DNA of 54,037 bases from Nocardioides sp. Lineage in GTDB: Bacteria > Actinomycetota > Actinomycetes > Propionibacteriales > Nocardioidaceae. The DNA lies in assembly GCF_030655615.1 (NCBI RefSeq), contig NZ_JAURVJ010000156.1, positions 1 through 54,037 on the forward strand. The letters run 5' to 3'. The notes below the pieces were generated by a model. It saw only the letters and a list, made by a program, of their open reading frames with translations. It had not been told where the DNA came from and searched no databases. How positions within the stretch are numbered: the stretch's first letter is position 1; every line of letters starts with the position of its first letter. A program made the translations under genes and the position numbers. Below, piece by piece: positions 1 to 54,037 of the stretch.

Positions 1-1564
1 CGACCTTGCGGCCCATGCCCTTGAAGACGTGGCTGATCATCCGCGACGTGGTCGTCTTGCCGTAGGTGCCGCTCACCGCCCCGATCGGGATCCGGCTCCT
101 GGCACCGGGCGGGACGAGCATGTCGACGACCGGCTTGGCGATGAACTGCGGCTCGCCGATGGTCGGGTGCGTGTGCATCCGGAAGCCGGGTGCCGCGTTG
201 ACCTCGCAGATCGCGCCGCCGGTCTCGCGCACGGGCTCGGTGATGTCGGGGCAGATGAAGTCGATGCCGGCGATGTCGAGGCCGACCATCCGGGCTGCTT
301 CCTCGGCGATCTCGACGTTCTCCGGGTGGGCCTCGAAGGTGCGGTCGATCGAGATTCCACCGGTCGACATGTTGCCGGTCAGAGCGAGCTTGATGTGGAT
401 GCCCTCGGGCGGCACGTCGGTCATCTCGAAGCCCTGCTCGCGCACCAGCAGCACGGCGGCGTCGTCGACCTTGATCCGGGTCAGCACCTTCTCGTGGCCC
501 ACACCGCGGCGCGGGTCGGCGTTGGCGGTGTCGACGAGCTGCTCGACGGTCGCGCTGCCGTCACCGGTGACCGAGGCCGGGACACGCTCGGCGATCGCGG
601 CGACGCGGCCGTCGATGATCAGGCAGCGGTAGTCCTTGCCGACGATCTGCGACTCGACCAGGATCAGCCCGCGCTTGGACTCCGACTGCGCGATCTCGAA
701 GGCCGCGCGGACGTCGTCCTCGTTCTCGTTGTCGAGGATCACTCCGCGGCCGTGGTTGCCGTCGAGCGGCTTGAGCACGACGGGGTAGCCGATCCGCTCG
801 GCCGCGCGGATCGCCTGCTCGACGGTGCGCATGACCTCCTGCTTGGGCACCGGCAGGCCGGCCGCGCCGAGCAGCGAGGTGGTGAGGTCCTTGTCGGAGG
901 CGATGTCGACGGCGATGGCGCTGGTGGCCGAGGTCATCGTGGCGCGGATGCGCTTGGCGTGGACGCCCTGGCCGAGCTGGACCAGGGAGTACTCGTTGAG
1001 CCGGATCCACGGGATGTCGCGCGAGACGGCCTCGTCGAGGATCGCCTGCGTCGAGGGGCCGAACGCCGAGCGCTGGGCCCGCTTGATGAACTCCTCGAGC
1101 GCCGCGTCCCAGTCGAACTCGGGGTCGGCCTCGACGAGGTGGTTGACCAGCCGGATCGCCAGGCGGGCGGCGGCGAGCCCGACCTTCTCGTCGGCGTAGC
1201 CGAAGATGACGTTGTAGAGCCCCTTCCGGCCCTTGACCCCGCGGGTCTTGCCGCGGCGGATGTCGTGGCCGACGACCTGCTGGAGGGCGAGCGCGGTGTG
1301 CTCGGCGACGTGGCCGAGCCAGGTGCCCTCGTTGAGCCGCTCGACGAAGCCGCCGCGCTTGCCACGCGAGCAGGAGTGCTCGCGCAGGCCGGGCAGCATC
1401 GTGAGGAGGTTGTCGGTGAAGCCCGGGATGGTGTTGGTGGGGTAGTCCTCGAGCGAGCCGAGGTCGACGACGAGGTGGATCGCCTTGTCGTAGGACCACA
1501 CGTTGGCGCCGCGGTAGACGCGGGTCTCGACGATCGACAGGTCGGGGGTGGGGCGCTCGCTCAT
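1..1564 (-). CDS. cphA: Cyanophycin synthetase, N-terminal and ATP-grasp part (runs off left edge)
   Basis: The gene makes cyanophycin (multi-L-arginyl-poly-L-aspartate) from Asp and Arg with ATP; cytoplasmic. About 521 of the usual 870-900 residues are visible. The N-terminal domain (about residues 1-160) is followed by an ATP-grasp region with VVLKPLDGNHGRGV and DYRCLIIDGRVAA, then EVNAAPGFRMH. The window edge cuts just after the P-loop of the Mur-ligase-like domain, read here as GTYGKTTTSR (the family usually has GTNGKTTT, so Asn to Tyr is a small oddity). The ATG overlaps the cphB stop by 4 bp (ATGA), so the two genes are translationally coupled. Family assignment is firm; the C-terminal half cannot be judged. 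Confidence 0.95.
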   Translation of the reverse strand, partial: MSERPTPDLSIVETRVYRGANVWSYDKAIHLVVDLGSLEDYPTNTIPGFTDNLLTMLPGLREHSCSRGKRGGFVERLNEGTWLGHVAEHTALALQQVVGHDIRRGKTRGVKGRKGLYNVIFGYADEKVGLAAARLAIRLVNHLVEADPEFDWDAALEEFIKRAQRSAFGPSTQAILDEAVSRDIPWIRLNEYSLVQLGQGVHAKRIRATMTSATSAIAVDIASDKDLTTSLLGAAGLPVPKQEVMRTVEQAIRAAERIGYPVVLKPLDGNHGRGVILDNENEDDVRAAFEIAQSESKRGLILVESQIVGKDYRCLIIDGRVAAIAERVPASVTGDGSATVEQLVDTANADPRRGVGHEKVLTRIKVDDAAVLLVREQGFEMTDVPPEGIHIKLALTGNMSTGGISIDRTFEAHPENVEIAEEAARMVGLDIAGIDFICPDITEPVRETGGAICEVNAAPGFRMHTHPTIGEPQFIAKPVVDMLVPPGARSRIPIGAVSGTYGKTTTSRMISHVFKGMGRKV

Positions 1565-2550
1565 GTCGTTGCTCCGTCCTTCTTGTCGCGGGGGCCCCTG
1601 CTGCGGGCCAGCCGGCGCTTGAGGGTGCTGGGGTCGGCGTCCGCGGCGGCGATGTCGCGGGCGAGTCGGCGCAGGTCCTGGCCGGCCTCGGCCATCTCGG
1701 CGGCCTCGGTCGGGTCGACCGTCGCAGCCGGGGGGACCAGGGTGCGGGTCGTGAGGTCGAAGGCGGACCCGGCGGGGAGCACGTGCAGGACCACCCCGCT
1801 GGCCAGGATCGGCGAGGACCGCCGGGCCTCGAAGGCGTTGGTCGTGATCCGGGCCGGGTCCATGATCGTGACCGCACCCCGGCCCAGGACCCGGAGGACC
1901 TCGTGGTCGGGCTGGTCGTCGGTCCCGGCCGGGAACGCCTCGACGACGGCCGCGGTGTCCTCGTCGACGCCGATGCCGAGCAGCTGGGGCGACTGGGCGA
2001 CGATCATCAGCAGGCGACCGTAGCGGTTGCGCTGGTCGAAGTGCTGGTCGATCACCGACGACTCGAGCAGCCCCAGGCCGGCCGCGACCTGGGTCATCCG
2101 CTGCTTGGGCGTCGCCCCCGGGCCGCCGAACGCGACCATGTGGCTCGACTGGATGCTCGCGCCCGCCGACGTTCCGGCGATGACCACGCCGCGCTCGCGG
2201 GCGGCGACGATCTCGTCGCCCAGCGGGGTGCCGCAGACGATCGCCGAGAGCTTGAGCTGGTTGCCACCGGTCATGAAGATCCCGGTCACGTCGTCCAGCT
2301 TCTTGACCAGGTCGGGGTCGTGGGCGTCCTCGCGGGACTCCGGGCGGATGGCGACGACCTCGGCCGCGCCCTCGCGGCGGAAGAGGGCGTCATAGACCTC
2401 GACGACCTCCGGACCGAGGGAGGAGGCCGTCGGCACCACCGCGATCCGGGCCTCGGGACCGCCGGAGGCGGTGACGAACTCCTTGAGGATCGTCCGACGG
2501 CGCAGCTTGTCCTCCGCGCCGCCGATGATCATGAGTGGACCGGAAGGCAT
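1561..2550 (-). CDS. cphB: Cyanophycinase
   Basis: Serine peptidase of family S51 that cuts cyanophycin to beta-Asp-Arg dipeptides; the cytoplasmic form, since no signal peptide is visible. The protein starts MPSGPLMIIGGAEDK; the nucleophile elbow GTSAGAS places the catalytic serine at residue 128, and FMTGGNQLKL and VIDQHFDQRNR are other family blocks. At 329 residues it is about 55 longer than typical cyanophycinases, the extra being a charged C-terminal tail (LKRRLARSRGPRDKK). The ATG at 2550 is preferred over an upstream in-frame start because a TAGGGT box lies 7 nt upstream. It is first in the cphB-cphA operon, so degradation and synthesis share a transcript. Confidence 0.94.
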   Translation of the reverse strand: MPSGPLMIIGGAEDKLRRRTILKEFVTASGGPEARIAVVPTASSLGPEVVEVYDALFRREGAAEVVAIRPESREDAHDPDLVKKLDDVTGIFMTGGNQLKLSAIVCGTPLGDEIVAARERGVVIAGTSAGASIQSSHMVAFGGPGATPKQRMTQVAAGLGLLESSVIDQHFDQRNRYGRLLMIVAQSPQLLGIGVDEDTAAVVEAFPAGTDDQPDHEVLRVLGRGAVTIMDPARITTNAFEARRSSPILASGVVLHVLPAGSAFDLTTRTLVPPAATVDPTEAAEMAEAGQDLRRLARDIAAADADPSTLKRRLARSRGPRDKKDGATT

Positions 2551-2557
2551 GGCGACC

Positions 2558-2563
2558 ACCCTA
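2558..2563 (-). promoter_or_regulatory. Leaderless -10 box for cphB
   Basis: TAGGGT on the minus strand, 7 nt before the cphB ATG, with no Shine-Dalgarno sequence. Confidence 0.6.
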
Positions 2564-2643
2564 GTGACCGCCGCGGCGGACGACCGGCCGGGCGTGGCTG
2601 TCCGGCGCCCGCGACGGCGGCCCGGGACGCGTCGGCGACTGGC

Positions 2644-2649
2644 TAGGAT
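2644..2649 (+). promoter_or_regulatory. Possible -10 box for the gene at 2716
   Basis: TAGGAT about 66 nt before the GTG at 2716. No start codon follows at leaderless distance, so a leadered transcript would be implied. Weak evidence. Confidence 0.3.
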
Positions 2650-2715
2650 GCGCTCCGATCGTCCAGCCAACGGGACAGGGCCGGCCGAGCGAGTCCCTCC
2701 TCCACCTCCTCGAAC

Positions 2716-3948
2716 GTGAGCACCGTGTCCCTACGTGAAATGCTGTACGACGGCCTCGACATGGTCGGGGTGTTCCACCCCGTGTCGCCTGACGCGATCG
2801 CGGCCCTGCCGGACGCGCTGGCCGCGCACGTCGCCGAGCCCGCAGGCAAGCCGCTGTGGCGCCGACCGGCCCGCCGCCGACGCTGGGGGCACCGCCGCGT
2901 CGGTGCCGTGTCGCTCGCCCGCGGGTGCGTCGTCATCCACCCCGGGCCGATGGGCCCGGCCGAGCTCGCCCTGACGGCGCAGCGCCGCGGCTACGTCGGC
3001 CTCCCGATCGCCATCCACGTCGCGGGCGACACGGTGGCCGTCATGCTCCCGCACGACCTGTTCGACGGCGCGTCCGGCTGGGACCAGGTCGAGCGCATCG
3101 TGCAGCACGCCACGGCGACGCCGCGGGGCGAGCAACCTCCACGGCTGGCGTTCCCGGTGGCCGCCTCGCTGCGTCACAGCGGGCTGCTCCGAGGGGCGGC
3201 GCAGAGCGAGGTGCGGGCGACCCGGCGCGCTGCGGAGCGTGGAACGACCGTCGCACCGCAGGCCGACCCGCCGCTGCTCATCGACGACCAGCGACGCGTC
3301 GACGGCCTGCACACCGTCTGGATCGACGCCGGGCAGCGCCAACGGCTCCTGGGCGCCCTGCAGCCCTCCGACGAGGCCACCGGACGCCCACGCCAGACCC
3401 TGCACATGCGGCTCACCGGTCTCGTGCTCGAGGCGGTCGCCGAGGCCGTGGAGCCCGGTCTCGACCTGCGGGTCCGGATGAACATCGACGCCCGGCGCTA
3501 CGCCCCGCCGGGCCGGCAGGTCCTGGGACCCTTCGCCACGCCCTACCCGGTGGGCACCCTGCGCACCATCGACACGAACCCCTCCGCGCTCGGTGCCGAG
3601 CTCAAGGGCGTCCTCGACTCCCGGGCGCCGCTCTGGGCCGTGGTGGCCAACCTGGTCGGCTACGTCCGGGGTCGGGTCCGCCACCCGCTGACCGGCCCTC
3701 CCGTGGCACCTGGCCGCAGCAGCTTCGACCTCGGGATCTCGATCCTCCCGGCTCGGTTGCCGGCGTCCTTCTGGGCCGCCGGCGACCCGACCAACGCAGT
3801 GCTGCTGCTCCACCCCCGCCAGCCCAGCGACCCCTACGTGCAGATCGCCCAGGTCCAGGGCGGCGTCGTCATCACGTTGTGGGACGAGACGGGCCTCGTC
3901 GACGCCGACGTCTTCGTCGGGTCACTGCGCGCCCGGATCGGCGACTAG
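2716..3948 (+). CDS. Condensation-domain/WES-like acyltransferase family protein
   Basis: A 410-residue protein with the CoA-dependent acyltransferase signature HxxxDG, seen as PHDLFDGAS (His113, Asp117, Gly118), as in NRPS condensation domains, wax ester synthases and PapA-like enzymes. A second family-like region is near FDLGISILPARLPA in the C-terminal half. There is no adenylation or carrier domain next to it, so a free-standing acyl transfer is more likely than NRPS work; the substrate is unknown. The GTG at 2716 has only a poor upstream purine stretch; GTG 2725 is an alternative start. It ends 10 bp before the SixA gene, whose promoter box overlaps this stop codon. Confidence 0.7.
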   Translation: MSTVSLREMLYDGLDMVGVFHPVSPDAIAALPDALAAHVAEPAGKPLWRRPARRRRWGHRRVGAVSLARGCVVIHPGPMGPAELALTAQRRGYVGLPIAIHVAGDTVAVMLPHDLFDGASGWDQVERIVQHATATPRGEQPPRLAFPVAASLRHSGLLRGAAQSEVRATRRAAERGTTVAPQADPPLLIDDQRRVDGLHTVWIDAGQRQRLLGALQPSDEATGRPRQTLHMRLTGLVLEAVAEAVEPGLDLRVRMNIDARRYAPPGRQVLGPFATPYPVGTLRTIDTNPSALGAELKGVLDSRAPLWAVVANLVGYVRGRVRHPLTGPPVAPGRSSFDLGISILPARLPASFWAAGDPTNAVLLLHPRQPSDPYVQIAQVQGGVVITLWDETGLVDADVFVGSLRARIGD

Positions 3949-3951
3949 GGT
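3946..3951 (+). promoter_or_regulatory. Leaderless -10 box for sixA-like gene
   Basis: TAGGGT, 7 nt before the ATG at 3959. Its TAG is also the stop codon of the preceding gene. Confidence 0.6.
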
Positions 3952-3958
3952 CTGCGCC

Positions 3959-4480
3959 ATGGCTGAGCCCCTCCGGACCCTGGTCGTCATGCGTCACGCG
4001 AAGGCGGAGCCGGCGGCGGCGACCGACTTCGAGCGCCCCCTCTCGGCCCGCGGGCACGACGACGCGGTGGACGCCGGCTCCTGGCTCCGCGACCACGAGA
4101 TCGTCCCGGACAGGGCCCTCGTGTCGGCGGCCCTCCGCACCCGCGAGACCTGGCAGCACCTGAGCGACGGCGCCGGCTGGGACCTGGCGCCCGAGCTCGA
4201 CGAGGGGCTCTACGCCGCCGACGTCGACACCGCGCTCGACCTGGTCCGCCTGCTGCCCGACGACGTCACGACCGCCGTCGTGGTCGGGCACAACCCGACG
4301 ATGGCGTCGCTGGCCCAGCTGCTCGACGACGGTGAGGGCGACGACGACGCCACCGCCGAGATGACCATCGGCACCTTCCCGACGACCGCGGCCGCGGTCC
4401 TCACCTTCGCGGGCCCGTGGGCCGACCTGGGCCAGGGCACCGCGAGCCTGGCCGCCTACCACGTCGGCCGGGCTGGCTGA
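3959..4480 (+). CDS. SixA-like phosphohistidine phosphatase (histidine phosphatase superfamily)
   Basis: A 173-residue branch-1 histidine phosphatase. The catalytic RHG-type motif appears as VVMRHAKAE (Arg12, His13) and the second active-site histidine lies in VVVGHNPTM (near residue 111). The AKA after RH is typical of SixA proteins, which dephosphorylate phosphohistidine; the target here is unknown. It is separated by 10 bp from the acyltransferase gene but has its own probable promoter. An acidic insertion (DDGEGDDD) precedes the C-terminal part. The start is well fixed by the upstream box. Confidence 0.85.
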   Translation: MAEPLRTLVVMRHAKAEPAAATDFERPLSARGHDDAVDAGSWLRDHEIVPDRALVSAALRTRETWQHLSDGAGWDLAPELDEGLYAADVDTALDLVRLLPDDVTTAVVVGHNPTMASLAQLLDDGEGDDDATAEMTIGTFPTTAAAVLTFAGPWADLGQGTASLAAYHVGRAG

Positions 4481-4537
4481 CGCTCCGGCTGACGCTTCGG
4501 CGACCGACCGTCCGTACGCGGGCGGACCCGCCGCGAC

Positions 4538-5332
4538 TCAGGGCAGGATCGCGTCGACGTACCCGCCGTCGACGCGGAGCGCCCCGCCCGTCGTCGCCGA
4601 CGCCAGGTCGGAGGCCAGGTAGGTGCACAGGTGGGCGATCTCATCGGGCTCGATGAGCCGCTGGATCAGTGACTGCGGGCGGTGCTTGCGCATGAACTCG
4701 CGCTGCGCCTCGTCGAACGGCAGCTCGTCACCGACCAGCTCGGCGAGGAAGTCCTCGACGCCCTCGGTGTGGGTCGGTCCGGCGATGACGGCGTTGACCG
4801 TGACGCCGGTGCCGGCCGCCGCCTTGGCGTAGCCGCGCGAGACCGCCAGCAGCGCGGTCTTGGTCATCCCGTAGTGGACCATCTCCTCGGGGATCACCAC
4901 CGCGGAGTCGCTGCAGATGAACTGCACCCGGCCCCAGCCCTGCTCGATCATCCGCGGCAGGTAGGCACGGGTCAGGCGCACGGCCGACAGCACGTTGACC
5001 TCGAAGTAGCGGCGCCACTCGTCGTCGTCGACCTCGAGGACCGGCTTGGCGCCGAAGATGCCGAGGTTGTTGACCAGGACGTCGACGTCGGGGGCCGCCG
5101 CCACCAGGACGTCAGCGCCCTCGGCGGTCGCGACGTCGGCAGCCACCGCCAGGACGTCGGCGTCCGCCCCGGCCTCGCGGACGGCCTCGGCGGCCCGGGC
5201 GCACCGCTCCTCCGACCGGCCGTTGACCACGACCCGGGCGCCGGCGCGGGCGAGCCCGGTCGCGATGGCGAGCCCGATGCCCTGCGTCGACCCGGTGACC
5301 GCGGCGGTCCTGCCCTGCAGTGAGATCTCCAT
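4538..5332 (-). CDS. SDR family oxidoreductase
   Basis: A classical short-chain dehydrogenase/reductase of 264 residues. The Rossmann motif TGSTQGIG is near residue 14, NNLGIFG follows as the NNAG-type element, and the catalytic site is YGMTK (Tyr-x3-Lys) preceded by a serine in CSDSAVV. The C-terminus DGGYVDAIL is typical. Neighbours do not reveal the substrate. The ATG at 5332 has a weak CATGCT box 6 nt upstream; much longer in-frame extensions are read-through over the divergent gene's promoter. Confidence 0.88.
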   Translation of the reverse strand: MEISLQGRTAAVTGSTQGIGLAIATGLARAGARVVVNGRSEERCARAAEAVREAGADADVLAVAADVATAEGADVLVAAAPDVDVLVNNLGIFGAKPVLEVDDDEWRRYFEVNVLSAVRLTRAYLPRMIEQGWGRVQFICSDSAVVIPEEMVHYGMTKTALLAVSRGYAKAAAGTGVTVNAVIAGPTHTEGVEDFLAELVGDELPFDEAQREFMRKHRPQSLIQRLIEPDEIAHLCTYLASDLASATTGGALRVDGGYVDAILP

Positions 5333-5338
5333 GCCGCC

Positions 5339-5344
5339 AGCATG
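5339..5344 (-). promoter_or_regulatory. Weak leaderless -10 box for SDR gene
   Basis: CATGCT on the minus strand, 6 nt before the ATG at 5332. Confidence 0.35.
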
Positions 5345-5382
5345 CCGCGAAGGCCTCCGGGGTGGGTCGGTCGAGCCCCAAC

Positions 5383-5388
5383 TAGGCT
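5383..5388 (+). promoter_or_regulatory. Leaderless -10 box for the holin/phosphatase fusion gene
   Basis: TAGGCT, 7 nt before the GTG at 5396. Confidence 0.6.
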
Positions 5389-5395
5389 GCGCACC

Positions 5396-7468
5396 GTGGG
5401 TGGACGCGGATCTGTGAGCAGGCGGAGCACCCTCGCCGCCCGCCAGATCACCCGCTTCCGGCCGTCGGTGGCCTGGCTGCGGGGCGTGCTGCGGTCGTTC
5501 CTCGTCTCGTTCCTGGCCCTGGCCCTCACCCTCTGGCTCGTGCCGGGGCAGCAGGTGCCCGAGGACGGCACCGTGTCGGTCGCCTCGCTCGTGGTGGTCG
5601 TGCTCCTGGTCGGAGCGCTGCTGCGCCCGCTGCTCACCCGGCTGACCGTCATCACCGGGGTCTTCGGCCTGCTGCTGACCGGGTTCCTCGCCCAGAGCCT
5701 GGTCCTCGGCGTCGCGCTGGCACTGGTGCCGTCGATCGAGCCCATCGACTTCCCCGAGATCGTCGTCGTCGCCTGGCTGGTCGCCGTCGTCGCCGCGGTC
5801 CTCAACTGGACCGTCGACGCGTCGAGCGAGGAGGTCCACCTCGGGCAGGTGCTGGGCCGGGCCGTCCGCACGGCCCGACGTACGGACGTCAGCGGACCGG
5901 GCCTGCTCGTCGTCCAGCTCGACGGCGTCGCCGAGCCGCTGCTGCGCCAGGCGGCCGCCTCCGGCGCGATCCCGTTCCTGACCCGGACCCTGCGCTCGGG
6001 CAGTCACCGCCTGCGCGGCTGGCACACCGGGGTCCCGTCGACGACCCCCGCCGGCCAGGCCGTGCTCCTGCACGGGGCGGAGCTCGCGATCCCGGCGTTC
6101 CGCTGGTACGACAAGACGCGTGGTCGGGTGCTCCAGTGCAGCCGGCCGGCCGACGCCGCCGAGGCCGAGGCCGACCTCAGCGACGGACGCGGCCTGCTCG
6201 CCGACGGGGGAGCCAGCGTCGCCAACCTGTTCTCGGGCGACGCGCCGTTGCGCGCCCTGACGATGAGCCACGCCCGGCTGCCGGGGAGCGAGCCGGGAGC
6301 CGCACAGTTCGCCGCGTCGCGCAGCGGCTTCGTGCGCTCGGTCGTCCTGTTCGCCGGCCAGATCGTGGCCGAGTGGTACCAGGGCCGTCGCCAGCGCTAC
6401 CGCGACGTGCTGCCGCGCGTGCACCGCGGCGGGTCGTTCGTCTTCCTGCGCGGCCTCACGACCGTCGTCCTCAAGGACCTCAGCGTCGCCATCGTCGCCG
6501 AGCAGATGGCGCGCGGCGTGCCCGTCGTCTACGTCGACTTCGTCGACTACGACGAGGTCGCCCACCATGCCGGGCCGACGCGGCCGGAGACGATGCGCAC
6601 GCTCGAGAGCCTCGACCGCGTGCTGCAGTTCTTCGCCGAGCTCGCCGGCGAGGTCGGCCGCGACTACGAGATCGCCGTCGTCTCCGACCACGGTCAGACC
6701 CAGGGCAGCACCTACCTCCAGCTCTCGGGGCGATCGCTCGCCGACGCGGTCCGCGACATCGTCGAGTGCGAGGTCGACGCCGGCGGTGAGTCCGCCGAGG
6801 TGATGGGCCCGGCCAACCTGCTGACCGCCAGCGGTGCCGCCCAGCCCGTACGCCGCCTCATCGACCGTCGCACGCGTCAGGCCGACGCCCCCCAGGACGG
6901 CCAGGCGGCCGTGCAGGTCGTCGCCTCGGGCAGCATCGCCCACCTCTACCTGCCCGACCGTCCCGGTCGCCTGACCCGCGAGGACGTCGACGCGGCCTTG
7001 CCGACGCTGCTCCCCGGGCTCCGCGACCTCGAGCACGTCGGGGTCGTGCTGACCCGGCGCGCCGACGGCGCCGTGGTCGTCGAGAACGCCCACGGCCACC
7101 GGGTCCTGAGTGCCGCGGGCGAGCTCGACGGCGAGGGCGCCGATCCGCTGGCGCCCTACGGCGACGGGGCGGCGGCCGACCTGCTGCTCCTCGACACCCG
7201 CCGCCACGTGGGCGACGTCGTCGTGCTCGGCCGCTACGACCCGTCCCTGGGCGAGGTCGCGGCGTTCGAGGAGCTGGTGGGCTCCCACGGCGGGCTCGGC
7301 GGCTGGCAGACCGAGGCGCTGCTCGTCCACCCGGCCGGCTGGTCGGTCCCCGACGGCCCGCTCACCGGCCTCGACGTCCACCGGCTGCTCGTCGGCCGGC
7401 TGGTCGAGCTCGGGCTGCGTCGGTCCGAGCCGGTCACGTCGGACGAGCTCGTGGGGTCGGGGCGTTGA
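5396..7468 (+). CDS. Membrane protein: phage-holin-like N-terminus fused to alkaline-phosphatase-superfamily domain
   Basis: A 690-residue protein. Residues about 28-140 hold four hydrophobic segments resembling the phage holin family 4 fold. From about 168 an alkaline-phosphatase/phosphodiesterase domain begins: LLVVQLDGVAEPLL carries the first metal-binding Asp (Asp176), GVPSTTPAGQ the likely Thr nucleophile (Thr216/217), DFVDYDEVAHHAGP and VVSDHGQTQG the remaining metal ligands. It probably hydrolyses a phosphoester near the membrane; whether the catalytic domain faces in or out is not evident. The TTG of the next gene overlaps its stop, so it is translationally coupled to an MBL hydrolase and a DedA protein. 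Confidence 0.82.
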   Translation: MGGRGSVSRRSTLAARQITRFRPSVAWLRGVLRSFLVSFLALALTLWLVPGQQVPEDGTVSVASLVVVVLLVGALLRPLLTRLTVITGVFGLLLTGFLAQSLVLGVALALVPSIEPIDFPEIVVVAWLVAVVAAVLNWTVDASSEEVHLGQVLGRAVRTARRTDVSGPGLLVVQLDGVAEPLLRQAAASGAIPFLTRTLRSGSHRLRGWHTGVPSTTPAGQAVLLHGAELAIPAFRWYDKTRGRVLQCSRPADAAEAEADLSDGRGLLADGGASVANLFSGDAPLRALTMSHARLPGSEPGAAQFAASRSGFVRSVVLFAGQIVAEWYQGRRQRYRDVLPRVHRGGSFVFLRGLTTVVLKDLSVAIVAEQMARGVPVVYVDFVDYDEVAHHAGPTRPETMRTLESLDRVLQFFAELAGEVGRDYEIAVVSDHGQTQGSTYLQLSGRSLADAVRDIVECEVDAGGESAEVMGPANLLTASGAAQPVRRLIDRRTRQADAPQDGQAAVQVVASGSIAHLYLPDRPGRLTREDVDAALPTLLPGLRDLEHVGVVLTRRADGAVVVENAHGHRVLSAAGELDGEGADPLAPYGDGAAADLLLLDTRRHVGDVVVLGRYDPSLGEVAAFEELVGSHGGLGGWQTEALLVHPAGWSVPDGPLTGLDVHRLLVGRLVELGLRRSEPVTSDELVGSGR

Positions 7469-8277
7469 GCGCCGTCACCTGGTGGGGCCACTCGTCGATG
7501 ACCCTCGAGCTGGGCTCGGCCAAGGTCGCCACCGACCCGCTGATGACCCGACGTCTCTACCACCTGCGACGCGCCGTGCCCGAGCCCCCGGAGGCGGCCT
7601 CGCAGGCCGACGTGGTGCTCATCTCGCACCTCCACCACGACCATCTGCACCTCCCGTCGCTGCGCCGGTTCGCCGCCGACGTACCCGTCGTCGTGCCGCG
7701 CGGGTCCGGCGCCGCGGTCAGGGGCCTTTCCTCGCGCGAGCTGGTCGAGGTCGAGCCCGGCGACACCGTCGAGGTGGCCGGCGTGCGCGTCGAGGTGCTG
7801 CCGGCGACCCACGACGGCCGGCGCGACACGTTCACCCGCAGCCACCGCGACGTCCCCGCCATCGGCTTCCGCTTCACCGACGGCGAGACCAGCGTCTGGT
7901 ACCCCGGCGACACCGGCGTCCGGCCCGACTTCGCCGACATCGCCCCGGTCGACCTGGCCGCCGTCCCGATCGGCGGCTGGGGCCCGACCCTGGGCGACGA
8001 GCACCTCGACCCCGAGGAGGCCGTGGCCGCTGTCGCCGCGGTCGGCGCCCGCTGGGCCGTCGCCGTGCACTACGGGACCTACTGGCCGCTCGCGCTCCGA
8101 CGCCTCAAGCCGGCCAACCACCACCAGCTGTTCGTGACGCCCCCGCAGCGCTTCCACCGGGCGGCCGCCGAGCGGGGGCTCGACGCCGTCACGCTGACAC
8201 CGGCCTTCGGCGAGCGGGTCCCGCTCACCACCCGCCCGACCGGCACCGCCTCCGACTCCCTCCCCGGCACCGCGTGA
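7465..8277 (+). CDS. MBL-fold metallo-hydrolase (UlaG-like)
   Basis: A 270-residue metallo-beta-lactamase-fold hydrolase. The metal motif HxHxDH is SHLHHDH (residues 54-60); later ligands are in ATHDGRRD and WYPGDTG. The layout with a short N-terminal TWWGHSS strand is typical of UlaG-like or N-acyl-phosphatidylethanolamine phospholipase-D-like hydrolases. The start is a TTG overlapping the upstream TGA (TTGA), the only start consistent with the WWGHSS N-terminus. Its GTGA stop overlap couples it to the DedA gene. The physiological substrate is unknown; the neighbouring phosphatase and DedA suggest lipid or envelope chemistry (inference). Confidence 0.85.
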   Translation: MSAVTWWGHSSMTLELGSAKVATDPLMTRRLYHLRRAVPEPPEAASQADVVLISHLHHDHLHLPSLRRFAADVPVVVPRGSGAAVRGLSSRELVEVEPGDTVEVAGVRVEVLPATHDGRRDTFTRSHRDVPAIGFRFTDGETSVWYPGDTGVRPDFADIAPVDLAAVPIGGWGPTLGDEHLDPEEAVAAVAAVGARWAVAVHYGTYWPLALRRLKPANHHQLFVTPPQRFHRAAAERGLDAVTLTPAFGERVPLTTRPTGTASDSLPGTA

Positions 8278-8870
8278 GCGGCGACCTCGGCGTCACCGGC
8301 CTGCTCGCGCTCTTCGGCGTCGTCGCCTTCGGTGCCGTCATCCCGGTCGTCCCGACCGGGGCCGCGGTCAGCGCCGCCGCCGTCCTGGCCCGGGGCGACC
8401 ACCCCTGGGAGCTCGTCCTCGTGCTCCTCGTCGGGGGAGCCGGGGCCTGGACCGGCGACCTGGTGACCTATGCCGTCCTGCGCGCTGCCGGGGCGCCCCT
8501 GGCCCAACGCGTCGGCTGGCTGCACGCCGACGACCCCGACGGCACCCTGCAGCACCTACGGGCACGCCTCGAGGCCGACGAGGTGCGCTCGCTGCTGCTC
8601 TCGCGGCTGGTGCCCGGTGGGCGGGTGCCCGTCCTGCTGGCGGCCGCCCTCGGCGGCTACCCCGTGCGCCGCTTCGCCAGCGCCGACGTGGGCGCGGCGC
8701 TGCTCTGGGCGGCCGTCTACGGCGCGATCGGCGTCGTCGGCGACGCGCTCATCCCCGACCCGGTCGTCGCGATCGTGGTGGTCATCGTCTTCGTGGTCCT
8801 CCTCGGCGTCGTGCTGCCACGGCTCAGGAGCCGCGGCCGCAGCGAGGTCAGACCGGCGGAGAGGGCGTGA
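8274..8870 (+). CDS. DedA/VTT-domain membrane protein
   Basis: A 198-residue integral membrane protein of the DedA (SNARE-associated/VTT) type with about five hydrophobic segments. LLSRLVPGGRVPVLLAAALG in the middle matches the family R-x-x-P-G-x-R element. DedA proteins act as lipid scramblases or flippases, with undecaprenyl phosphate among known substrates. The GTG start overlaps the MBL stop by 4 bp. Its 3' end overlaps the convergent serB gene by 23 bp. Confidence 0.82.
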   Translation: MSGDLGVTGLLALFGVVAFGAVIPVVPTGAAVSAAAVLARGDHPWELVLVLLVGGAGAWTGDLVTYAVLRAAGAPLAQRVGWLHADDPDGTLQHLRARLEADEVRSLLLSRLVPGGRVPVLLAAALGGYPVRRFASADVGAALLWAAVYGAIGVVGDALIPDPVVAIVVVIVFVVLLGVVLPRLRSRGRSEVRPAERA

Positions 8871-10080
8871 CGATGCCGGCCTCGGCGTCGGCCGCCTCGA
8901 TCTCCTCGCGGGAGATGCCGAGCAGGTAGAGGATCGAGTCGAGGTAGGGCACGTTGACCGTCGTGTCGGCGGCCTCCTGCACGATCTTGCGGGCGTTGTA
9001 GGCGACCCCGAGACCCGCGGCGTTGAGCATGTCGAGGTCGTTGGCGCCGTCGCCGATCGCGATCGTCGCGGCGATCGGTACGCCGACCTCGTCGGCGAAC
9101 TCGCGCAGCGCCTGGGCCTTGCCGGCCCGGTCGACCACGGCGCCGACGATCTCGCCGGTGATCTTGCCGTCAACGATCTCGAGCTCGTTGGCACGGGCGA
9201 AGTGGATGCCGAGGTCGGCGGCGAGGCGGTCGGTGATCTGGCTGAACCCGCCGCTCACGATCGCGAACCGGTAGCCGAGCCGGCGCAGCGTGCGCACCAT
9301 GGTGCGGGCGCCCGGCGTGACCACGATGGCGTCGTACACGCGGTCGAGGGTGGAGGCGTCGAGCCCCGAGAGCAGCTTGACCCGCTCGCGCAGCGAGGCC
9401 TCGAAGTCGAGCTCGCCGCGCATGGCCGCCTCGGTCACCGCCGCCACCTCGGCCTCGTGGCCGGCGTGGGCGGCCAGCATCTCGATGACCTCGCCCTGGA
9501 TGAGCGTGCTGTCGACGTCCATCACGATCAGGCGCACGCCGCGGCGCAGCAGCGTGGCCGGCTGGACCGCGATGTCGATGCCCTGGGCGGACGCCTCCGC
9601 CGCCAGCAGGGTGCGCAGGTGGTCGGGGTCGGCGCCGGAGACGTGCAGGTCGATCGCGGTGACCGGGTAGCGCGCCATCCGCTCGATGCGGTCGATGTTG
9701 CCGCCGGTGTCGGCGATCCGGCCCGCGACGGCAGCCATGTGACCGGCCTTGAGCGGGCTGCCGATCACCGTGACGTGGGCCCGGCCGGCGGCCCGGGCGC
9801 GGTTGTCGCCGGTGCCGCGCTCGATCTCGACGAGCATGCCGAGGTCGGCTCCGGTCTGCTCGACGGCCCGGGCGACCTTCTTCCAGTCCCGCGGCGCGGT
9901 CACGAGGACACCCAGGATCAGCCGGCGCCGCAAGATGATCTGCTCGATGTCGATGACCTCGACCCCGGCCGACGTCAGTGCGCTGAACACCGACGAGGTC
10001 ACGCCCGGACGATCCTTGCCGGTCAGGGTGACCAGGAGGGTGTCGGGACGCCCGTCCGGTGCGCCTGGCCGCGTGCTCAT
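8848..10080 (-). CDS. serB: Phosphoserine phosphatase with N-terminal ACT domains
   Basis: Last step of serine biosynthesis (O-phosphoserine to serine); HAD superfamily, 410 residues. Residues about 14-90 and 100-175 form two ACT-like regulatory domains (TLTGKDRPGVTSSVF). The HAD nucleophile motif is VMDVDSTL (Asp188), followed by SGGFSQI and IGDGANDLDML. The long two-ACT form is usual in actinobacteria, where serine feedback is known. The ATG at 10080 begins MSTRPGAPDG; a possible TAACCT box lies 8 nt upstream. The 3' end overlaps the DedA gene by 23 bp in convergent orientation. Confidence 0.94.
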   Translation of the reverse strand: MSTRPGAPDGRPDTLLVTLTGKDRPGVTSSVFSALTSAGVEVIDIEQIILRRRLILGVLVTAPRDWKKVARAVEQTGADLGMLVEIERGTGDNRARAAGRAHVTVIGSPLKAGHMAAVAGRIADTGGNIDRIERMARYPVTAIDLHVSGADPDHLRTLLAAEASAQGIDIAVQPATLLRRGVRLIVMDVDSTLIQGEVIEMLAAHAGHEAEVAAVTEAAMRGELDFEASLRERVKLLSGLDASTLDRVYDAIVVTPGARTMVRTLRRLGYRFAIVSGGFSQITDRLAADLGIHFARANELEIVDGKITGEIVGAVVDRAGKAQALREFADEVGVPIAATIAIGDGANDLDMLNAAGLGVAYNARKIVQEAADTTVNVPYLDSILYLLGISREEIEAADAEAGIVTPSPPV

Positions 10081-10118
10081 CGCGGTGCAGGTTATCGGTC
10101 GGCCCCGGACTGTCGGTG

Positions 10119-10158
10119 GTCGCGTCCATGCTGGTGGCGTCCTCAGCATGGACGCGAC
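10119..10158. promoter_or_regulatory. Perfect 15-bp inverted repeat between serB and the VOC gene
   Basis: The arms GTCGCGTCCATGCTG (10119-10133) and CAGCATGGACGCGAC (10144-10158) are perfectly complementary around a 10-nt loop. It sits in the 124-bp divergent intergenic region, 47 bp before the VOC ATG. It could be an operator for one or both genes or a 5' UTR hairpin. Confidence 0.6.
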
Positions 10159-10204
10159 ACCAGGACCACCACGACACCATCGCCACGACCGGAGGGAACC
10201 CACC

Positions 10205-10570
10205 ATGAGCGACCAGCAGCACCACGTCCACCACGCGATCGACTACGTCGAGATCACCGTCACCGACCTCGGGCGGGCCAAGGCGTTCTATGCCGCGGCG
10301 TTCGGCTGGTCGTTCAACGACTACGGGCCCGACTACGCCGGGATCCGCTGGTCCGACGGCGAGGGCGAGGTCGGCGGGCTCGGCGTCGGCACGCCGTCGG
10401 GCGCCGGGGGAGTCCTGGTGCTCCTCTACTCCGACGACCTCGACGCGACCGTCGCCGCGGTCGACGGGGCCGGAGGCACCGCAGAGGCGCCCTACGACTT
10501 CCCGGGCGGCCGGCGGTTCCTCTTCACCGACCCCGACGGCAACCGGCTGGGGGCGTGGACGGCGGCATGA
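10205..10570 (+). CDS. VOC (glyoxalase/bleomycin-resistance) family protein
   Basis: A 121-residue vicinal-oxygen-chelate fold protein with two beta-alpha-beta3 units: DYVEITVTDLGRAKAFYAAA opens the first and FTDPDGNRLGAW closes the second. Catalytic metal ligands cannot be assigned with certainty (His near the N-terminus, Glu at EITV). The N-terminus is His-rich (DQQHHVHHA). The ATG is preceded by GGAGGG at about 8 nt, a true Shine-Dalgarno unlike many neighbours. Substrate unknown. Confidence 0.85.
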   Translation: MSDQQHHVHHAIDYVEITVTDLGRAKAFYAAAFGWSFNDYGPDYAGIRWSDGEGEVGGLGVGTPSGAGGVLVLLYSDDLDATVAAVDGAGGTAEAPYDFPGGRRFLFTDPDGNRLGAWTAA

Positions 10571-10577
10571 CGGGCGG

Positions 10578-11309
10578 TCAGTCGGGCGGCCACACCTCGG
10601 GCGAGCAGGCCGCCACCAGCGCGCGTCGGCCGGCCCGGGCCAGGGGCGCGAGCGCCGAGCGCCGCTGCTCCATCTCGACGACGGTGAGGGCGCCCCCGTC
10701 GTCCTCCAGCGCGAGCTCGGCGATGCCGAGCGCCTGGAGTCCTCGCGACGCCAGGTCCACGCACCGGGGCGGGATCCCCGGAGGGGCGGCCACGGCCGGG
10801 CGGTGACGCAGGTTCATCAGCCGGTCGGCGACCTCGGGGCGCCAGCGGGCGACGTCGAGCGCGGCCAGGCGGTCGGCCGAGTCGAGCAGCACCCCGCGCA
10901 ACGCACGGTCGGCCTCGCCCACGTCGGGCAGCGGTCGGCGCCGGGCCGGCAGCAGCGTCCACTCGACCGTCGGGCCGACCCGGGTGGGCACGAGCGCCGC
11001 GTCGGCGCCGAGCGCGACGACCGCCTCGCCGGCCTCGAGGGCGGCGGCGTTGAGCTCGCTCGGCCCGCCCAGACCGACAGGGTCACCCTCGGCCGGGAAG
11101 GCCGCTCCGAACGCCGTGGCGCCGGCCGCGCGCAGTGACGCGAGCGTGGTGACGAGGCCGGTGTCGGGTCCGAGCACGAGGTGGGTGACGTCGCCGTCGA
11201 GGACGCCGTCGAGCAGGTCGTCGGGCCCGACGTGACCGCGCAGCCAGGCTGTGGCCCACCAGGCCAGGCGGCCCGAGACGGGGAGCGGGCTGGTCGTGTC
11301 GGTCGGCAC
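10578..11309 (-). CDS. Conserved-looking hypothetical protein
   Basis: A 243-residue soluble protein I do not recognise as a characterised family. It is Ala/Leu/Arg-rich with no signal peptide or membrane segment; features are HVGPDDLLDGVL near the N-terminus and DRLMNLRHRPAVAAPPG in the C-terminal half. Codon use is like its neighbours, so it is probably a real resident gene. The GTG at 11309 is chosen because a TACGTT box lies 6 nt upstream. It is divergent from the ABC ATPase gene, with 55 bp between starts. Confidence 0.72.
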   Translation of the reverse strand: MPTDTTSPLPVSGRLAWWATAWLRGHVGPDDLLDGVLDGDVTHLVLGPDTGLVTTLASLRAAGATAFGAAFPAEGDPVGLGGPSELNAAALEAGEAVVALGADAALVPTRVGPTVEWTLLPARRRPLPDVGEADRALRGVLLDSADRLAALDVARWRPEVADRLMNLRHRPAVAAPPGIPPRCVDLASRGLQALGIAELALEDDGGALTVVEMEQRRSALAPLARAGRRALVAACSPEVWPPD

Positions 11310-11315
11310 GGCCCG

Positions 11316-11321
11316 AACGTA
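11316..11321 (-). promoter_or_regulatory. Leaderless -10 box for hypothetical gene at 11309
   Basis: TACGTT on the minus strand, 6 nt before the GTG. Confidence 0.55.
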
Positions 11322-11352
11322 GCGCGCTGCACCTACGTCTCGGGGCACGCCT

Positions 11353-11358
11353 TAGGGT
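11353..11358 (+). promoter_or_regulatory. Leaderless -10 box for ABC ATPase gene
   Basis: TAGGGT, 6 nt before the ATG at 11365. Confidence 0.6.
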
Positions 11359-11364
11359 GACGCC

Positions 11365-12159
<795 letters not shown>

Positions 12160-12184
12160 ACGGCACCCGTGCGGGGGCGCGCAC

Positions 12185-12190
12185 TAGGCT
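12185..12190 (+). promoter_or_regulatory. Leaderless -10 box for nfeD-like gene
   Basis: TAGGCT, 6 nt before the ATG at 12197. Confidence 0.6.
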
Positions 12191-12196
12191 GACGCC

Positions 12197-12661
12197 ATGG
12201 GCGAGTGGCTGAGCGACAACGCGTGGAGCGTGTGGCTCGCCGTCGCCGCCGTCCTCGGCGTCGCCGAGCTGATGAGCCTCGACCTGGTCCTCGTCATGCT
12301 GGCCGTCGGCGCGCTCGCCGGCATGGTCACGGCGGTGCTCGGTGCGCCGGTCGTGCTGCAGCTGCTGGTCGCCGGTGGCGCCGCGGCCGCGATGCTCACC
12401 CTGGTGCGCCCCTCGGTGGTCAAGCGGCTCCACACCGGTCCCGACCTGCGGCTGGGCCACGGCAAGCTCGTCGGCCAGCAGGCCGTCGTCACCGAGCGGA
12501 TGACCGGGCACGAGACGGGGCGGATCCGCATCGGCGGCGAGATCTGGTCGGCGACGCCCTACGACGACACGTTGTCCATCGAGGCGGGCGAGACCGTCGA
12601 GGTGCTGCAGATCCGTGGTGCGACCGCCCTGGTCCACCCGGTCCCGAGCCTGGAGGGTTGA
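12197..12661 (+). CDS. NfeD family membrane protein
   Basis: A 154-residue NfeD-like protein: two or three hydrophobic segments (residues about 10-75) followed by a C-terminal OB-fold domain (about 90-150), seen around GKLVGQQAVVTERMTGHETG and GEIWSATPYDD. Such proteins partner SPFH proteins in membrane microdomains, and an SPFH gene follows 3 bp downstream, supporting the pairing. It lacks the N-terminal ClpP-like protease of long NfeD forms. Confidence 0.87.
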   Translation: MGEWLSDNAWSVWLAVAAVLGVAELMSLDLVLVMLAVGALAGMVTAVLGAPVVLQLLVAGGAAAAMLTLVRPSVVKRLHTGPDLRLGHGKLVGQQAVVTERMTGHETGRIRIGGEIWSATPYDDTLSIEAGETVEVLQIRGATALVHPVPSLEG

Positions 12662-12664
12662 GAC

Positions 12665-13810
12665 ATGGCGTTTCTGATCGTGCTGGGCGTGCTGCTGGTG
12701 TTCCTGGTGGTGCTGCTGTCCAAGACGATCCGGATCGTGCCGCAGGCGCGGGCGGGCATCGTCGAGCGCTTCGGCAAGTACAAGGAGACGCTTCCCGCCG
12801 GGCTCAACACGGTGGTGCCGTTCGTCGACAAGGTGCGCTACCAGATCGACCTGCGCGAGCAGGTCGTCAGCTTCCCGCCGCAGCCGGTGATCACCGAGGA
12901 CAACCTCGTGGTCGCCATCGACACCGTCATCTACTTCCAGGTCACCGACCCGGTCGCGGCGACCTACGAGATCGCCAACTACATCCAGGCCGTCGAGCAG
13001 CTGACGATGACGACGCTGCGCAACATCGTCGGCGGGATGACGCTCGAGGAGACACTGACCAGCCGCGACTCCATCAACTCCGGGCTGCGAGGCGTCCTCG
13101 ACGACGCGACCGGCAAGTGGGGCATCCGCGTCAACCGCGTCGAGATCAAGGGCATCGACCCGCCGCCCTCGATCAAGGACTCGATGGAGAAGCAGATGCG
13201 CGCCGACCGCGACAAGCGCGCGCAGATCCTCACCGCCGAGGGCGGCCGGCAGGCCGCGATCCTCACCGCCGAGGGTCAGAAGCAGTCCGCGATCCTCACC
13301 GCCGAGGGCGAGCGGGAGTCGCAGATCCTGAGCGCCCAGGGTGAGCGGGAGTCGCAGATCCTGCGCGCCCAGGGTGAGGGCCAGGCCATCCAGACCGTCT
13401 TCCAGGCCATCCACGACGGGCAGCCCGACCAGTCGTTGCTCGCCTACCAGTACCTCCAGATGATCCCCAAGATCGCTGCGGGCGACGCCAACAAGGTCTG
13501 GATCGTGCCGAGCGAGCTCGGCAAGGCCCTCGAGGGCCTGGGCTCCACGATGAACGAGCTGCGCGGCATCCCCCAGGAGGTCGACGGCCCCCGGACGCGT
13601 GTCGACATGGGTCCGTCCGAGCCCCAGGTCCCGCAGGTCGCCGGGTCCGACGCCCACGACGCCGTCAAGCAGGCGATCGCCGCCGCCGAGAGCGCTGCCC
13701 ACCCGGAGCGCACCGACCCGGCGATCGACCCGAGCAACGTCCCGCCCGAGGCCCCGGCCCCGGCTCCTGAGGTCCCGACCGAGGCCCCACCCGAGCCCAC
13801 GCAGGAGTGA
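12665..13810 (+). CDS. SPFH/Band 7 (stomatin/flotillin-like) protein
   Basis: A 381-residue SPFH protein: one N-terminal membrane anchor (2-22), the Band 7 domain from about 25 to 185 (KTIRIVPQARAGIVERFGKY, GIRVNRVEIKGIDPP), then a helical region. The helix holds five 11-residue repeats beginning IL-[TSR]-A-[EQ]-G, encoded by 33-bp tandem repeats. A Pro/Ala-rich acidic tail ends the protein. SPFH proteins oligomerise under the inner membrane and scaffold microdomains with NfeD. RBS GGAGGG lies at the end of nfeD. The GTGA overlap couples it to the permease gene. Confidence 0.9.
   Translation: MAFLIVLGVLLVFLVVLLSKTIRIVPQARAGIVERFGKYKETLPAGLNTVVPFVDKVRYQIDLREQVVSFPPQPVITEDNLVVAIDTVIYFQVTDPVAATYEIANYIQAVEQLTMTTLRNIVGGMTLEETLTSRDSINSGLRGVLDDATGKWGIRVNRVEIKGIDPPPSIKDSMEKQMRADRDKRAQILTAEGGRQAAILTAEGQKQSAILTAEGERESQILSAQGERESQILRAQGEGQAIQTVFQAIHDGQPDQSLLAYQYLQMIPKIAAGDANKVWIVPSELGKALEGLGSTMNELRGIPQEVDGPRTRVDMGPSEPQVPQVAGSDAHDAVKQAIAAAESAAHPERTDPAIDPSNVPPEAPAPAPEVPTEAPPEPTQE
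13225..13389 (+). repeat. Five 33-bp tandem repeats inside the SPFH gene
   Basis: The unit encodes 11 residues (variants ILTAEGGRQAA, ILTAEGQKQSA, ILTAEGERESQ, ILSAQGERESQ, ILRAQGEGQAI). Units 1-3 are very similar at DNA level, so copy number could change by slippage. Confidence 0.85.
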
Positions 13811-14571
13811 GCCCGCTCGAGTCCGTCCTGGTCGCCCTCGCCGGTCTGGCCGCCGGTACGATCAACTCGGTCGTCGGGTCGGGCACGCTGATCACGTTCC
13901 CCACGCTGCTGGCGTTCGGCGTGCCGCCGGTGACGGCCAACGTCTCCAACAACATCGGGCTGGTGCCCGGATCCGTGGCCGGCGCGGTGGGCTACCGCGA
14001 CGAGCTGACCGGTCAGCGCAGCCGCGTGCTGCGGCTGCTCAGCGCGTCGGTCGTCGGTGGTGCGATCGGTGCGGTGCTGCTGCTGGTGCTGCCCGACGGT
14101 GCGTTCGAGGCCGTCGTACCCGTCCTGATCATGCTCGGCGTCCTCCTCGTCATCGGCCAACCGCGACTGTCGGCCTGGGTCAGGAAGAGGGCCGAGGCGC
14201 GCGGCGTCGAGCAGGACGAGGGCGCCTGGTGGGTGTGGCCCGCCGTCCTGCTCACCGGGGTCTACGGCGGCTACTTCGGTGCGGCCCAGGGGGTGCTGCT
14301 GATGGGCGTCCTCGGCATCGGCATCGCCCAGTCGCTGCAGCGGAGCAACGCGGTCAAGAACGTCCTCGCCGCCGCCGTCAACGGCATCGCCGGCGTGATC
14401 TTCGTCGTCGTCGCCGACGTCGACTGGCGGATCGTGGCACTCATCGGCGCCGGGTCTGTCGTCGGCGGCCTGCTGGGCGCGCGGATCGGCAAGAAGCTGC
14501 CGCCGCTCGCCCTGCGCACGGTCATCGTCGCGGTCGGGCTGACCGCGTTCGTCGTGATCCTGGCCAGCTGA
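13807..14571 (+). CDS. TauE/SafE family sulfite/organosulfur-type permease
   Basis: A 254-residue membrane protein with about eight hydrophobic segments and the family's two-fold pattern: AGTINSVVGSGTLITFPTLL near the N-terminus and VYGGYFGAAQGVLLMGVLG in the second half. TauE/SafE proteins export or import sulfonates, sulfite or related anions; the substrate here is unknown. The GTG start overlaps the SPFH stop (GTGA). It ends 13 bp before the convergent small membrane gene. Confidence 0.88.
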   Translation: MSPLESVLVALAGLAAGTINSVVGSGTLITFPTLLAFGVPPVTANVSNNIGLVPGSVAGAVGYRDELTGQRSRVLRLLSASVVGGAIGAVLLLVLPDGAFEAVVPVLIMLGVLLVIGQPRLSAWVRKRAEARGVEQDEGAWWVWPAVLLTGVYGGYFGAAQGVLLMGVLGIGIAQSLQRSNAVKNVLAAAVNGIAGVIFVVVADVDWRIVALIGAGSVVGGLLGARIGKKLPPLALRTVIVAVGLTAFVVILAS

Positions 14572-14583
14572 GCGGGCCGGACG

Positions 14584-14958
14584 TCAGACGGCTTCGACCG
14601 CCAGCGTCGTCTTCCTCTCGACCCGCAGGCCGAGGAGGCCGGAGACGACGGCGACGGACGCGACCCCGACCAGGGCGAGCCCCAGCTTCCGCGGGAGCGT
14701 GTCGGCCTCGACGGCGGCGTAGGCCGTGGCGGCATCGGCGCCGTCGACGGCTGCCCCGATGAGGACCAGCGTCCGGCGGCCGGATCCCGACGAGAGCAGC
14801 GTCGCGGTGCCGAGGGCGATCTCGCGGGAGCCGAACCACTGGGTCAGCAGCGGGTGGCTCGGCGAGACGCCCATGGTCGAGGCGACGAGCTCGGGCTTGA
14901 CGAGGGAGGCGATGCCGACGCCGATGCGCCCGAGGGAGAGGCTGGTCACGGGGTTCAT
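14584..14958 (-). CDS. Small membrane protein (DUF4267-like)
   Basis: A 124-residue protein with about three to four hydrophobic segments. SLSLGRIGVGIASLVKPELV at the N-terminus and WFGSREIALGTATL resemble DUF4267-type proteins found in actinobacteria; function unknown. The ATG at 14958 is fixed by a TAGGGT box 7 nt upstream. The upstream gene stops 10 bp before this start. Confidence 0.72.
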   Translation of the reverse strand: MNPVTSLSLGRIGVGIASLVKPELVASTMGVSPSHPLLTQWFGSREIALGTATLLSSGSGRRTLVLIGAAVDGADAATAYAAVEADTLPRKLGLALVGVASVAVVSGLLGLRVERKTTLAVEAV

Positions 14959-14965
14959 GGCCGTG

Positions 14966-14971
14966 ACCCTA
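14966..14971 (-). promoter_or_regulatory. Leaderless -10 box for gene at 14958
   Basis: TAGGGT on the minus strand, 7 nt before the ATG. It overlaps the end of the upstream gene (stop codon 14969-14971). Confidence 0.55.
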
Positions 14972-15634
14972 GTGGTTGCTGTGACGGACCCGGGCGCCGT
15001 AGTCCGGGGTCCGGAAGTCGTCGTCCCCGGTGCCGGGACGCTGCCAGTGGTCCAGCACGACGACGTCGTTGCCGTGGGTGCCCTGGACGCTGGCACCGGC
15101 CTGCACCCAGCGCGGCGTCCCGAGGCAGCTGCGGGGGAGCGTGACGGTGACGCGCCCGGTCGGGCGGTCGAAGGACGCCGCGATCTCCGGGCACCCGAGC
15201 CCCTGCGCCCCACCCCCGACATAGACGTTGCCGCACTCGTCGGGCTCCGAGGGCTCGCCGTAGGTCGTCGGCGTCCAGAGCGAGGCGCGCACCGGCCGCT
15301 TCCCGGGGAAGTCGACCACGACGTCGTAGGAGCGGCGGTTGGTCCGCAGCGGCAGCGAGAGGTAGATCTGCTTGAGCTTGCCCAGACCGACGACCCTGAG
15401 GACCAGGGTGACGTCGTCGCCGGTGTGGCGGACGGCGAGGCGCCGGATGTCGCCGTTGCGCGAACGGCCCTCGGTCTCGGTGCCGCACGGCGGCGGGTCG
15501 GGATCGTAGCCGTAGGTGACGGCATCGCCTGTCGGATCGGGTCCGGACCAGGTGTCGGCCCGGGCCGAGCCGGGCACGGCGAGCAGCAGGGCACAGGTCA
15601 GGAGGGCACAGGTCAGGAGGGCGAGACGGCGCAC
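14969..15634 (-). CDS. Secreted protein of unknown function
   Basis: A 221-residue protein with a signal peptide: VGVRRLALLTCALLTCALLL, then AVPGSARA giving a likely cleavage after ARA. The mature part is beta-rich (DVTLVLRVVGLGKLKQIYLS) with several cysteines (CGTE, DECGN, LGCPE, RSCLG) that may form disulfides. No enzyme motif was recognised. The signal peptide contains a duplicated LLTCA encoded by a 15-bp direct repeat. The GTG at 15634 has a CAGACT box 6 nt upstream; another start a few codons upstream is possible. Confidence 0.75.
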   Translation of the reverse strand: MRRLALLTCALLTCALLLAVPGSARADTWSGPDPTGDAVTYGYDPDPPPCGTETEGRSRNGDIRRLAVRHTGDDVTLVLRVVGLGKLKQIYLSLPLRTNRRSYDVVVDFPGKRPVRASLWTPTTYGEPSEPDECGNVYVGGGAQGLGCPEIAASFDRPTGRVTVTLPRSCLGTPRWVQAGASVQGTHGNDVVVLDHWQRPGTGDDDFRTPDYGARVRHSNH

Positions 15635-15640
15635 CCCGAC

Positions 15641-15646
15641 AGTCTG
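15641..15646 (-). promoter_or_regulatory. Possible leaderless -10 box for the secreted protein gene
   Basis: CAGACT on the minus strand, 6 nt before the GTG at 15634. Confidence 0.4.
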
Positions 15647-15705
15647 ACGGACGGGACGGTCCGTGGGCCGCACCCGCGCTCGAGGGCGCGTGAGAGCGTG
15701 GCGGC

Positions 15706-16366
15706 ATGGAGCTCTACGACGTCATGCGCACCACCCCGGCGGTCCGCGAGTTCACCGACGACCCGCTGCCGGACGCGACGCTGCGGCGGATCCTCGAGCA
15801 CGCGCGGTTCGCGCCCAGCGGCGGCAACCGCCAGGGCGCCCACGTCGTCGTGGTCCGCGAGCAGGCGACCCGGGAGCGCCTGGCGGCGCTCTACCCGAGC
15901 GCGGTGCGGCGCTACGTCGCGCAGGGAAAGGCCGGTGAGAACCCGTGGAACAGCATCGACCCGCCCGGGCCGACGACCGACGAGATCGCGGCCACCGAGG
16001 TGCCGGGCCGGTTCACCGACCCGGTGCTCCACGCCCCCGGTCGTGCTGGTGTTCTTCGTCGACCTCTCGGTCGTGGCCTCGATGGACCAGGACCTCGACC
16101 GGGTCGGCGTGATCAGCGGCGGCTCGGTCTATCCGCTCGTCTGGAACGTGCTGCTCGCTGCCCGCAACGAGGGCCTCGGCGGCACCATCACCACGATGGC
16201 CGCCGTCGAGGAGCCGGCGGTCAAGGCACTCTTCGGCGTGCCCGACACGTTCGCCGTGGCGGCCGTCGTCCCCCTCGGTACCCCGGTCAAGGTCCTCACC
16301 AAGCTCAAGCGGCAGCCGATCGAGGAGTTCGTGACGCGGGAGCGCTACGACGGACCGCCGCTCTGA
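15706..16366 (+). pseudogene. Nitroreductase family protein, frameshifted
   Basis: The first frame (15706 to about 16038) encodes a clear nitroreductase N-terminus: ELYDVMRTTPAVREFTDDPL, then RFAPSGGNRQGAHVVVV for FMN phosphate binding. Homology continues in the +1 frame from about 16040 with VVLVFFVDLSVVASMDQDLD, GGSVYPLVWNVLLAARNEGLGG, and ends RERYDGPPL at 16366. One extra base in the C5G2 run at 16033-16040 explains the break. Restored length would be about 219 residues, normal for the family. It could be a real recent pseudogene or a homopolymer sequencing error; both halves keep good family sequence, so any inactivation is recent. Confidence 0.85.
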
Positions 16367-16373
16367 GCCTGCG

Positions 16374-17207
16374 GTGACGGATCTCGTGCTCTGGGCCGCG
16401 CACCAGGTGGGCGCGGCCGTGGTCGCCGAGCGCCCGCTCGTCGGCGGCCTGACCTCGTCGATGCGCGTGCTCTCGCACGCCGACGGTACCGAGACGGTCC
16501 TGCGGGTGATCGATCGCGAGCCGTGGCTGACCCACCGGGCGGCGCTCGCGACGCGCGAGCACGAGACCCAGCTGGGCCTGGTCGGGTCCGGCGTACCGGC
16601 CCCGCGGTCGCTCGCGCTCGACGCCCGGGCCGGCGCGCACCTGATGACGTTGCTGCCCGGCGTCGCCGACGCGTCCCGGACCGGCGCCGAGTCGCTGCGG
16701 GCCCTGGCGGCGACCCTTGCGTCGATCCACGAGGTGCGGCCCGCCGCCTGGCCGCGGGGCTACCAGTCCTGGGCCTGGGAGGCCAAGCACGTCGTCCCGT
16801 CCTGGGCGCAGCGTCCCGGCGCCTGGAGCGCGGCGTTCAAGCTGCTGCGCGGCGAGCCGCCTTCCCACGAGCCGACGTTCCTGCACCGCGACTTCGGGCC
16901 CCACAACGTGCTCTGGACCGGTACGTCGGTCACGGGCGTCGTCGACTGGGTCGAGACCTCCACCGGCCCGGCCTGGCTCGACGTGGCCCACGCCGGCACC
17001 AACCTCGCGGTCCGCGCGGACCTGGCCGCCGCCGATGCGTTCTCGGCGGCGTACACCGCGCTGACCGGTCGCCCGGCCGTCGGGTACTGGGAAGTCATGG
17101 ACGTCGTCGGCTTCCTGCCGCCACCGGGTCGCCCGGCCTTCTTCACCGCGCCCGCCGAGCTGCGCCGGCTCGAGGAGCGGCTCGTCGCGGCGCTCGCCAG
17201 GGCCTGA
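16374..17207 (+). CDS. Aminoglycoside-phosphotransferase-like kinase (APH family)
   Basis: A 277-residue protein-kinase-like fold enzyme. The catalytic loop is FLHRDFGPHNVLW (Asp in HRD-type motif, Asn for metal) and the metal Asp is in GVVDWVETS. The N-terminal Lys region is replaced by ETVLRVIDRE. Such stand-alone actinobacterial APH proteins phosphorylate diverse small molecules; the substrate is unknown and resistance should not be assumed. The GTG at 16374 lies 7 bp after the nitroreductase stop with no clear Shine-Dalgarno, so expression may have depended on coupling with the now frameshifted gene. It ends 2 bp before the convergent hydrolase. Confidence 0.82.
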   Translation: MTDLVLWAAHQVGAAVVAERPLVGGLTSSMRVLSHADGTETVLRVIDREPWLTHRAALATREHETQLGLVGSGVPAPRSLALDARAGAHLMTLLPGVADASRTGAESLRALAATLASIHEVRPAAWPRGYQSWAWEAKHVVPSWAQRPGAWSAAFKLLRGEPPSHEPTFLHRDFGPHNVLWTGTSVTGVVDWVETSTGPAWLDVAHAGTNLAVRADLAAADAFSAAYTALTGRPAVGYWEVMDVVGFLPPPGRPAFFTAPAELRRLEERLVAALARA

Positions 17208-17209
17208 CC

Positions 17210-18178
17210 TCATCTCCCGACGTAGGCCGTCACCCAGCGGTCGAGCTCGTCGTAGACCCGCTTGCGCACCGGGGGCAGCGAGAGCACCACGTCGTGCCGG
17301 GCGCCGTCGACGGCGACGTAGGTGACGTGCGGTCCCACCGAGGCCGCCCACCGCCGGATCTGGGGCACGTCGAGCACGATGTCGTGGGAGTGGACGTCGT
17401 CGGTCAGCTCGGGCGCGTTGACGGTGGCGGCCGACGAGAGGATGAGCACCGGGGCCAGCACGGACAGCCCGGCGTGCACCTCGGCGTGGCCCTGACGGAT
17501 CGCCCGCAGCCACCCGAAGCGCACGGGGAACGACTCGATCGGCTTCCACGCCAGGTCGTAGTCCCACTCGCCGGCGTAGGAGCGGTGGAGGCTGCGGCCG
17601 TAGACGCCGCTCACGTCGCGGGAGAGCTCGCGGGTGGGCTGGCGGCGCCCGACCCGGTCGAGGACCCGTCCGGCGGCTGCGGTGCGCTGCCACGCGGCGC
17701 CCTGCAGGTCGAGCCAGGGTGAGTTGAGCACCAGCGCCGCCAGTCCGTCGGGCTGCCTGTGGTGGGCCCAGAGGGCAGTGGTGAGGCCCCCGGTCGAGTG
17801 CGCCGAGACGACCACGCTGCCGGGTGCCGTGTGGCCGTCGCGCTCGGTGATCCGCCACCAGGCGAGGTCGATCTCGGCGAAGTAGTCGTGCAGGTCGGTG
17901 ACGAACGTCGGGGTCTGGTGGGGGCGGATCGAGCGGCCGTACTTGCGCAGGTCGAGGGCGTAGAAGTCGTAGCCCCGGCTCAGCCACCAGTCGGCGTAGT
18001 CGGTGTGGAAGAAGTAGTCGGCGAACCCGTGGACGTGCAGCACCGCCCGGCCGTTGGGCTCGGCGGCCCGCCGGGACACGAGGGTCGCGACGACCGCCCC
18101 CTCCTCGTCGGGGGGCAGACCGATGGTCTCGGCCACCCACGGCTCGCCGAGCACGTCGACGGTCTGGTCGGCTCTCAC
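17210..18178 (-). CDS. Alpha/beta hydrolase (monoacylglycerol-lipase-like)
   Basis: A 322-residue serine hydrolase. The nucleophile elbow is SAHSTGG (GxSxG-type), the oxyanion/HG motif is VLHVHGFADYFF, the acid is probably in VHSHDIVLD or nearby, and the His is in DGARHDVVLS. The fold resembles lysophospholipase/PldB-like hydrolases. No signal peptide. The GTG at 18178 is preferred because GGGAGGA lies 7 nt upstream; an 11-codon longer form starting at 18211 is possible. Confidence 0.85.
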   Translation of the reverse strand: MRADQTVDVLGEPWVAETIGLPPDEEGAVVATLVSRRAAEPNGRAVLHVHGFADYFFHTDYADWWLSRGYDFYALDLRKYGRSIRPHQTPTFVTDLHDYFAEIDLAWWRITERDGHTAPGSVVVSAHSTGGLTTALWAHHRQPDGLAALVLNSPWLDLQGAAWQRTAAAGRVLDRVGRRQPTRELSRDVSGVYGRSLHRSYAGEWDYDLAWKPIESFPVRFGWLRAIRQGHAEVHAGLSVLAPVLILSSAATVNAPELTDDVHSHDIVLDVPQIRRWAASVGPHVTYVAVDGARHDVVLSLPPVRKRVYDELDRWVTAYVGR

Positions 18179-18230
18179 GTGCCGATCCTCCCAGGTGCGC
18201 GTCGAGTCCACCGACTCCGTCGGCTCCCAC

Positions 18231-18236
18231 TACGGT
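18231..18236 (+). promoter_or_regulatory. Leaderless -10 box for SpoIIE-type phosphatase gene
   Basis: TACGGT, 6 nt before the GTG at 18243. Confidence 0.55.
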
Positions 18237-18242
18237 TCCGGG

Positions 18243-19328
18243 GTGGACAGGGTGAGGCGCGTCGTCGGCGACGTCGTCGCCGGGTGGCGCTCCGGCACCC
18301 AGCGCAGCCAGCAGCTGGTGCTCGCCGCGCTCGTCGTCGGGGTGATGCTCACGATGGCGGTCTCGCTGGCGCGCTACGCCCTCTTCCCGATCGCCGGCTT
18401 CTTCCTGTGGCTGGTGCTGGGTCTCCTGCTGCTCCGCTTCCGCGAGCTCGTCGTGCTCTCGGTCCTGGTGGTCGCTGCCGGGGTCGCGAGCCGGGTGCAA
18501 CAGGGCGACGGTGTCGGCCGGGTCTCGGGCGTGGTGCTCCTGCTCCTGGCGGCGCTGCTCGTCCTCTACGCCTCCAGCCGCCAGCGCAGCGGCCTCCCGG
18601 GCCCTCTCAGCTCGGCCCTGCTCGCCGACCTGCGCGACCGGCTCAACGCGCAGGGCCGGGTGCCGCCGCTCCCGGGACCGTGGACCTGCGAGACGGCCAT
18701 GGTCGCCGCCCACGGGGTGGGCTACGCCGGCGACTTCATGGTCGCCGACCTCGACGTCGAGACCCAGCGGCTCGACCTCGTCCTGGTCGACGTCGTGGGC
18801 AAGGGCGTCAAGGCCGCGCCGTCCGCCCTGCTGCTGGCCGGCGCCCTCGGCGGCCTGGTCGGCGCGCTGCGCGGACCGGCGCTGTTCGAGGCGGCCAACG
18901 ACTTCCTCCTGCGCCAGGACGAGCGCTACACCGAGGAGACGTTCGCGACGGCGGTCCACGTCAGCGTCGACCTGACGGATGGCGCCTACACGATCCTCAG
19001 CGCGGGACATCCGCCGGCGCTGCGCTGGGAGCCCGACGCCGGCACGTGGATCGTCGACAACGCCCGCGGCCTGGCCCTCGGTGTCCTGCCGCACCCGGAC
19101 CTCGAGGCCAGCACCGGGGTCCTCCAGCCGGGCCAGGCCCTGCTCTTCTACACCGACGGCGTGGTCGAGTCCCGCGGCAACGACATCGAGGACGGGATCG
19201 GCTGGCTGCAGGAGACCGCGGCGGCGGCCTACCTCAAGGGGTCCGACGGCGCCGCCCGACGGGTCCTGCGCCAGGTGCCGCGCGGTGACGACGACCGCGC
19301 CGTGCTGCTGCTCAGCCGCGCGACGTGA
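18243..19328 (+). CDS. Membrane-anchored PP2C/SpoIIE-type serine phosphatase
   Basis: A 361-residue protein. Residues about 20-115 contain roughly four hydrophobic segments; the C-terminal half is a SpoIIE/RsbU-like phosphatase. Metal-binding motifs are GYAGDFMVADLD (a variant of GGDFYD), LVDVVGKGVKAAPSA, SAGHPPALRW, LLFYTDGVVESR and GDDDRAV. Such enzymes dephosphorylate anti-anti-sigma factors in stress signalling; no STAS or RsbW gene is nearby. The YAGDF variant keeps the Asp but loses the usual Tyr after DF. The start is fixed by the upstream box. The last 17 bp overlap the convergent membrane gene. Confidence 0.85.
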   Translation: MDRVRRVVGDVVAGWRSGTQRSQQLVLAALVVGVMLTMAVSLARYALFPIAGFFLWLVLGLLLLRFRELVVLSVLVVAAGVASRVQQGDGVGRVSGVVLLLLAALLVLYASSRQRSGLPGPLSSALLADLRDRLNAQGRVPPLPGPWTCETAMVAAHGVGYAGDFMVADLDVETQRLDLVLVDVVGKGVKAAPSALLLAGALGGLVGALRGPALFEAANDFLLRQDERYTEETFATAVHVSVDLTDGAYTILSAGHPPALRWEPDAGTWIVDNARGLALGVLPHPDLEASTGVLQPGQALLFYTDGVVESRGNDIEDGIGWLQETAAAAYLKGSDGAARRVLRQVPRGDDDRAVLLLSRAT

Positions 19329-19917
19329 CCCGGTCCGCCGTCGTGCGGTCGGGCTGGCGCCACGCGAGCAGCAGCCCGGCCACCAGCGCGCCGAGCGTAC
19401 CGAGCGCCTCGTCACCGAGGGTGTCCTCGTAGGCCGTCTCGATCTCGGTGCCGTGCCGGATGAAGGTGAACCACTCGCCCAGCTCCCAACCGATGGCCAG
19501 CGCCGCACCGAGACCGGCGACCAGCAGCACGAGGACCCACCGCTCCCGGACCGACGGTGCGAGCAGCAGGCCGATGCCGCCGAGCAGGAGGAGCCAGTTG
19601 GCGAAGTGGTTGAGGTCGTCCCACCAGGTGACGGTGTCGTAGAGGTCGAGGCTGTTGCCGGTCACGTCGACGAGGAAGCCGAGCATGATCAGCGTGAACG
19701 CGCCGTACGGCGGGTCGTCGGTGGGGCGCCCGCGGCGGCGGCTCAGGAGCCACCAGATCGCGGGCGCCACCAGCATCAGTACCGGGTAGGCCACCAGCCG
19801 CGCCCCGAACGCCTTGTCGGCGAACCGGTCGATGCCGGGCACGAACTCGGCCACGGCCAGCTGGGCCTCGGTCAGGAGCAGGACAAGAACGGGGATCCAC
19901 CACGGGCAGCGCGTCAT
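19312..19917 (-). CDS. Integral membrane protein (DUF2238-like)
   Basis: A 201-residue protein with about six hydrophobic segments. The pattern DLYDTVTWWDDLNHFANWLL followed by WELGEWFTF resembles the DUF2238/YjdF-type family, whose function is unknown. The ATG at 19917 (MTRCPWWIPVL) puts the first membrane helix at the N-terminus and has a CAGGAT box 6 nt upstream. Its 3' end overlaps the SpoIIE gene by 17 bp in convergent orientation. Confidence 0.75.
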   Translation of the reverse strand: MTRCPWWIPVLVLLLTEAQLAVAEFVPGIDRFADKAFGARLVAYPVLMLVAPAIWWLLSRRRGRPTDDPPYGAFTLIMLGFLVDVTGNSLDLYDTVTWWDDLNHFANWLLLLGGIGLLLAPSVRERWVLVLLVAGLGAALAIGWELGEWFTFIRHGTEIETAYEDTLGDEALGTLGALVAGLLLAWRQPDRTTADRVTSRG

Positions 19918-19923
19918 GCCGCC

Positions 19924-19929
19924 ATCCTG
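19924..19929 (-). promoter_or_regulatory. Possible leaderless -10 box for gene at 19917
   Basis: CAGGAT on the minus strand, 6 nt before the ATG. Confidence 0.35.
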
Positions 19930-20056
19930 GCGGTGCGTCCGCTCCTCCGGACCGGGCTCGGACACTTAGTTCGCCCCACCCGGGCAGAGGCGCCCGGACC
20001 ACACTCCTAGACGACCACATGGCGCGTGTCGAGGCCGCCGGGCCGCGACCGGTCGA

Positions 20057-20581
20057 TCAGTGGGCGTAGGTGCCGTGGATGATCGCGCGGCCGGCGGTCT
20101 TGAAGGCCAGGTTGAACGAGACGACCGCGGGAGAGGCGTCGGGGTCGACACCGAGCTCGGGCGCCGTGACCGCGTGCACGACGAAGAAGTAGCGGTGCAC
20201 CTGGTCGCCCTCGGGCGGCGCGGCGCCGGCGAAGGAGGAGCCACCGGTGTCGTTGCGGCAGTGGAACGCCGCGCCCGGCAGGGCGGCGCCCTCGGCCCCG
20301 GCACCGGTGTCGAGCGACGTCACGTCGGCCGGCAGGTCGACGAGGACCCAGTGCCAGAAGCCGCTCGGGGTCGGGGCGTCGGGGTCGAAGCAGGTCACGG
20401 TGTAGCTCTCGGCGCCCTCGACGGCGTCCCAGGAGAGCTGGGGCGAGGTGTTGCCGGCGTCGGCGACCTGGTCGTCCTTGAGGGGCTGACCGTCGGTCAC
20501 GTCGGTGCTGGTCACGCCGAAGGACGGCACGGCCGGGAGCAGGGGATAGGGGTCAGGGGTGATGGGGCGCTCGAGAACCAT
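20057..20581 (-). CDS. YbhB/YbcL-type PEBP (Raf-kinase-inhibitor-like) protein
   Basis: A 174-residue phosphatidylethanolamine-binding-fold protein. The signature DPDAPTPSGFWHWVLVDLP is complete, and HRYFFVVHAV matches the GxHRYxF element. No signal peptide, so cytoplasmic. The bacterial role is unclear. The ATG at 20581 has TATGTT 6 nt upstream. It is divergent from the rRNA methyltransferase gene, with 38 bp between starts. Confidence 0.92.
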   Translation of the reverse strand: MVLERPITPDPYPLLPAVPSFGVTSTDVTDGQPLKDDQVADAGNTSPQLSWDAVEGAESYTVTCFDPDAPTPSGFWHWVLVDLPADVTSLDTGAGAEGAALPGAAFHCRNDTGGSSFAGAAPPEGDQVHRYFFVVHAVTAPELGVDPDASPAVVSFNLAFKTAGRAIIHGTYAH

Positions 20582-20587
20582 GCTGCG

Positions 20588-20593
20588 AACATA
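20588..20593 (-). promoter_or_regulatory. Leaderless -10 box for PEBP gene
   Basis: TATGTT on the minus strand, 6 nt before the ATG at 20581. Confidence 0.6.
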
Positions 20594-20619
20594 CGGGAGG
20601 ATGCCCGACGTGAGCGCGC

Positions 20620-21435
20620 ATGGTTGAGCTGGTCGACATCACCGACCCGGCCGACCCCCGGCTGCGGGACTACCGCGACCTCCGCGACGTGCAGCTGCGT
20701 CAGCTCCTCGAGGTCGAGCACGGCCTCTTCCTCGCCGAGGGCGAGAAGGTCGTGCGCCGTGCGGTCGAGGGCGGCCACACGCCGCGGTCCTTCCTGATGG
20801 CACCGCGGTGGCTCGACGGCCTCGCCGACGTCCTGGCCACCACCGACGCCCCTTGCTACGTGCTGTCCGAGGCGCTGGCCGAGCAGGTCACCGGCTTCCA
20901 CGTCCACCGCGGCGCCCTCGCCTCGCTCGCCCGTCGCCCGCTGCCGTCGGTCGCCGAGGTGCTCGAGGGCGCCCGGTCGGTGCTCGTGCTCGAGGACGTC
21001 GTCGACCACACCAACGTCGGCGCGATCTTCCGCTCCGGCGCCGCGCTCGGCTTCGACGCCGTGCTCCTCGCGCCCCGCTGCGCCGACCCGCTCTACCGCC
21101 GTGCGGTCAAGGTCGCGATGGGGGCAGTCTTCTCGGTGCCCTGGACCCGGCTGCCCGACTGGCGCACCGCGCTGCCCGACCTGTCCGCGGCCGGCTTCAC
21201 CACCGTCGCGCTGACGCTCGCCGGCGACGCCGTGCCGATCGAGGACGCCGTACGCGGCCTCGACAAGGTCGCGCTCGTCCTCGGCTCCGAGGGCCACGGC
21301 CTCTCGCCGGCCTGGCAGCGCGCAGCCGACCGGCGCGCGACCATCCCCATGGCCCGGGGGGTCGCCGAGGGCATCGACTCGCTCAACGTGGCGGCCGCCA
21401 GCGCCGTCGCCTGCTACGTGACCGCCCGCCGCTGA
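20620..21435 (+). CDS. TrmH/SpoU family RNA 2'-O-methyltransferase
   Basis: A 271-residue RNA ribose methyltransferase. An N-terminal substrate-binding domain (about 1-105, HGLFLAEGEKVVRRAVEGG) precedes the SPOUT knot domain. Motifs are VLEDVVDHTNVGAIFRSG, LVLGSEGHGLSPAW and SLNVAAASAVACY, the last two forming the SAM-binding knot. It probably methylates rRNA or tRNA; the exact nucleotide cannot be deduced. The ATG at 20620 gives the MVELVDITDPADPRLRDY start common to actinobacterial members. Confidence 0.9.
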   Translation: MVELVDITDPADPRLRDYRDLRDVQLRQLLEVEHGLFLAEGEKVVRRAVEGGHTPRSFLMAPRWLDGLADVLATTDAPCYVLSEALAEQVTGFHVHRGALASLARRPLPSVAEVLEGARSVLVLEDVVDHTNVGAIFRSGAALGFDAVLLAPRCADPLYRRAVKVAMGAVFSVPWTRLPDWRTALPDLSAAGFTTVALTLAGDAVPIEDAVRGLDKVALVLGSEGHGLSPAWQRAADRRATIPMARGVAEGIDSLNVAAASAVACYVTARR

Positions 21436-21482
21436 CGGACCGACGGGTTTCGGCGGCCGGAGGTCGTGGGGAGGCTCCCCGC

Positions 21483-21881
21483 ATGACGAACCCGACGCCT
21501 CCTCAAGGTCCGCCGTCCGCCCACCCGCCTCCGCCGGCGTCCTTCCAGGACACCCGGCCACCGCTGTGGCAGGTGGTCCCCACCTCGCTCAAGGTCGCGG
21601 TCGTCACGGCCGCCCTGGGGTTCGTGGCCAGCCTCTCGGTCAGCAGCGAGACCGTCGTCAACGGCCGGGTCACCGAGTGCAGCTACCTCGACGTCGGCGC
21701 CATCGCGCTCGGCGTCGTCACCGTCGCGCTGGTCGTGGCCGGCGCCCTGGGCCAGCGGGGCAGGCCCGAGCGGCTGCGGATGCCGCTCCCGCTGCTCGCC
21801 GGCCTCTCCGTAGTCCTGCTCACCGTCGCGGCCTACCACGTGGTCTCGGGGCTCGGGATCGTCGGCGGTCCCTGCAACTGA
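21483..21881 (+). CDS. Small membrane protein of unknown function
   Basis: A 132-residue protein: a Pro-rich cytosolic N-terminus (residues 1-35), then three hydrophobic segments (about 38-55, 72-90, 103-122), ending GGPCN. The family is not recognised. The purine-rich RBS GGGGAGG at 21468-21480 is part of a GGGG-AGGCT-CCCC hairpin directly before the ATG, which could hide it from ribosomes. Confidence 0.65.
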   Translation: MTNPTPPQGPPSAHPPPPASFQDTRPPLWQVVPTSLKVAVVTAALGFVASLSVSSETVVNGRVTECSYLDVGAIALGVVTVALVVAGALGQRGRPERLRMPLPLLAGLSVVLLTVAAYHVVSGLGIVGGPCN

Positions 21882-21904
21882 CCCGGCGCCCCCCTGAACG
21901 AAGG

Positions 21905-22513
21905 TCAGTCGTGGGGGTCGCCGCTCTCGCCGACGGGCCAGTCGGGCGGGAAGTCCTCGGCCTGGGCGTCGTGGGCCTTCTGGAGCTTCTTGCGGAGCTT
22001 GGTGGGCACCCGGTCGCCGAAGACGGTGCCGAACGTGTGGTCGCTCTCGTGCTGGAGGCAGCGGGCGAGGAGCCCGGTGCCGCTGAACGAGACGGGCTGG
22101 CCGTCGAGGCCGAACCCCGAAACCGACGCCTGGTCGGGGCGGGCGCACTCGACGAAGGCACCGGGGAGGGACAGGCAGCCCTCGTCGTCCTCCTCGAGGT
22201 TGCGGTCCTTGCCCTCGGGGAGCGTGAGCACCGGGTTGCAGACGAGACCGACCGTGCGCTCGCGGTCGTCGTCGGGGCAGTCGAACACGAACATCGCCAC
22301 GTCCTCCCCGATCTGGCAGGCGGCGAGACCGACCCCGTCGGCGGCGTACATCGTGGCGACCATGTCGGCGGCCAGGGCTCGCAGGTCGTCGTCGTACGAC
22401 GTCACGAGGGCCTGCGGGCGGTGCATCACCGGGGTGCCCCAGCGGGTGATCGGGCGGACGGTGCCGCCGGTCGGAAGGGGTCCGTGGGGCGCGTGAGGAG
22501 CGTCGTCGGGCAT
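21905..22513 (-). CDS. def: Peptide deformylase
   Basis: Removes the N-formyl group from nascent proteins; a metal enzyme of 202 residues. Three signature motifs are intact: GVGLAACQ (60-67), EGCLSLPG (111-118, metal ligand Cys113) and HESDH (155-159, two His ligands and catalytic Glu). The ATG at 22513 (MPDDAPHAPHG) is preferred over an in-frame ATG at 22525 because TATGAT lies 7 nt upstream. A Pro/acidic tail (AEDFPPDWPVGE) follows the catalytic domain. It is divergent from the acyl-CoA dehydrogenase operon. Confidence 0.95.
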   Translation of the reverse strand: MPDDAPHAPHGPLPTGGTVRPITRWGTPVMHRPQALVTSYDDDLRALAADMVATMYAADGVGLAACQIGEDVAMFVFDCPDDDRERTVGLVCNPVLTLPEGKDRNLEEDDEGCLSLPGAFVECARPDQASVSGFGLDGQPVSFSGTGLLARCLQHESDHTFGTVFGDRVPTKLRKKLQKAHDAQAEDFPPDWPVGESGDPHD

Positions 22514-22520
22514 GCCCAGG

Positions 22521-22526
22521 ATCATA
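22521..22526 (-). promoter_or_regulatory. Leaderless -10 box for def
   Basis: TATGAT on the minus strand, 7 nt before the ATG at 22513; it overlaps the alternative upstream ATG, arguing against that start. Confidence 0.65.
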
Positions 22527-22573
22527 GGGAACCCCGTGTGACCCGCCGCACGGGTGGCTGCTGTAGCGCGGTG

Positions 22574-22590
22574 TGTAACTCTCAGTTACA
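22574..22590. promoter_or_regulatory. Palindromic operator before the acyl-CoA dehydrogenase operon
   Basis: TGTAACT-CTC-AGTTACA is a perfect 7+7 bp inverted repeat overlapping the -10 box of the operon. Size and position fit a TetR-type repressor of fatty-acid catabolism; no such regulator is adjacent, so the protein is unidentified. Confidence 0.65.
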
Positions 22591-22592
22591 GT
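22587..22592 (+). promoter_or_regulatory. Leaderless -10 box for acyl-CoA dehydrogenase operon
   Basis: TACAGT, 6 nt before the ATG at 22599; its first four bases belong to the palindromic operator. Confidence 0.6.
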
Positions 22593-22598
22593 TTCGGC

Positions 22599-23981
22599 AT
22601 GTCCCTCATCTCCAGCCTCAGGCTCGACGGGCTGCGCCAGGGCGGTCGCCACGGCGTACCGAGCTCGGAGTCGCGCGACCCGATCGGCTACCTCGTCGCC
22701 GGCCTCAACCGGCTCGCCCAGAGCGAGCTCATCGACCGGGTCCGGCTCCGCAAGCCGGCCGAGCAGGCCGTCTTCACGGTGACCCGCGACGGCTTCAAGG
22801 TCCTCACCGCCGCCAGCCGCACCTTCGCCCGGGCCGGCAAGCCCGGGGTCTCCGGCACCCGCCCGGTGCCCGCGTCGGCCCCGAAGGGCGTCTTCGACCT
22901 CACCCCGACCGAGGACGAGCAGATGCTCGTCGACGTCGTCACCGACTACGCCGTCGAGGTCGTCCGCCCGGCCGCCTCCGAGGCCAACGAGACCTGCGAG
23001 GCCCCCGAGGCCGTGCTCAAGGCCGGGCTCGAGATCGGGCTCCCGATCCTCGGCATCCCCGAGGCACTCGGCGGCATCTCCGAGGAGCGCTCGGCCATGG
23101 CCGGCACCCTGGTCGCCGAGGCGCTCGCCCACGGCGACATGGGGCTCGCCGTCGCGAGCCTCGCCCCGGGCTCGGTCGCCACGGCCCTCGGACTGTGGGG
23201 CACCGACGCCCAGCAGCAGACCTACCTCCCGGCGTTTACCGGCGACGACGCACCGGCCGCCGCACTGGCGCTGACCGAGCCGACCGTCCTCTTCGACGTG
23301 CTCAGCCCCTCGACGACCGCCCGCAGGACCGCCGTCGGCTTCGTGCTCGACGGCGTCAAGACCCTGGTGCCCCGCGGCGCACAGGCTGAGCTGTTCGTGG
23401 TCGGCGCCGCACTCGACGGCAAGCCCGTCCTGTTCCTGGTCGAGTCGGGTGCCGACGGCCTCGAGGTCGAGGGCGACCCGTCGATGGGCGTCCGCGCGGC
23501 CTCCCACGCCAAGCTCACGCTCACCGGCGTCACCGTGCCGGCCGAGGCCGTCCTCGGCGAGACCGACGGCTCGACCTACACCGACTGCGTCCGGCTCTCG
23601 CGCCTCGCGTGGTGCGCGCTGTCGGTCGGCACCGCCCAGGCCGTGCTCGACTACGTGACCCCCTACGTCAAGGAACGCCAGGCCTTCGGCGAGCCGATCG
23701 CCCACCGCCAGTCGGTCGCGTTCATGGTCGCCAACATCGCCATCGAGCTGCAGGCCATGCGCCTGCTCACCTACAAGGCCGCGGCCCGCGCCGCCGCCGG
23801 CAAGGACTTCACCCGCGAGGTCGCCCTGGCCCGCAAGGCGTGCGCCGACAAGGGCATGCAGATCGGGCTCGACGGCGTCCAGCTGCTCGGGGGCCACGGC
23901 TTCGTCAAGGAGCACCCGGTCGAGCGGTGGTACCGCGACCTGCGTGCGATCGGAATCATGGAAGGCTCGGTGCTCGTGTAA
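22599..23981 (+). CDS. Acyl-CoA dehydrogenase family protein (first of a pair)
   Basis: A 460-residue acyl-CoA dehydrogenase-fold protein. An unusual basic N-terminal extension of about 95 residues (SELIDRVRLRKPAEQAVFTV) precedes the ACAD domain that begins FDLTPTEDEQMLVDVV. The middle shows ALTEP and the C-terminal domain KERQAFGEPIAHRQSVAFMV and LLGGHGFVKEHPVERWYRD. It ends IGIMEGSVLV, just after the position of the catalytic-Glu loop, so it is shorter there than its partner. This architecture resembles the mycobacterial FadE23/FadE24 pair. Its TAATG stop/start overlap with the next gene suggests a heteromeric enzyme (inference). The leaderless start is fixed by the upstream box. Confidence 0.88.
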   Translation: MSLISSLRLDGLRQGGRHGVPSSESRDPIGYLVAGLNRLAQSELIDRVRLRKPAEQAVFTVTRDGFKVLTAASRTFARAGKPGVSGTRPVPASAPKGVFDLTPTEDEQMLVDVVTDYAVEVVRPAASEANETCEAPEAVLKAGLEIGLPILGIPEALGGISEERSAMAGTLVAEALAHGDMGLAVASLAPGSVATALGLWGTDAQQQTYLPAFTGDDAPAAALALTEPTVLFDVLSPSTTARRTAVGFVLDGVKTLVPRGAQAELFVVGAALDGKPVLFLVESGADGLEVEGDPSMGVRAASHAKLTLTGVTVPAEAVLGETDGSTYTDCVRLSRLAWCALSVGTAQAVLDYVTPYVKERQAFGEPIAHRQSVAFMVANIAIELQAMRLLTYKAAARAAAGKDFTREVALARKACADKGMQIGLDGVQLLGGHGFVKEHPVERWYRDLRAIGIMEGSVLV

Positions 23982-25195
23982 TGGCCATCAACCTGGACGA
24001 CCCCAAGAAGTTCAAGCCGCTCGTGGGCCAGGCCCACCAGGTCGCCATGAACATGCTGCGCCCGATCTCCCGCAAGTACGACCGTGCCGAGCACGCGTAC
24101 CCCCAGGAGCTCGACATGCTGGCGGCGATGATCGACGGCCTGTCCGAGTCCGGCGCCTCCGAGGGGGCCGGTGCGGCCGGCGTACGCCGTGACGAGAAGG
24201 ACACGGACAAGACGGTCAAGAACGGTGCCAACCTCGCCTCGGTGATGTCCATCGCCGAGATGTGCTGGGGTGACGTCGGGCTGCTGCTGTCGATGCCGCG
24301 CCAGGGCCTCGGCAACTCGGCCATCGCCTCGGTCGCCGACGACGAGCAGCAGAAGCGGCTCGAGGGCGTGTGGGCGGGGATGGCGATCACCGAGCCCGGC
24401 GTGGGCTCCGACTCGGCCAACATCAAGACCACCGCGGTCCTCGACGGCGACGAGTACGTCATCAACGGCGAGAAGATCTACGTCACCTCCGGTGACCGCG
24501 CCGACCACATCGTCGTGTGGGCCACGCTCGACCGCGACCTGGGTCGCGCCGCCATCAAATCGTTCGTCGTCGCCAAGGGCACGCCCGGCATGCGGGTCGA
24601 CCGGCTCGAGCACAAGCTCGGCATCCGGGCCTCCGACACCGCGACGATCATCTTCGAGAACTGCCGGGTGCCCAAGGAGAACCTCCTGGGCTCGGCCGAG
24701 GTCGACACCAAGCAGGGCTTCGCCGGCGCCATGGCGACCTTCGACAACACTCGTCCGCTGGTGGCCGCGATGGCCGTCGGCTGCGCCCGCGCCTCGCTCG
24801 ACCTGACCCGCGACCTGCTCAAGGATGCCGGCATCGAGGTCGACTACGACCGGCCCGCGATCCTGCAGAGCGCGGCCGCGGCCAAGTTCCTGCAGATGGA
24901 GTCCGACTGGGAAGGCGCCTACCTGCTCATGATGCAGGCGGCGTGGATGGCCGACAACCGCGAGCCCAACTCGCTCGAGGCCTCGATGGCCAAGGCCAAG
25001 GCCGGACGCGTCGGCTCCGACATCACGCTGTCGTGCGTCGAGCTCGCCGGCTCGGTCGGCTACAGCGAGACCGAGCTGCTCGAGAAGTGGGCCCGCGACT
25101 CCAAGATCCTCGACATCTTCGAGGGCACCCAGCAGATCCAGCAGCTGATCGTCGCTCGTCGGGTCCTCGGGCTGTCCAGTGGTGAGCTGAAGTAG
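23981..25195 (+). CDS. Acyl-CoA dehydrogenase family protein (second of a pair)
   Basis: A 404-residue FAD-dependent acyl-CoA dehydrogenase. Motifs: MAITEPGVGSDSANIKTTA for FAD/substrate binding, KIYVTSGDRADHIVVWA, and the C-terminal FEGTQQIQQLIVARRVLG, whose Glu is the expected catalytic base. It overlaps the preceding gene by one base (TAATG), so the two are co-translated, as in FadE23/24-like pairs. The complete catalytic loop here and its truncation in the partner suggest division of labour between subunits (inference). Confidence 0.9.
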   Translation: MAINLDDPKKFKPLVGQAHQVAMNMLRPISRKYDRAEHAYPQELDMLAAMIDGLSESGASEGAGAAGVRRDEKDTDKTVKNGANLASVMSIAEMCWGDVGLLLSMPRQGLGNSAIASVADDEQQKRLEGVWAGMAITEPGVGSDSANIKTTAVLDGDEYVINGEKIYVTSGDRADHIVVWATLDRDLGRAAIKSFVVAKGTPGMRVDRLEHKLGIRASDTATIIFENCRVPKENLLGSAEVDTKQGFAGAMATFDNTRPLVAAMAVGCARASLDLTRDLLKDAGIEVDYDRPAILQSAAAAKFLQMESDWEGAYLLMMQAAWMADNREPNSLEASMAKAKAGRVGSDITLSCVELAGSVGYSETELLEKWARDSKILDIFEGTQQIQQLIVARRVLGLSSGELK

Positions 25196-25224
25196 TGCCG
25201 GTTCGCCGGTTGTGGGGTCTGCTT

Positions 25225-25326
25225 GACGTGGAGATTCTCCGCTGACCCGGTGAATCTCCTCCTTCTTGCACGAAGTTTCGTCGCAGAAGGAGGAGTTTCA
25301 CCGTTGAGGCGGTGAATCTCCACGTC
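25225..25326. repeat. 102-nt two-stem hairpin element (copy 1 of a structured repeat)
   Basis: Outer arms 25225-25242 and 25309-25326 pair over 18 bp with one mismatch. A 6x6 internal loop follows, then inner arms 25249-25266 and 25285-25302 pair over 18 bp with one T-T mismatch around an 18-nt loop. The inner stem and loop match a second element at 46623-46678 in reverse orientation, with compensatory GG/CC changes. It lies behind the acyl-CoA dehydrogenase operon and runs into the convergent NADAR gene, encoding its last nine residues and stop. It may serve as a bidirectional terminator. Confidence 0.85.
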
Positions 25327-25897
25327 GGTCGGCGCCCCCCGCAGCAAGCACCCCGCGGGCCTCCATCAGGGCGAAGCCCAGGAGGTTGAGCCCGCGCCAC
25401 CGGCTCGGGGTGTCGATGCGCTCGTCGTCCGAGGCGAGCCCGACACCCCAGACGCGATCGACGGGGCTGGCCTCGACGAGCACGCGGTCACGGGTGCCGA
25501 GGAGGTACGCCGCCAGGTCGGCGTGGGCGCCGAACTTGGCCAGGCTTGCCTGCCGGACGATGCCGTGACGGTGCTCCACCCAGACGGCGTCGTCGAACCG
25601 CGCCACCCGGCGGCCGAGGTCCTTGGCCTGGGCTGGGCTGCGCGCCTCCAGGATGCGCGAGGCCGTCGACGGGTCGTCGAAGAGCCACGCCTTGTGGGCC
25701 ATCATGAAGTGCTCTGCGGTCCGGAACCGCTGGCCGTCGACCTCGAACGCCGCGGGCCACCACTGGCTCAGGCACGCCTGGTCCACCAGTCCCGGTCGGG
25801 CCGGTCGGTGGCCCCAGAAGGTCAACATCTTGTGCCGCTGCCCGGCACGCTCGAGGCGGAGAGCCTCGTCGAGCGAGCCGGGCAGCGTCGTGCTCAT
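25298..25897 (-). CDS. NADAR (YbiA-like) family protein
   Basis: A 199-residue NADAR/RibX-like N-glycosidase family protein; members act on ADP-ribosylated guanine or riboflavin-pathway intermediates. Characteristic blocks: LTFWGHRP, LSQWWPAAFEVDG, FRTAEHFMMAHKAWLFDD, ILEARSPAQAKDLGRRV, VDRVWGVGLASDDERI and WRGLNLLGFALMEAR. The ATG at 25897 has TACCGT 6 nt upstream. The tail RRGDSPPQR is encoded by the hairpin repeat and is probably not part of the ancestral protein. Confidence 0.9.
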   Translation of the reverse strand: MSTTLPGSLDEALRLERAGQRHKMLTFWGHRPARPGLVDQACLSQWWPAAFEVDGQRFRTAEHFMMAHKAWLFDDPSTASRILEARSPAQAKDLGRRVARFDDAVWVEHRHGIVRQASLAKFGAHADLAAYLLGTRDRVLVEASPVDRVWGVGLASDDERIDTPSRWRGLNLLGFALMEARGVLAAGGADRRGDSPPQR

Positions 25898-25903
25898 GCC
25901 TGA

Positions 25904-25909
25904 ACGGTA
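25904..25909 (-). promoter_or_regulatory. Leaderless -10 box for NADAR gene
   Basis: TACCGT on the minus strand, 6 nt before the ATG at 25897. Confidence 0.55.
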
Positions 25910-25949
25910 GGGCGGCGTGGTCGCCGCGCCCACCGACTTTCGGACAGGG

Positions 25950-26585
25950 TCAGGAGGGGCTGGGCGGCCGGTCCTCGAGGCTGCTGCCCATGGCCTTGGC
26001 GATGTCGGCCGGGGTGACGTCGACCTCGTCGTCGAGCGCGCCGGCGTCGATGTCGGTCACCGGGGCGGGCTCGGGCTCGGGGGCGGGCGGAACCGGGGCC
26101 TGGGCCTCCGGCTCGGACGTGACCGACGCGGCCGGCGCGGCCGGCGCGGCGGGCGCCTGGGGGTCCGGGGTGGGAGCGGCGGTCTTCTTGGCCGGCGTGG
26201 CCTTCTTCGCGGGCGTGGCCTTCTTGGCCGGCGCGGCGGCCTTGGCCGGCTCCGGGGCCTTCTTGGCCGGGGCGGGTGCCTTCTTCGCGGGCTCGGCCGG
26301 CTTGGTGGCCGGCTCCGCGACCTTGGCCGCGGGGGCCTTCTTGGCCGGGGCCTTCTTGGCCGGGGCGACCGGGCCCTTGGCCGGGGCCTTCTGCACCGGC
26401 GTCTGACGCGTGGCCGGCCCCGGGTCGGGGGCAAAGGTGGGCTTGACGTCGGTGGGCGGTGCCGCGGGCGGCGTGGCCGAGGCCTTCCCGTGACCCGGGA
26501 GCAGCCCGACGACCGCGCCAGCAACGTGGCTTGCCGTGCGGAGCGGGAGGCGGACGACGGAGCTGATCGAGTGGAGGAGAGCCAT
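25950..26585 (-). CDS. Lys/Ala/Pro-rich disordered (histone-H1-like) protein
   Basis: A 211-residue low-complexity protein. Residues 1-30 (LLHSISSVVRLPLRTASHVA) form a possible amphipathic helix; the centre is built from repeated AKKAP/AKKAT units; the C-terminal third is acidic (PVTDIDAGALDDEVDV). The basic repeats resemble the C-terminal tails of actinobacterial HU/histone-like proteins, so nucleic-acid binding is possible but unproven. It lies 58 bp downstream of the kinase-luciferase fusion on the same strand. Confidence 0.7.
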   Translation of the reverse strand: MALLHSISSVVRLPLRTASHVAGAVVGLLPGHGKASATPPAAPPTDVKPTFAPDPGPATRQTPVQKAPAKGPVAPAKKAPAKKAPAAKVAEPATKPAEPAKKAPAPAKKAPEPAKAAAPAKKATPAKKATPAKKTAAPTPDPQAPAAPAAPAASVTSEPEAQAPVPPAPEPEPAPVTDIDAGALDDEVDVTPADIAKAMGSSLEDRPPSPS

Positions 26586-26643
26586 GCAACCCACCTTCGC
26601 ACCCTGCGGGACGTCGTACGCCGCCCGGTGGGGTGACCGCCGC

Positions 26644-28104
26644 TCAGCGGGTGAGCGGCGCCACTCGGGCGAGGTCGTCGGGGCCCTCGAGGTCGGCGAG
26701 GGCCACGAAGACCGTGTCGACGCCGCGGTCGGCGAGCAGGCCGTAGCGGTCGCGCTGCTCGGCCGGGGTGCCGGCGTGCGTGCGGGCGGCGTACGACGCT
26801 GCGGTGGAACGCCCCCGCAGCCGCTCGACCCGTGCCCAGGTGTCGTCGCGATCGGTGCCAACGGTGGGCAGGTCGAGCACGGTGACGGTCACGTCGGGCC
26901 GGTGTCGTCGCAGCGTCGCGAGGTGGTCGTCGAGGGCGGGAAGCGTCGAGGGGACGTTGGCCGCGTCGCCGAGCGCGGCCGCGATCCGCAGCGTGCGCGG
27001 GCCGGTGCCGCCGACGACCACCGGGATCGGCCCGGCCGGCCGCGGGTAGCACGTCGTCTCCGGGAGGGTGACGCGCTCGCCGGCGTGCGCCTTGGTGCCC
27101 GCCGACCAGAGCGCCCGCATGGTCTCGATCGCCGTCTCCAGGGCGTCCAGGCGCTCGTGGGCCGGCGGGAACGGCAGGCCGTACGCCGCGTGCTCGCGCT
27201 CCCACCAGCCGGCGCCGACCCCCAGGAACGTCCGGCCGCTGGTGAGGGCGCTGAGGGTGGCGGCGGCCTTGGCGGTCACGCCGGCGGGCCGGAACGTCAC
27301 CGGCGTCACGAGGGTGCCGAGGTCGAGACCGGTGTCGAGGCCCGCCAGCAGCCCGAGCGCCACCCAGGGCTCGGGGATGGGCGACCAGGCCCGGTCGACC
27401 TGCGGGATCTGGATGAGGTGGTCCATCAGGGCGATCCCCGCCAGCCCGGCGTCGTCGGCGGCCAGGGCCACGTCGCGCAGCCACCCGCGCGGGTCCGCAC
27501 CCCACGGGAAGCGGGAGAGCTGCAGCACCACGCGCAGCCCCTGCGAGCTCCGTCGGTCCTCGCGCGGCGCCGGGGTCGTGTGCCTCTCCACGGTCCCCGC
27601 ACCGGGCTCGGGCCCACGACCCCCGCCCGGCACCGTCACCACCGCGTCCCAGCCCTCCTCGGCCAACGTCGGTACGACGGCCGCGTGGCGTCGCTGCTGC
27701 TGCACCAGCACCGCGGCCGGGACCGGGCGGTCGCGGTCGGCGTTGCGCCGCCGGGCCTCGGCGACCGGGGTGTCGACCACCACCGCGACGCAGGCCAGGC
27801 CGGCCGCACGCCCGAGGCCCAGCCAGCGGAGACGCCGGTCGTCGTCGGTGCCGAGGGTGTCGACGACCGTGGACAGGCCACGGGCGAGGCGTGCGGCGAC
27901 GATCCGCTCGAGCAGGTCGAACGCGTCGGTGGACGCGTCGAGGTCGGCCGGTCCGCTGCCGACGAGCGCGCGCAGGGCGTCGGAGGACACGACCTCCTCG
28001 GCGCGGTAGCGCGCCGCCGCCCAGGTCGTCTTGCCCGAGCCGCTCGGCCCGACGAGGACGACGAGCGCGGGGTCGGGGAGCGGCCCGTCCGACGACCCGG
28101 CCAT
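26644..28104 (-). CDS. P-loop kinase (AAA/Zeta-like) fused to LLM-class F420/flavin oxidoreductase
   Basis: A 486-residue two-domain protein. Residues 1-170 are a small P-loop NTPase: Walker A GPSGSGKTTWAA (19-30), VSSDALRALVG, VVDTLGTDDDR and RRRNADRDRPVP, the pattern of polynucleotide/Zeta-toxin-like kinases. After a charged linker (about 165-188) a luciferase-like (LLM class) TIM-barrel starts at LRVVLQLSRFPWG and runs through LGVGAGWWEREHAAYGLPFP and GGTGPRTLRIAA. LLM enzymes use F420 or FMN; the substrate is unknown. ATG 28104 lies 8 bp after the preceding gene. Fusion is continuous in one frame. Confidence 0.85.
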   Translation of the reverse strand: MAGSSDGPLPDPALVVLVGPSGSGKTTWAAARYRAEEVVSSDALRALVGSGPADLDASTDAFDLLERIVAARLARGLSTVVDTLGTDDDRRLRWLGLGRAAGLACVAVVVDTPVAEARRRNADRDRPVPAAVLVQQQRRHAAVVPTLAEEGWDAVVTVPGGGRGPEPGAGTVERHTTPAPREDRRSSQGLRVVLQLSRFPWGADPRGWLRDVALAADDAGLAGIALMDHLIQIPQVDRAWSPIPEPWVALGLLAGLDTGLDLGTLVTPVTFRPAGVTAKAAATLSALTSGRTFLGVGAGWWEREHAAYGLPFPPAHERLDALETAIETMRALWSAGTKAHAGERVTLPETTCYPRPAGPIPVVVGGTGPRTLRIAAALGDAANVPSTLPALDDHLATLRRHRPDVTVTVLDLPTVGTDRDDTWARVERLRGRSTAASYAARTHAGTPAEQRDRYGLLADRGVDTVFVALADLEGPDDLARVAPLTR

Positions 28105-28112
28105 CGGCTCGG

Positions 28113-28475
28113 TCAGCGGCGGGGCGGCAGCTTGCCGCCGGGGACGTCGTCGGGCGAGGGCGCCGGCGTGGGGGCGGGCCTGGCGACCGGCCGCTGGTGG
28201 GGCACGTTCTTGGCGATCGAGGCGGGGGAGGGCGTGCCTCCCTGGTTGACCTCGCCGACCTCGCCGACCTCGCCGACCTCGGCCGGAGACGCCGTGGCGG
28301 CCGGGGGAGACGTGGGGCTGGCGGCAGCGGGTCCGGGCTCGGCGCCGCGGACCCGGCTGCGGACCTCGCCGACCCCCTTGCGGACGACGGGCGCGGCGGT
28401 GCGGACGGCCTTGTCGCCGGCCTTGGCCACGAAGGTGATGGTCTGCTTGAGCTTGTCGATCGCGGGGTGGGGCAC
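28113..28475 (-). CDS. Small Pro/Ala-rich protein of unknown function
   Basis: A 120-residue protein. A helical basic N-terminus (IDKLKQTITFVAKAGDKAV, RKGVGEVRSRVRG) precedes a disordered region with the tandem tripeptide EVG encoded by a 9-bp repeat (about 28243-28282), then a Pro-rich tail (PAPTPAPSPDD). No family recognised. The GTG at 28475 has GAGGAG about 9 nt upstream. It is probably first in an operon with the kinase-luciferase fusion (8-bp gap) and resembles the Lys/Ala/Pro-rich protein at 25950 in style. Confidence 0.65.
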   Translation of the reverse strand: MPHPAIDKLKQTITFVAKAGDKAVRTAAPVVRKGVGEVRSRVRGAEPGPAAASPTSPPAATASPAEVGEVGEVGEVNQGGTPSPASIAKNVPHQRPVARPAPTPAPSPDDVPGGKLPPRR

Positions 28476-28542
28476 GCGGGCTCGCTCCTCGGGTCGGGTC
28501 CGACGATCCAAGCACACCGAGCAACGCCCGAGCCCGAGCACG

Positions 28543-28583
28543 ACGACGGGCCCGCACCTCGGTCGGAGGTACGGGCCCGTCGT
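28543..28583. terminator. Intergenic hairpin, probable terminator
   Basis: Perfect 12-bp arms ACGACGGGCCCG (28543-28554) and CGGGCCCGTCGT (28572-28583) enclose a smaller CCTC/GAGG stem. It lies behind the YiaA/B gene and before the next minus-strand gene. No U-tract. Confidence 0.65.
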
Positions 28584-28600
28584 GGGGGAGCGGTGGAGGG

Positions 28601-28894
28601 TCAGGAGACGGCGCGGAAGGGGTCGTGCTCGGCGAGGAGGCGGTCGACCCGGGCCTGGTCGAGGCGGTGGACCACCGACTGGCTCTCCTGGTTGTCGCGG
28701 ACGCACTTGGCGAGGGTGAACGCCGACGTCGTGAGGAACAGGGTCCCGAGGGCGAGGAAGGCCTTGGCCCACGGCTCGGCGTCGAGGTAGAGGACGGCCA
28801 TCATCAGCGACAGCAGGGCGACGGCGAAGGAGATGCCGGCCATGGCGAAGAAGGCGGCGGTGTTCTTGGCGGGGGCGTTGGTGGGGTTCGTCAT
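28601..28894 (-). CDS. YiaA/YiaB family inner membrane protein
   Basis: A 97-residue protein with two hydrophobic helices (about 11-32 and 40-60) and the family string KNTAAFFAMAGISFAVALLS, followed by a charged cytosolic tail. The helices match the YiaAB two-helix domain; function unknown. The ATG at 28894 (MTNPTNAPAK) fits the family length; longer in-frame extensions run over the divergent gene's leader. Confidence 0.8.
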   Translation of the reverse strand: MTNPTNAPAKNTAAFFAMAGISFAVALLSLMMAVLYLDAEPWAKAFLALGTLFLTTSAFTLAKCVRDNQESQSVVHRLDQARVDRLLAEHDPFRAVS

Positions 28895-28997
28895 GCCGAG
28901 AACCCTTGCCGCCCGGCGGGCCGGGCCGACCGACCGGCGTACTCGACCCGGACTGAGTAGCCGGGCCCGGTCGACCCGGGTCTGGCACGGTGGGGGC

Positions 28998-30323
28998 ATG
29001 AGTGCCACCCACGACAGCACCGACCGGACCGACGTCATCGTCTCCGTCCTCGCCGACGCCTTCGCGCCGCTCATGGAGGCGGACCCGACGGCGTTCCGCG
29101 CCAAGTTCAGGACCATGGCGGGCGACCCGCACGCGTTCTACCGCGGGACGGCGTGCTTGTTCTTCCACGACGTGGTCGACGACGGCGACGACCCGTTTGC
29201 GACCGGGGACGCCGGCCGGATCTGGGTGCACGGCGACCTGCACGTCGAGAACTTCGGCACCTACCTCAACGCCGACGGCCGGCTGGTCTTCGACGTCAAC
29301 GACTTCGACGAGGCCTACCTCGGCCGCTTCACCTGGGACCTGCAGCGCTTCGCGGCGTCGCTCGCGCTGATGGGCTGGCAGAAGGCGCTGCCCGAGAACG
29401 ACGTGGCTGCGCTGACCGAGGCCTACGTGCGGGCCTACCTCGACCAGGTCCGCGCCTACGTCGACAGCGAGACCGACGACTTCGCGCTCAACCTCGACAA
29501 CACCGAAGGCCCGATCCTCGCCGCGCTCGTCGTAGCGCGCCGCCGCCGGCGGGCCGAGCTCCTCGACGCCAACACCGTCGAGGTCGACGGCGCCCGTCGC
29601 TTCGCCGACCACCCGTCCGTACGCCGCCTCGAGGACGACGAGCGGGAGCGGGTCGTCGCGGCCTTCGAGACCTACCTCGGCACGATCCCGCCGCGGCGGC
29701 GCTCCGAGCGCGACCTGTTCTACGAGCTGCGCGACGTCGTCGGCAAGTCCGGGTTCGGCATCGGCAGCGCGGGACTGCCGGCCTACAACCTGCTGGTCGA
29801 GGGCTACAGCCAGGCGCTCGACAACGACGTGGTGCTCTCGATGAAGCAGGCCAACGTGCCCGCCATCAGCCGCTACGTCGACGCCGGCGCGGTCGAGCGC
29901 TACTTCGACCACGAGGGCCACCGCACCGTCGTCAGCCAGCGGGCGCTGCAGGTCCACACCGACCCCATGCTCGGCTACACCGACCTCGACGGGGTCGGCT
30001 ACGTCGTCGCCGAGGTCTCGCCCTACGAGGTCGACCTCGACTGGTCCGGCCTCACCGAGCCCGACGACATCGCCCAGGTCGTGTCGCTGCTCGGGCGCGC
30101 GACGGCCAAGATCCACTGCGCGTCCGACGAGGACAGCGACGAGGACCTCGTGGAGTTCCAGGTCGAGGACGCCATCACCGAGGCGGTCCGCGGCCGCGAG
30201 GACGAGCTCGTCGCCTGGGTGACCGAGTTCGGGGCGTCGTACGCCGTGCGGGTGCGCGACGACCACGCCTGCTTCGTGCAGGCCTTCCGGGAGGGCCGGA
30301 TCGGCGTGACCGCCACCGCCTGA
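28998..30323 (+). CDS. DUF2252 family protein
   Basis: A 441-residue protein of the DUF2252 family, which has a kinase-like fold. Recognisable blocks: DPHAFYRGTACLFFHD, VHGDLHVENFGTY (an HGDLHxxNF motif as in phosphotransferases), FDVNDFDEAYLGRFTWDLQR and VGKSGFGIGSAGLPAYNLL. The DLH...DVND pair looks like the APH catalytic loop and metal site; activity is unknown. The ATG at 28998 has a GGTGGGGG purine run just upstream. Confidence 0.9.
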   Translation: MSATHDSTDRTDVIVSVLADAFAPLMEADPTAFRAKFRTMAGDPHAFYRGTACLFFHDVVDDGDDPFATGDAGRIWVHGDLHVENFGTYLNADGRLVFDVNDFDEAYLGRFTWDLQRFAASLALMGWQKALPENDVAALTEAYVRAYLDQVRAYVDSETDDFALNLDNTEGPILAALVVARRRRRAELLDANTVEVDGARRFADHPSVRRLEDDERERVVAAFETYLGTIPPRRRSERDLFYELRDVVGKSGFGIGSAGLPAYNLLVEGYSQALDNDVVLSMKQANVPAISRYVDAGAVERYFDHEGHRTVVSQRALQVHTDPMLGYTDLDGVGYVVAEVSPYEVDLDWSGLTEPDDIAQVVSLLGRATAKIHCASDEDSDEDLVEFQVEDAITEAVRGREDELVAWVTEFGASYAVRVRDDHACFVQAFREGRIGVTATA

Positions 30324-30358
30324 ACGACCGGTCGCGACAAGCTCCCCTGGTGCAGCTC

Positions 30359-32915
<2,557 letters not shown>

Positions 32916-32932
32916 ACCGGGTCGGCGGCGGG

Positions 32933-33514
32933 TCAGCGGCGGGTCGAGTTGGCGCCGCGGCCGCGGGTGATGCCGACGAAGGCCTGGGTGCGGTCGTCGT
33001 CGCGCTCGACGAGCCAGACCAGCCCGATGGAGGTGGGCTCGAGGTCGGTGACGGGGCGGGTCACGACGTCCTTGCGGGCGTGGAGCCGGGCCACCGACAT
33101 CGGCAAGATCACGACGCCGGTGCCGGCGGCGACGGTCTCGACGGCGTCGGCCGGGGTCATCGGCGGCCAGGCGAGCTGCTCGACGGCCGGCGTCCAGCCC
33201 GAGGCGTGGGGGAGGACCAGCTGCTCGTCGACGAGGTCGGCCAGGGTCACGCCCGCGTCGTCGGCGGCGGCGACGAGGTGGTCGCGGCCGGCGACCACGA
33301 CCGGCACCTCGTCGTAGAGCGTCACGCAGTGCAGGCCGTCGCGGTCGACGGGCAGCCGCACCAGCGCCATGTCGAGCTCGCCGGCGCGGACGCCGTCGAG
33401 CTGCTCGGACTCAGCGACCGGCACGAGCTCCAGCGGCTCGCGGTGGCGCTCCCGCCAGGTGCGCGCCCACTTGTCGGGGGTGGCGCCGGTCACGAAACCG
33501 AGGCGGAGCGTCAT
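32933..33514 (-). CDS. LysR-type effector-binding domain protein lacking a DNA-binding domain
   Basis: A 193-residue protein equivalent to only the substrate-binding domain of a LysR-type regulator (TLRLGFVTGATPDKW, ELDMALVRLPVD, HCVTLYDEVPVVVAGRDHLV, GTGVVILPMSVARL). No helix-turn-helix precedes it: the ATG is at 33514 and the upstream DNA is the promoter of a divergent gene. Possibly a periplasmic-binding-fold sensor or a degenerate regulator that titrates effector. GATACT lies 6 nt upstream of the start. Confidence 0.82.
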   Translation of the reverse strand: MTLRLGFVTGATPDKWARTWRERHREPLELVPVAESEQLDGVRAGELDMALVRLPVDRDGLHCVTLYDEVPVVVAGRDHLVAAADDAGVTLADLVDEQLVLPHASGWTPAVEQLAWPPMTPADAVETVAAGTGVVILPMSVARLHARKDVVTRPVTDLEPTSIGLVWLVERDDDRTQAFVGITRGRGANSTRR

Positions 33515-33520
33515 GGGTGA

Positions 33521-33549
33521 AGTATCGCGGGACGCGTCTCGCGTACGTT
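33521..33549. promoter_or_regulatory. Compact divergent promoter with central palindrome
   Basis: GATACT on the minus strand (33521-33526) is 6 nt before the start at 33514; TACGTT on the plus strand (33544-33549) is 6 nt before the ATG at 33556. Between them 33526-33543 is a near-palindrome: CGCG, a GACGCGTC core, and CGCG. Confidence 0.55.
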
Positions 33550-33555
33550 CGTCGC

Positions 33556-34533
33556 ATGCGCGTCCTCGTCACCGGAGCCACCGGCTACGTCGGGTCCCGG
33601 CTCGTGCCGTCGCTCCTGTCGGCCGGCCACGACGTCGTCGTCAGCGCCCGTGACACCGGCGGCCTCGACCGGTTCGCGTGGGCCGACCGCGTCGAGCGGC
33701 GTCACCTCGACGTAGAGGACACCGTCTCGGTCCACCTCGCGGTGCGCGACCTGGACGCCGTCTTCTACCTGGTGCACTCGATGGGCGCGGGGGAGTTCCT
33801 CAAGCGCGACCGCGACGCGGCCGAGAGCCTCGTCGCCGCCTGCGACTACGCGGGCACCGGTCGCATCGTCTACCTCTCCGGCCTCGTCCCCGACGTACCG
33901 GCCGAGGACCTGTCCGACCACCTCCGCTCGCGGCTCGAGGTCGAGGAGATCCTGCTGGCCGGCCCGACGCCGACCACGGTCCTGCGCGCGTCGATGGTGA
34001 TCGGCGGTGGCTCCATGTCGTTCGAGGTCATGCGCCGGATGACCGAGCGCCTCCCGGTGCTGACGCTGCCGATCTGGATGACGAGCCGGATCCAGCCCAT
34101 CGCGGTGGAGGACGTGGTCCGACTGCTCACGGCGGCGCTCGACGGCGAGCCCCGCAACCGCTCCTACGACGTGGGCGGCGACGAGGTCCTCACCTACGCC
34201 GAGCTGCTGTCACGCTTCGCCACCGCCGCCGGGCTCGAGCGGCCCCAGGTGCCGCTGCTTTTCGCGCCGGTGGGCGTCGTCGGCGAGGGCGTCGCGCTGC
34301 TCACCGGCATCCCGCGCTCGACGATCCGCGCGCTGGTCAAGAGCCTGACGCACGACATGGTCTGCCGCGACGACGACGTGCGTCAGGCCCTCTCCCCGGG
34401 CGTGCCCTACCTGCCCCTCGACCAGGCGCTGTCGCGCTCGCTCGCCGGCGACACCGCGGCCACCTCCGCCGACGGCGACGTCCAGGGCGAGGCGGCCAGC
34501 GATCCGGACTGGGTCGGTACGACGATCAGTTGA
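33556..34533 (+). CDS. NAD(P)-binding protein, NmrA/atypical SDR type
   Basis: A 325-residue Rossmann protein beginning MRVLVTGATGYVGSRLVPSL with the TGATGYVG dinucleotide motif. Further features are DLDAVFYLVHSMG, IVYLSGLVPD and PTTVLRASMVIGGGSMSFEV, as in NmrA/complex-I-NDUFA9-like atypical SDRs. The C-terminal region resembles ubiquinone-biosynthesis-associated forms; the substrate is unknown. The ATG at 33556 is fixed by the TACGTT box. The last 8 bp overlap the convergent lyase gene. Confidence 0.85.
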   Translation: MRVLVTGATGYVGSRLVPSLLSAGHDVVVSARDTGGLDRFAWADRVERRHLDVEDTVSVHLAVRDLDAVFYLVHSMGAGEFLKRDRDAAESLVAACDYAGTGRIVYLSGLVPDVPAEDLSDHLRSRLEVEEILLAGPTPTTVLRASMVIGGGSMSFEVMRRMTERLPVLTLPIWMTSRIQPIAVEDVVRLLTAALDGEPRNRSYDVGGDEVLTYAELLSRFATAAGLERPQVPLLFAPVGVVGEGVALLTGIPRSTIRALVKSLTHDMVCRDDDVRQALSPGVPYLPLDQALSRSLAGDTAATSADGDVQGEAASDPDWVGTTIS

Positions 34534-35302
34534 GCGGGCGCATCGTGTCGGGCACGCCGCCGCCGGCGTGCACGGCCTCGACCAGCTCGGCGAGTGCCGT
34601 CAGCGCGACGCGCTGCGACATCGGGCCGTAGGAGACGCGGGCGACGCCGAGCTCCTCGAGCCGCGCCAGGGAGGGCGTCCCGGGCAGGCCGATCGTCGTC
34701 AGCCGCTGTGGGCCGAACGCGTCCACCAGCGTGGCGACCGCTTCCTCGTCGAGCGGGGCCGGCACGAAGACGACGGGCGCGCCGGCGTCGAGGAACGCCT
34801 TGCCGCGGGTGACGGCCTCCTGGAGCGGGTTGTCGGCGCCCTTGACGAACGCGTCGGTGCGGGCGTTGAGCACGAAGTCGGGCACGCCCTCGGCCGCCGC
34901 GGCCGCCATGACCGCCTCGACCTGGGCCGCGGCCTCGGCCAGCGGCTTGAGCTGGTCCTCGATGTTGGCGCCGACGACACCGACGCCGATGGCCTTGCGC
35001 ACGGTCTCGGCGGCGTCGCCGTAGCCGCCCTCGAGGTCGGCGGTGACCGGCAGGCTGGTGGCCGCCACGATCCGGCGCACCTCCTCGATCATCTCGTCGA
35101 CCGGGATCTTCTCGCCGTCCTCGTAGCCGCGGGAGGCGGCGATCGAGTGGCTGGCGCTGGCCAGGGCGAGGGTGCCGGGGATGTCGGTCACGACGGTCGC
35201 GCTGATCGAGTCCCACACGTTGACGACGGTGAGCAGGGCGGGGTCGCGGTGGAGCCCGAGGAGGCTCGTGGCGAGGCTGGCGGTGCTGGTCTCTGAGGTC
35301 AT
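34526..35302 (-). CDS. Isocitrate lyase/PEP mutase family protein
   Basis: A 258-residue TIM barrel of the isocitrate-lyase/phosphoenolpyruvate-mutase superfamily: LLTVVNVWDSISATVV at the start, VTADLEGGYGDAAETV with metal-binding acids, GANIEDQLKPL, and FVLNARTDAFVKG. The KKCGH cysteine signature of true isocitrate lyase is absent, so a carboxyvinyl- or 2-methylisocitrate-type lyase or oxaloacetate-acting homologue is more likely. A weak CATGCT box lies 7 nt upstream of ATG 35302; ATG 35314 is an alternative. It is divergent from the XRE-TPR regulator, which may control it. Confidence 0.85.
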   Translation of the reverse strand: MTSETSTASLATSLLGLHRDPALLTVVNVWDSISATVVTDIPGTLALASASHSIAASRGYEDGEKIPVDEMIEEVRRIVAATSLPVTADLEGGYGDAAETVRKAIGVGVVGANIEDQLKPLAEAAAQVEAVMAAAAAEGVPDFVLNARTDAFVKGADNPLQEAVTRGKAFLDAGAPVVFVPAPLDEEAVATLVDAFGPQRLTTIGLPGTPSLARLEELGVARVSYGPMSQRVALTALAELVEAVHAGGGVPDTMRPLN

Positions 35303-35315
35303 GACACCGAGCATG

Positions 35316-35360
35316 TCAGGCTGCCTGAACAGCCTGGATATGACCGATCTCTACAGATCG
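35316..35360. promoter_or_regulatory. Two inverted repeats upstream of the XRE-TPR gene
   Basis: TCAGG-CTG-CCTGA (35316-35328) and CGATCT-CTAC-AGATCG (35345-35360) are perfect inverted repeats in the AT-enriched divergent region between the lyase and regulator genes. They are candidate operators, perhaps for autoregulation. Confidence 0.5.
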
Positions 35361-35384
35361 TGCATCTTTCATGTCATATTCGGG

Positions 35385-35390
35385 CATACT
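35385..35390 (+). promoter_or_regulatory. Leaderless -10 box for XRE-TPR gene
   Basis: CATACT, 6 nt before the GTG at 35397. Confidence 0.5.
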
Positions 35391-35396
35391 GTAGGA

Positions 35397-36794
35397 GTGG
35401 AAACATCACGAGAGCCAGCACAGGTCACTCCGGACCTCCGTGTCAGGGCCAAGAACATCGATGCCGTCCTGGTCGGCACCCGTATCAAGCTCGCCCGTCA
35501 GCGGGCCGGGCTGACCCAAGGTGAGGCCGCCGGCGACCACATGTCGACGGCCTACATCTCCCGGATCGAGGCGGGCCAACGGCGCGCCAGCGCCGATCTC
35601 CTGGTCGCCCTGGCCAACCGGCTGGACTGCGACCCCGAGGAGCTCCTGGCCCCCGACGAGGACGTCGCCGCACGAGAACACTTCGACCGGCTGACCCTCG
35701 AGCTCGACTACGCCGAGCTCGACCTGCGCACCGGCCAGGCCGAGGAAGCGCTGACCCGCGTCGACGCTCTGCTCGCCGAGTCCGACGTCCCGACGTCGCT
35801 GACGGTCAAGGCGCGCTTCGTCCGGGGGCAGGCACTGGAGTCGATCGGTCAGCTCACCACGGCGATCAAGACGTTCGAGGACCTGCTCACGCTGAGCACC
35901 GACGCGCTCTTCCGCATCCGGGCGCTCCTCGCGCTGAGCCGGTGCTACCGCGAGGAGGGTGACCTGGCCCGCGCCTGCGAGATCGGCGAGCGTGCCTCGG
36001 TGCTCGTCAGCGCAGCCGACCTCGAGGGCAGCGCCGAGGGCATCCAGCTCGCGGTGACCGTCGCCGCCGCCCACTTCGAGCGGGGCGACGTCAACTTCGC
36101 CCTGCGGATGTGCGAGCGGGCGGTCGAGAGCGCCGAGCGTCTCGAGTCGCCGATGGCCCGGGCCTCGGCCTACTGGAACAGCAGCATCGTCCACCAGCGC
36201 CAGGGCAACATCACCGACGCCCTCCCGCTGGCCCACAAGGCGGTCGTCCTGCTCGAGCAGACGCACGACGCCCGCAGCATGGCCCGGCTGCGCAACCAGC
36301 TCGGTCTCCTGCAGCTGCAGATGGATCCGCCGCAGGTTGACGAGTCGCTCGCCAACCTCGAGCGAGCGCGGGTCGACATGGAGTTCAACGACGCCAGCAC
36401 GGTCGACCTCGGGCGCAACCAGCTCGGTCGCGCGCGGTGTCGGCTGCTCATCGGTGATGCCGAGGAGGCCGAGCGCCTGGCGGAGGACTGCTTCCAGAGC
36501 ATGCGTGAGACCAGCCTGATGTTGAGCGCCGAGGCGCTCACGGTGCTGGGTCAGATCGCCGCGACGCGCGGTGAGGTCGACACAGCAGTGGGCAGGTTTC
36601 AGCGTGCTCTGGTCGTGCTCGAGGGTGTCGGCGCCGATCGCGAAGCGGCTCAGCTCTGGTTCGAGCTGGCCAACCTGCTCCGCGAGTACGGGGCTGTCGA
36701 CCAGGCGATGGAGGCGTTCCGCAAGGCGGGCGCCTCGACCGGTCTGACCCCATCGTCGATCCCGACGGCGCGAGTCGCGCCGACCATGGGCTAG
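35397..36794 (+). CDS. XRE-family HTH regulator with C-terminal TPR array (RRNPP-like)
   Basis: A 465-residue protein. The XRE helix-turn-helix occupies about residues 24-85 (TRIKLARQRAGLTQGEAAG, YISRIEAGQRRAS). The rest, about 95-455, is a chain of some nine TPR-like helical repeats (RFVRGQALESIGQLTTAIKT, SRCYREEGDLARACEIGERA, NSSIVHQRQGNITDALPLAH, QIAATRGEVDTAVGRFQRAL). This HTH + TPR layout is that of RRNPP-type peptide receptors (PlcR, NprR, Rgg-like). A gene for a 44-residue signal-peptide-bearing peptide converges on its 3' end 21 bp away. The GTG at 35397 is chosen from the CATACT box; 75 upstream in-frame codons are promoter DNA. Confidence 0.88.
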   Translation: METSREPAQVTPDLRVRAKNIDAVLVGTRIKLARQRAGLTQGEAAGDHMSTAYISRIEAGQRRASADLLVALANRLDCDPEELLAPDEDVAAREHFDRLTLELDYAELDLRTGQAEEALTRVDALLAESDVPTSLTVKARFVRGQALESIGQLTTAIKTFEDLLTLSTDALFRIRALLALSRCYREEGDLARACEIGERASVLVSAADLEGSAEGIQLAVTVAAAHFERGDVNFALRMCERAVESAERLESPMARASAYWNSSIVHQRQGNITDALPLAHKAVVLLEQTHDARSMARLRNQLGLLQLQMDPPQVDESLANLERARVDMEFNDASTVDLGRNQLGRARCRLLIGDAEEAERLAEDCFQSMRETSLMLSAEALTVLGQIAATRGEVDTAVGRFQRALVVLEGVGADREAAQLWFELANLLREYGAVDQAMEAFRKAGASTGLTPSSIPTARVAPTMG

Positions 36795-36811
36795 GAAAGG
36801 AGATTTCCTAG
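36791..36811. terminator. Perfect 8-bp hairpin between the convergent regulator and peptide genes
   Basis: CTAGGAAA (36791-36798) and TTTCCTAG (36804-36811) flank a GGAGA loop. The left arm contains the regulator's TAG stop. It is probably a bidirectional terminator; being AT-richer than other hairpins here, a protein-binding site is also possible. Confidence 0.6.
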
Positions 36812-36815
36812 CGGG

Positions 36816-36950
36816 TCAGCAGCACCAGCTGGAGCCGCCCACGTTCTTGGCCGGGGCCTTCGCCTCCGTCGCGGTACCCGTCGACACAGCTCCTCCGACG
36901 AGGGCCGTGGCGAGCAGGGTCGAGACGAGGAGGGCGCGGAACTTCGACAT
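36816..36950 (-). CDS. Small secreted peptide, candidate pheromone precursor (44 aa)
   Basis: A 44-codon ORF reading MSKFRALLVSTLLATALVGG, then AVSTGTATEAKAPAKNVGG and ending SSWCC. It has a textbook Sec signal peptide: basic n-region, hydrophobic core LLVSTLLATALVGGAV, and possible cleavage after GTA or TEA. GGGAG lies at good spacing (about 7 nt) before the ATG, unlike its leaderless neighbours. The mature C-terminus would be a short peptide with Trp and a terminal Cys-Cys. It converges on the XRE-TPR gene, 21 bp from its stop. In RRNPP systems such pre-peptides lie next to their receptor and are processed outside the cell; that role here is inference. Confidence 0.75.
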   Translation of the reverse strand: MSKFRALLVSTLLATALVGGAVSTGTATEAKAPAKNVGGSSWCC

Positions 36951-36967
36951 GGGTTTCTCCCTTGGTG

Positions 36968-36991
36968 AGGCTGGCCGCTTTTGGCCTGCCT
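36968..36991. promoter_or_regulatory. Imperfect inverted repeat in the peptide gene's leader
   Basis: AGGCTGGCC-GCTTTT-GGCCTGCCT: 9-nt arms with one mismatch, 18-41 nt upstream of the peptide ATG. It could form a 5' UTR hairpin or bind a regulator. Confidence 0.45.
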
Positions 36992-37008
36992 GAGTGGTCG
37001 TTACATTC

Positions 37009-37014
37009 TGTCAA
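37009..37014 (-). promoter_or_regulatory. TTGACA-like -35 element of the peptide gene
   Basis: TTGACA on the minus strand, about 59 nt before the peptide ATG. No convincing -10 follows at 17 nt, so promoter class is uncertain. Confidence 0.35.
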
Positions 37015-37022
37015 AGAAAATG

Positions 37023-37040
37023 GCAAACGTCCCCGTTTGC
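37023..37040. promoter_or_regulatory. Perfect palindrome between peptide and membrane-protein genes
   Basis: GCAAACG-TCCC-CGTTTGC, 7+7 bp, placed between the divergent starts at 36950 (minus) and 37063 (plus), 8 bp from the TTGACA element. It is the best candidate binding site for the XRE-TPR regulator. Confidence 0.6.
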
Positions 37041-37062
37041 GGACGAGAATATGAGGCTTTTT

Positions 37063-37890
37063 ATGGAAAGGACGTTCTCGGCGCATACTTCCGACGCCTC
37101 ATCTGCCTCATCTGTCCCAACAGTCACGTCTGCCCCACTTTCGTCTAGACGACTCGACGTCTGCCCCCGGGAACGCCCGTTCGGGCAGGACTTCCTGACG
37201 ACCTCTCCGTCGCCGACCCTGGGTCTCGACGGCAGCTACGAGGTGCCGATCCGGCGCCGTTCCCGCCCCGGCCCGGTCCGGCGCCCGGGGTCGCGTCGCC
37301 GACGGCAACGGCCGAGCGCCGCCGGCGCGGCGAGGCTCGTCGCGACTGCCGCCTTCGTGGCCGTGGGGATCACGAGCACGGCCGCCCTCGTGCAGACGGT
37401 CGAGGGCCACGGATCGCCCGCAACGACGACGAGCCCGGCGGTCCCGCCGACCGGTGGCTTTGCCGTACCGGCCGACCGGATGGACGAGACGTTGCTCGAG
37501 CTGCTCGACCCCAGCACGGGCGCGTCGGCACAGGCCGTGCCGCGCGGCGAGCAGACCCGCAGCCTCCGCGAGCCGGGCCGGCTCCGTCGCGCCGTCCAGA
37601 CCGGCGCCGTCCTGCTGGCGACCCCGGGCGGTCCGGCGCTGGTCCGGGTGGAGGTACGCCGGGCCACCGCCTCGGAGTGCGTCCTCGCCTCGTGCGTCGA
37701 GGTGGTCCGGGCGACGGGCGCGGCGCCCGCCCCGCCCTCGGTCACCGCGACCGTCGTGAGTGCTGACGTCGAGGTGCGGGCCCAGGCCTGGGCCGGGCCT
37801 CACTCCGACGGTCCGCCGACCCTCGCCCGCCCGCCGCTCACGGCCGAGGCGCTCGTACGGCTGGCCGGCGACCCGGTCTGGCGACGATGA
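37063..37890 (+). CDS. Single-pass membrane protein of unknown function
   Basis: A 275-residue protein: a Ser-rich, then very basic cytosolic part (about 1-90, RRRSRPGPVRRPGSRRRRQR), one membrane segment (about 92-115, AARLVATAAFVAVGITSTAA), and a 160-residue exported region with two cysteines four residues apart in SECVLASCVEVV. The exported part is partly beta-like; no family recognised. The ATG at 37063 has GAGG at 6-nt spacing; ATG 37051 is an alternative. It is divergent from the small-peptide gene and shares the palindrome at 37023-37040, so it may be co-regulated. Confidence 0.65.
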   Translation: MERTFSAHTSDASSASSVPTVTSAPLSSRRLDVCPRERPFGQDFLTTSPSPTLGLDGSYEVPIRRRSRPGPVRRPGSRRRRQRPSAAGAARLVATAAFVAVGITSTAALVQTVEGHGSPATTTSPAVPPTGGFAVPADRMDETLLELLDPSTGASAQAVPRGEQTRSLREPGRLRRAVQTGAVLLATPGGPALVRVEVRRATASECVLASCVEVVRATGAAPAPPSVTATVVSADVEVRAQAWAGPHSDGPPTLARPPLTAEALVRLAGDPVWRR

Positions 37891-37926
37891 CGACGCCGAT
37901 GAGGGCCGGCGTCTGACGCTTGGGGA

Positions 37927-37972
37927 CACAGGAAGGCCCGGCCCCCAGTGGGAGGAGCCGGGCCGTCCTGTG
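37927..37972. terminator. Strong bidirectional hairpin terminator
   Basis: 16-nt arms 37927-37942 (CACAGGAAGGCCCGGC) and 37957-37972 pair with one mismatch around a 14-nt loop. It lies between the convergent membrane-protein gene and katG. Confidence 0.8.
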
Positions 37973-37987
37973 ATCAGGCGCTAGCGG

Positions 37988-40255
<2,268 letters not shown>

Positions 40256-40684
40256 TCAGCGGGACGTGCAGGCGGGGCAGGTGCCCCAGTAGATGACCTC
40301 GGCCTCGTCGATGACGAAGCCGTGGGAGTCGGAGGCGTCGAGGCACGGCGCCTCGCCGACGGCGCAGTCGACGTCGCCGACGACGCCGCACGAGCGGCAC
40401 ACCACGTGGTGGTGGTTGTCGCCGACGCGGGTCTCGTAGCGCGCGACCGAGCCGGACGGCTGGATGCGGCGCAGGATGCCGGCCTCGGTGAGCGCCCTCA
40501 GGACGTCGTAGACGGCCTGGTGGGAGACGACGCCGATGTCGGCGCGGACCGCCTCGAGCACTGCGTCGGTCTCGGCGTGCGGTCGGGCGGTGACGGCCTC
40601 GAGCACGGCCAGCCGGGGGCGGGTCACCCGGAGCCCGGCCTCGCGCAGGAGCCGCGCGGGTTCGGTCGCGGGAGTGGTGGGCAC
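40256..40684 (-). CDS. furA: Fur-family regulator (FurA-like)
   Basis: A 142-residue Fur-family metal-dependent repressor. The winged helix spans about residues 10-75 ([38 protein letters not shown]); the dimerisation half holds the metal-binding [12 protein letters not shown] and a second CPAC, forming the structural Cys4 zinc site. Position directly before katG identifies it as a FurA-type regulator of oxidative stress. The GTG at 40684 is preferred over a TTG at 40720, because the latter lies inside the operator palindrome. Confidence 0.92.
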
Positions 40685-40702
40685 GTCATCGACCCTGCCC
40701 CC

Positions 40703-40725
40703 TTTTCTTGAACTAGTCAAGAAAA
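40703..40725. promoter_or_regulatory. FurA operator of furA-katG
   Basis: TTTTCTTGA (40703-40711) and TCAAGAAAA (40717-40725) form a perfect 9+9 bp inverted repeat around 5 bp, 18 bp upstream of the furA GTG. Its size, AT-richness and place match Fur-family autoregulatory sites. Confidence 0.8.
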
Positions 40726-40756
40726 CGATCGAGGTGTGTCGGGACCCGAGATGAAC

Positions 40757-40782
40757 AAAAGGCCCCGTGGAGCCGGGGCCTT
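40757..40782 (-). terminator. Rho-independent terminator after tRNA-Leu
   Basis: On the minus strand AAGGCCCC and GGGGCCTT form an 8-bp stem with an 8-nt loop, and the run continues into TTTT. It lies 6 bp behind the tRNA 3' end. Confidence 0.85.
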
Positions 40783-40787
40783 CTGAG

Positions 40788-40873
40788 TGTCCGAGGGGGG
40801 ACTTGAACCCCCACGCCCTAATACGGGCACTAGCACCTCAAGCTAGCGCGTCTGCCAATTCCGCCACCCGGAC
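40788..40873 (-). tRNA. tRNA-Leu, anticodon GAG
   Basis: 86 nt. The 7-bp acceptor stem GTCCGGG/CTCGGAC (one G-T) carries discriminator A; the anticodon arm is CTAGC-TTGAGGT-GCTAG with GAG; a long variable arm typical of class II tRNA-Leu; T arm GGGGG-TTCAAGT-CCCCC. CCA is not encoded. Reads CUC/CUU codons. Confidence 0.97.
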
Positions 40874-40939
40874 GAGTGCGGTCGAACGTTAGCAAGGCAA
40901 CGCCCGACGGACCGCATCGGGGGTGGTGCGGACAGGTGC

Positions 40940-40945
40940 CAGGAT
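40940..40945 (+). promoter_or_regulatory. Possible leaderless -10 box for M20 peptidase gene
   Basis: CAGGAT, 7 nt before the ATG at 40953; the intervening GGGGGAC could also act as an RBS. Confidence 0.4.
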
Positions 40946-40952
40946 GGGGGAC

Positions 40953-42284
40953 ATGGACGCCGACGCCACGAGCCCGACGTACGACCCGGCCGGAGAGGTC
41001 GTCGACCTGTGTCGCGACCTCATCCGGATCGACACGAGCAACTACGGCGAGCCCGACGGCCAGGGCGGGCCGGGGGAGCGCAAGGCCGCGGAGCTGGTGG
41101 CCTCGCTCCTCGACGAGGTCGGCATAGAGTCGCGGCTCTACGAGACGACCCCCGGTCGTACGTCGGTCGTGGCGCACTGGGGCGGTGACGGCGCACGCAC
41201 CGACAAGCTGCTGCTGCACGGCCACCTCGACGTCGTCCCGGCCGCGGCCGACGACTGGCAGGTCGACCCGTTCAGCGGCGAGGTCCAGGACGGCTACGTC
41301 TGGGGTCGCGGCGCGGTCGACATGAAGGACTTCGACGCGATGCTGCTGTCCGTCGTGCGGGCCCGCCAGCAGGCGGGCGCGGTGCCCGAGCGGCCGATCG
41401 TCCTGTGCTTCACCGCCGACGAGGAGGCGGGCGGCCACCACGGCGCCGAGCAGCTCGTCGATCAGCACCGCGACGAGCTCGAGGGCTGCACCGAGGCCGT
41501 GGGTGAGGTCGGCGGGTTCTCGACGACGGTGCGCGGCAAGCGGCTCTACCTGATCGAGGCGGCCGAGAAGGGCATGGCCTGGATGAAGCTGACCGCTAAG
41601 GGCCGCGCGGGACACGGCTCGATGATCAACACCGACAACGCTGTCACGCGGCTCGCGGGAGCGGTGGCGAGGATCGGTGCCCACGAGTGGCCCGTGCGCC
41701 TCACGCCCACCATGGAGGTCCTCCTGGCCACCGTCGCCGACCTCGCCGGCACCGAGGCGACGCCGGAGAACGCACCAGCACTTATCGAGGAGTTCGGCGG
41801 CGCCGCCCGGATGCTCGGCGCGGTCATCCGCAACACGGTCAACCCGACCCAGCTCGGCGCCGGCTACAAGGTCAACGTGGTCCCGACCGACGCCACCGCT
41901 CACGTCGACGGGCGGTTCCTGCCCGGGTTCGAGGACGAGTTCTTCACGACGCTGCGCGAGCTGTGCGGCGAGGGCGTCGAGTGGGAGTTCCTGTCGCACC
42001 AGCAGCCGTGGGAGACGCCCTACGACGGTGACCTCGTCGGGGCCATGACGCGCTCGATCCTCGCCGAGGACCCGGAGGGCGTCGTGGCGCCGTACACGAT
42101 GAGCGGCGGCACCGACGCCAAGCACTTCCGCAAGCTGGGACTGCGCTCCTACGGGTTCGCCCCGCTGCGGCTGCCGGCCGACCTCGACTTCACCGCGCTG
42201 TTCCACGGGGTCGACGAGCGGGTCCCGGTCGACGCGCTCGAGTTCGGTGCGCGCGTCTTCGACCGGTTCCTACAGGACGTCTAG
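40953..42284 (+). CDS. M20/M25/M40 family metallopeptidase
   Basis: A 443-residue di-zinc amidohydrolase/peptidase. Metal and catalytic motifs: LLHGHLDVVPAAADDWQVDP (His, Asp), GRGAVDMKDFDAML (bridging Asp), FTADEEAGGHHGAEQL (catalytic Glu-Glu), and the C-terminal His in LFHGVDERVP. A dimerisation lid lies near KGRAGHGSMINTDNAV. Related proteins hydrolyse acylated amino acids or dipeptides; no signal peptide, so cytosolic. ATG 40953 (MDADATSPTYDP) is preferred; upstream in-frame starts are possible. Its last 15 bp overlap the convergent S9 gene. Confidence 0.92.
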   Translation: MDADATSPTYDPAGEVVDLCRDLIRIDTSNYGEPDGQGGPGERKAAELVASLLDEVGIESRLYETTPGRTSVVAHWGGDGARTDKLLLHGHLDVVPAAADDWQVDPFSGEVQDGYVWGRGAVDMKDFDAMLLSVVRARQQAGAVPERPIVLCFTADEEAGGHHGAEQLVDQHRDELEGCTEAVGEVGGFSTTVRGKRLYLIEAAEKGMAWMKLTAKGRAGHGSMINTDNAVTRLAGAVARIGAHEWPVRLTPTMEVLLATVADLAGTEATPENAPALIEEFGGAARMLGAVIRNTVNPTQLGAGYKVNVVPTDATAHVDGRFLPGFEDEFFTTLRELCGEGVEWEFLSHQQPWETPYDGDLVGAMTRSILAEDPEGVVAPYTMSGGTDAKHFRKLGLRSYGFAPLRLPADLDFTALFHGVDERVPVDALEFGARVFDRFLQDV

Positions 42285-44072
42285 CAGGAACCCGACGGCG
42301 CCGGTGTAGGCGTCGACCCGGTTGGGCCGCTTGGCCAGCCCGTGGCCCTCGTCGGCATAGACCCTGAGGTCGCAGCGGATCCCTCGCTCGTCGAGGGCGG
42401 CCTTGATCTGCTCGGCCTCCGACAGCGGGACGCGCGGGTCGTTGGCGCCGTGGATGACGAAGAGCGGTGCTCTCAACGCGGCGAGGTGGGTGAGCGGCGA
42501 GGCGCTCTCGAGGAAGTCGCGGTGCTCGGCGAGCGAGCCGTACTCGCGCTCGCGGTAGGCCCGGCGGTAGTCGGAGGTGTTCTCGAGGAACGTCACCAGC
42601 GACGAGATGCCGACGATGTCGACGCCCGCTGCCCACAGGTCGGGCTGCATCGTGAGCCCGGCCAGCACCATGTAGCCCCCGTAGGAGCCGCCCCACAGCG
42701 CCGATCGCTCGGGGGCGAGGCCCTGCTCCGGCAGCCAGGCGTGGACCGCCGCGAGGTCGGCGACGGAGTCGAGGCGCAGCTCGACGTCGTCGAGGGCGTA
42801 CCAGCGCTTGCCGTAGCCGGTCGACCCGCGCACGTTGGGCACCAGCACGGTGAGGCCGAGCGAGCAGAGCACCTGCGTCATCGCGCCGAAGGAGCGGTAG
42901 GCCGCCGACTCGGGTCCTCCGTGGATGACGACCACGCTCGCGCCGGCCAGGGCCGGGTCCGAGCCGGGGGCGGGCGGGTAGCGGAAGAGCGGGACCTCCT
43001 CGCCGTCGGGCGTCGGGACCCGGTGGAGCGTCGGGGTGACGAGGCCGTCGCGCAGGTCGTCGGGGACGTCCTCGGTCGCGTCGACCAGCAGCCGGGCCGC
43101 GCCGGTGGCGGCGTCGACGAGGTGGAGCGAGCCGGGGTCGGTCGGGCGCGAGGTGGTGACGACGAGGTGGGCGGCGTCGCGGGCCCAGACGACGTCGGCC
43201 AGCCCGTCGTCGGGCACCTCGACGCGGCAGCGGAACGCGCCGTCGGGCTCGTGGATCGCGAGCCGCACGGCTCCGTCGTCGAGCGTGCCGACCACCAGGG
43301 CGGAGCCGTCGGGGGCGGCCCAGAGGAGCACGTCGTGGGCGTCGTCCTCGACGAGGACCTCCCAGGACCCGTCGGCGAGGCCGAGGCGTACGACGGCTGC
43401 GTGCTCGCGGTCGCGGTTGCTCGTGAGAACCACGGCCGTGTCGTCGGCGGTGAAGGTCGCGTGGTGGTGGAGGGCGGCCTCGTCGTCGGGCGTGAGGAAG
43501 CTGGTCGCTCCGTCGCGGGCCAGCCCGAGTGCCGTCGCGTTGGGCTGCAGCGTGAGCACCACGGCGACCACGGACCGCTCGTCGTGGGAGAGCGACGTAC
43601 GGACGACGTAGGCGCCGGCGTCCCAGACGACCTGCTCGGAGCCGTCGACCCACGAACGCACGACCACGTCGAAGTCGACGCCGTTGCGGCGGTTGGTGTC
43701 ATAGACGAGGGAGGTCGCCGTGATGTCGCCGACGTGGTGCATGAACGCCGGGTCGTGCACGAGCGGCGCGAGGTCGACGAGCCCCGCGGGCAGCGCGGTC
43801 GCCCCGAGGTCGAGCAGGGACAGCTGCGCCCGCTCGTCGCCGCCGGTGTCGTGCTGGACCACGACTCGGCGTGCGCCGGGCACGTAGCGGCCCGAGCAGC
43901 TGCCGGGGAGCGCCGTCAGCGGGGTGCGCGTCCCGTCGGGGGCGATCTCGACGAGCTGCTGGCTGCCGGACGCGTCGTTGCCGGCGAGCACCCGGCCCGC
44001 CTCGTCGACGTCGTGGACCGTCCAGACCGTGAGGTCGAGGAGGGCGCGGATGATGGCTGCGGGGTCGGTCAC
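42270..44072 (-). CDS. S9 family prolyl-oligopeptidase-like peptidase
   Basis: A 600-residue serine peptidase: a beta-propeller-like N-terminal half (about 1-360, WDAGAYVVRTSLSHDERSVV) and a C-terminal alpha/beta-hydrolase. The catalytic serine is Ser463 in GGSYGGYMV; the Asp is in HGANDPRVPLSEAEQ and the His in DEGHGLAKRPNR. VVIHGGPESAAYRSFG is the oxyanion-region block. Members cleave peptides or acyl-peptides after transport. No signal peptide. Start is a GTG at 44072. It ends inside the convergent M20 peptidase gene. Confidence 0.92.
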   Translation of the reverse strand: MTDPAAIIRALLDLTVWTVHDVDEAGRVLAGNDASGSQQLVEIAPDGTRTPLTALPGSCSGRYVPGARRVVVQHDTGGDERAQLSLLDLGATALPAGLVDLAPLVHDPAFMHHVGDITATSLVYDTNRRNGVDFDVVVRSWVDGSEQVVWDAGAYVVRTSLSHDERSVVAVVLTLQPNATALGLARDGATSFLTPDDEAALHHHATFTADDTAVVLTSNRDREHAAVVRLGLADGSWEVLVEDDAHDVLLWAAPDGSALVVGTLDDGAVRLAIHEPDGAFRCRVEVPDDGLADVVWARDAAHLVVTTSRPTDPGSLHLVDAATGAARLLVDATEDVPDDLRDGLVTPTLHRVPTPDGEEVPLFRYPPAPGSDPALAGASVVVIHGGPESAAYRSFGAMTQVLCSLGLTVLVPNVRGSTGYGKRWYALDDVELRLDSVADLAAVHAWLPEQGLAPERSALWGGSYGGYMVLAGLTMQPDLWAAGVDIVGISSLVTFLENTSDYRRAYREREYGSLAEHRDFLESASPLTHLAALRAPLFVIHGANDPRVPLSEAEQIKAALDERGIRCDLRVYADEGHGLAKRPNRVDAYTGAVGFLLDVL

Positions 44073-44107
44073 GCCCTCAGTCTCGCGCCGTGGTGGTCAG
44101 GTCGTGG

Positions 44108-44326
44108 TCAGGCGGTGCGGACGGCGCGGATGATCTTGCGGCGCAGCACCACCCGGCGTACGCCGTCGGCGCCGATGCGGACCCGGTCGAGCTCCCAGCC
44201 GCCGTGCTCGGCGCGCTCGACGAGCAGCTTGGTGACCACGCCGCGCGGGAACTCGCGCGAGAACGTGACCTTGTCGAACTCCCACTCGACCCCGGGGCGC
44301 GGTGGGCGGCGTTCGTGACGGGACAT
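44108..44326 (-). CDS. DUF5703 family protein
   Basis: A 72-residue basic actinobacterial protein matching DUF5703: FDKVTFSREFPRGVVTKLL, HGGWELDRVRI and RRVVLRRKIIRA. Function unknown. Its ATG directly abuts the stop of the upstream aldo/keto reductase gene (0 bp), so it is likely co-translated. Confidence 0.8.
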   Translation of the reverse strand: MSRHERRPPRPGVEWEFDKVTFSREFPRGVVTKLLVERAEHGGWELDRVRIGADGVRRVVLRRKIIRAVRTA

Positions 44327-45289
44327 TCAGACGGCTCCTCTCGTGGCGTGGGACACGTCGTCGAGCGCGGCGATGAGCTCGGGCGGCAGCTCCTTGTCCT
44401 CGATGTCGAGGGAGCCGCGCAGCTGGTGGGCGGTGCGGGCGCCGACGATGGGCGCCGTGACCCCGGGGCGGTCGCGCACCCAGACGAGCGCGACCTCGAG
44501 CGGGGTCCAGCCGAGCCCCTCGGCGGCGCGGGCGACGGAGTCGACGATCCGGGCGCTGCTGTCGTCGAGGTAGGCGTTGACGAACCCGGCGAAGACCTGC
44601 GAGGCGCCGCGGGAGTCGGACGGGGTGCCGCCGCGGTACTTGCCGGTGAGCACGCCCCGGCCCAGGGGCGACCACGGCAGGACCCCGAGCCCGAGGGCGT
44701 CGCAGGCGGGCAGCACCTCGCGCTCGACGGCGCGGTTGAGCAACGAGTACTCGACCTGGGTCGACGCGAGCGTGGCCCGACCGGGGACGGCGCGCTGCCA
44801 GGTGGCGGCCTGCGCGGTCTGCCAGCCGCCGTAGTTGGAGATGCCGACGTAGGACGCCCGCCCCGACGTCACGGCTGCGTCGAGGGCGGTCAGCGTCTCC
44901 TCGAGCGGGGTGCGGTCGGACCAGACGTGGACCTGCCACAGGTCGACGTGGTCGACGCCGAGCCGGCGCAGCGACGCGTCGAGCGTGGGCAGCAGGTAGC
45001 CGCGGGAGGTGTCGGTGACGCGCTCACCGGAACGGCGGGAGATGCCGGCCTTGGTGGCCAGCACGATCTCGTCGCGCGAGACGACGTCGCCGATTAGGGT
45101 GCCGATGAGCCGTTCGGAGTCGCCGTCGGTGTAGCCGGCGGCGGTGTCGACCAGGGTGCCGCCGGCCTCGGCGTAGGCGATCAGCTCGTCGCGGGCCTCG
45201 TGCTCGTCGGTGTCGCGCCCCCAGGTCATGGTGCCGAGCCCCAGGCGCGACACCTGGAGACCGGTGCTGCCGAGGGTGCGCTGCTGCAT
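44327..45289 (-). CDS. Aldo/keto reductase
   Basis: A 320-residue NADPH-dependent TIM-barrel reductase. The catalytic tetrad is visible: Asp and Tyr in VDTAAGYTDGDSE, Lys in VLATKAGI and His in LWQVHVWSD. VGISNYGGWQ and LLNRAVEREVLP are family blocks. The ATG at 45289 (MQQRTLGSTGLQVSRLGLG) is the family start and has TAGGTT 7 nt upstream. Confidence 0.92.
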   Translation of the reverse strand: MQQRTLGSTGLQVSRLGLGTMTWGRDTDEHEARDELIAYAEAGGTLVDTAAGYTDGDSERLIGTLIGDVVSRDEIVLATKAGISRRSGERVTDTSRGYLLPTLDASLRRLGVDHVDLWQVHVWSDRTPLEETLTALDAAVTSGRASYVGISNYGGWQTAQAATWQRAVPGRATLASTQVEYSLLNRAVEREVLPACDALGLGVLPWSPLGRGVLTGKYRGGTPSDSRGASQVFAGFVNAYLDDSSARIVDSVARAAEGLGWTPLEVALVWVRDRPGVTAPIVGARTAHQLRGSLDIEDKELPPELIAALDDVSHATRGAV

Positions 45290-45296
45290 GCCGGAA

Positions 45297-45302
45297 AACC
45301 TA
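45297..45302 (-). promoter_or_regulatory. Leaderless -10 box for aldo/keto reductase gene
   Basis: TAGGTT on the minus strand, 7 nt before the ATG at 45289. Confidence 0.55.
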
Positions 45303-45348
45303 GACGACTCGGTGTGGCGCGGATGCGGGGGCACGCGGGCCGGTGCCC

Positions 45349-45354
45349 TAGCGT
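45349..45354 (+). promoter_or_regulatory. Leaderless -10 box for uppP
   Basis: TAGCGT, 8 nt before the GTG at 45363. Confidence 0.45.
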
Positions 45355-45362
45355 TCTGCCCC

Positions 45363-46187
45363 GTGTGGGACGTGCTGCAGGCGGTCGTGCTCGGTGTCAT
45401 CCAGGGTCTGACGGAGTTCCTGCCGATCTCCAGCAGTGCTCACCTGAGGATCTACCCCGAGCTGTTCGGCTGGGGTGACCCCGGCGCCGCCTTCACGGCG
45501 GTCATCCAGATCGGCACCGAGCTCGCGGTGCTCATCTACTTCCGCGAGGACATCCTGCGGATCGCCTCGATGTGGCTGCGGTCGCTCGTGAAGCCCGAGC
45601 TGCGCGGCCACCTCGACGCCCGGATGGGCTGGTTCATCATCATCGGCTCGCTGCCGATCGTCGTGCTAGGCGTGCTCCTCAAGGACGTCATCGAGAAGGA
45701 CTTCCGCAACCTGTGGATCATCGCCACGATGCTGATCGTCATGGGCATCGTGCTCGGTGTCGCCGACCGGTTCGGCCGCACCGACAAGGAGATCAAGCAG
45801 ATCACCCTGCGCGACGCCGTCCTCATGGGCGCCGCCCAGGCCCTCGCCCTCGTGCCCGGCGTGTCCCGCTCCGGCGCCACCCTCTCCATGGGCCGCGCGC
45901 TGGGCTACGACCGCGAGGCCGCCACCCGCTACGCCTTCCTGCTCGCCATCCCCGCCGTCGTCGGCGCCGGGCTCTTCGAGCTCAAGGACATCCCGGGCGG
46001 CGACAACCCCTACGGCGTGGGTCCGACCGTCGTCGGCACGGTCGTCTCGTTCGTCGTCGGCTACGCCGCCATCGCCTGGCTGCTCCGCTACGTCTCCACC
46101 CGCTCCTACACGCCGTTCGTGCTCTACCGGGTCGCCCTCGGTGTCGCGACGTTCATCCTGCTCGGTGTGGGTGTGCTGAACGCCTGA
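45363..46187 (+). CDS. uppP: Undecaprenyl-diphosphatase (BacA/UppP)
   Basis: A 274-residue integral membrane phosphatase recycling undecaprenyl diphosphate for peptidoglycan and teichoic-acid synthesis; linked to bacitracin resistance. Both signature motifs are intact: VIQGLTEFLPISSSAH near residue 12 and LVPGVSRSGATLSMGRAL near 165. About eight hydrophobic segments. The GTG at 45363 (VWDVLQAVVLG) fits the family N-terminus; longer in-frame extensions cross the divergent promoter. Confidence 0.95.
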   Translation: MWDVLQAVVLGVIQGLTEFLPISSSAHLRIYPELFGWGDPGAAFTAVIQIGTELAVLIYFREDILRIASMWLRSLVKPELRGHLDARMGWFIIIGSLPIVVLGVLLKDVIEKDFRNLWIIATMLIVMGIVLGVADRFGRTDKEIKQITLRDAVLMGAAQALALVPGVSRSGATLSMGRALGYDREAATRYAFLLAIPAVVGAGLFELKDIPGGDNPYGVGPTVVGTVVSFVVGYAAIAWLLRYVSTRSYTPFVLYRVALGVATFILLGVGVLNA

Positions 46188-46194
46188 CGCGTAC

Positions 46195-46433
46195 GTCGGC
46201 TGAGGTGCGAGCGCAGCGAGCCTCGAAGCCACGTGACTTCCGTGGGGTCACTGGTGGTCCGAGTCGGGTGGCCGCGCGCGTAGCAGACCGCGTCTCGGCG
46301 TCAAGGACGCTCGCTTCGCTCGCGCCGCTGCGCGGCGCCTGCGGCGTCCTTGACCCCGAGCCTCTCGCGGTCTGCTTCTCGGCGCGCAACGGCGAGGCCT
46401 CGCAAGCTCGGCTCGCCGTCGCCTGCGCGGCCA
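46195..46433. repeat. Dispersed repeat, copy A (with internal insertion)
   Basis: 46195-46289 aligns without gaps to 53862-53956, the first 40 bp being identical. 46356-46433 aligns without gaps to 53957-54034. The 66 bp between (46290-46355) are absent from copy B. It starts 8 bp behind the uppP stop. Confidence 0.93.
46290..46355. mobile_element. Palindromic 62-66 bp insertion inside repeat copy A
   Basis: Ends form perfect 11-bp inverted repeats (GTCAAGGACGC at 46300-46310, GCGTCCTTGAC at 46344-46354). GACC occurs at both junctions (46286-46289 and 46352-46355) and once in copy B, compatible with a 4-bp target duplication; a deletion in copy B is the alternative. No ORF, so at most a MITE/REP-like unit. 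Confidence 0.5.
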
Positions 46434-46441
46434 TCCGACCC

Positions 46442-46587
46442 GGCGGTGCGTGAGCCACCGTTCCGGGCGATACGAGGTGCCGGTTCGGTGGCGTGCTCAC
46501 CGCCCGGGCGGGTCGACGCGGGTGGGCGGTGCGTGAGCCACCGTTTCGCACGATCCGAGGTGCCGGTTCGGTGGCTGGCGCACCGCC
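46442..46587. repeat. Two tandem 63-bp REP-like palindromic units, period 83 bp
   Basis: Units 46442-46504 and 46525-46587 both begin with GGCGGTGCGTGAGCCACCG and end with near-complementary 19-nt arms (46486-46504 and 46569-46587). The interior CGAGGTGCCGGTT is identical. Confidence 0.85.
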
Positions 46588-46622
46588 GGCCCGGGTCGGG
46601 GAGCTCGCGAGGTGAGGTTCTA

Positions 46623-46678
46623 CGACGAAACTCCCGGTTCTGTGCCGAGACTTCGTACGAGAACCGGGAGAAACGTCG
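46623..46678. repeat. Hairpin element copy 2 (structured repeat)
   Basis: Arms 46623-46641 and 46660-46678 (19 nt, the loop-proximal 11 bp CTCCCGGTTCT/AGAACCGGGAG perfect) enclose an 18-nt loop. Read on the minus strand, loop and arms match the inner stem at 25249-25302. Confidence 0.85.
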
Positions 46679-46705
46679 GACAAGGGTGACCGGTGGGACG
46701 GGTGA

Positions 46706-46777
46706 GGGCTGTCCGCGCATGGACGAGGGCGCGGCGGAGCCCGCCCTTGTCTGCGCCCTGAAGCGCGCGGACAGCCC
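46706..46777. other. Nested 72-nt hairpin, candidate structured RNA or REP
   Basis: Perfect outer stem GGGCTGTCCGCGC (46706-46718)/GCGCGGACAGCCC (46765-46777), middle stem AGGGCGC/GCGCCCT (46726-46732, 46753-46759), inner stem GGCGG-AGC-CCGCC (46733-46745). Confidence 0.6.
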
Positions 46778-46970
46778 GACAACGAATGACCCAGAGCCGA
46801 GCAAGACCCACCGAACCTCGGAAAAACCAAGCGCACCCACCCCGGCGCGCCTCCTTGCGAATTACGAGATTGTAGTTCTCAAGAACCCTGGCCGTGGGGC
46901 CGATGGTGATGGTGTGATTCATGTGACTCGGCCCCGCGGGGGCCTTCTCGCCCCCCAAAGGAGTCCCTCC

Positions 46971-48356
46971 ATGCCCCGACGAGCCGCTCCCCGCTCGTTC
47001 TCCCCAGCTCGACTCGCCGCCGGTCTCGCCGTCCTCGCCCTCTCGCTCGGGACGGTCACCGCCGGCCCGGCCGCGACGGCCAGCGCCGACGACACCCAGA
47101 GCACGGCCAGCGGCACCGACGCGGCCCGGGCGCGTACGGCGAGCGCGATCAGCCTCGTCCAGGCCAACCTCTACACGGGCCTGAGCGTGCCGAAGTTCCA
47201 GGCCGACGTGCGCACGGTGCTGTCGCTGGGATCCGACTTCGTCACCTACAACGAGGCCCACAGCCGGACCGACGCCGTGATGGCCCCGGCCGGCTACGCG
47301 ATCTACCGCGACACGACCAACCGCTACACCGCCGAGACCCCGGTCGTGTGGCGCACGGACCGCTGGACGGCCGTGGCGCAGGGCTCCTGGATGATCTCCG
47401 ACTGGCGCGGCGTGCCGCCCGGCCGGCAGGTCGAGCTCGGCCGCCGCTACGCCAACTGGGTCACCCTGGCCGGCGTCGACGGACGTCAGGTGTCGGTCGT
47501 GTCGGTCCACTTCGCCCCGATGGTCAAGGGGATGCCCGACCTGCTGCGTCCCTCGACCAAGCGGCTCGGCCTGCTCGTCGACAAGCTCGCCACCCAGGGT
47601 CAGGTCTTCATCGGCGGCGACCTCAACATCCACTACCCGGGGGCCAAGTTCCCGCGGGACATCCTCGAGCAGCACCTGGTCATCCCGACCTACCAGGCGC
47701 TCGGCGCCTACTTCCCGACCGGCGACCACCGCGGCGCGACGATCGACTACGTGATGGGCCGCGGCAACGGCCAGCTCGTCACCGACCAGCAGTACCCGGT
47801 CGAGCTCAACTCCGACCACGACGCCGTCTACGGCGGCTGGACCTGGTTGACCGACGTCGGCTCCGACGTGCGCGAGGTCGTCAGCGACCCGTCCGGCACC
47901 AAGACGGCGCAGCGCGCCGCCATCACGACCCTCGCGACCGCCGTACGGCGGGCCAAGCCGGGTGCCGCCGTCCGGATCGCCACGGCGACGCTCGACTCGC
48001 CCCAGCTCGCCCGCGACCTGCGTGGCGCGGTGGCCCGGGGCGTCCACGTCCAGCTGGTCAAGGTCGGCCCCCGCCTCACCCAGCGCGAGAAGACCCTGCA
48101 GCGACTGGTGAAGAACGACGGCGACGCGTCGAGCTGGCTCGTGACCTGCACCAAGGCGTGCCGCCCCAAGTGGCGCTCGGCCAAGCTCGGTGCGCTGATG
48201 ATGACCAGCGACACCAACGGCACCTGGACGACCCGCTACAGCTCCAACCGGCAGCTGACGTCGGCCCTGCTGACCCAGGTCTCCAGGATCACGGTGACGA
48301 CGGGCCGGTTCGGCATCGACGAGGGCCGACGGATCTTCGCCTCGATCTTCCCCTGA
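46971..48356 (+). CDS. Secreted endonuclease/exonuclease/phosphatase (EEP) family protein with PLD-like C-terminal half-domain
   Basis: A 461-residue exported protein. The signal peptide is basic then LAAGLAVLALSLGTVTAGPA, cleaved near ATASA. The EEP domain spans about 50-300: LVQANLYTGLSVPKF, VSVVSVHFAPMVKG, VFIGGDLNIHYPGAKF and NSDHDAVYGGW give the expected Asn/Asp/His residues, although the acidic residue after the first strand is hard to place. The C-terminal 150 residues (RIATATLDSPQLARDLRGAV, SWLVTCTKACRPKW) resemble half of a phospholipase-D-like domain without an HxK motif. AAAGGAG at 7-nt spacing is an excellent RBS. Confidence 0.8.
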   Translation: MPRRAAPRSFSPARLAAGLAVLALSLGTVTAGPAATASADDTQSTASGTDAARARTASAISLVQANLYTGLSVPKFQADVRTVLSLGSDFVTYNEAHSRTDAVMAPAGYAIYRDTTNRYTAETPVVWRTDRWTAVAQGSWMISDWRGVPPGRQVELGRRYANWVTLAGVDGRQVSVVSVHFAPMVKGMPDLLRPSTKRLGLLVDKLATQGQVFIGGDLNIHYPGAKFPRDILEQHLVIPTYQALGAYFPTGDHRGATIDYVMGRGNGQLVTDQQYPVELNSDHDAVYGGWTWLTDVGSDVREVVSDPSGTKTAQRAAITTLATAVRRAKPGAAVRIATATLDSPQLARDLRGAVARGVHVQLVKVGPRLTQREKTLQRLVKNDGDASSWLVTCTKACRPKWRSAKLGALMMTSDTNGTWTTRYSSNRQLTSALLTQVSRITVTTGRFGIDEGRRIFASIFP

Positions 48357-48371
48357 CGTCGCTGGGGAACC

Positions 48372-49412
48372 TCAGTCCTCGGCGACGACCGGCAGGCAGA
48401 TCTCGCCCTCGTCCTTGGTGATGCGATAGCTCGCCATCACCGCCCGGTGGTCGGAGGCGTTGGTGGGCAGGACCTCCATCCGCAGCGGCGTCACCGCGAC
48501 GTCGCCGCCGCCGGAGTAGAGCAGGTAGTCGATGCGGACCCGGGGCCGGCCCGACGGGGCCGTCAGGCCTGCCCCGGACCCGACCTCGGTCCACGAGTCG
48601 CGCACCACGGTGCGGGCCCGGCCGAGGACGGGTCCGACGGGGCCGGAGTTGAAGTCGCCGCCGAGGAACTTGGGGGCCTTGCTGGCGCCGACGATGCCGG
48701 CGACTACAGCGATCTGGCGCTCCCGGTCGGCGCCCGAGGTGTGCTCGAGGTGGGTGTTGAAGACCTCGACCTCGATGCCGCCGAGGTCGATCGTCGTGGC
48801 CAGCAGCCCGCGTCGGTGCTTGCCCGGCCGGGCCGGGAGCTGGGTGTTGACCGAGTCGAGGATCGGGAAGCGCGACAGGGTCGCGTTGCCGAGCTGGTTG
48901 GTGGCCGAGCGTCGGTCGTTGCCGCCGAAGGTCCACTGCATCTTGAGCTGGTCGGCGAGGACCGCCGGCTCGTCGATGTAGTTGGACACCGGCCGGCCCT
49001 TCTCGACCTCCTGCATCATCACGATGTCGGGCTGGTAGACCGCGATCTGGTCGCCGACCTTGCCGATGTCGACCCGGCCGGTCACCCGACCCGACTTGAT
49101 GTTGAAGGTCATCACGGTGATCGTCTTCTCGGTCACCTGCGGCACGCAGACCGTGCCGTCCTGGCGGATCGTCGGGCTCCCCGAGGGCGTCGTGGCGGGT
49201 GCGGACGGGTCGGTCGGGTTGGTCGGGTTGGCCGGCGGTGCGGTCGTGGACGGTACGGCGCCCGTCGAGGTCCCGGACGGGCCGGCCTCCGACGGGTCCG
49301 ACGCCGGGCCGCCTCCGCCGCCCCCGACCGTCAGCAGCACGACGATCGCCAGGCCCACCAGCACCAGGATCACGGCGGTCGCGGCCGCCGTCGAGCGACT
49401 GCTCGGGTCCAT
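48372..49412 (-). CDS. Membrane-anchored endonuclease/exonuclease/phosphatase family protein
   Basis: A 346-residue protein: an N-terminal membrane anchor (about 8-30), a Pro/Thr/Ser-rich linker, then an exported EEP domain. Motifs are VMTFNIKSG, IVMMQEVEKG (metal Glu), VEVFNTHLEHTSG, FLGGDFNSGPVGP, RVRIDYLLYSGG and ASDHRAVMASY, a complete EEP set; nuclease, sphingomyelinase-like or phosphatase activity cannot be told apart. The ATG at 49412 has GGGAGGAA upstream. It converges on the other EEP gene with a 15-bp gap. Confidence 0.87.
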   Translation of the reverse strand: MDPSSRSTAAATAVILVLVGLAIVVLLTVGGGGGGPASDPSEAGPSGTSTGAVPSTTAPPANPTNPTDPSAPATTPSGSPTIRQDGTVCVPQVTEKTITVMTFNIKSGRVTGRVDIGKVGDQIAVYQPDIVMMQEVEKGRPVSNYIDEPAVLADQLKMQWTFGGNDRRSATNQLGNATLSRFPILDSVNTQLPARPGKHRRGLLATTIDLGGIEVEVFNTHLEHTSGADRERQIAVVAGIVGASKAPKFLGGDFNSGPVGPVLGRARTVVRDSWTEVGSGAGLTAPSGRPRVRIDYLLYSGGGDVAVTPLRMEVLPTNASDHRAVMASYRITKDEGEICLPVVAED

Positions 49413-49502
49413 GGACGTTCCTCCCGCGGGCTCCGGGGTCGCGCGTGGACCGCCGGCCCTCACGATACGTGGCGCGCCCACGGGCGGAGCCCGAACGCGC
49501 CC

Positions 49503-49508
49503 TACACT
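49503..49508 (+). promoter_or_regulatory. Leaderless -10 box for sulfotransferase gene
   Basis: TACACT, 8 nt before the ATG at 49517. Confidence 0.45.
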
Positions 49509-49516
49509 CGCGACCG

Positions 49517-50719
49517 ATGAACCCGCCCCCGGAACCCGTCCTCCTGCTCCACGTCGGGGCGATGAAGACCGGGACGACCTACGTCCAGCACCTGCTGCAG
49601 GACAACCGGCGCGCGCTCGAGGACGCCGGCTGGTGGGTGCCCGAGCACAAGCGGGTGGTGCAGGCGACGCGCGAGCTCCTCGAGCTCGAGGGTGTCGCGC
49701 TCGGGTCGGGCGGCGGTGGCGGCGCGACCCTCGACGGCGCCCCGCGCTGGACGGCGCTGCTCGACGAGGCGCGGGCTCGCACCGCCGAGCCGGGACGCCG
49801 CGGGGCCGTGCTGTCGATGGAGTTCCTGAGCTTCATGGTGCCGCGCGGCGCGGCCCTGGTGCGTGAGAGCGCGACGGGCCTCGACCTGCAGGTGGTCCTG
49901 ACGGTGCGCGACGCCGTCCAGGCCCTGCCGTCGCAGTGGCAGAGCCTGACCCGCAACGGCCAGGACGTGTCGTGGCCCGACTTCGTCGTGGGCGCACGCT
50001 CGCCGCGGCAGCGCCCGCCGCTCCCGGGGGCGCGGGCGTTCCGCCGCACCCAGGACGTGCCGCGGATGCTGCGGACCTGGGGCGACGTCGTACCCCCGGA
50101 GCGGCTCGCGGTCGTCACCGTCCCCAGGGGACCGGCGGCGTCGCGCGACCTGCTGTGGACCCGGCTGTGCGGCCTGCTCGGCGTCGACCCCGCCACGACC
50201 GACGCGACGGCGTTCGACAACCCCCAGCTGGGCTACGGCTCGTGCGAGCTGATGCGCCTGGTCAACGGCGCGGGCCTCGGTGACGGGGGCGCCCCGCGGC
50301 CCTACCGCCGGGTCGTCCGCCGCCTCACCCGCGACCACCTGCTGCCGCTGCGCGAGCAACAGACCCGGCCGAGGGTCGACGAGGCCACGGCCGCCTTCGC
50401 GGTCGGCCTCAACGCCCGCACCCTCGCGCTCGTCGCCGAGCGGGCGACCCTGGTCGGTGACCCGGCCGACCTGCCGGTGACGGTCGGCGCCGGGCACGAC
50501 CTCGACGCGGGTGACCTCCCGGTCGCCCCGCCCGCGGTCGAGGTGATGCGCGCCGCCGTCGCCCTGCACGACGGGGCGCTGGCCCTGTGCGCAGAGCAAG
50601 GCGTCGACGTGCCGGAGTCACTGGCCGCGCCGCTGCCCGACGACGTGACGGCCGCGGTCGACCGGCTGGCCGCCCTCCTCGCGCTGCCGGTCAGTCGCCC
50701 CCGCGACGGTCGGGGCTGA
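49517..50719 (+). CDS. Sulfotransferase-fold protein
   Basis: A 400-residue protein with the PAPS 5'-phosphosulfate-binding loop at the N-terminus (LLLHVGAMKTGTTYVQHLL) and a 3'-phosphate region near VVLTVRDAVQALPSQWQSL. These identify a carbohydrate/P-loop sulfotransferase family member. Next to it are DUF6752 and LicD-methyltransferase genes, suggesting surface-glycan decoration (inference). The ATG at 49517 puts the P-loop about 14 residues in, as usual. Its last 29 bp overlap the convergent DUF6752 gene. Confidence 0.82.
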   Translation: MNPPPEPVLLLHVGAMKTGTTYVQHLLQDNRRALEDAGWWVPEHKRVVQATRELLELEGVALGSGGGGGATLDGAPRWTALLDEARARTAEPGRRGAVLSMEFLSFMVPRGAALVRESATGLDLQVVLTVRDAVQALPSQWQSLTRNGQDVSWPDFVVGARSPRQRPPLPGARAFRRTQDVPRMLRTWGDVVPPERLAVVTVPRGPAASRDLLWTRLCGLLGVDPATTDATAFDNPQLGYGSCELMRLVNGAGLGDGGAPRPYRRVVRRLTRDHLLPLREQQTRPRVDEATAAFAVGLNARTLALVAERATLVGDPADLPVTVGAGHDLDAGDLPVAPPAVEVMRAAVALHDGALALCAEQGVDVPESLAAPLPDDVTAAVDRLAALLALPVSRPRDGRG

Positions 50720-50960
50720 TCGCGAGCCGGTAGCGCTCGACGATCGCCGCCACCCGCGGGTCGTCGCTGTCGGCCAGCGGCACCAGCAGCTCCATGACGA
50801 CGTCGGTGAGCTCGGCGACGCGCAGGTTGAGCGCGCGGCTCTCCTGGACGTCGGCCTCGAGGGCCTCGAGTCGCCGTTCGAGGGCCCTCCGCTCGGTGTC
50901 GCGCTCGGTGTCGCGCTCGGTACGCCGCTGCGCGAGCACCCGGCGGGGGTTCAGGTCCAT
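50691..50960 (-). CDS. DUF6752-like small coiled-coil protein
   Basis: An 89-residue protein: a strongly helical charged region (RRTERDTERDTERRALERRL) forming a coiled coil, then RVAELTDVVMELLVPLADSD and RVAAIVERYRLAISP, the pattern of DUF6752 proteins seen near actinobacterial glycosyl- and sulfotransferase genes. Function unknown. ATERDT repeats come from an internal 12-bp duplication. Its start overlaps the stop of the LicD fusion by 10 bp, so it is co-translated; its 3' end lies within the sulfotransferase gene. Confidence 0.75.
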   Translation of the reverse strand: MDLNPRRVLAQRRTERDTERDTERRALERRLEALEADVQESRALNLRVAELTDVVMELLVPLADSDDPRVAAIVERYRLAISPDRRGGD

Positions 50961-52498
50961 TGCAACACCAATCGGCGCAGGTGGGCGGGCGGGTCGGGGA
51001 GGTCGTGGTCGGGGTCGGGTGGGGCCGGGCGGCCCCCGTGGCGGGCGGCCTCGGCGACGAACGCGTCGAGGTCGAGCGGCCGGAGGCCGGTGCGGCGCCC
51101 CGCGGGGTCGCGCGCGACGAGCACCTGCAGATAGAGGCGTCCGCCGCCGACGAGGAGCGTGCGGGCCATCCGCAGCAGGTTGGTCCGGCCGGTGGCGTTG
51201 GTGGCGTCGGCGACGTGCACCGCCGTCATCACGGTCGGGCCCCGGACCGTGCGCAGCGCCGCCGTCGTCGCCGCGACGGAGCGCAGCTCGGTGAGGTTGC
51301 CGAACAGGAAGGTCGCGGGCAGGCCGAGCTTCGTGGACCGGGTGGCGCTCGGGCCGAACGCCTTGGGCACGTAGTCGAATCCGTACGCCGTCCGGCCCTG
51401 CTCGGCGGCCCACACGACGTCGGCGCCGGTGCCGCAGCCGGCGTCGACGAGGGTCGTGCCGGCGGGCTCGCGGGCGTGGGCCCAGCGGACGACGTCGCCG
51501 ACCTCGGTGCGGGTGCGGGCGCGGGGCTGGCCGTAGTGGGGGACCCACACCGACTCGCGCTTGAACCGGTTGCCGCGGAACCACCCGCCGAGCCGGCGCC
51601 GGGTGGCCTGCGACGTCTCGAACTTGAAGGCGGGGTCGGGGACCCGCCAGTGCCCGCCGTACATCGCCTCGAGCAGCCGCTCGGGCTCGGCCGGGGCGGG
51701 GAAGCGACGCCCGGCGAGCTCGACCTCGCCCAGCGGCCACAGCCACTCGGGGCGCCAGGCCGTCTCGACCTCGCCCATCAGGTGGAGCCGGCCCGCACGC
51801 AGGAAGCCGGCGAACACGTCGAGTCCGCGCACCGTGCCGTCGGACTCGCGGACCGCGACCTTCATCGCCGCCCCGCTGTAGCGCGTCACGGTGTACCCCT
51901 CGGCGGTCAGCCGTCGCTGCAGCTCGAACGACTCGAGCATCACGTCGACCGGGTGGTCGAGCCGGCTGACGTAGCCGAGGTCGGCGTCGGAGTCGTGGCC
52001 GATGAACGTCCCCTCGCGCACGGCGCCGAGCAGCGTGCCGTAGGCGACGAACGGCTCGACGCCCGCGCGGCGCAGCGCGGCGACGACCTCGGTCATGCTG
52101 TCGAGGAGCGGCGCCAGCTGCTCGGGGCTGCGCGAGCCGAGGAGCTGGACGAGCCGGAGGTCCTTGTCGAGGGCGAGCGGGTTGCCCCGCGGGTCCACGA
52201 CGTCGAGCCGGGTGTCCGACGTACCGAAACGGACGTCGGACGACCACAGCGACTCGTCGGCGCCGTGCGCGGCCAGGCTCAGCGTCGTCCGGCCGTCGAG
52301 CACCTGGGCGAGGGTGCGCGGCCAGCGCCAGGTGCGCCCGTCGGGCCCGGACCGGGTGTCGCGCAGGGCCCAGAACGAGCCGATCCGCCGGCCGTCGAAG
52401 CGGACGTCGAGCAGCACGTCGGCCTGGTCGTCCGGCGTCGCGAACGTGATGCCGTCGTCGTCCGCCGAGACCACCGAGATCGTGGGGAGGTCCGGCAC
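50951..52498 (-). CDS. LicD-like nucleotidyltransferase fused to SAM methyltransferase
   Basis: A 515-residue bifunctional-looking protein. After a beta-rich N-terminal domain (1-115), residues 116-300 are LicD-like: YGTLLGAVREGTFIGHDSDA (153-172) carries the acidic metal-binding pair as in phosphocholine transferases. Residues about 330-515 form a class I methyltransferase with VDAGCGTGAD (351-360) and GFDYVPKAFGPSA. It may add and methylate a phospho-substituent on a surface polymer; this is inference. The GTG at 52498 has TACGAT 6 nt upstream. Confidence 0.82.
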   Translation of the reverse strand: MPDLPTISVVSADDDGITFATPDDQADVLLDVRFDGRRIGSFWALRDTRSGPDGRTWRWPRTLAQVLDGRTTLSLAAHGADESLWSSDVRFGTSDTRLDVVDPRGNPLALDKDLRLVQLLGSRSPEQLAPLLDSMTEVVAALRRAGVEPFVAYGTLLGAVREGTFIGHDSDADLGYVSRLDHPVDVMLESFELQRRLTAEGYTVTRYSGAAMKVAVRESDGTVRGLDVFAGFLRAGRLHLMGEVETAWRPEWLWPLGEVELAGRRFPAPAEPERLLEAMYGGHWRVPDPAFKFETSQATRRRLGGWFRGNRFKRESVWVPHYGQPRARTRTEVGDVVRWAHAREPAGTTLVDAGCGTGADVVWAAEQGRTAYGFDYVPKAFGPSATRSTKLGLPATFLFGNLTELRSVAATTAALRTVRGPTVMTAVHVADATNATGRTNLLRMARTLLVGGGRLYLQVLVARDPAGRRTGLRPLDLDAFVAEAARHGGRPAPPDPDHDLPDPPAHLRRLVLQWT

Positions 52499-52504
52499 CC
52501 GGTC

Positions 52505-52510
52505 ATCGTA
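52505..52510 (-). promoter_or_regulatory. Leaderless -10 box for LicD-methyltransferase gene
   Basis: TACGAT on the minus strand, 6 nt before the GTG at 52498. Confidence 0.55.
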
Positions 52511-52526
52511 GGAGACTGGTGGGGCC

Positions 52527-52542
52527 GGTGACGTATCTCACC
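52527..52542. promoter_or_regulatory. Inverted repeat upstream of the third acyl-CoA dehydrogenase
   Basis: GGTGA-CGTATC-TCACC, a 5+5 bp repeat 96 bp before the ATG at 52638; possible operator, weak. Confidence 0.35.
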
Positions 52543-52637
52543 GTCCGCGGCCGCAAGGGGGATGACCCGCGCACCTACGGTGTCCGAGGACAATCCGAGC
52601 AACTTCACGACGTACCCGACGACGAAAGGACCCGACG

Positions 52638-53837
52638 ATGGGTCGCCTCTGCGAGACCGAAGGCCTCACCGAAGACCAGACCGAGATCCTCAAGGCGGTC
52701 CGGACGTTCGTGGAGGAGAAGATCCTCCCCGTCGCGACCGAGCTGGAGCACGCCGACGAGTACCCGCAGGAGATCGTCGACGGCCTCAAGGAGCTCGGCA
52801 TCTTTGGGCTGATGATCCCCGAGGAGTACGACGGGCTCGGCGAGTCGCTGCTGACCTATGCGCTGTGCGTCGAGGAGATCGCGCGCGGCTGGATGAGCGT
52901 CTCGGGCGTCATCAACACCCACTTCATCGTGGCCTACATGCTCATGCAGCACGGCACCGAGGAGCAGAAGAAGAAGTACCTGCCACGGATGGCGACCGGC
53001 GAGGTGCGTGGCGCGTTCTCGATGTCCGAGCCGGGCCTCGGCTCCGACGTGGCGGCCATCAAGACCAAGGCCGTCAAGGGTGATGACGGTGGCTACACGA
53101 TCGACGGCCAGAAGATGTGGCTGACCAACGGCGGCACCTCGACCCTGGTCGCGACGCTGGTGAAGTCCGACGAGGGCGCCGACTCGGTCTACAAGAACAT
53201 GACGACCTTCCTGCTCGAGAAGGAGGCCGGCTTCGGCGAGACCGCTCCCGGTCTGACCATCCCGGGCAAGATCGACAAGATGGGCTACAAGGGCGTCGAC
53301 ACCACCGAGATGGTGCTCGAGGGCCACCAGGTCTCCGCCGACCAGATCCTCGGCGGCGAGCCGGGCAAGGGCTTCTACCAGATGATGGACGGCGTCGAGG
53401 TCGGCCGCGTCAACGTCGCGGCCCGCGCCTGCGGCATCGCCAACCGCGCCTTCGAGCTCGGCATCGCCTACGCCCAGCAGCGCGAGACCTTCGGCAAGCC
53501 GATCGCCGAGCACCAGGCCATCCTGTTCCGCCTGGCCGAGATGGCGACCAAGGTCGAGGCCTCGCACGCGATGATGGTCCGCGCCGCGCGCATCAAGGAC
53601 AAGGGCGAGCGCAACGACGTCGAGGCCGGCATGGCCAAGTACCTCGCCGCCGAGTACTGCAACGAGGTCGTCCAGGACTCCTTCCGCATCCACGGCGGCT
53701 ACGGCTACTCCAAGGAGTACGAGATCGAGCGCCTCTACCGCGAGGCCGCCTTCATGCTGATCGGCGAGGGCACCGCCGACATCCAGAAGATGATCATCGG
53801 GCGGTCGCTGCTGAAGGACTACAAGCTCAAGGGCTGA
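52638..53837 (+). CDS. Acyl-CoA dehydrogenase
   Basis: A 399-residue FAD enzyme with the complete domain order: N-terminal helices (LTEDQTEILKAVRTFVEEKI), middle beta domain with AFSMSEPGLGSDVAAIKTKA and MWLTNGG, and C-terminal helices with RETFGKPIAEHQAILF, IHGGYGYSKEYEIERLYREA and IGEGTADIQKMIIGR, whose Glu is the expected catalytic base. It resembles short/branched-chain ACADs; chain length cannot be deduced. AAAGGA lies about 9 nt before the ATG, a leadered gene unlike the 22.6-kb ACAD operon. Confidence 0.95.
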   Translation: MGRLCETEGLTEDQTEILKAVRTFVEEKILPVATELEHADEYPQEIVDGLKELGIFGLMIPEEYDGLGESLLTYALCVEEIARGWMSVSGVINTHFIVAYMLMQHGTEEQKKKYLPRMATGEVRGAFSMSEPGLGSDVAAIKTKAVKGDDGGYTIDGQKMWLTNGGTSTLVATLVKSDEGADSVYKNMTTFLLEKEAGFGETAPGLTIPGKIDKMGYKGVDTTEMVLEGHQVSADQILGGEPGKGFYQMMDGVEVGRVNVAARACGIANRAFELGIAYAQQRETFGKPIAEHQAILFRLAEMATKVEASHAMMVRAARIKDKGERNDVEAGMAKYLAAEYCNEVVQDSFRIHGGYGYSKEYEIERLYREAAFMLIGEGTADIQKMIIGRSLLKDYKLKG

Positions 53838-53861
53838 CGTACGCCGGCACGTCGGCGGCAG

Positions 53862-54037
53862 GTCGGCTGAGGTGCGAGCGCAGCGAGCCTCGAAGCCACG
53901 TCTGATTCGTCGGGTCATTCGTGGTCCGGGTCGGGTGGCCGCGCGCGTAGCAGACCCCGAGCCTCTCGCGGGCTGCAACGGCGCCCTCAACGGCGAGGCC
54001 TCGCAAGCTCGGCTCGCCGTCGCCAGCGCGGCCACCC
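53862..54037. repeat. Dispersed repeat, copy B (reaches right edge)
   Basis: 173 bp (53862-54034) aligning gaplessly to copy A once its 66-bp insert is removed. It starts 24 bp behind the acyl-CoA dehydrogenase stop and may continue past the window. Confidence 0.93.

Follow-up and report, generated by a model that had tools for sequence, protein, structure and literature searches.

The regulator gene and its convergent micro-ORF

The window, by which we mean the whole analysed stretch of 54,037 nucleotides from a Nocardioides sp. contig, carries a regulator gene and, converging on it, a micro-ORF for a small secreted-type peptide. The features of the two genes are as follows.

35397..36794, plus strand: receptor/regulator gene, 465 amino acids, XRE helix-turn-helix (HTH) and nine TPR pairs (ORF, translation, Pfam, AlphaFold model)
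35475..35651, plus strand: HTH DNA-binding domain, residues about 27–85 (Pfam HTH_3 and model helices)
35655..36737, plus strand: TPR superhelix, residues 87–447, nine helix pairs (AlphaFold model)
36790..36812, either strand: inverted repeat, 9-bp arms and 5-bp loop, between the convergent genes (repeat search)
36816..36950, minus strand: secreted-type propeptide gene, 44 amino acids, MSKFRALLVSTLLATALVGGAVSTGTATEAKAPAKNVGGSSWCC (ORF; conserved beside homologous receptors)
36819..36827, minus strand: Trp-Cys-Cys codons, the conserved propeptide C-terminus (enrichment of Cys-Cys endings in an ending-blind scan)

The regulator ORF starts at a GTG codon. In the Pfam scan HTH_3 matches residues 30–83, together with HTH_31 and many TPR models, and the AlphaFold model (mean pLDDT 89.6) has the helices of the HTH region at residues 23–84; these matches and the model's nine helix pairs bear out the XRE HTH and roughly nine TPR repeats read in the initial annotation. 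The convergent 44-codon ORF described there, 21 bp away and ending SSWCC, is likewise as reported: it runs from an ATG as MSKF...SSWCC, and the stop-to-stop gap (36795–36815) is 21 bp. Its N-terminus resembles a signal peptide, as had been proposed, a call that rests, like all our signal-peptide calls, on hydropathy and inspection by eye. The inverted repeat between the genes, which has no long T run, is possibly a terminator shared by both.

Cys-Cys peptides beside homologous receptors

At the first 31 homologous loci, scanned without requiring a Cys-Cys end, a signal-peptide-like ORF ending in Cys-Cys lies at 26. An ending-blind scan of 151 full-length regulator homologues found a micro-ORF ending exactly in Cys-Cys at 106, the second most frequent final dipeptide occurring at only 4. 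This set was deduplicated by identical core only, which leaves L167 in as a duplicate of the L021 locus, and 15 of 166 rows were dropped as their domain was not full-length. Across 507 kb farther from the receptors, only 6 of 212 micro-ORFs end in Cys-Cys, and 5 of these are accounted for by further receptors in the same cluster. A failure of the micro-ORF to recur beside orthologous regulators had been set beforehand as grounds for giving up the signalling idea; what was found is strong conservation, also seen when the search was run in reverse from the peptide.

In a larger set a script detected a Cys-Cys ORF at 136 of 195 receptors, which by bands, from the closest to the outgroup, is 83/96, 17/24, 27/39, 8/21, 1/3 and 0/12; many of the 59 receptors without one have flanks of more than 2 kb. 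Our peptide scripts do not all apply the same rules on start codons and hydropathy, and give 120/151 under one set and 136/195 under another; they miss likely cases (L046, L104, L246, L217–L219, L221) and take in doubtful ones (L123, L286, the second ORF at L294). The peptide alignment and profile (A2) were built from peptides already ending in Cys-Cys, so the invariance of that pair in A2 reflects selection of its members, and the unbiased figures are 26/31 and 106/151. Trp precedes the pair in 81 of 129 Cys-Cys-ending copies. Purifying selection on the micro-ORF, a further expectation of the initial annotation, is visible weakly and is not strong (pooled pN/pS 0.63 and 0.76). At 11 receptors the script found two or three Cys-Cys ORFs, mostly with near-identical C-termini, which resembles the known duplication of pheromone propeptides, described in part of PMC11343458 as repeats within one propeptide.

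Position or orientation of the peptide gene has changed at least 10 times with Cys-Cys kept (12 by a first count, 10 without doubtful ORFs). In the reverse search, 17 of the 30 loci returned by the peptide profile were matched through the Cys-Cys end, and a receptor piece lies at 16 of these; the seventeenth, G156, is 1.7 kb from one. Of the 14 loci counted as receptor-less, the 13 other than G156 are matches to the signal-peptide part or fall short of the Cys-Cys end. The pair occurs in nine families of the class, the window's own and 8 further ones, the 45 receptors inspected from other families being part of a longer list; among the receptors inspected, a Cys-Cys ORF was absent at 8 of 9 from family f18 and at 4 of 6 plasmid homologues. 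A third conserved gene was not found: most receptors lack any common flanking family, the commonest standing at 24 of 162 (families partly annotated). One receptor clade sits amid genes resembling those of sulfur assimilation. These comparisons show, at the level of sequence, that throughout the Actinomycetes an HTH-TPR regulator stays associated with a predicted Sec-type propeptide ending in Cys-Cys, and the system is spread over the class, not confined to the genome of the window.

Conserved residues of the peptide-linked receptors

Residue conservation compared with a distant HTH-TPR outgroup, 8 of whose 12 members come from one family, shows conserved residues peculiar to the receptors that accompany the peptide, with over half of these apparently specific positions concentrated in the central TPR helices. 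Examples are N261 (helix A5) and R293 (helix A6), present in 94% and 93% of peptide-linked receptors, respectively, and in 0 of 12 outgroup regulators. The residue before Cys-Cys shows raw co-variation with receptor columns in helices A4/A5 (F227, A224, V265), which is not significant once phylogeny is allowed for in a pairs test of low power (7 supported pairs); there A224 is within the top 15 of 397 columns and F227 and V265 fall outside. Receptor cysteines were rejected as partners of the peptide tail: in the weighted linked set C183 is kept in 76% and C239 in 68%, so neither is invariant. Relatives that consist of TPRs, with no HTH detected, occur alongside the HTH-TPR receptors.

The peptide promoter

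Three features lie upstream of the micro-ORF.

37023..37040, either strand: perfect palindrome GCAAACG-N4-CGTTTGC (only the arm adjoining the conserved block is kept)
37005..37028, minus strand: clade-conserved promoter block GTTTGCCATTTTCTTTGACAGAAT, proposed operator (alignment with five relatives)
36996..37015, minus strand: best match, of moderate score (10.6 bits), to the palindromic motif of peptide promoters across the family, TTTGACAGAATGTAACGACC (motif search)

The perfect palindrome singled out in the initial annotation is present and exact, and with up to one mismatch allowed the genome has no other copy; its conservation did not hold up. When the window is aligned with its five closest relatives, conservation takes in the right-arm side (GAC-N-TTTGCC) and the TTTGACAGAAT stretch lying beyond but not the left arm, and because a single arm is conserved the palindrome was rejected as the operator in that form. 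In 4 of 5 searched genomes the conserved block next to it has a single site, which lies at the peptide promoter, and a related element is likewise a single site in one further genome (5 of 6 in total). The suggestion that the regulator controls a set of palindrome-linked genes is thus not borne out, since the element was found at no other gene; searches of the 6 genomes gave no target beyond the peptide gene.

The motif shared by peptide promoters across the family has a log-likelihood of 201–227, as against 44–57 in shuffled sequences (two shuffles each, widths 16–20), and in a held-out test it was found in 53 of 97 peptide promoters, the reversed control giving 8 of 97. Palindromes (arms of at least 7, spacer 0–12, within 200 bp) occur in 64 of 130 peptide promoters, compared with a mean of 15 after block shuffling, so the class of feature is real and the exact palindrome of the window is lineage-specific. 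These tests show that peptide promoters carry a shared, putatively regulatory, palindromic element. The motif overlaps a possible -35 (TTGACA), and its signal may therefore be partly that of a promoter, not an operator.

Relationship to RRNPP receptors and other TPR proteins

Peptide pheromones with cytosolic receptors are described for Bacillota, and several RRNPP receptors regulate the promoter of their own pheromone. PapR is the C-terminal pheromone from the gene adjoining that of PlcR. The part of PMC9765709 that defines RRNPP/RRNPPA, which agrees with this account of PapR, gives a C-terminal TPR superhelix of 5–9 repeats, with an N-terminal HTH in DNA-binding members. The HTH and nine TPR pairs of the window's regulator have this architecture, in line with the RRNPP-like domain plan proposed for it, and the adjacent gene for a small exported propeptide, another feature of RRNPP systems, is present too, export being judged by hydropathy.

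Against the PDB, the best-scoring natural protein for the family profile is PlcR (E 2e-15), matched over the HTH and part of the TPR domain. The fold comparison has NprR and Rap among the high scorers (VIA-align over some 340 residues, with Z 23.7 against NprR and 24.4 against RapF); eukaryotic LGN, the ubiquitin-ligase subunit APPBP2 and APC subunits equal or exceed them, and HTH and TPR are common, so that the comparison does not tell RRNPP receptors apart from other TPR proteins. Pfam and NCBIfam scans of the window proteins, at E up to 1, returned no RRNPP-specific model.

Like PlcR-PapR of the Bacillus cereus group, the actinobacterial pair combines an HTH-TPR receptor that would act on DNA with a neighbouring small exported propeptide; unlike it, it has a longer, nine-pair TPR domain, a propeptide gene that mostly converges on the receptor gene and does not follow it, a Cys-Cys end, and a conserved element for which the peptide gene is the one site found. 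With NprR-NprX and Rap-Phr it shares a superhelix of similar size, and TPR-only relatives occur in the actinobacterial set as well, but the likeness found is one of fold, and unrelated TPR proteins equal it. The NsdA family of Streptomyces TPR-like regulators (NF053720) matches the window regulator partially, over the TPR part, at 46.2 bits, under the curated cut-off of 75, above which the genome has no match. Membership of a defence system was also considered and rejected, PADLOC giving only generic HTH/TPR and regulator matches.

A proposed pheromone circuit and its alternatives

We think it probable that the pair forms a pheromone circuit of Actinomycetota that resembles the RRNPP systems, in which the signal ends in Cys-Cys and the receptor controls the peptide gene. 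The propeptide would be exported and trimmed by signal peptidase, and perhaps by another protease, leaving a short C-terminal peptide. This peptide would re-enter through an oligopeptide permease, bind the concave TPR groove near N261/R293 and alter how the HTH dimer binds the element 5' of the peptide gene. The outcome would be density-dependent feedback on the peptide's own expression. The genome has one SBP_bac_5 oligopeptide-binding protein, a precondition for re-import and nothing beyond that.

An exported Cys-Cys peptide could instead be an effector (antimicrobial, or metal- or thiol-active), with the TPR regulator as a dedicated switch sensing another ligand or a protein partner. The single promoter element per genome, at the peptide gene, would suit such a switch, and the tail might bind metal or form a disulfide. 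We nevertheless regard this as unlikely, since the peptide stays with one receptor family, with a receptor piece at nearly every locus matching the full-length peptide profile, the receptor residues vary with linkage, as expected of a receptor, and most receptors lack a shared flanking family.

It is quite improbable, in our view, that what the receptor detects is the precursor still inside the cell before export, in which case the pair would gauge export capacity or secretion stress and not cell density. A precursor with a signal peptide beside a cytosolic peptide-binding protein requires no import, and the genome has only one SBP_bac_5 gene; yet the signal region drifts and the tail is kept, in tandem copies too, unlike what a sensor of export signals would entail. 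The alignment rows showing the kept tail were selected for Cys-Cys, and the fair support is therefore the ending-blind scan.

Leaderless polycysteine short ORFs of mycobacteria reportedly attenuate in cis, acting on their operon. A cysteine-responsive leader peptide of that kind, stalling ribosomes at Cys codons, is scarcely credible here despite the two Cys codons directly before the stop and the clade amid sulfur-assimilation-like genes: the peptides look exported, keep a signal-peptide-like start, end in Cys-Cys and are mostly convergent or divergent to the regulator. In the larger set 112 of 151 peptide ORFs converge on the receptor gene, so the downstream gene is on the opposite strand, and in the window it is the regulator, likewise on the opposite strand, that follows downstream; on this gene order we rejected the attenuator. 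No Rfam family matches 34500–38200 at gathering scores, and an RNA element was rejected on that ground. We give almost no credence to a micro-ORF that stands by chance next to an ordinary XRE-TPR regulator: spurious ORFs abound in high-GC DNA and the peptide matches no Pfam or NCBIfam family, but its recurrence, the ending-blind enrichment, the reverse search, survival through rearrangement and a ribosome-binding sequence ahead of the ATG (AGGAGA in five relatives and AGGGAGA in the window) contradict it.

Returning to the pheromone circuit, we know of no RRNPP pheromone with a Cys-Cys end. A bolder form of the proposal, which we hold only tentatively and think rather doubtful, is that of an ancient, class-wide peptide-signalling system, a counterpart of RRNPP in Bacillota, in which the pheromones would owe their Cys-Cys end to a chemical reading of the vicinal thiols: uptake or receptor binding would depend on whether the pair is oxidised, reduced or bound to metal, so that density and redox (or sulfur or metal) state might be reported together.

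Signalling in Actinomycetota is treated mainly in terms of small molecules such as gamma-butyrolactones in the relevant parts of PMC10075063 and PMC13220807, while sections of the review PMC4748050 include cyclic or modified peptides and place 'TPR' among the quorum-sensing-related domains of some genera. In the open-access literature searched we found no description of such a Cys-Cys peptide/TPR-regulator system in this phylum. The recurring pair points to a cell-to-cell signalling system across many actinobacteria, with a one-line signature (signal peptide ... Cys-Cys-stop adjoining an HTH-TPR gene, in nine families). With 136 receptor-peptide pairs already in hand and a signal suggested from sequence, density-controlled behaviour of soil actinomycetes is opened to experiments with synthetic peptides. 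As a separate observation, a partial homologue lies at the end of one faecal contig that carries an unverified phage label.

A regulator and its Cys-Cys peptide

The initial annotation proposed that a regulator with an XRE HTH domain and about nine TPR-like repeats is paired with a small exported peptide, and both genes are present as it described:

35397-36794 (+), regulator (receptor) gene, GTG start, 465 aa
36816-36950 (-), convergent micro-ORF, signal-peptide-like, 44 aa, C-terminus SSWCC, 21 bp from the regulator gene

Pfam places HTH_3 at residues 30-83 of the regulator and finds many TPR models, and the AlphaFold model has nine TPR helix pairs at residues 87-447 (mean pLDDT 89.6). A second regulator of the same family in this genome is likewise accompanied by a peptide gene, here divergent, whose product ends in HTWCC. 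None of the 16 other micro-ORFs of this type in the window ends in Cys-Cys (CC) in a scan blind to the ending.

The annotation had asked whether the micro-ORF recurs beside homologous regulators, and it does. A CC-ending micro-ORF was found at 26 of the first 31 loci, where signal-peptide-like ORFs were sought without any requirement on the ending, and at 106 of 151 full-length homologues in a second ending-blind scan (ATG start, hydrophobic N-terminal stretch, at most 800 bp from the receptor), in which the second commonest final dipeptide occurs at four receptors only. More than 1.5 kb from receptors, 507 kb of sequence holds 212 micro-ORFs of the same type, six of them ending in CC; five of the six are partners of another receptor in the same cluster, and the sixth (locus L104) is the sole candidate for its receptor, which has none closer by. 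The reverse search, with a peptide profile in 149 genomes, gave 30 loci. Seventeen match as far as the CC end, with a receptor piece in 16 and the other (G156) 1.7 kb from one; in the remaining 13 the match covers the signal-peptide part alone or stops before the end.

Linkage and constraint through evolution

Among 195 unique receptors, a script identified 151 peptide ORFs at 136, with two or three ORFs at 11 receptors. Most are convergent downstream (112) or divergent upstream (33), and the others (4 and 2) lie on the receptor strand. On a quick FastTree receptor tree, with many open forks and long branches, orientation changed at least 12 times among peptide-bearing receptors (10 after dropping two doubtful ORFs and correcting one) and peptide presence at least 29 times. 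Thus, the pair has often been kept despite changes in gene order, and has also often been lost or missed.

Tryptophan precedes CC in 81 of 129 CC-ending peptide copies, with at least 14 changes between W and other residues on the same tree, and the terminal Cys codons are TGC in 253 cases and TGT in five. Purifying selection on the micro-ORF, which had been named as a test, is weak, with pN/pS from pooled counts of 0.63 in the window's own clade and 0.76 in a second clade, as expected if just the tail and a general signal-peptide character matter.

Distribution

Regulator matches at E 0.001 occur in 141 of 147 genomes of the genus, the weaker ones being mostly HTH alone; matches at E 1e-20 or better, counted from the table, occur in 68 of the 147, and the distribution is therefore patchy. 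At E 1e-20, the profile matches 85 of 394 genomes in a class-wide draw and 32 of 130 in a family draw. Named loci are mostly from Nocardioides, Marmoricola, Pimelobacter and other Nocardioidaceae; a Streptosporangiaceae MAG and an Actinorhabdospora contribute one each. The nearest named relatives, N. rubriscoriae (83%) among them, assign the window to Nocardioides in a broad sense.

In other families of Actinomycetes, 45 receptors scoring at least 195 were inspected (21 + 24), and a CC(+0-2) micro-ORF accompanies 31 of them, one (L286) doubtful, in eight further families (f10, f15, f18, f21, f22, f27, f28 and f39). On plasmid pSMg1-1 of Streptomyces sp. Mg1, a 71-aa "hypothetical protein" directly after the receptor ends in IPLCC, and Nonomuraea gerenzanensis has a divergent peptide ending in GDAGCC. 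All four further plasmid homologues that were inspected (L254, L256, L257, L259) lack a CC micro-ORF, as do all 12 distant HTH-TPR regulators of the outgroup (score below 150; eight from f20). Family f39 has the micro-ORF at two of five receptors, and f18 is mostly negative, with one of nine. The f18 receptors where no CC micro-ORF was found nearby (L213, L214, L226, L268-L272) have clear scores; loss of the peptide, or use of a different one, may explain this. A partial regulator homologue (43% identity) also lies at the end of MT836207.1 (L260, 10835-11911), an unverified faecal contig labelled as phage that is probably bacterial DNA.

The peptide promoter

Upstream of the peptide gene lie the following:

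37023-37040, palindrome
37063-37890 (+), divergent gene, promoter region common with the peptide gene, membrane-anchored by eye

The palindrome is perfect, as had been claimed, and is the sole genome copy at 0-1 mismatch. It does not stand as a conserved element, its left arm not being conserved. The conserved promoter block of the own clade is GTTTGCCNNTTTCTTTGACAGAAT, which has a single genome site, at the peptide promoter, in four of five genomes searched; it was not found in the fifth (G078) with up to three mismatches allowed. The element of another species, TGACAAAATNTTGTCA, likewise has a single genome site, at the peptide promoter, with up to two mismatches. A palindromic motif search across 97 non-redundant peptide promoters returned TTTGnCAnAATnTTGnCAAA-like sites, with a log-likelihood of 201-227 versus 44-57 in shuffles (two per width, widths 16-20). 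The 95% shuffle threshold is passed by 53 of 97 held-out promoters versus 8 of 97 in the reversed control, and the window's own site, at 10.6 bits, is just over the shuffles' 99th percentile (10.3). As TTGACA looks like a -35 box, sequence alone cannot separate promoter from operator. The divergent gene, for which a Pfam scan returned no family, is a candidate second target of the regulator.

Receptor residues and structural kin

Conservation was weighted over 136 peptide-linked receptors (effective number 80.6). By weight, N261 is present in 94% and R293 in 93% of them, and each in 0 of 12 outgroup regulators. Twenty-eight TPR positions are kept in 70% or more of linked receptors and in no more than 25% of the outgroup. 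Of these, 15 fall within residues 214-293 (helices A4-A6), with the rest spread over A1, A2, B3, A7-A9 and the end. We would predict that a bound peptide occupies this central TPR groove (A4-A6).

High-scoring folds include Rap, NprR and PlcR of the RRNPP family, the peptide-pheromone receptors of Bacillota, but equally LGN, APPBP2, APC subunits and MalT. By sequence profile, PlcR is the best natural PDB protein (E 2e-15), with two designed TPR proteins ranking above it. Some relatives, in tandem in certain cases, consist of TPRs with no HTH detected, reminiscent of the split between TPR-only and HTH-bearing proteins in Rap/NprR. Those at L158 (2837-6561) and L298 adjoin a CC peptide; the script found no CC peptide alongside L073/L156 and L083.

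A possible pheromone loop

The simplest account of the locus is a pheromone loop, in which the peptide would be exported, trimmed to its C-terminus and taken up again, and would then bind in the TPR groove of the receptor, altering its DNA binding at the peptide promoter. The observations themselves cover the gene pair, the conserved tail, the promoter element common to the peptide genes and the receptor residues specific to peptide linkage; we infer the steps of the loop, together with a direction of regulation and an output. A single SBP_bac_5 protein turned up in the genome. The candidate likeness to RRNPP is one of way of working, and says nothing on common descent. The open-access papers listed, in places just the top of thousands of matches, include no description of a system of this kind in Actinomycetota, and the CC peptide and its receptor may represent a previously undescribed form of RRNPP-like working.

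Gene neighbourhoods

Adjoining the locus in the window is an apparent furA-katG pair:

37988-40720 (-), FUR-family regulator gene followed by a gene of the peroxidase family (745 aa, a length like that of KatG)

In one Nocardioides clade (L100, 2547-8585, and relatives), the regulator comes after a gene for an EF-Tu-type GTPase, CysN-like by eye, and a PAS histidine kinase, DUF1416 and rhodanese lie past the peptide gene, so that the surroundings of the Cys-Cys peptide there look like sulfur assimilation. In Pimelobacter simplex and a relative (L079, 3066-8774, and L080), four receptors stand in tandem, with a single CC peptide at one end of the array.
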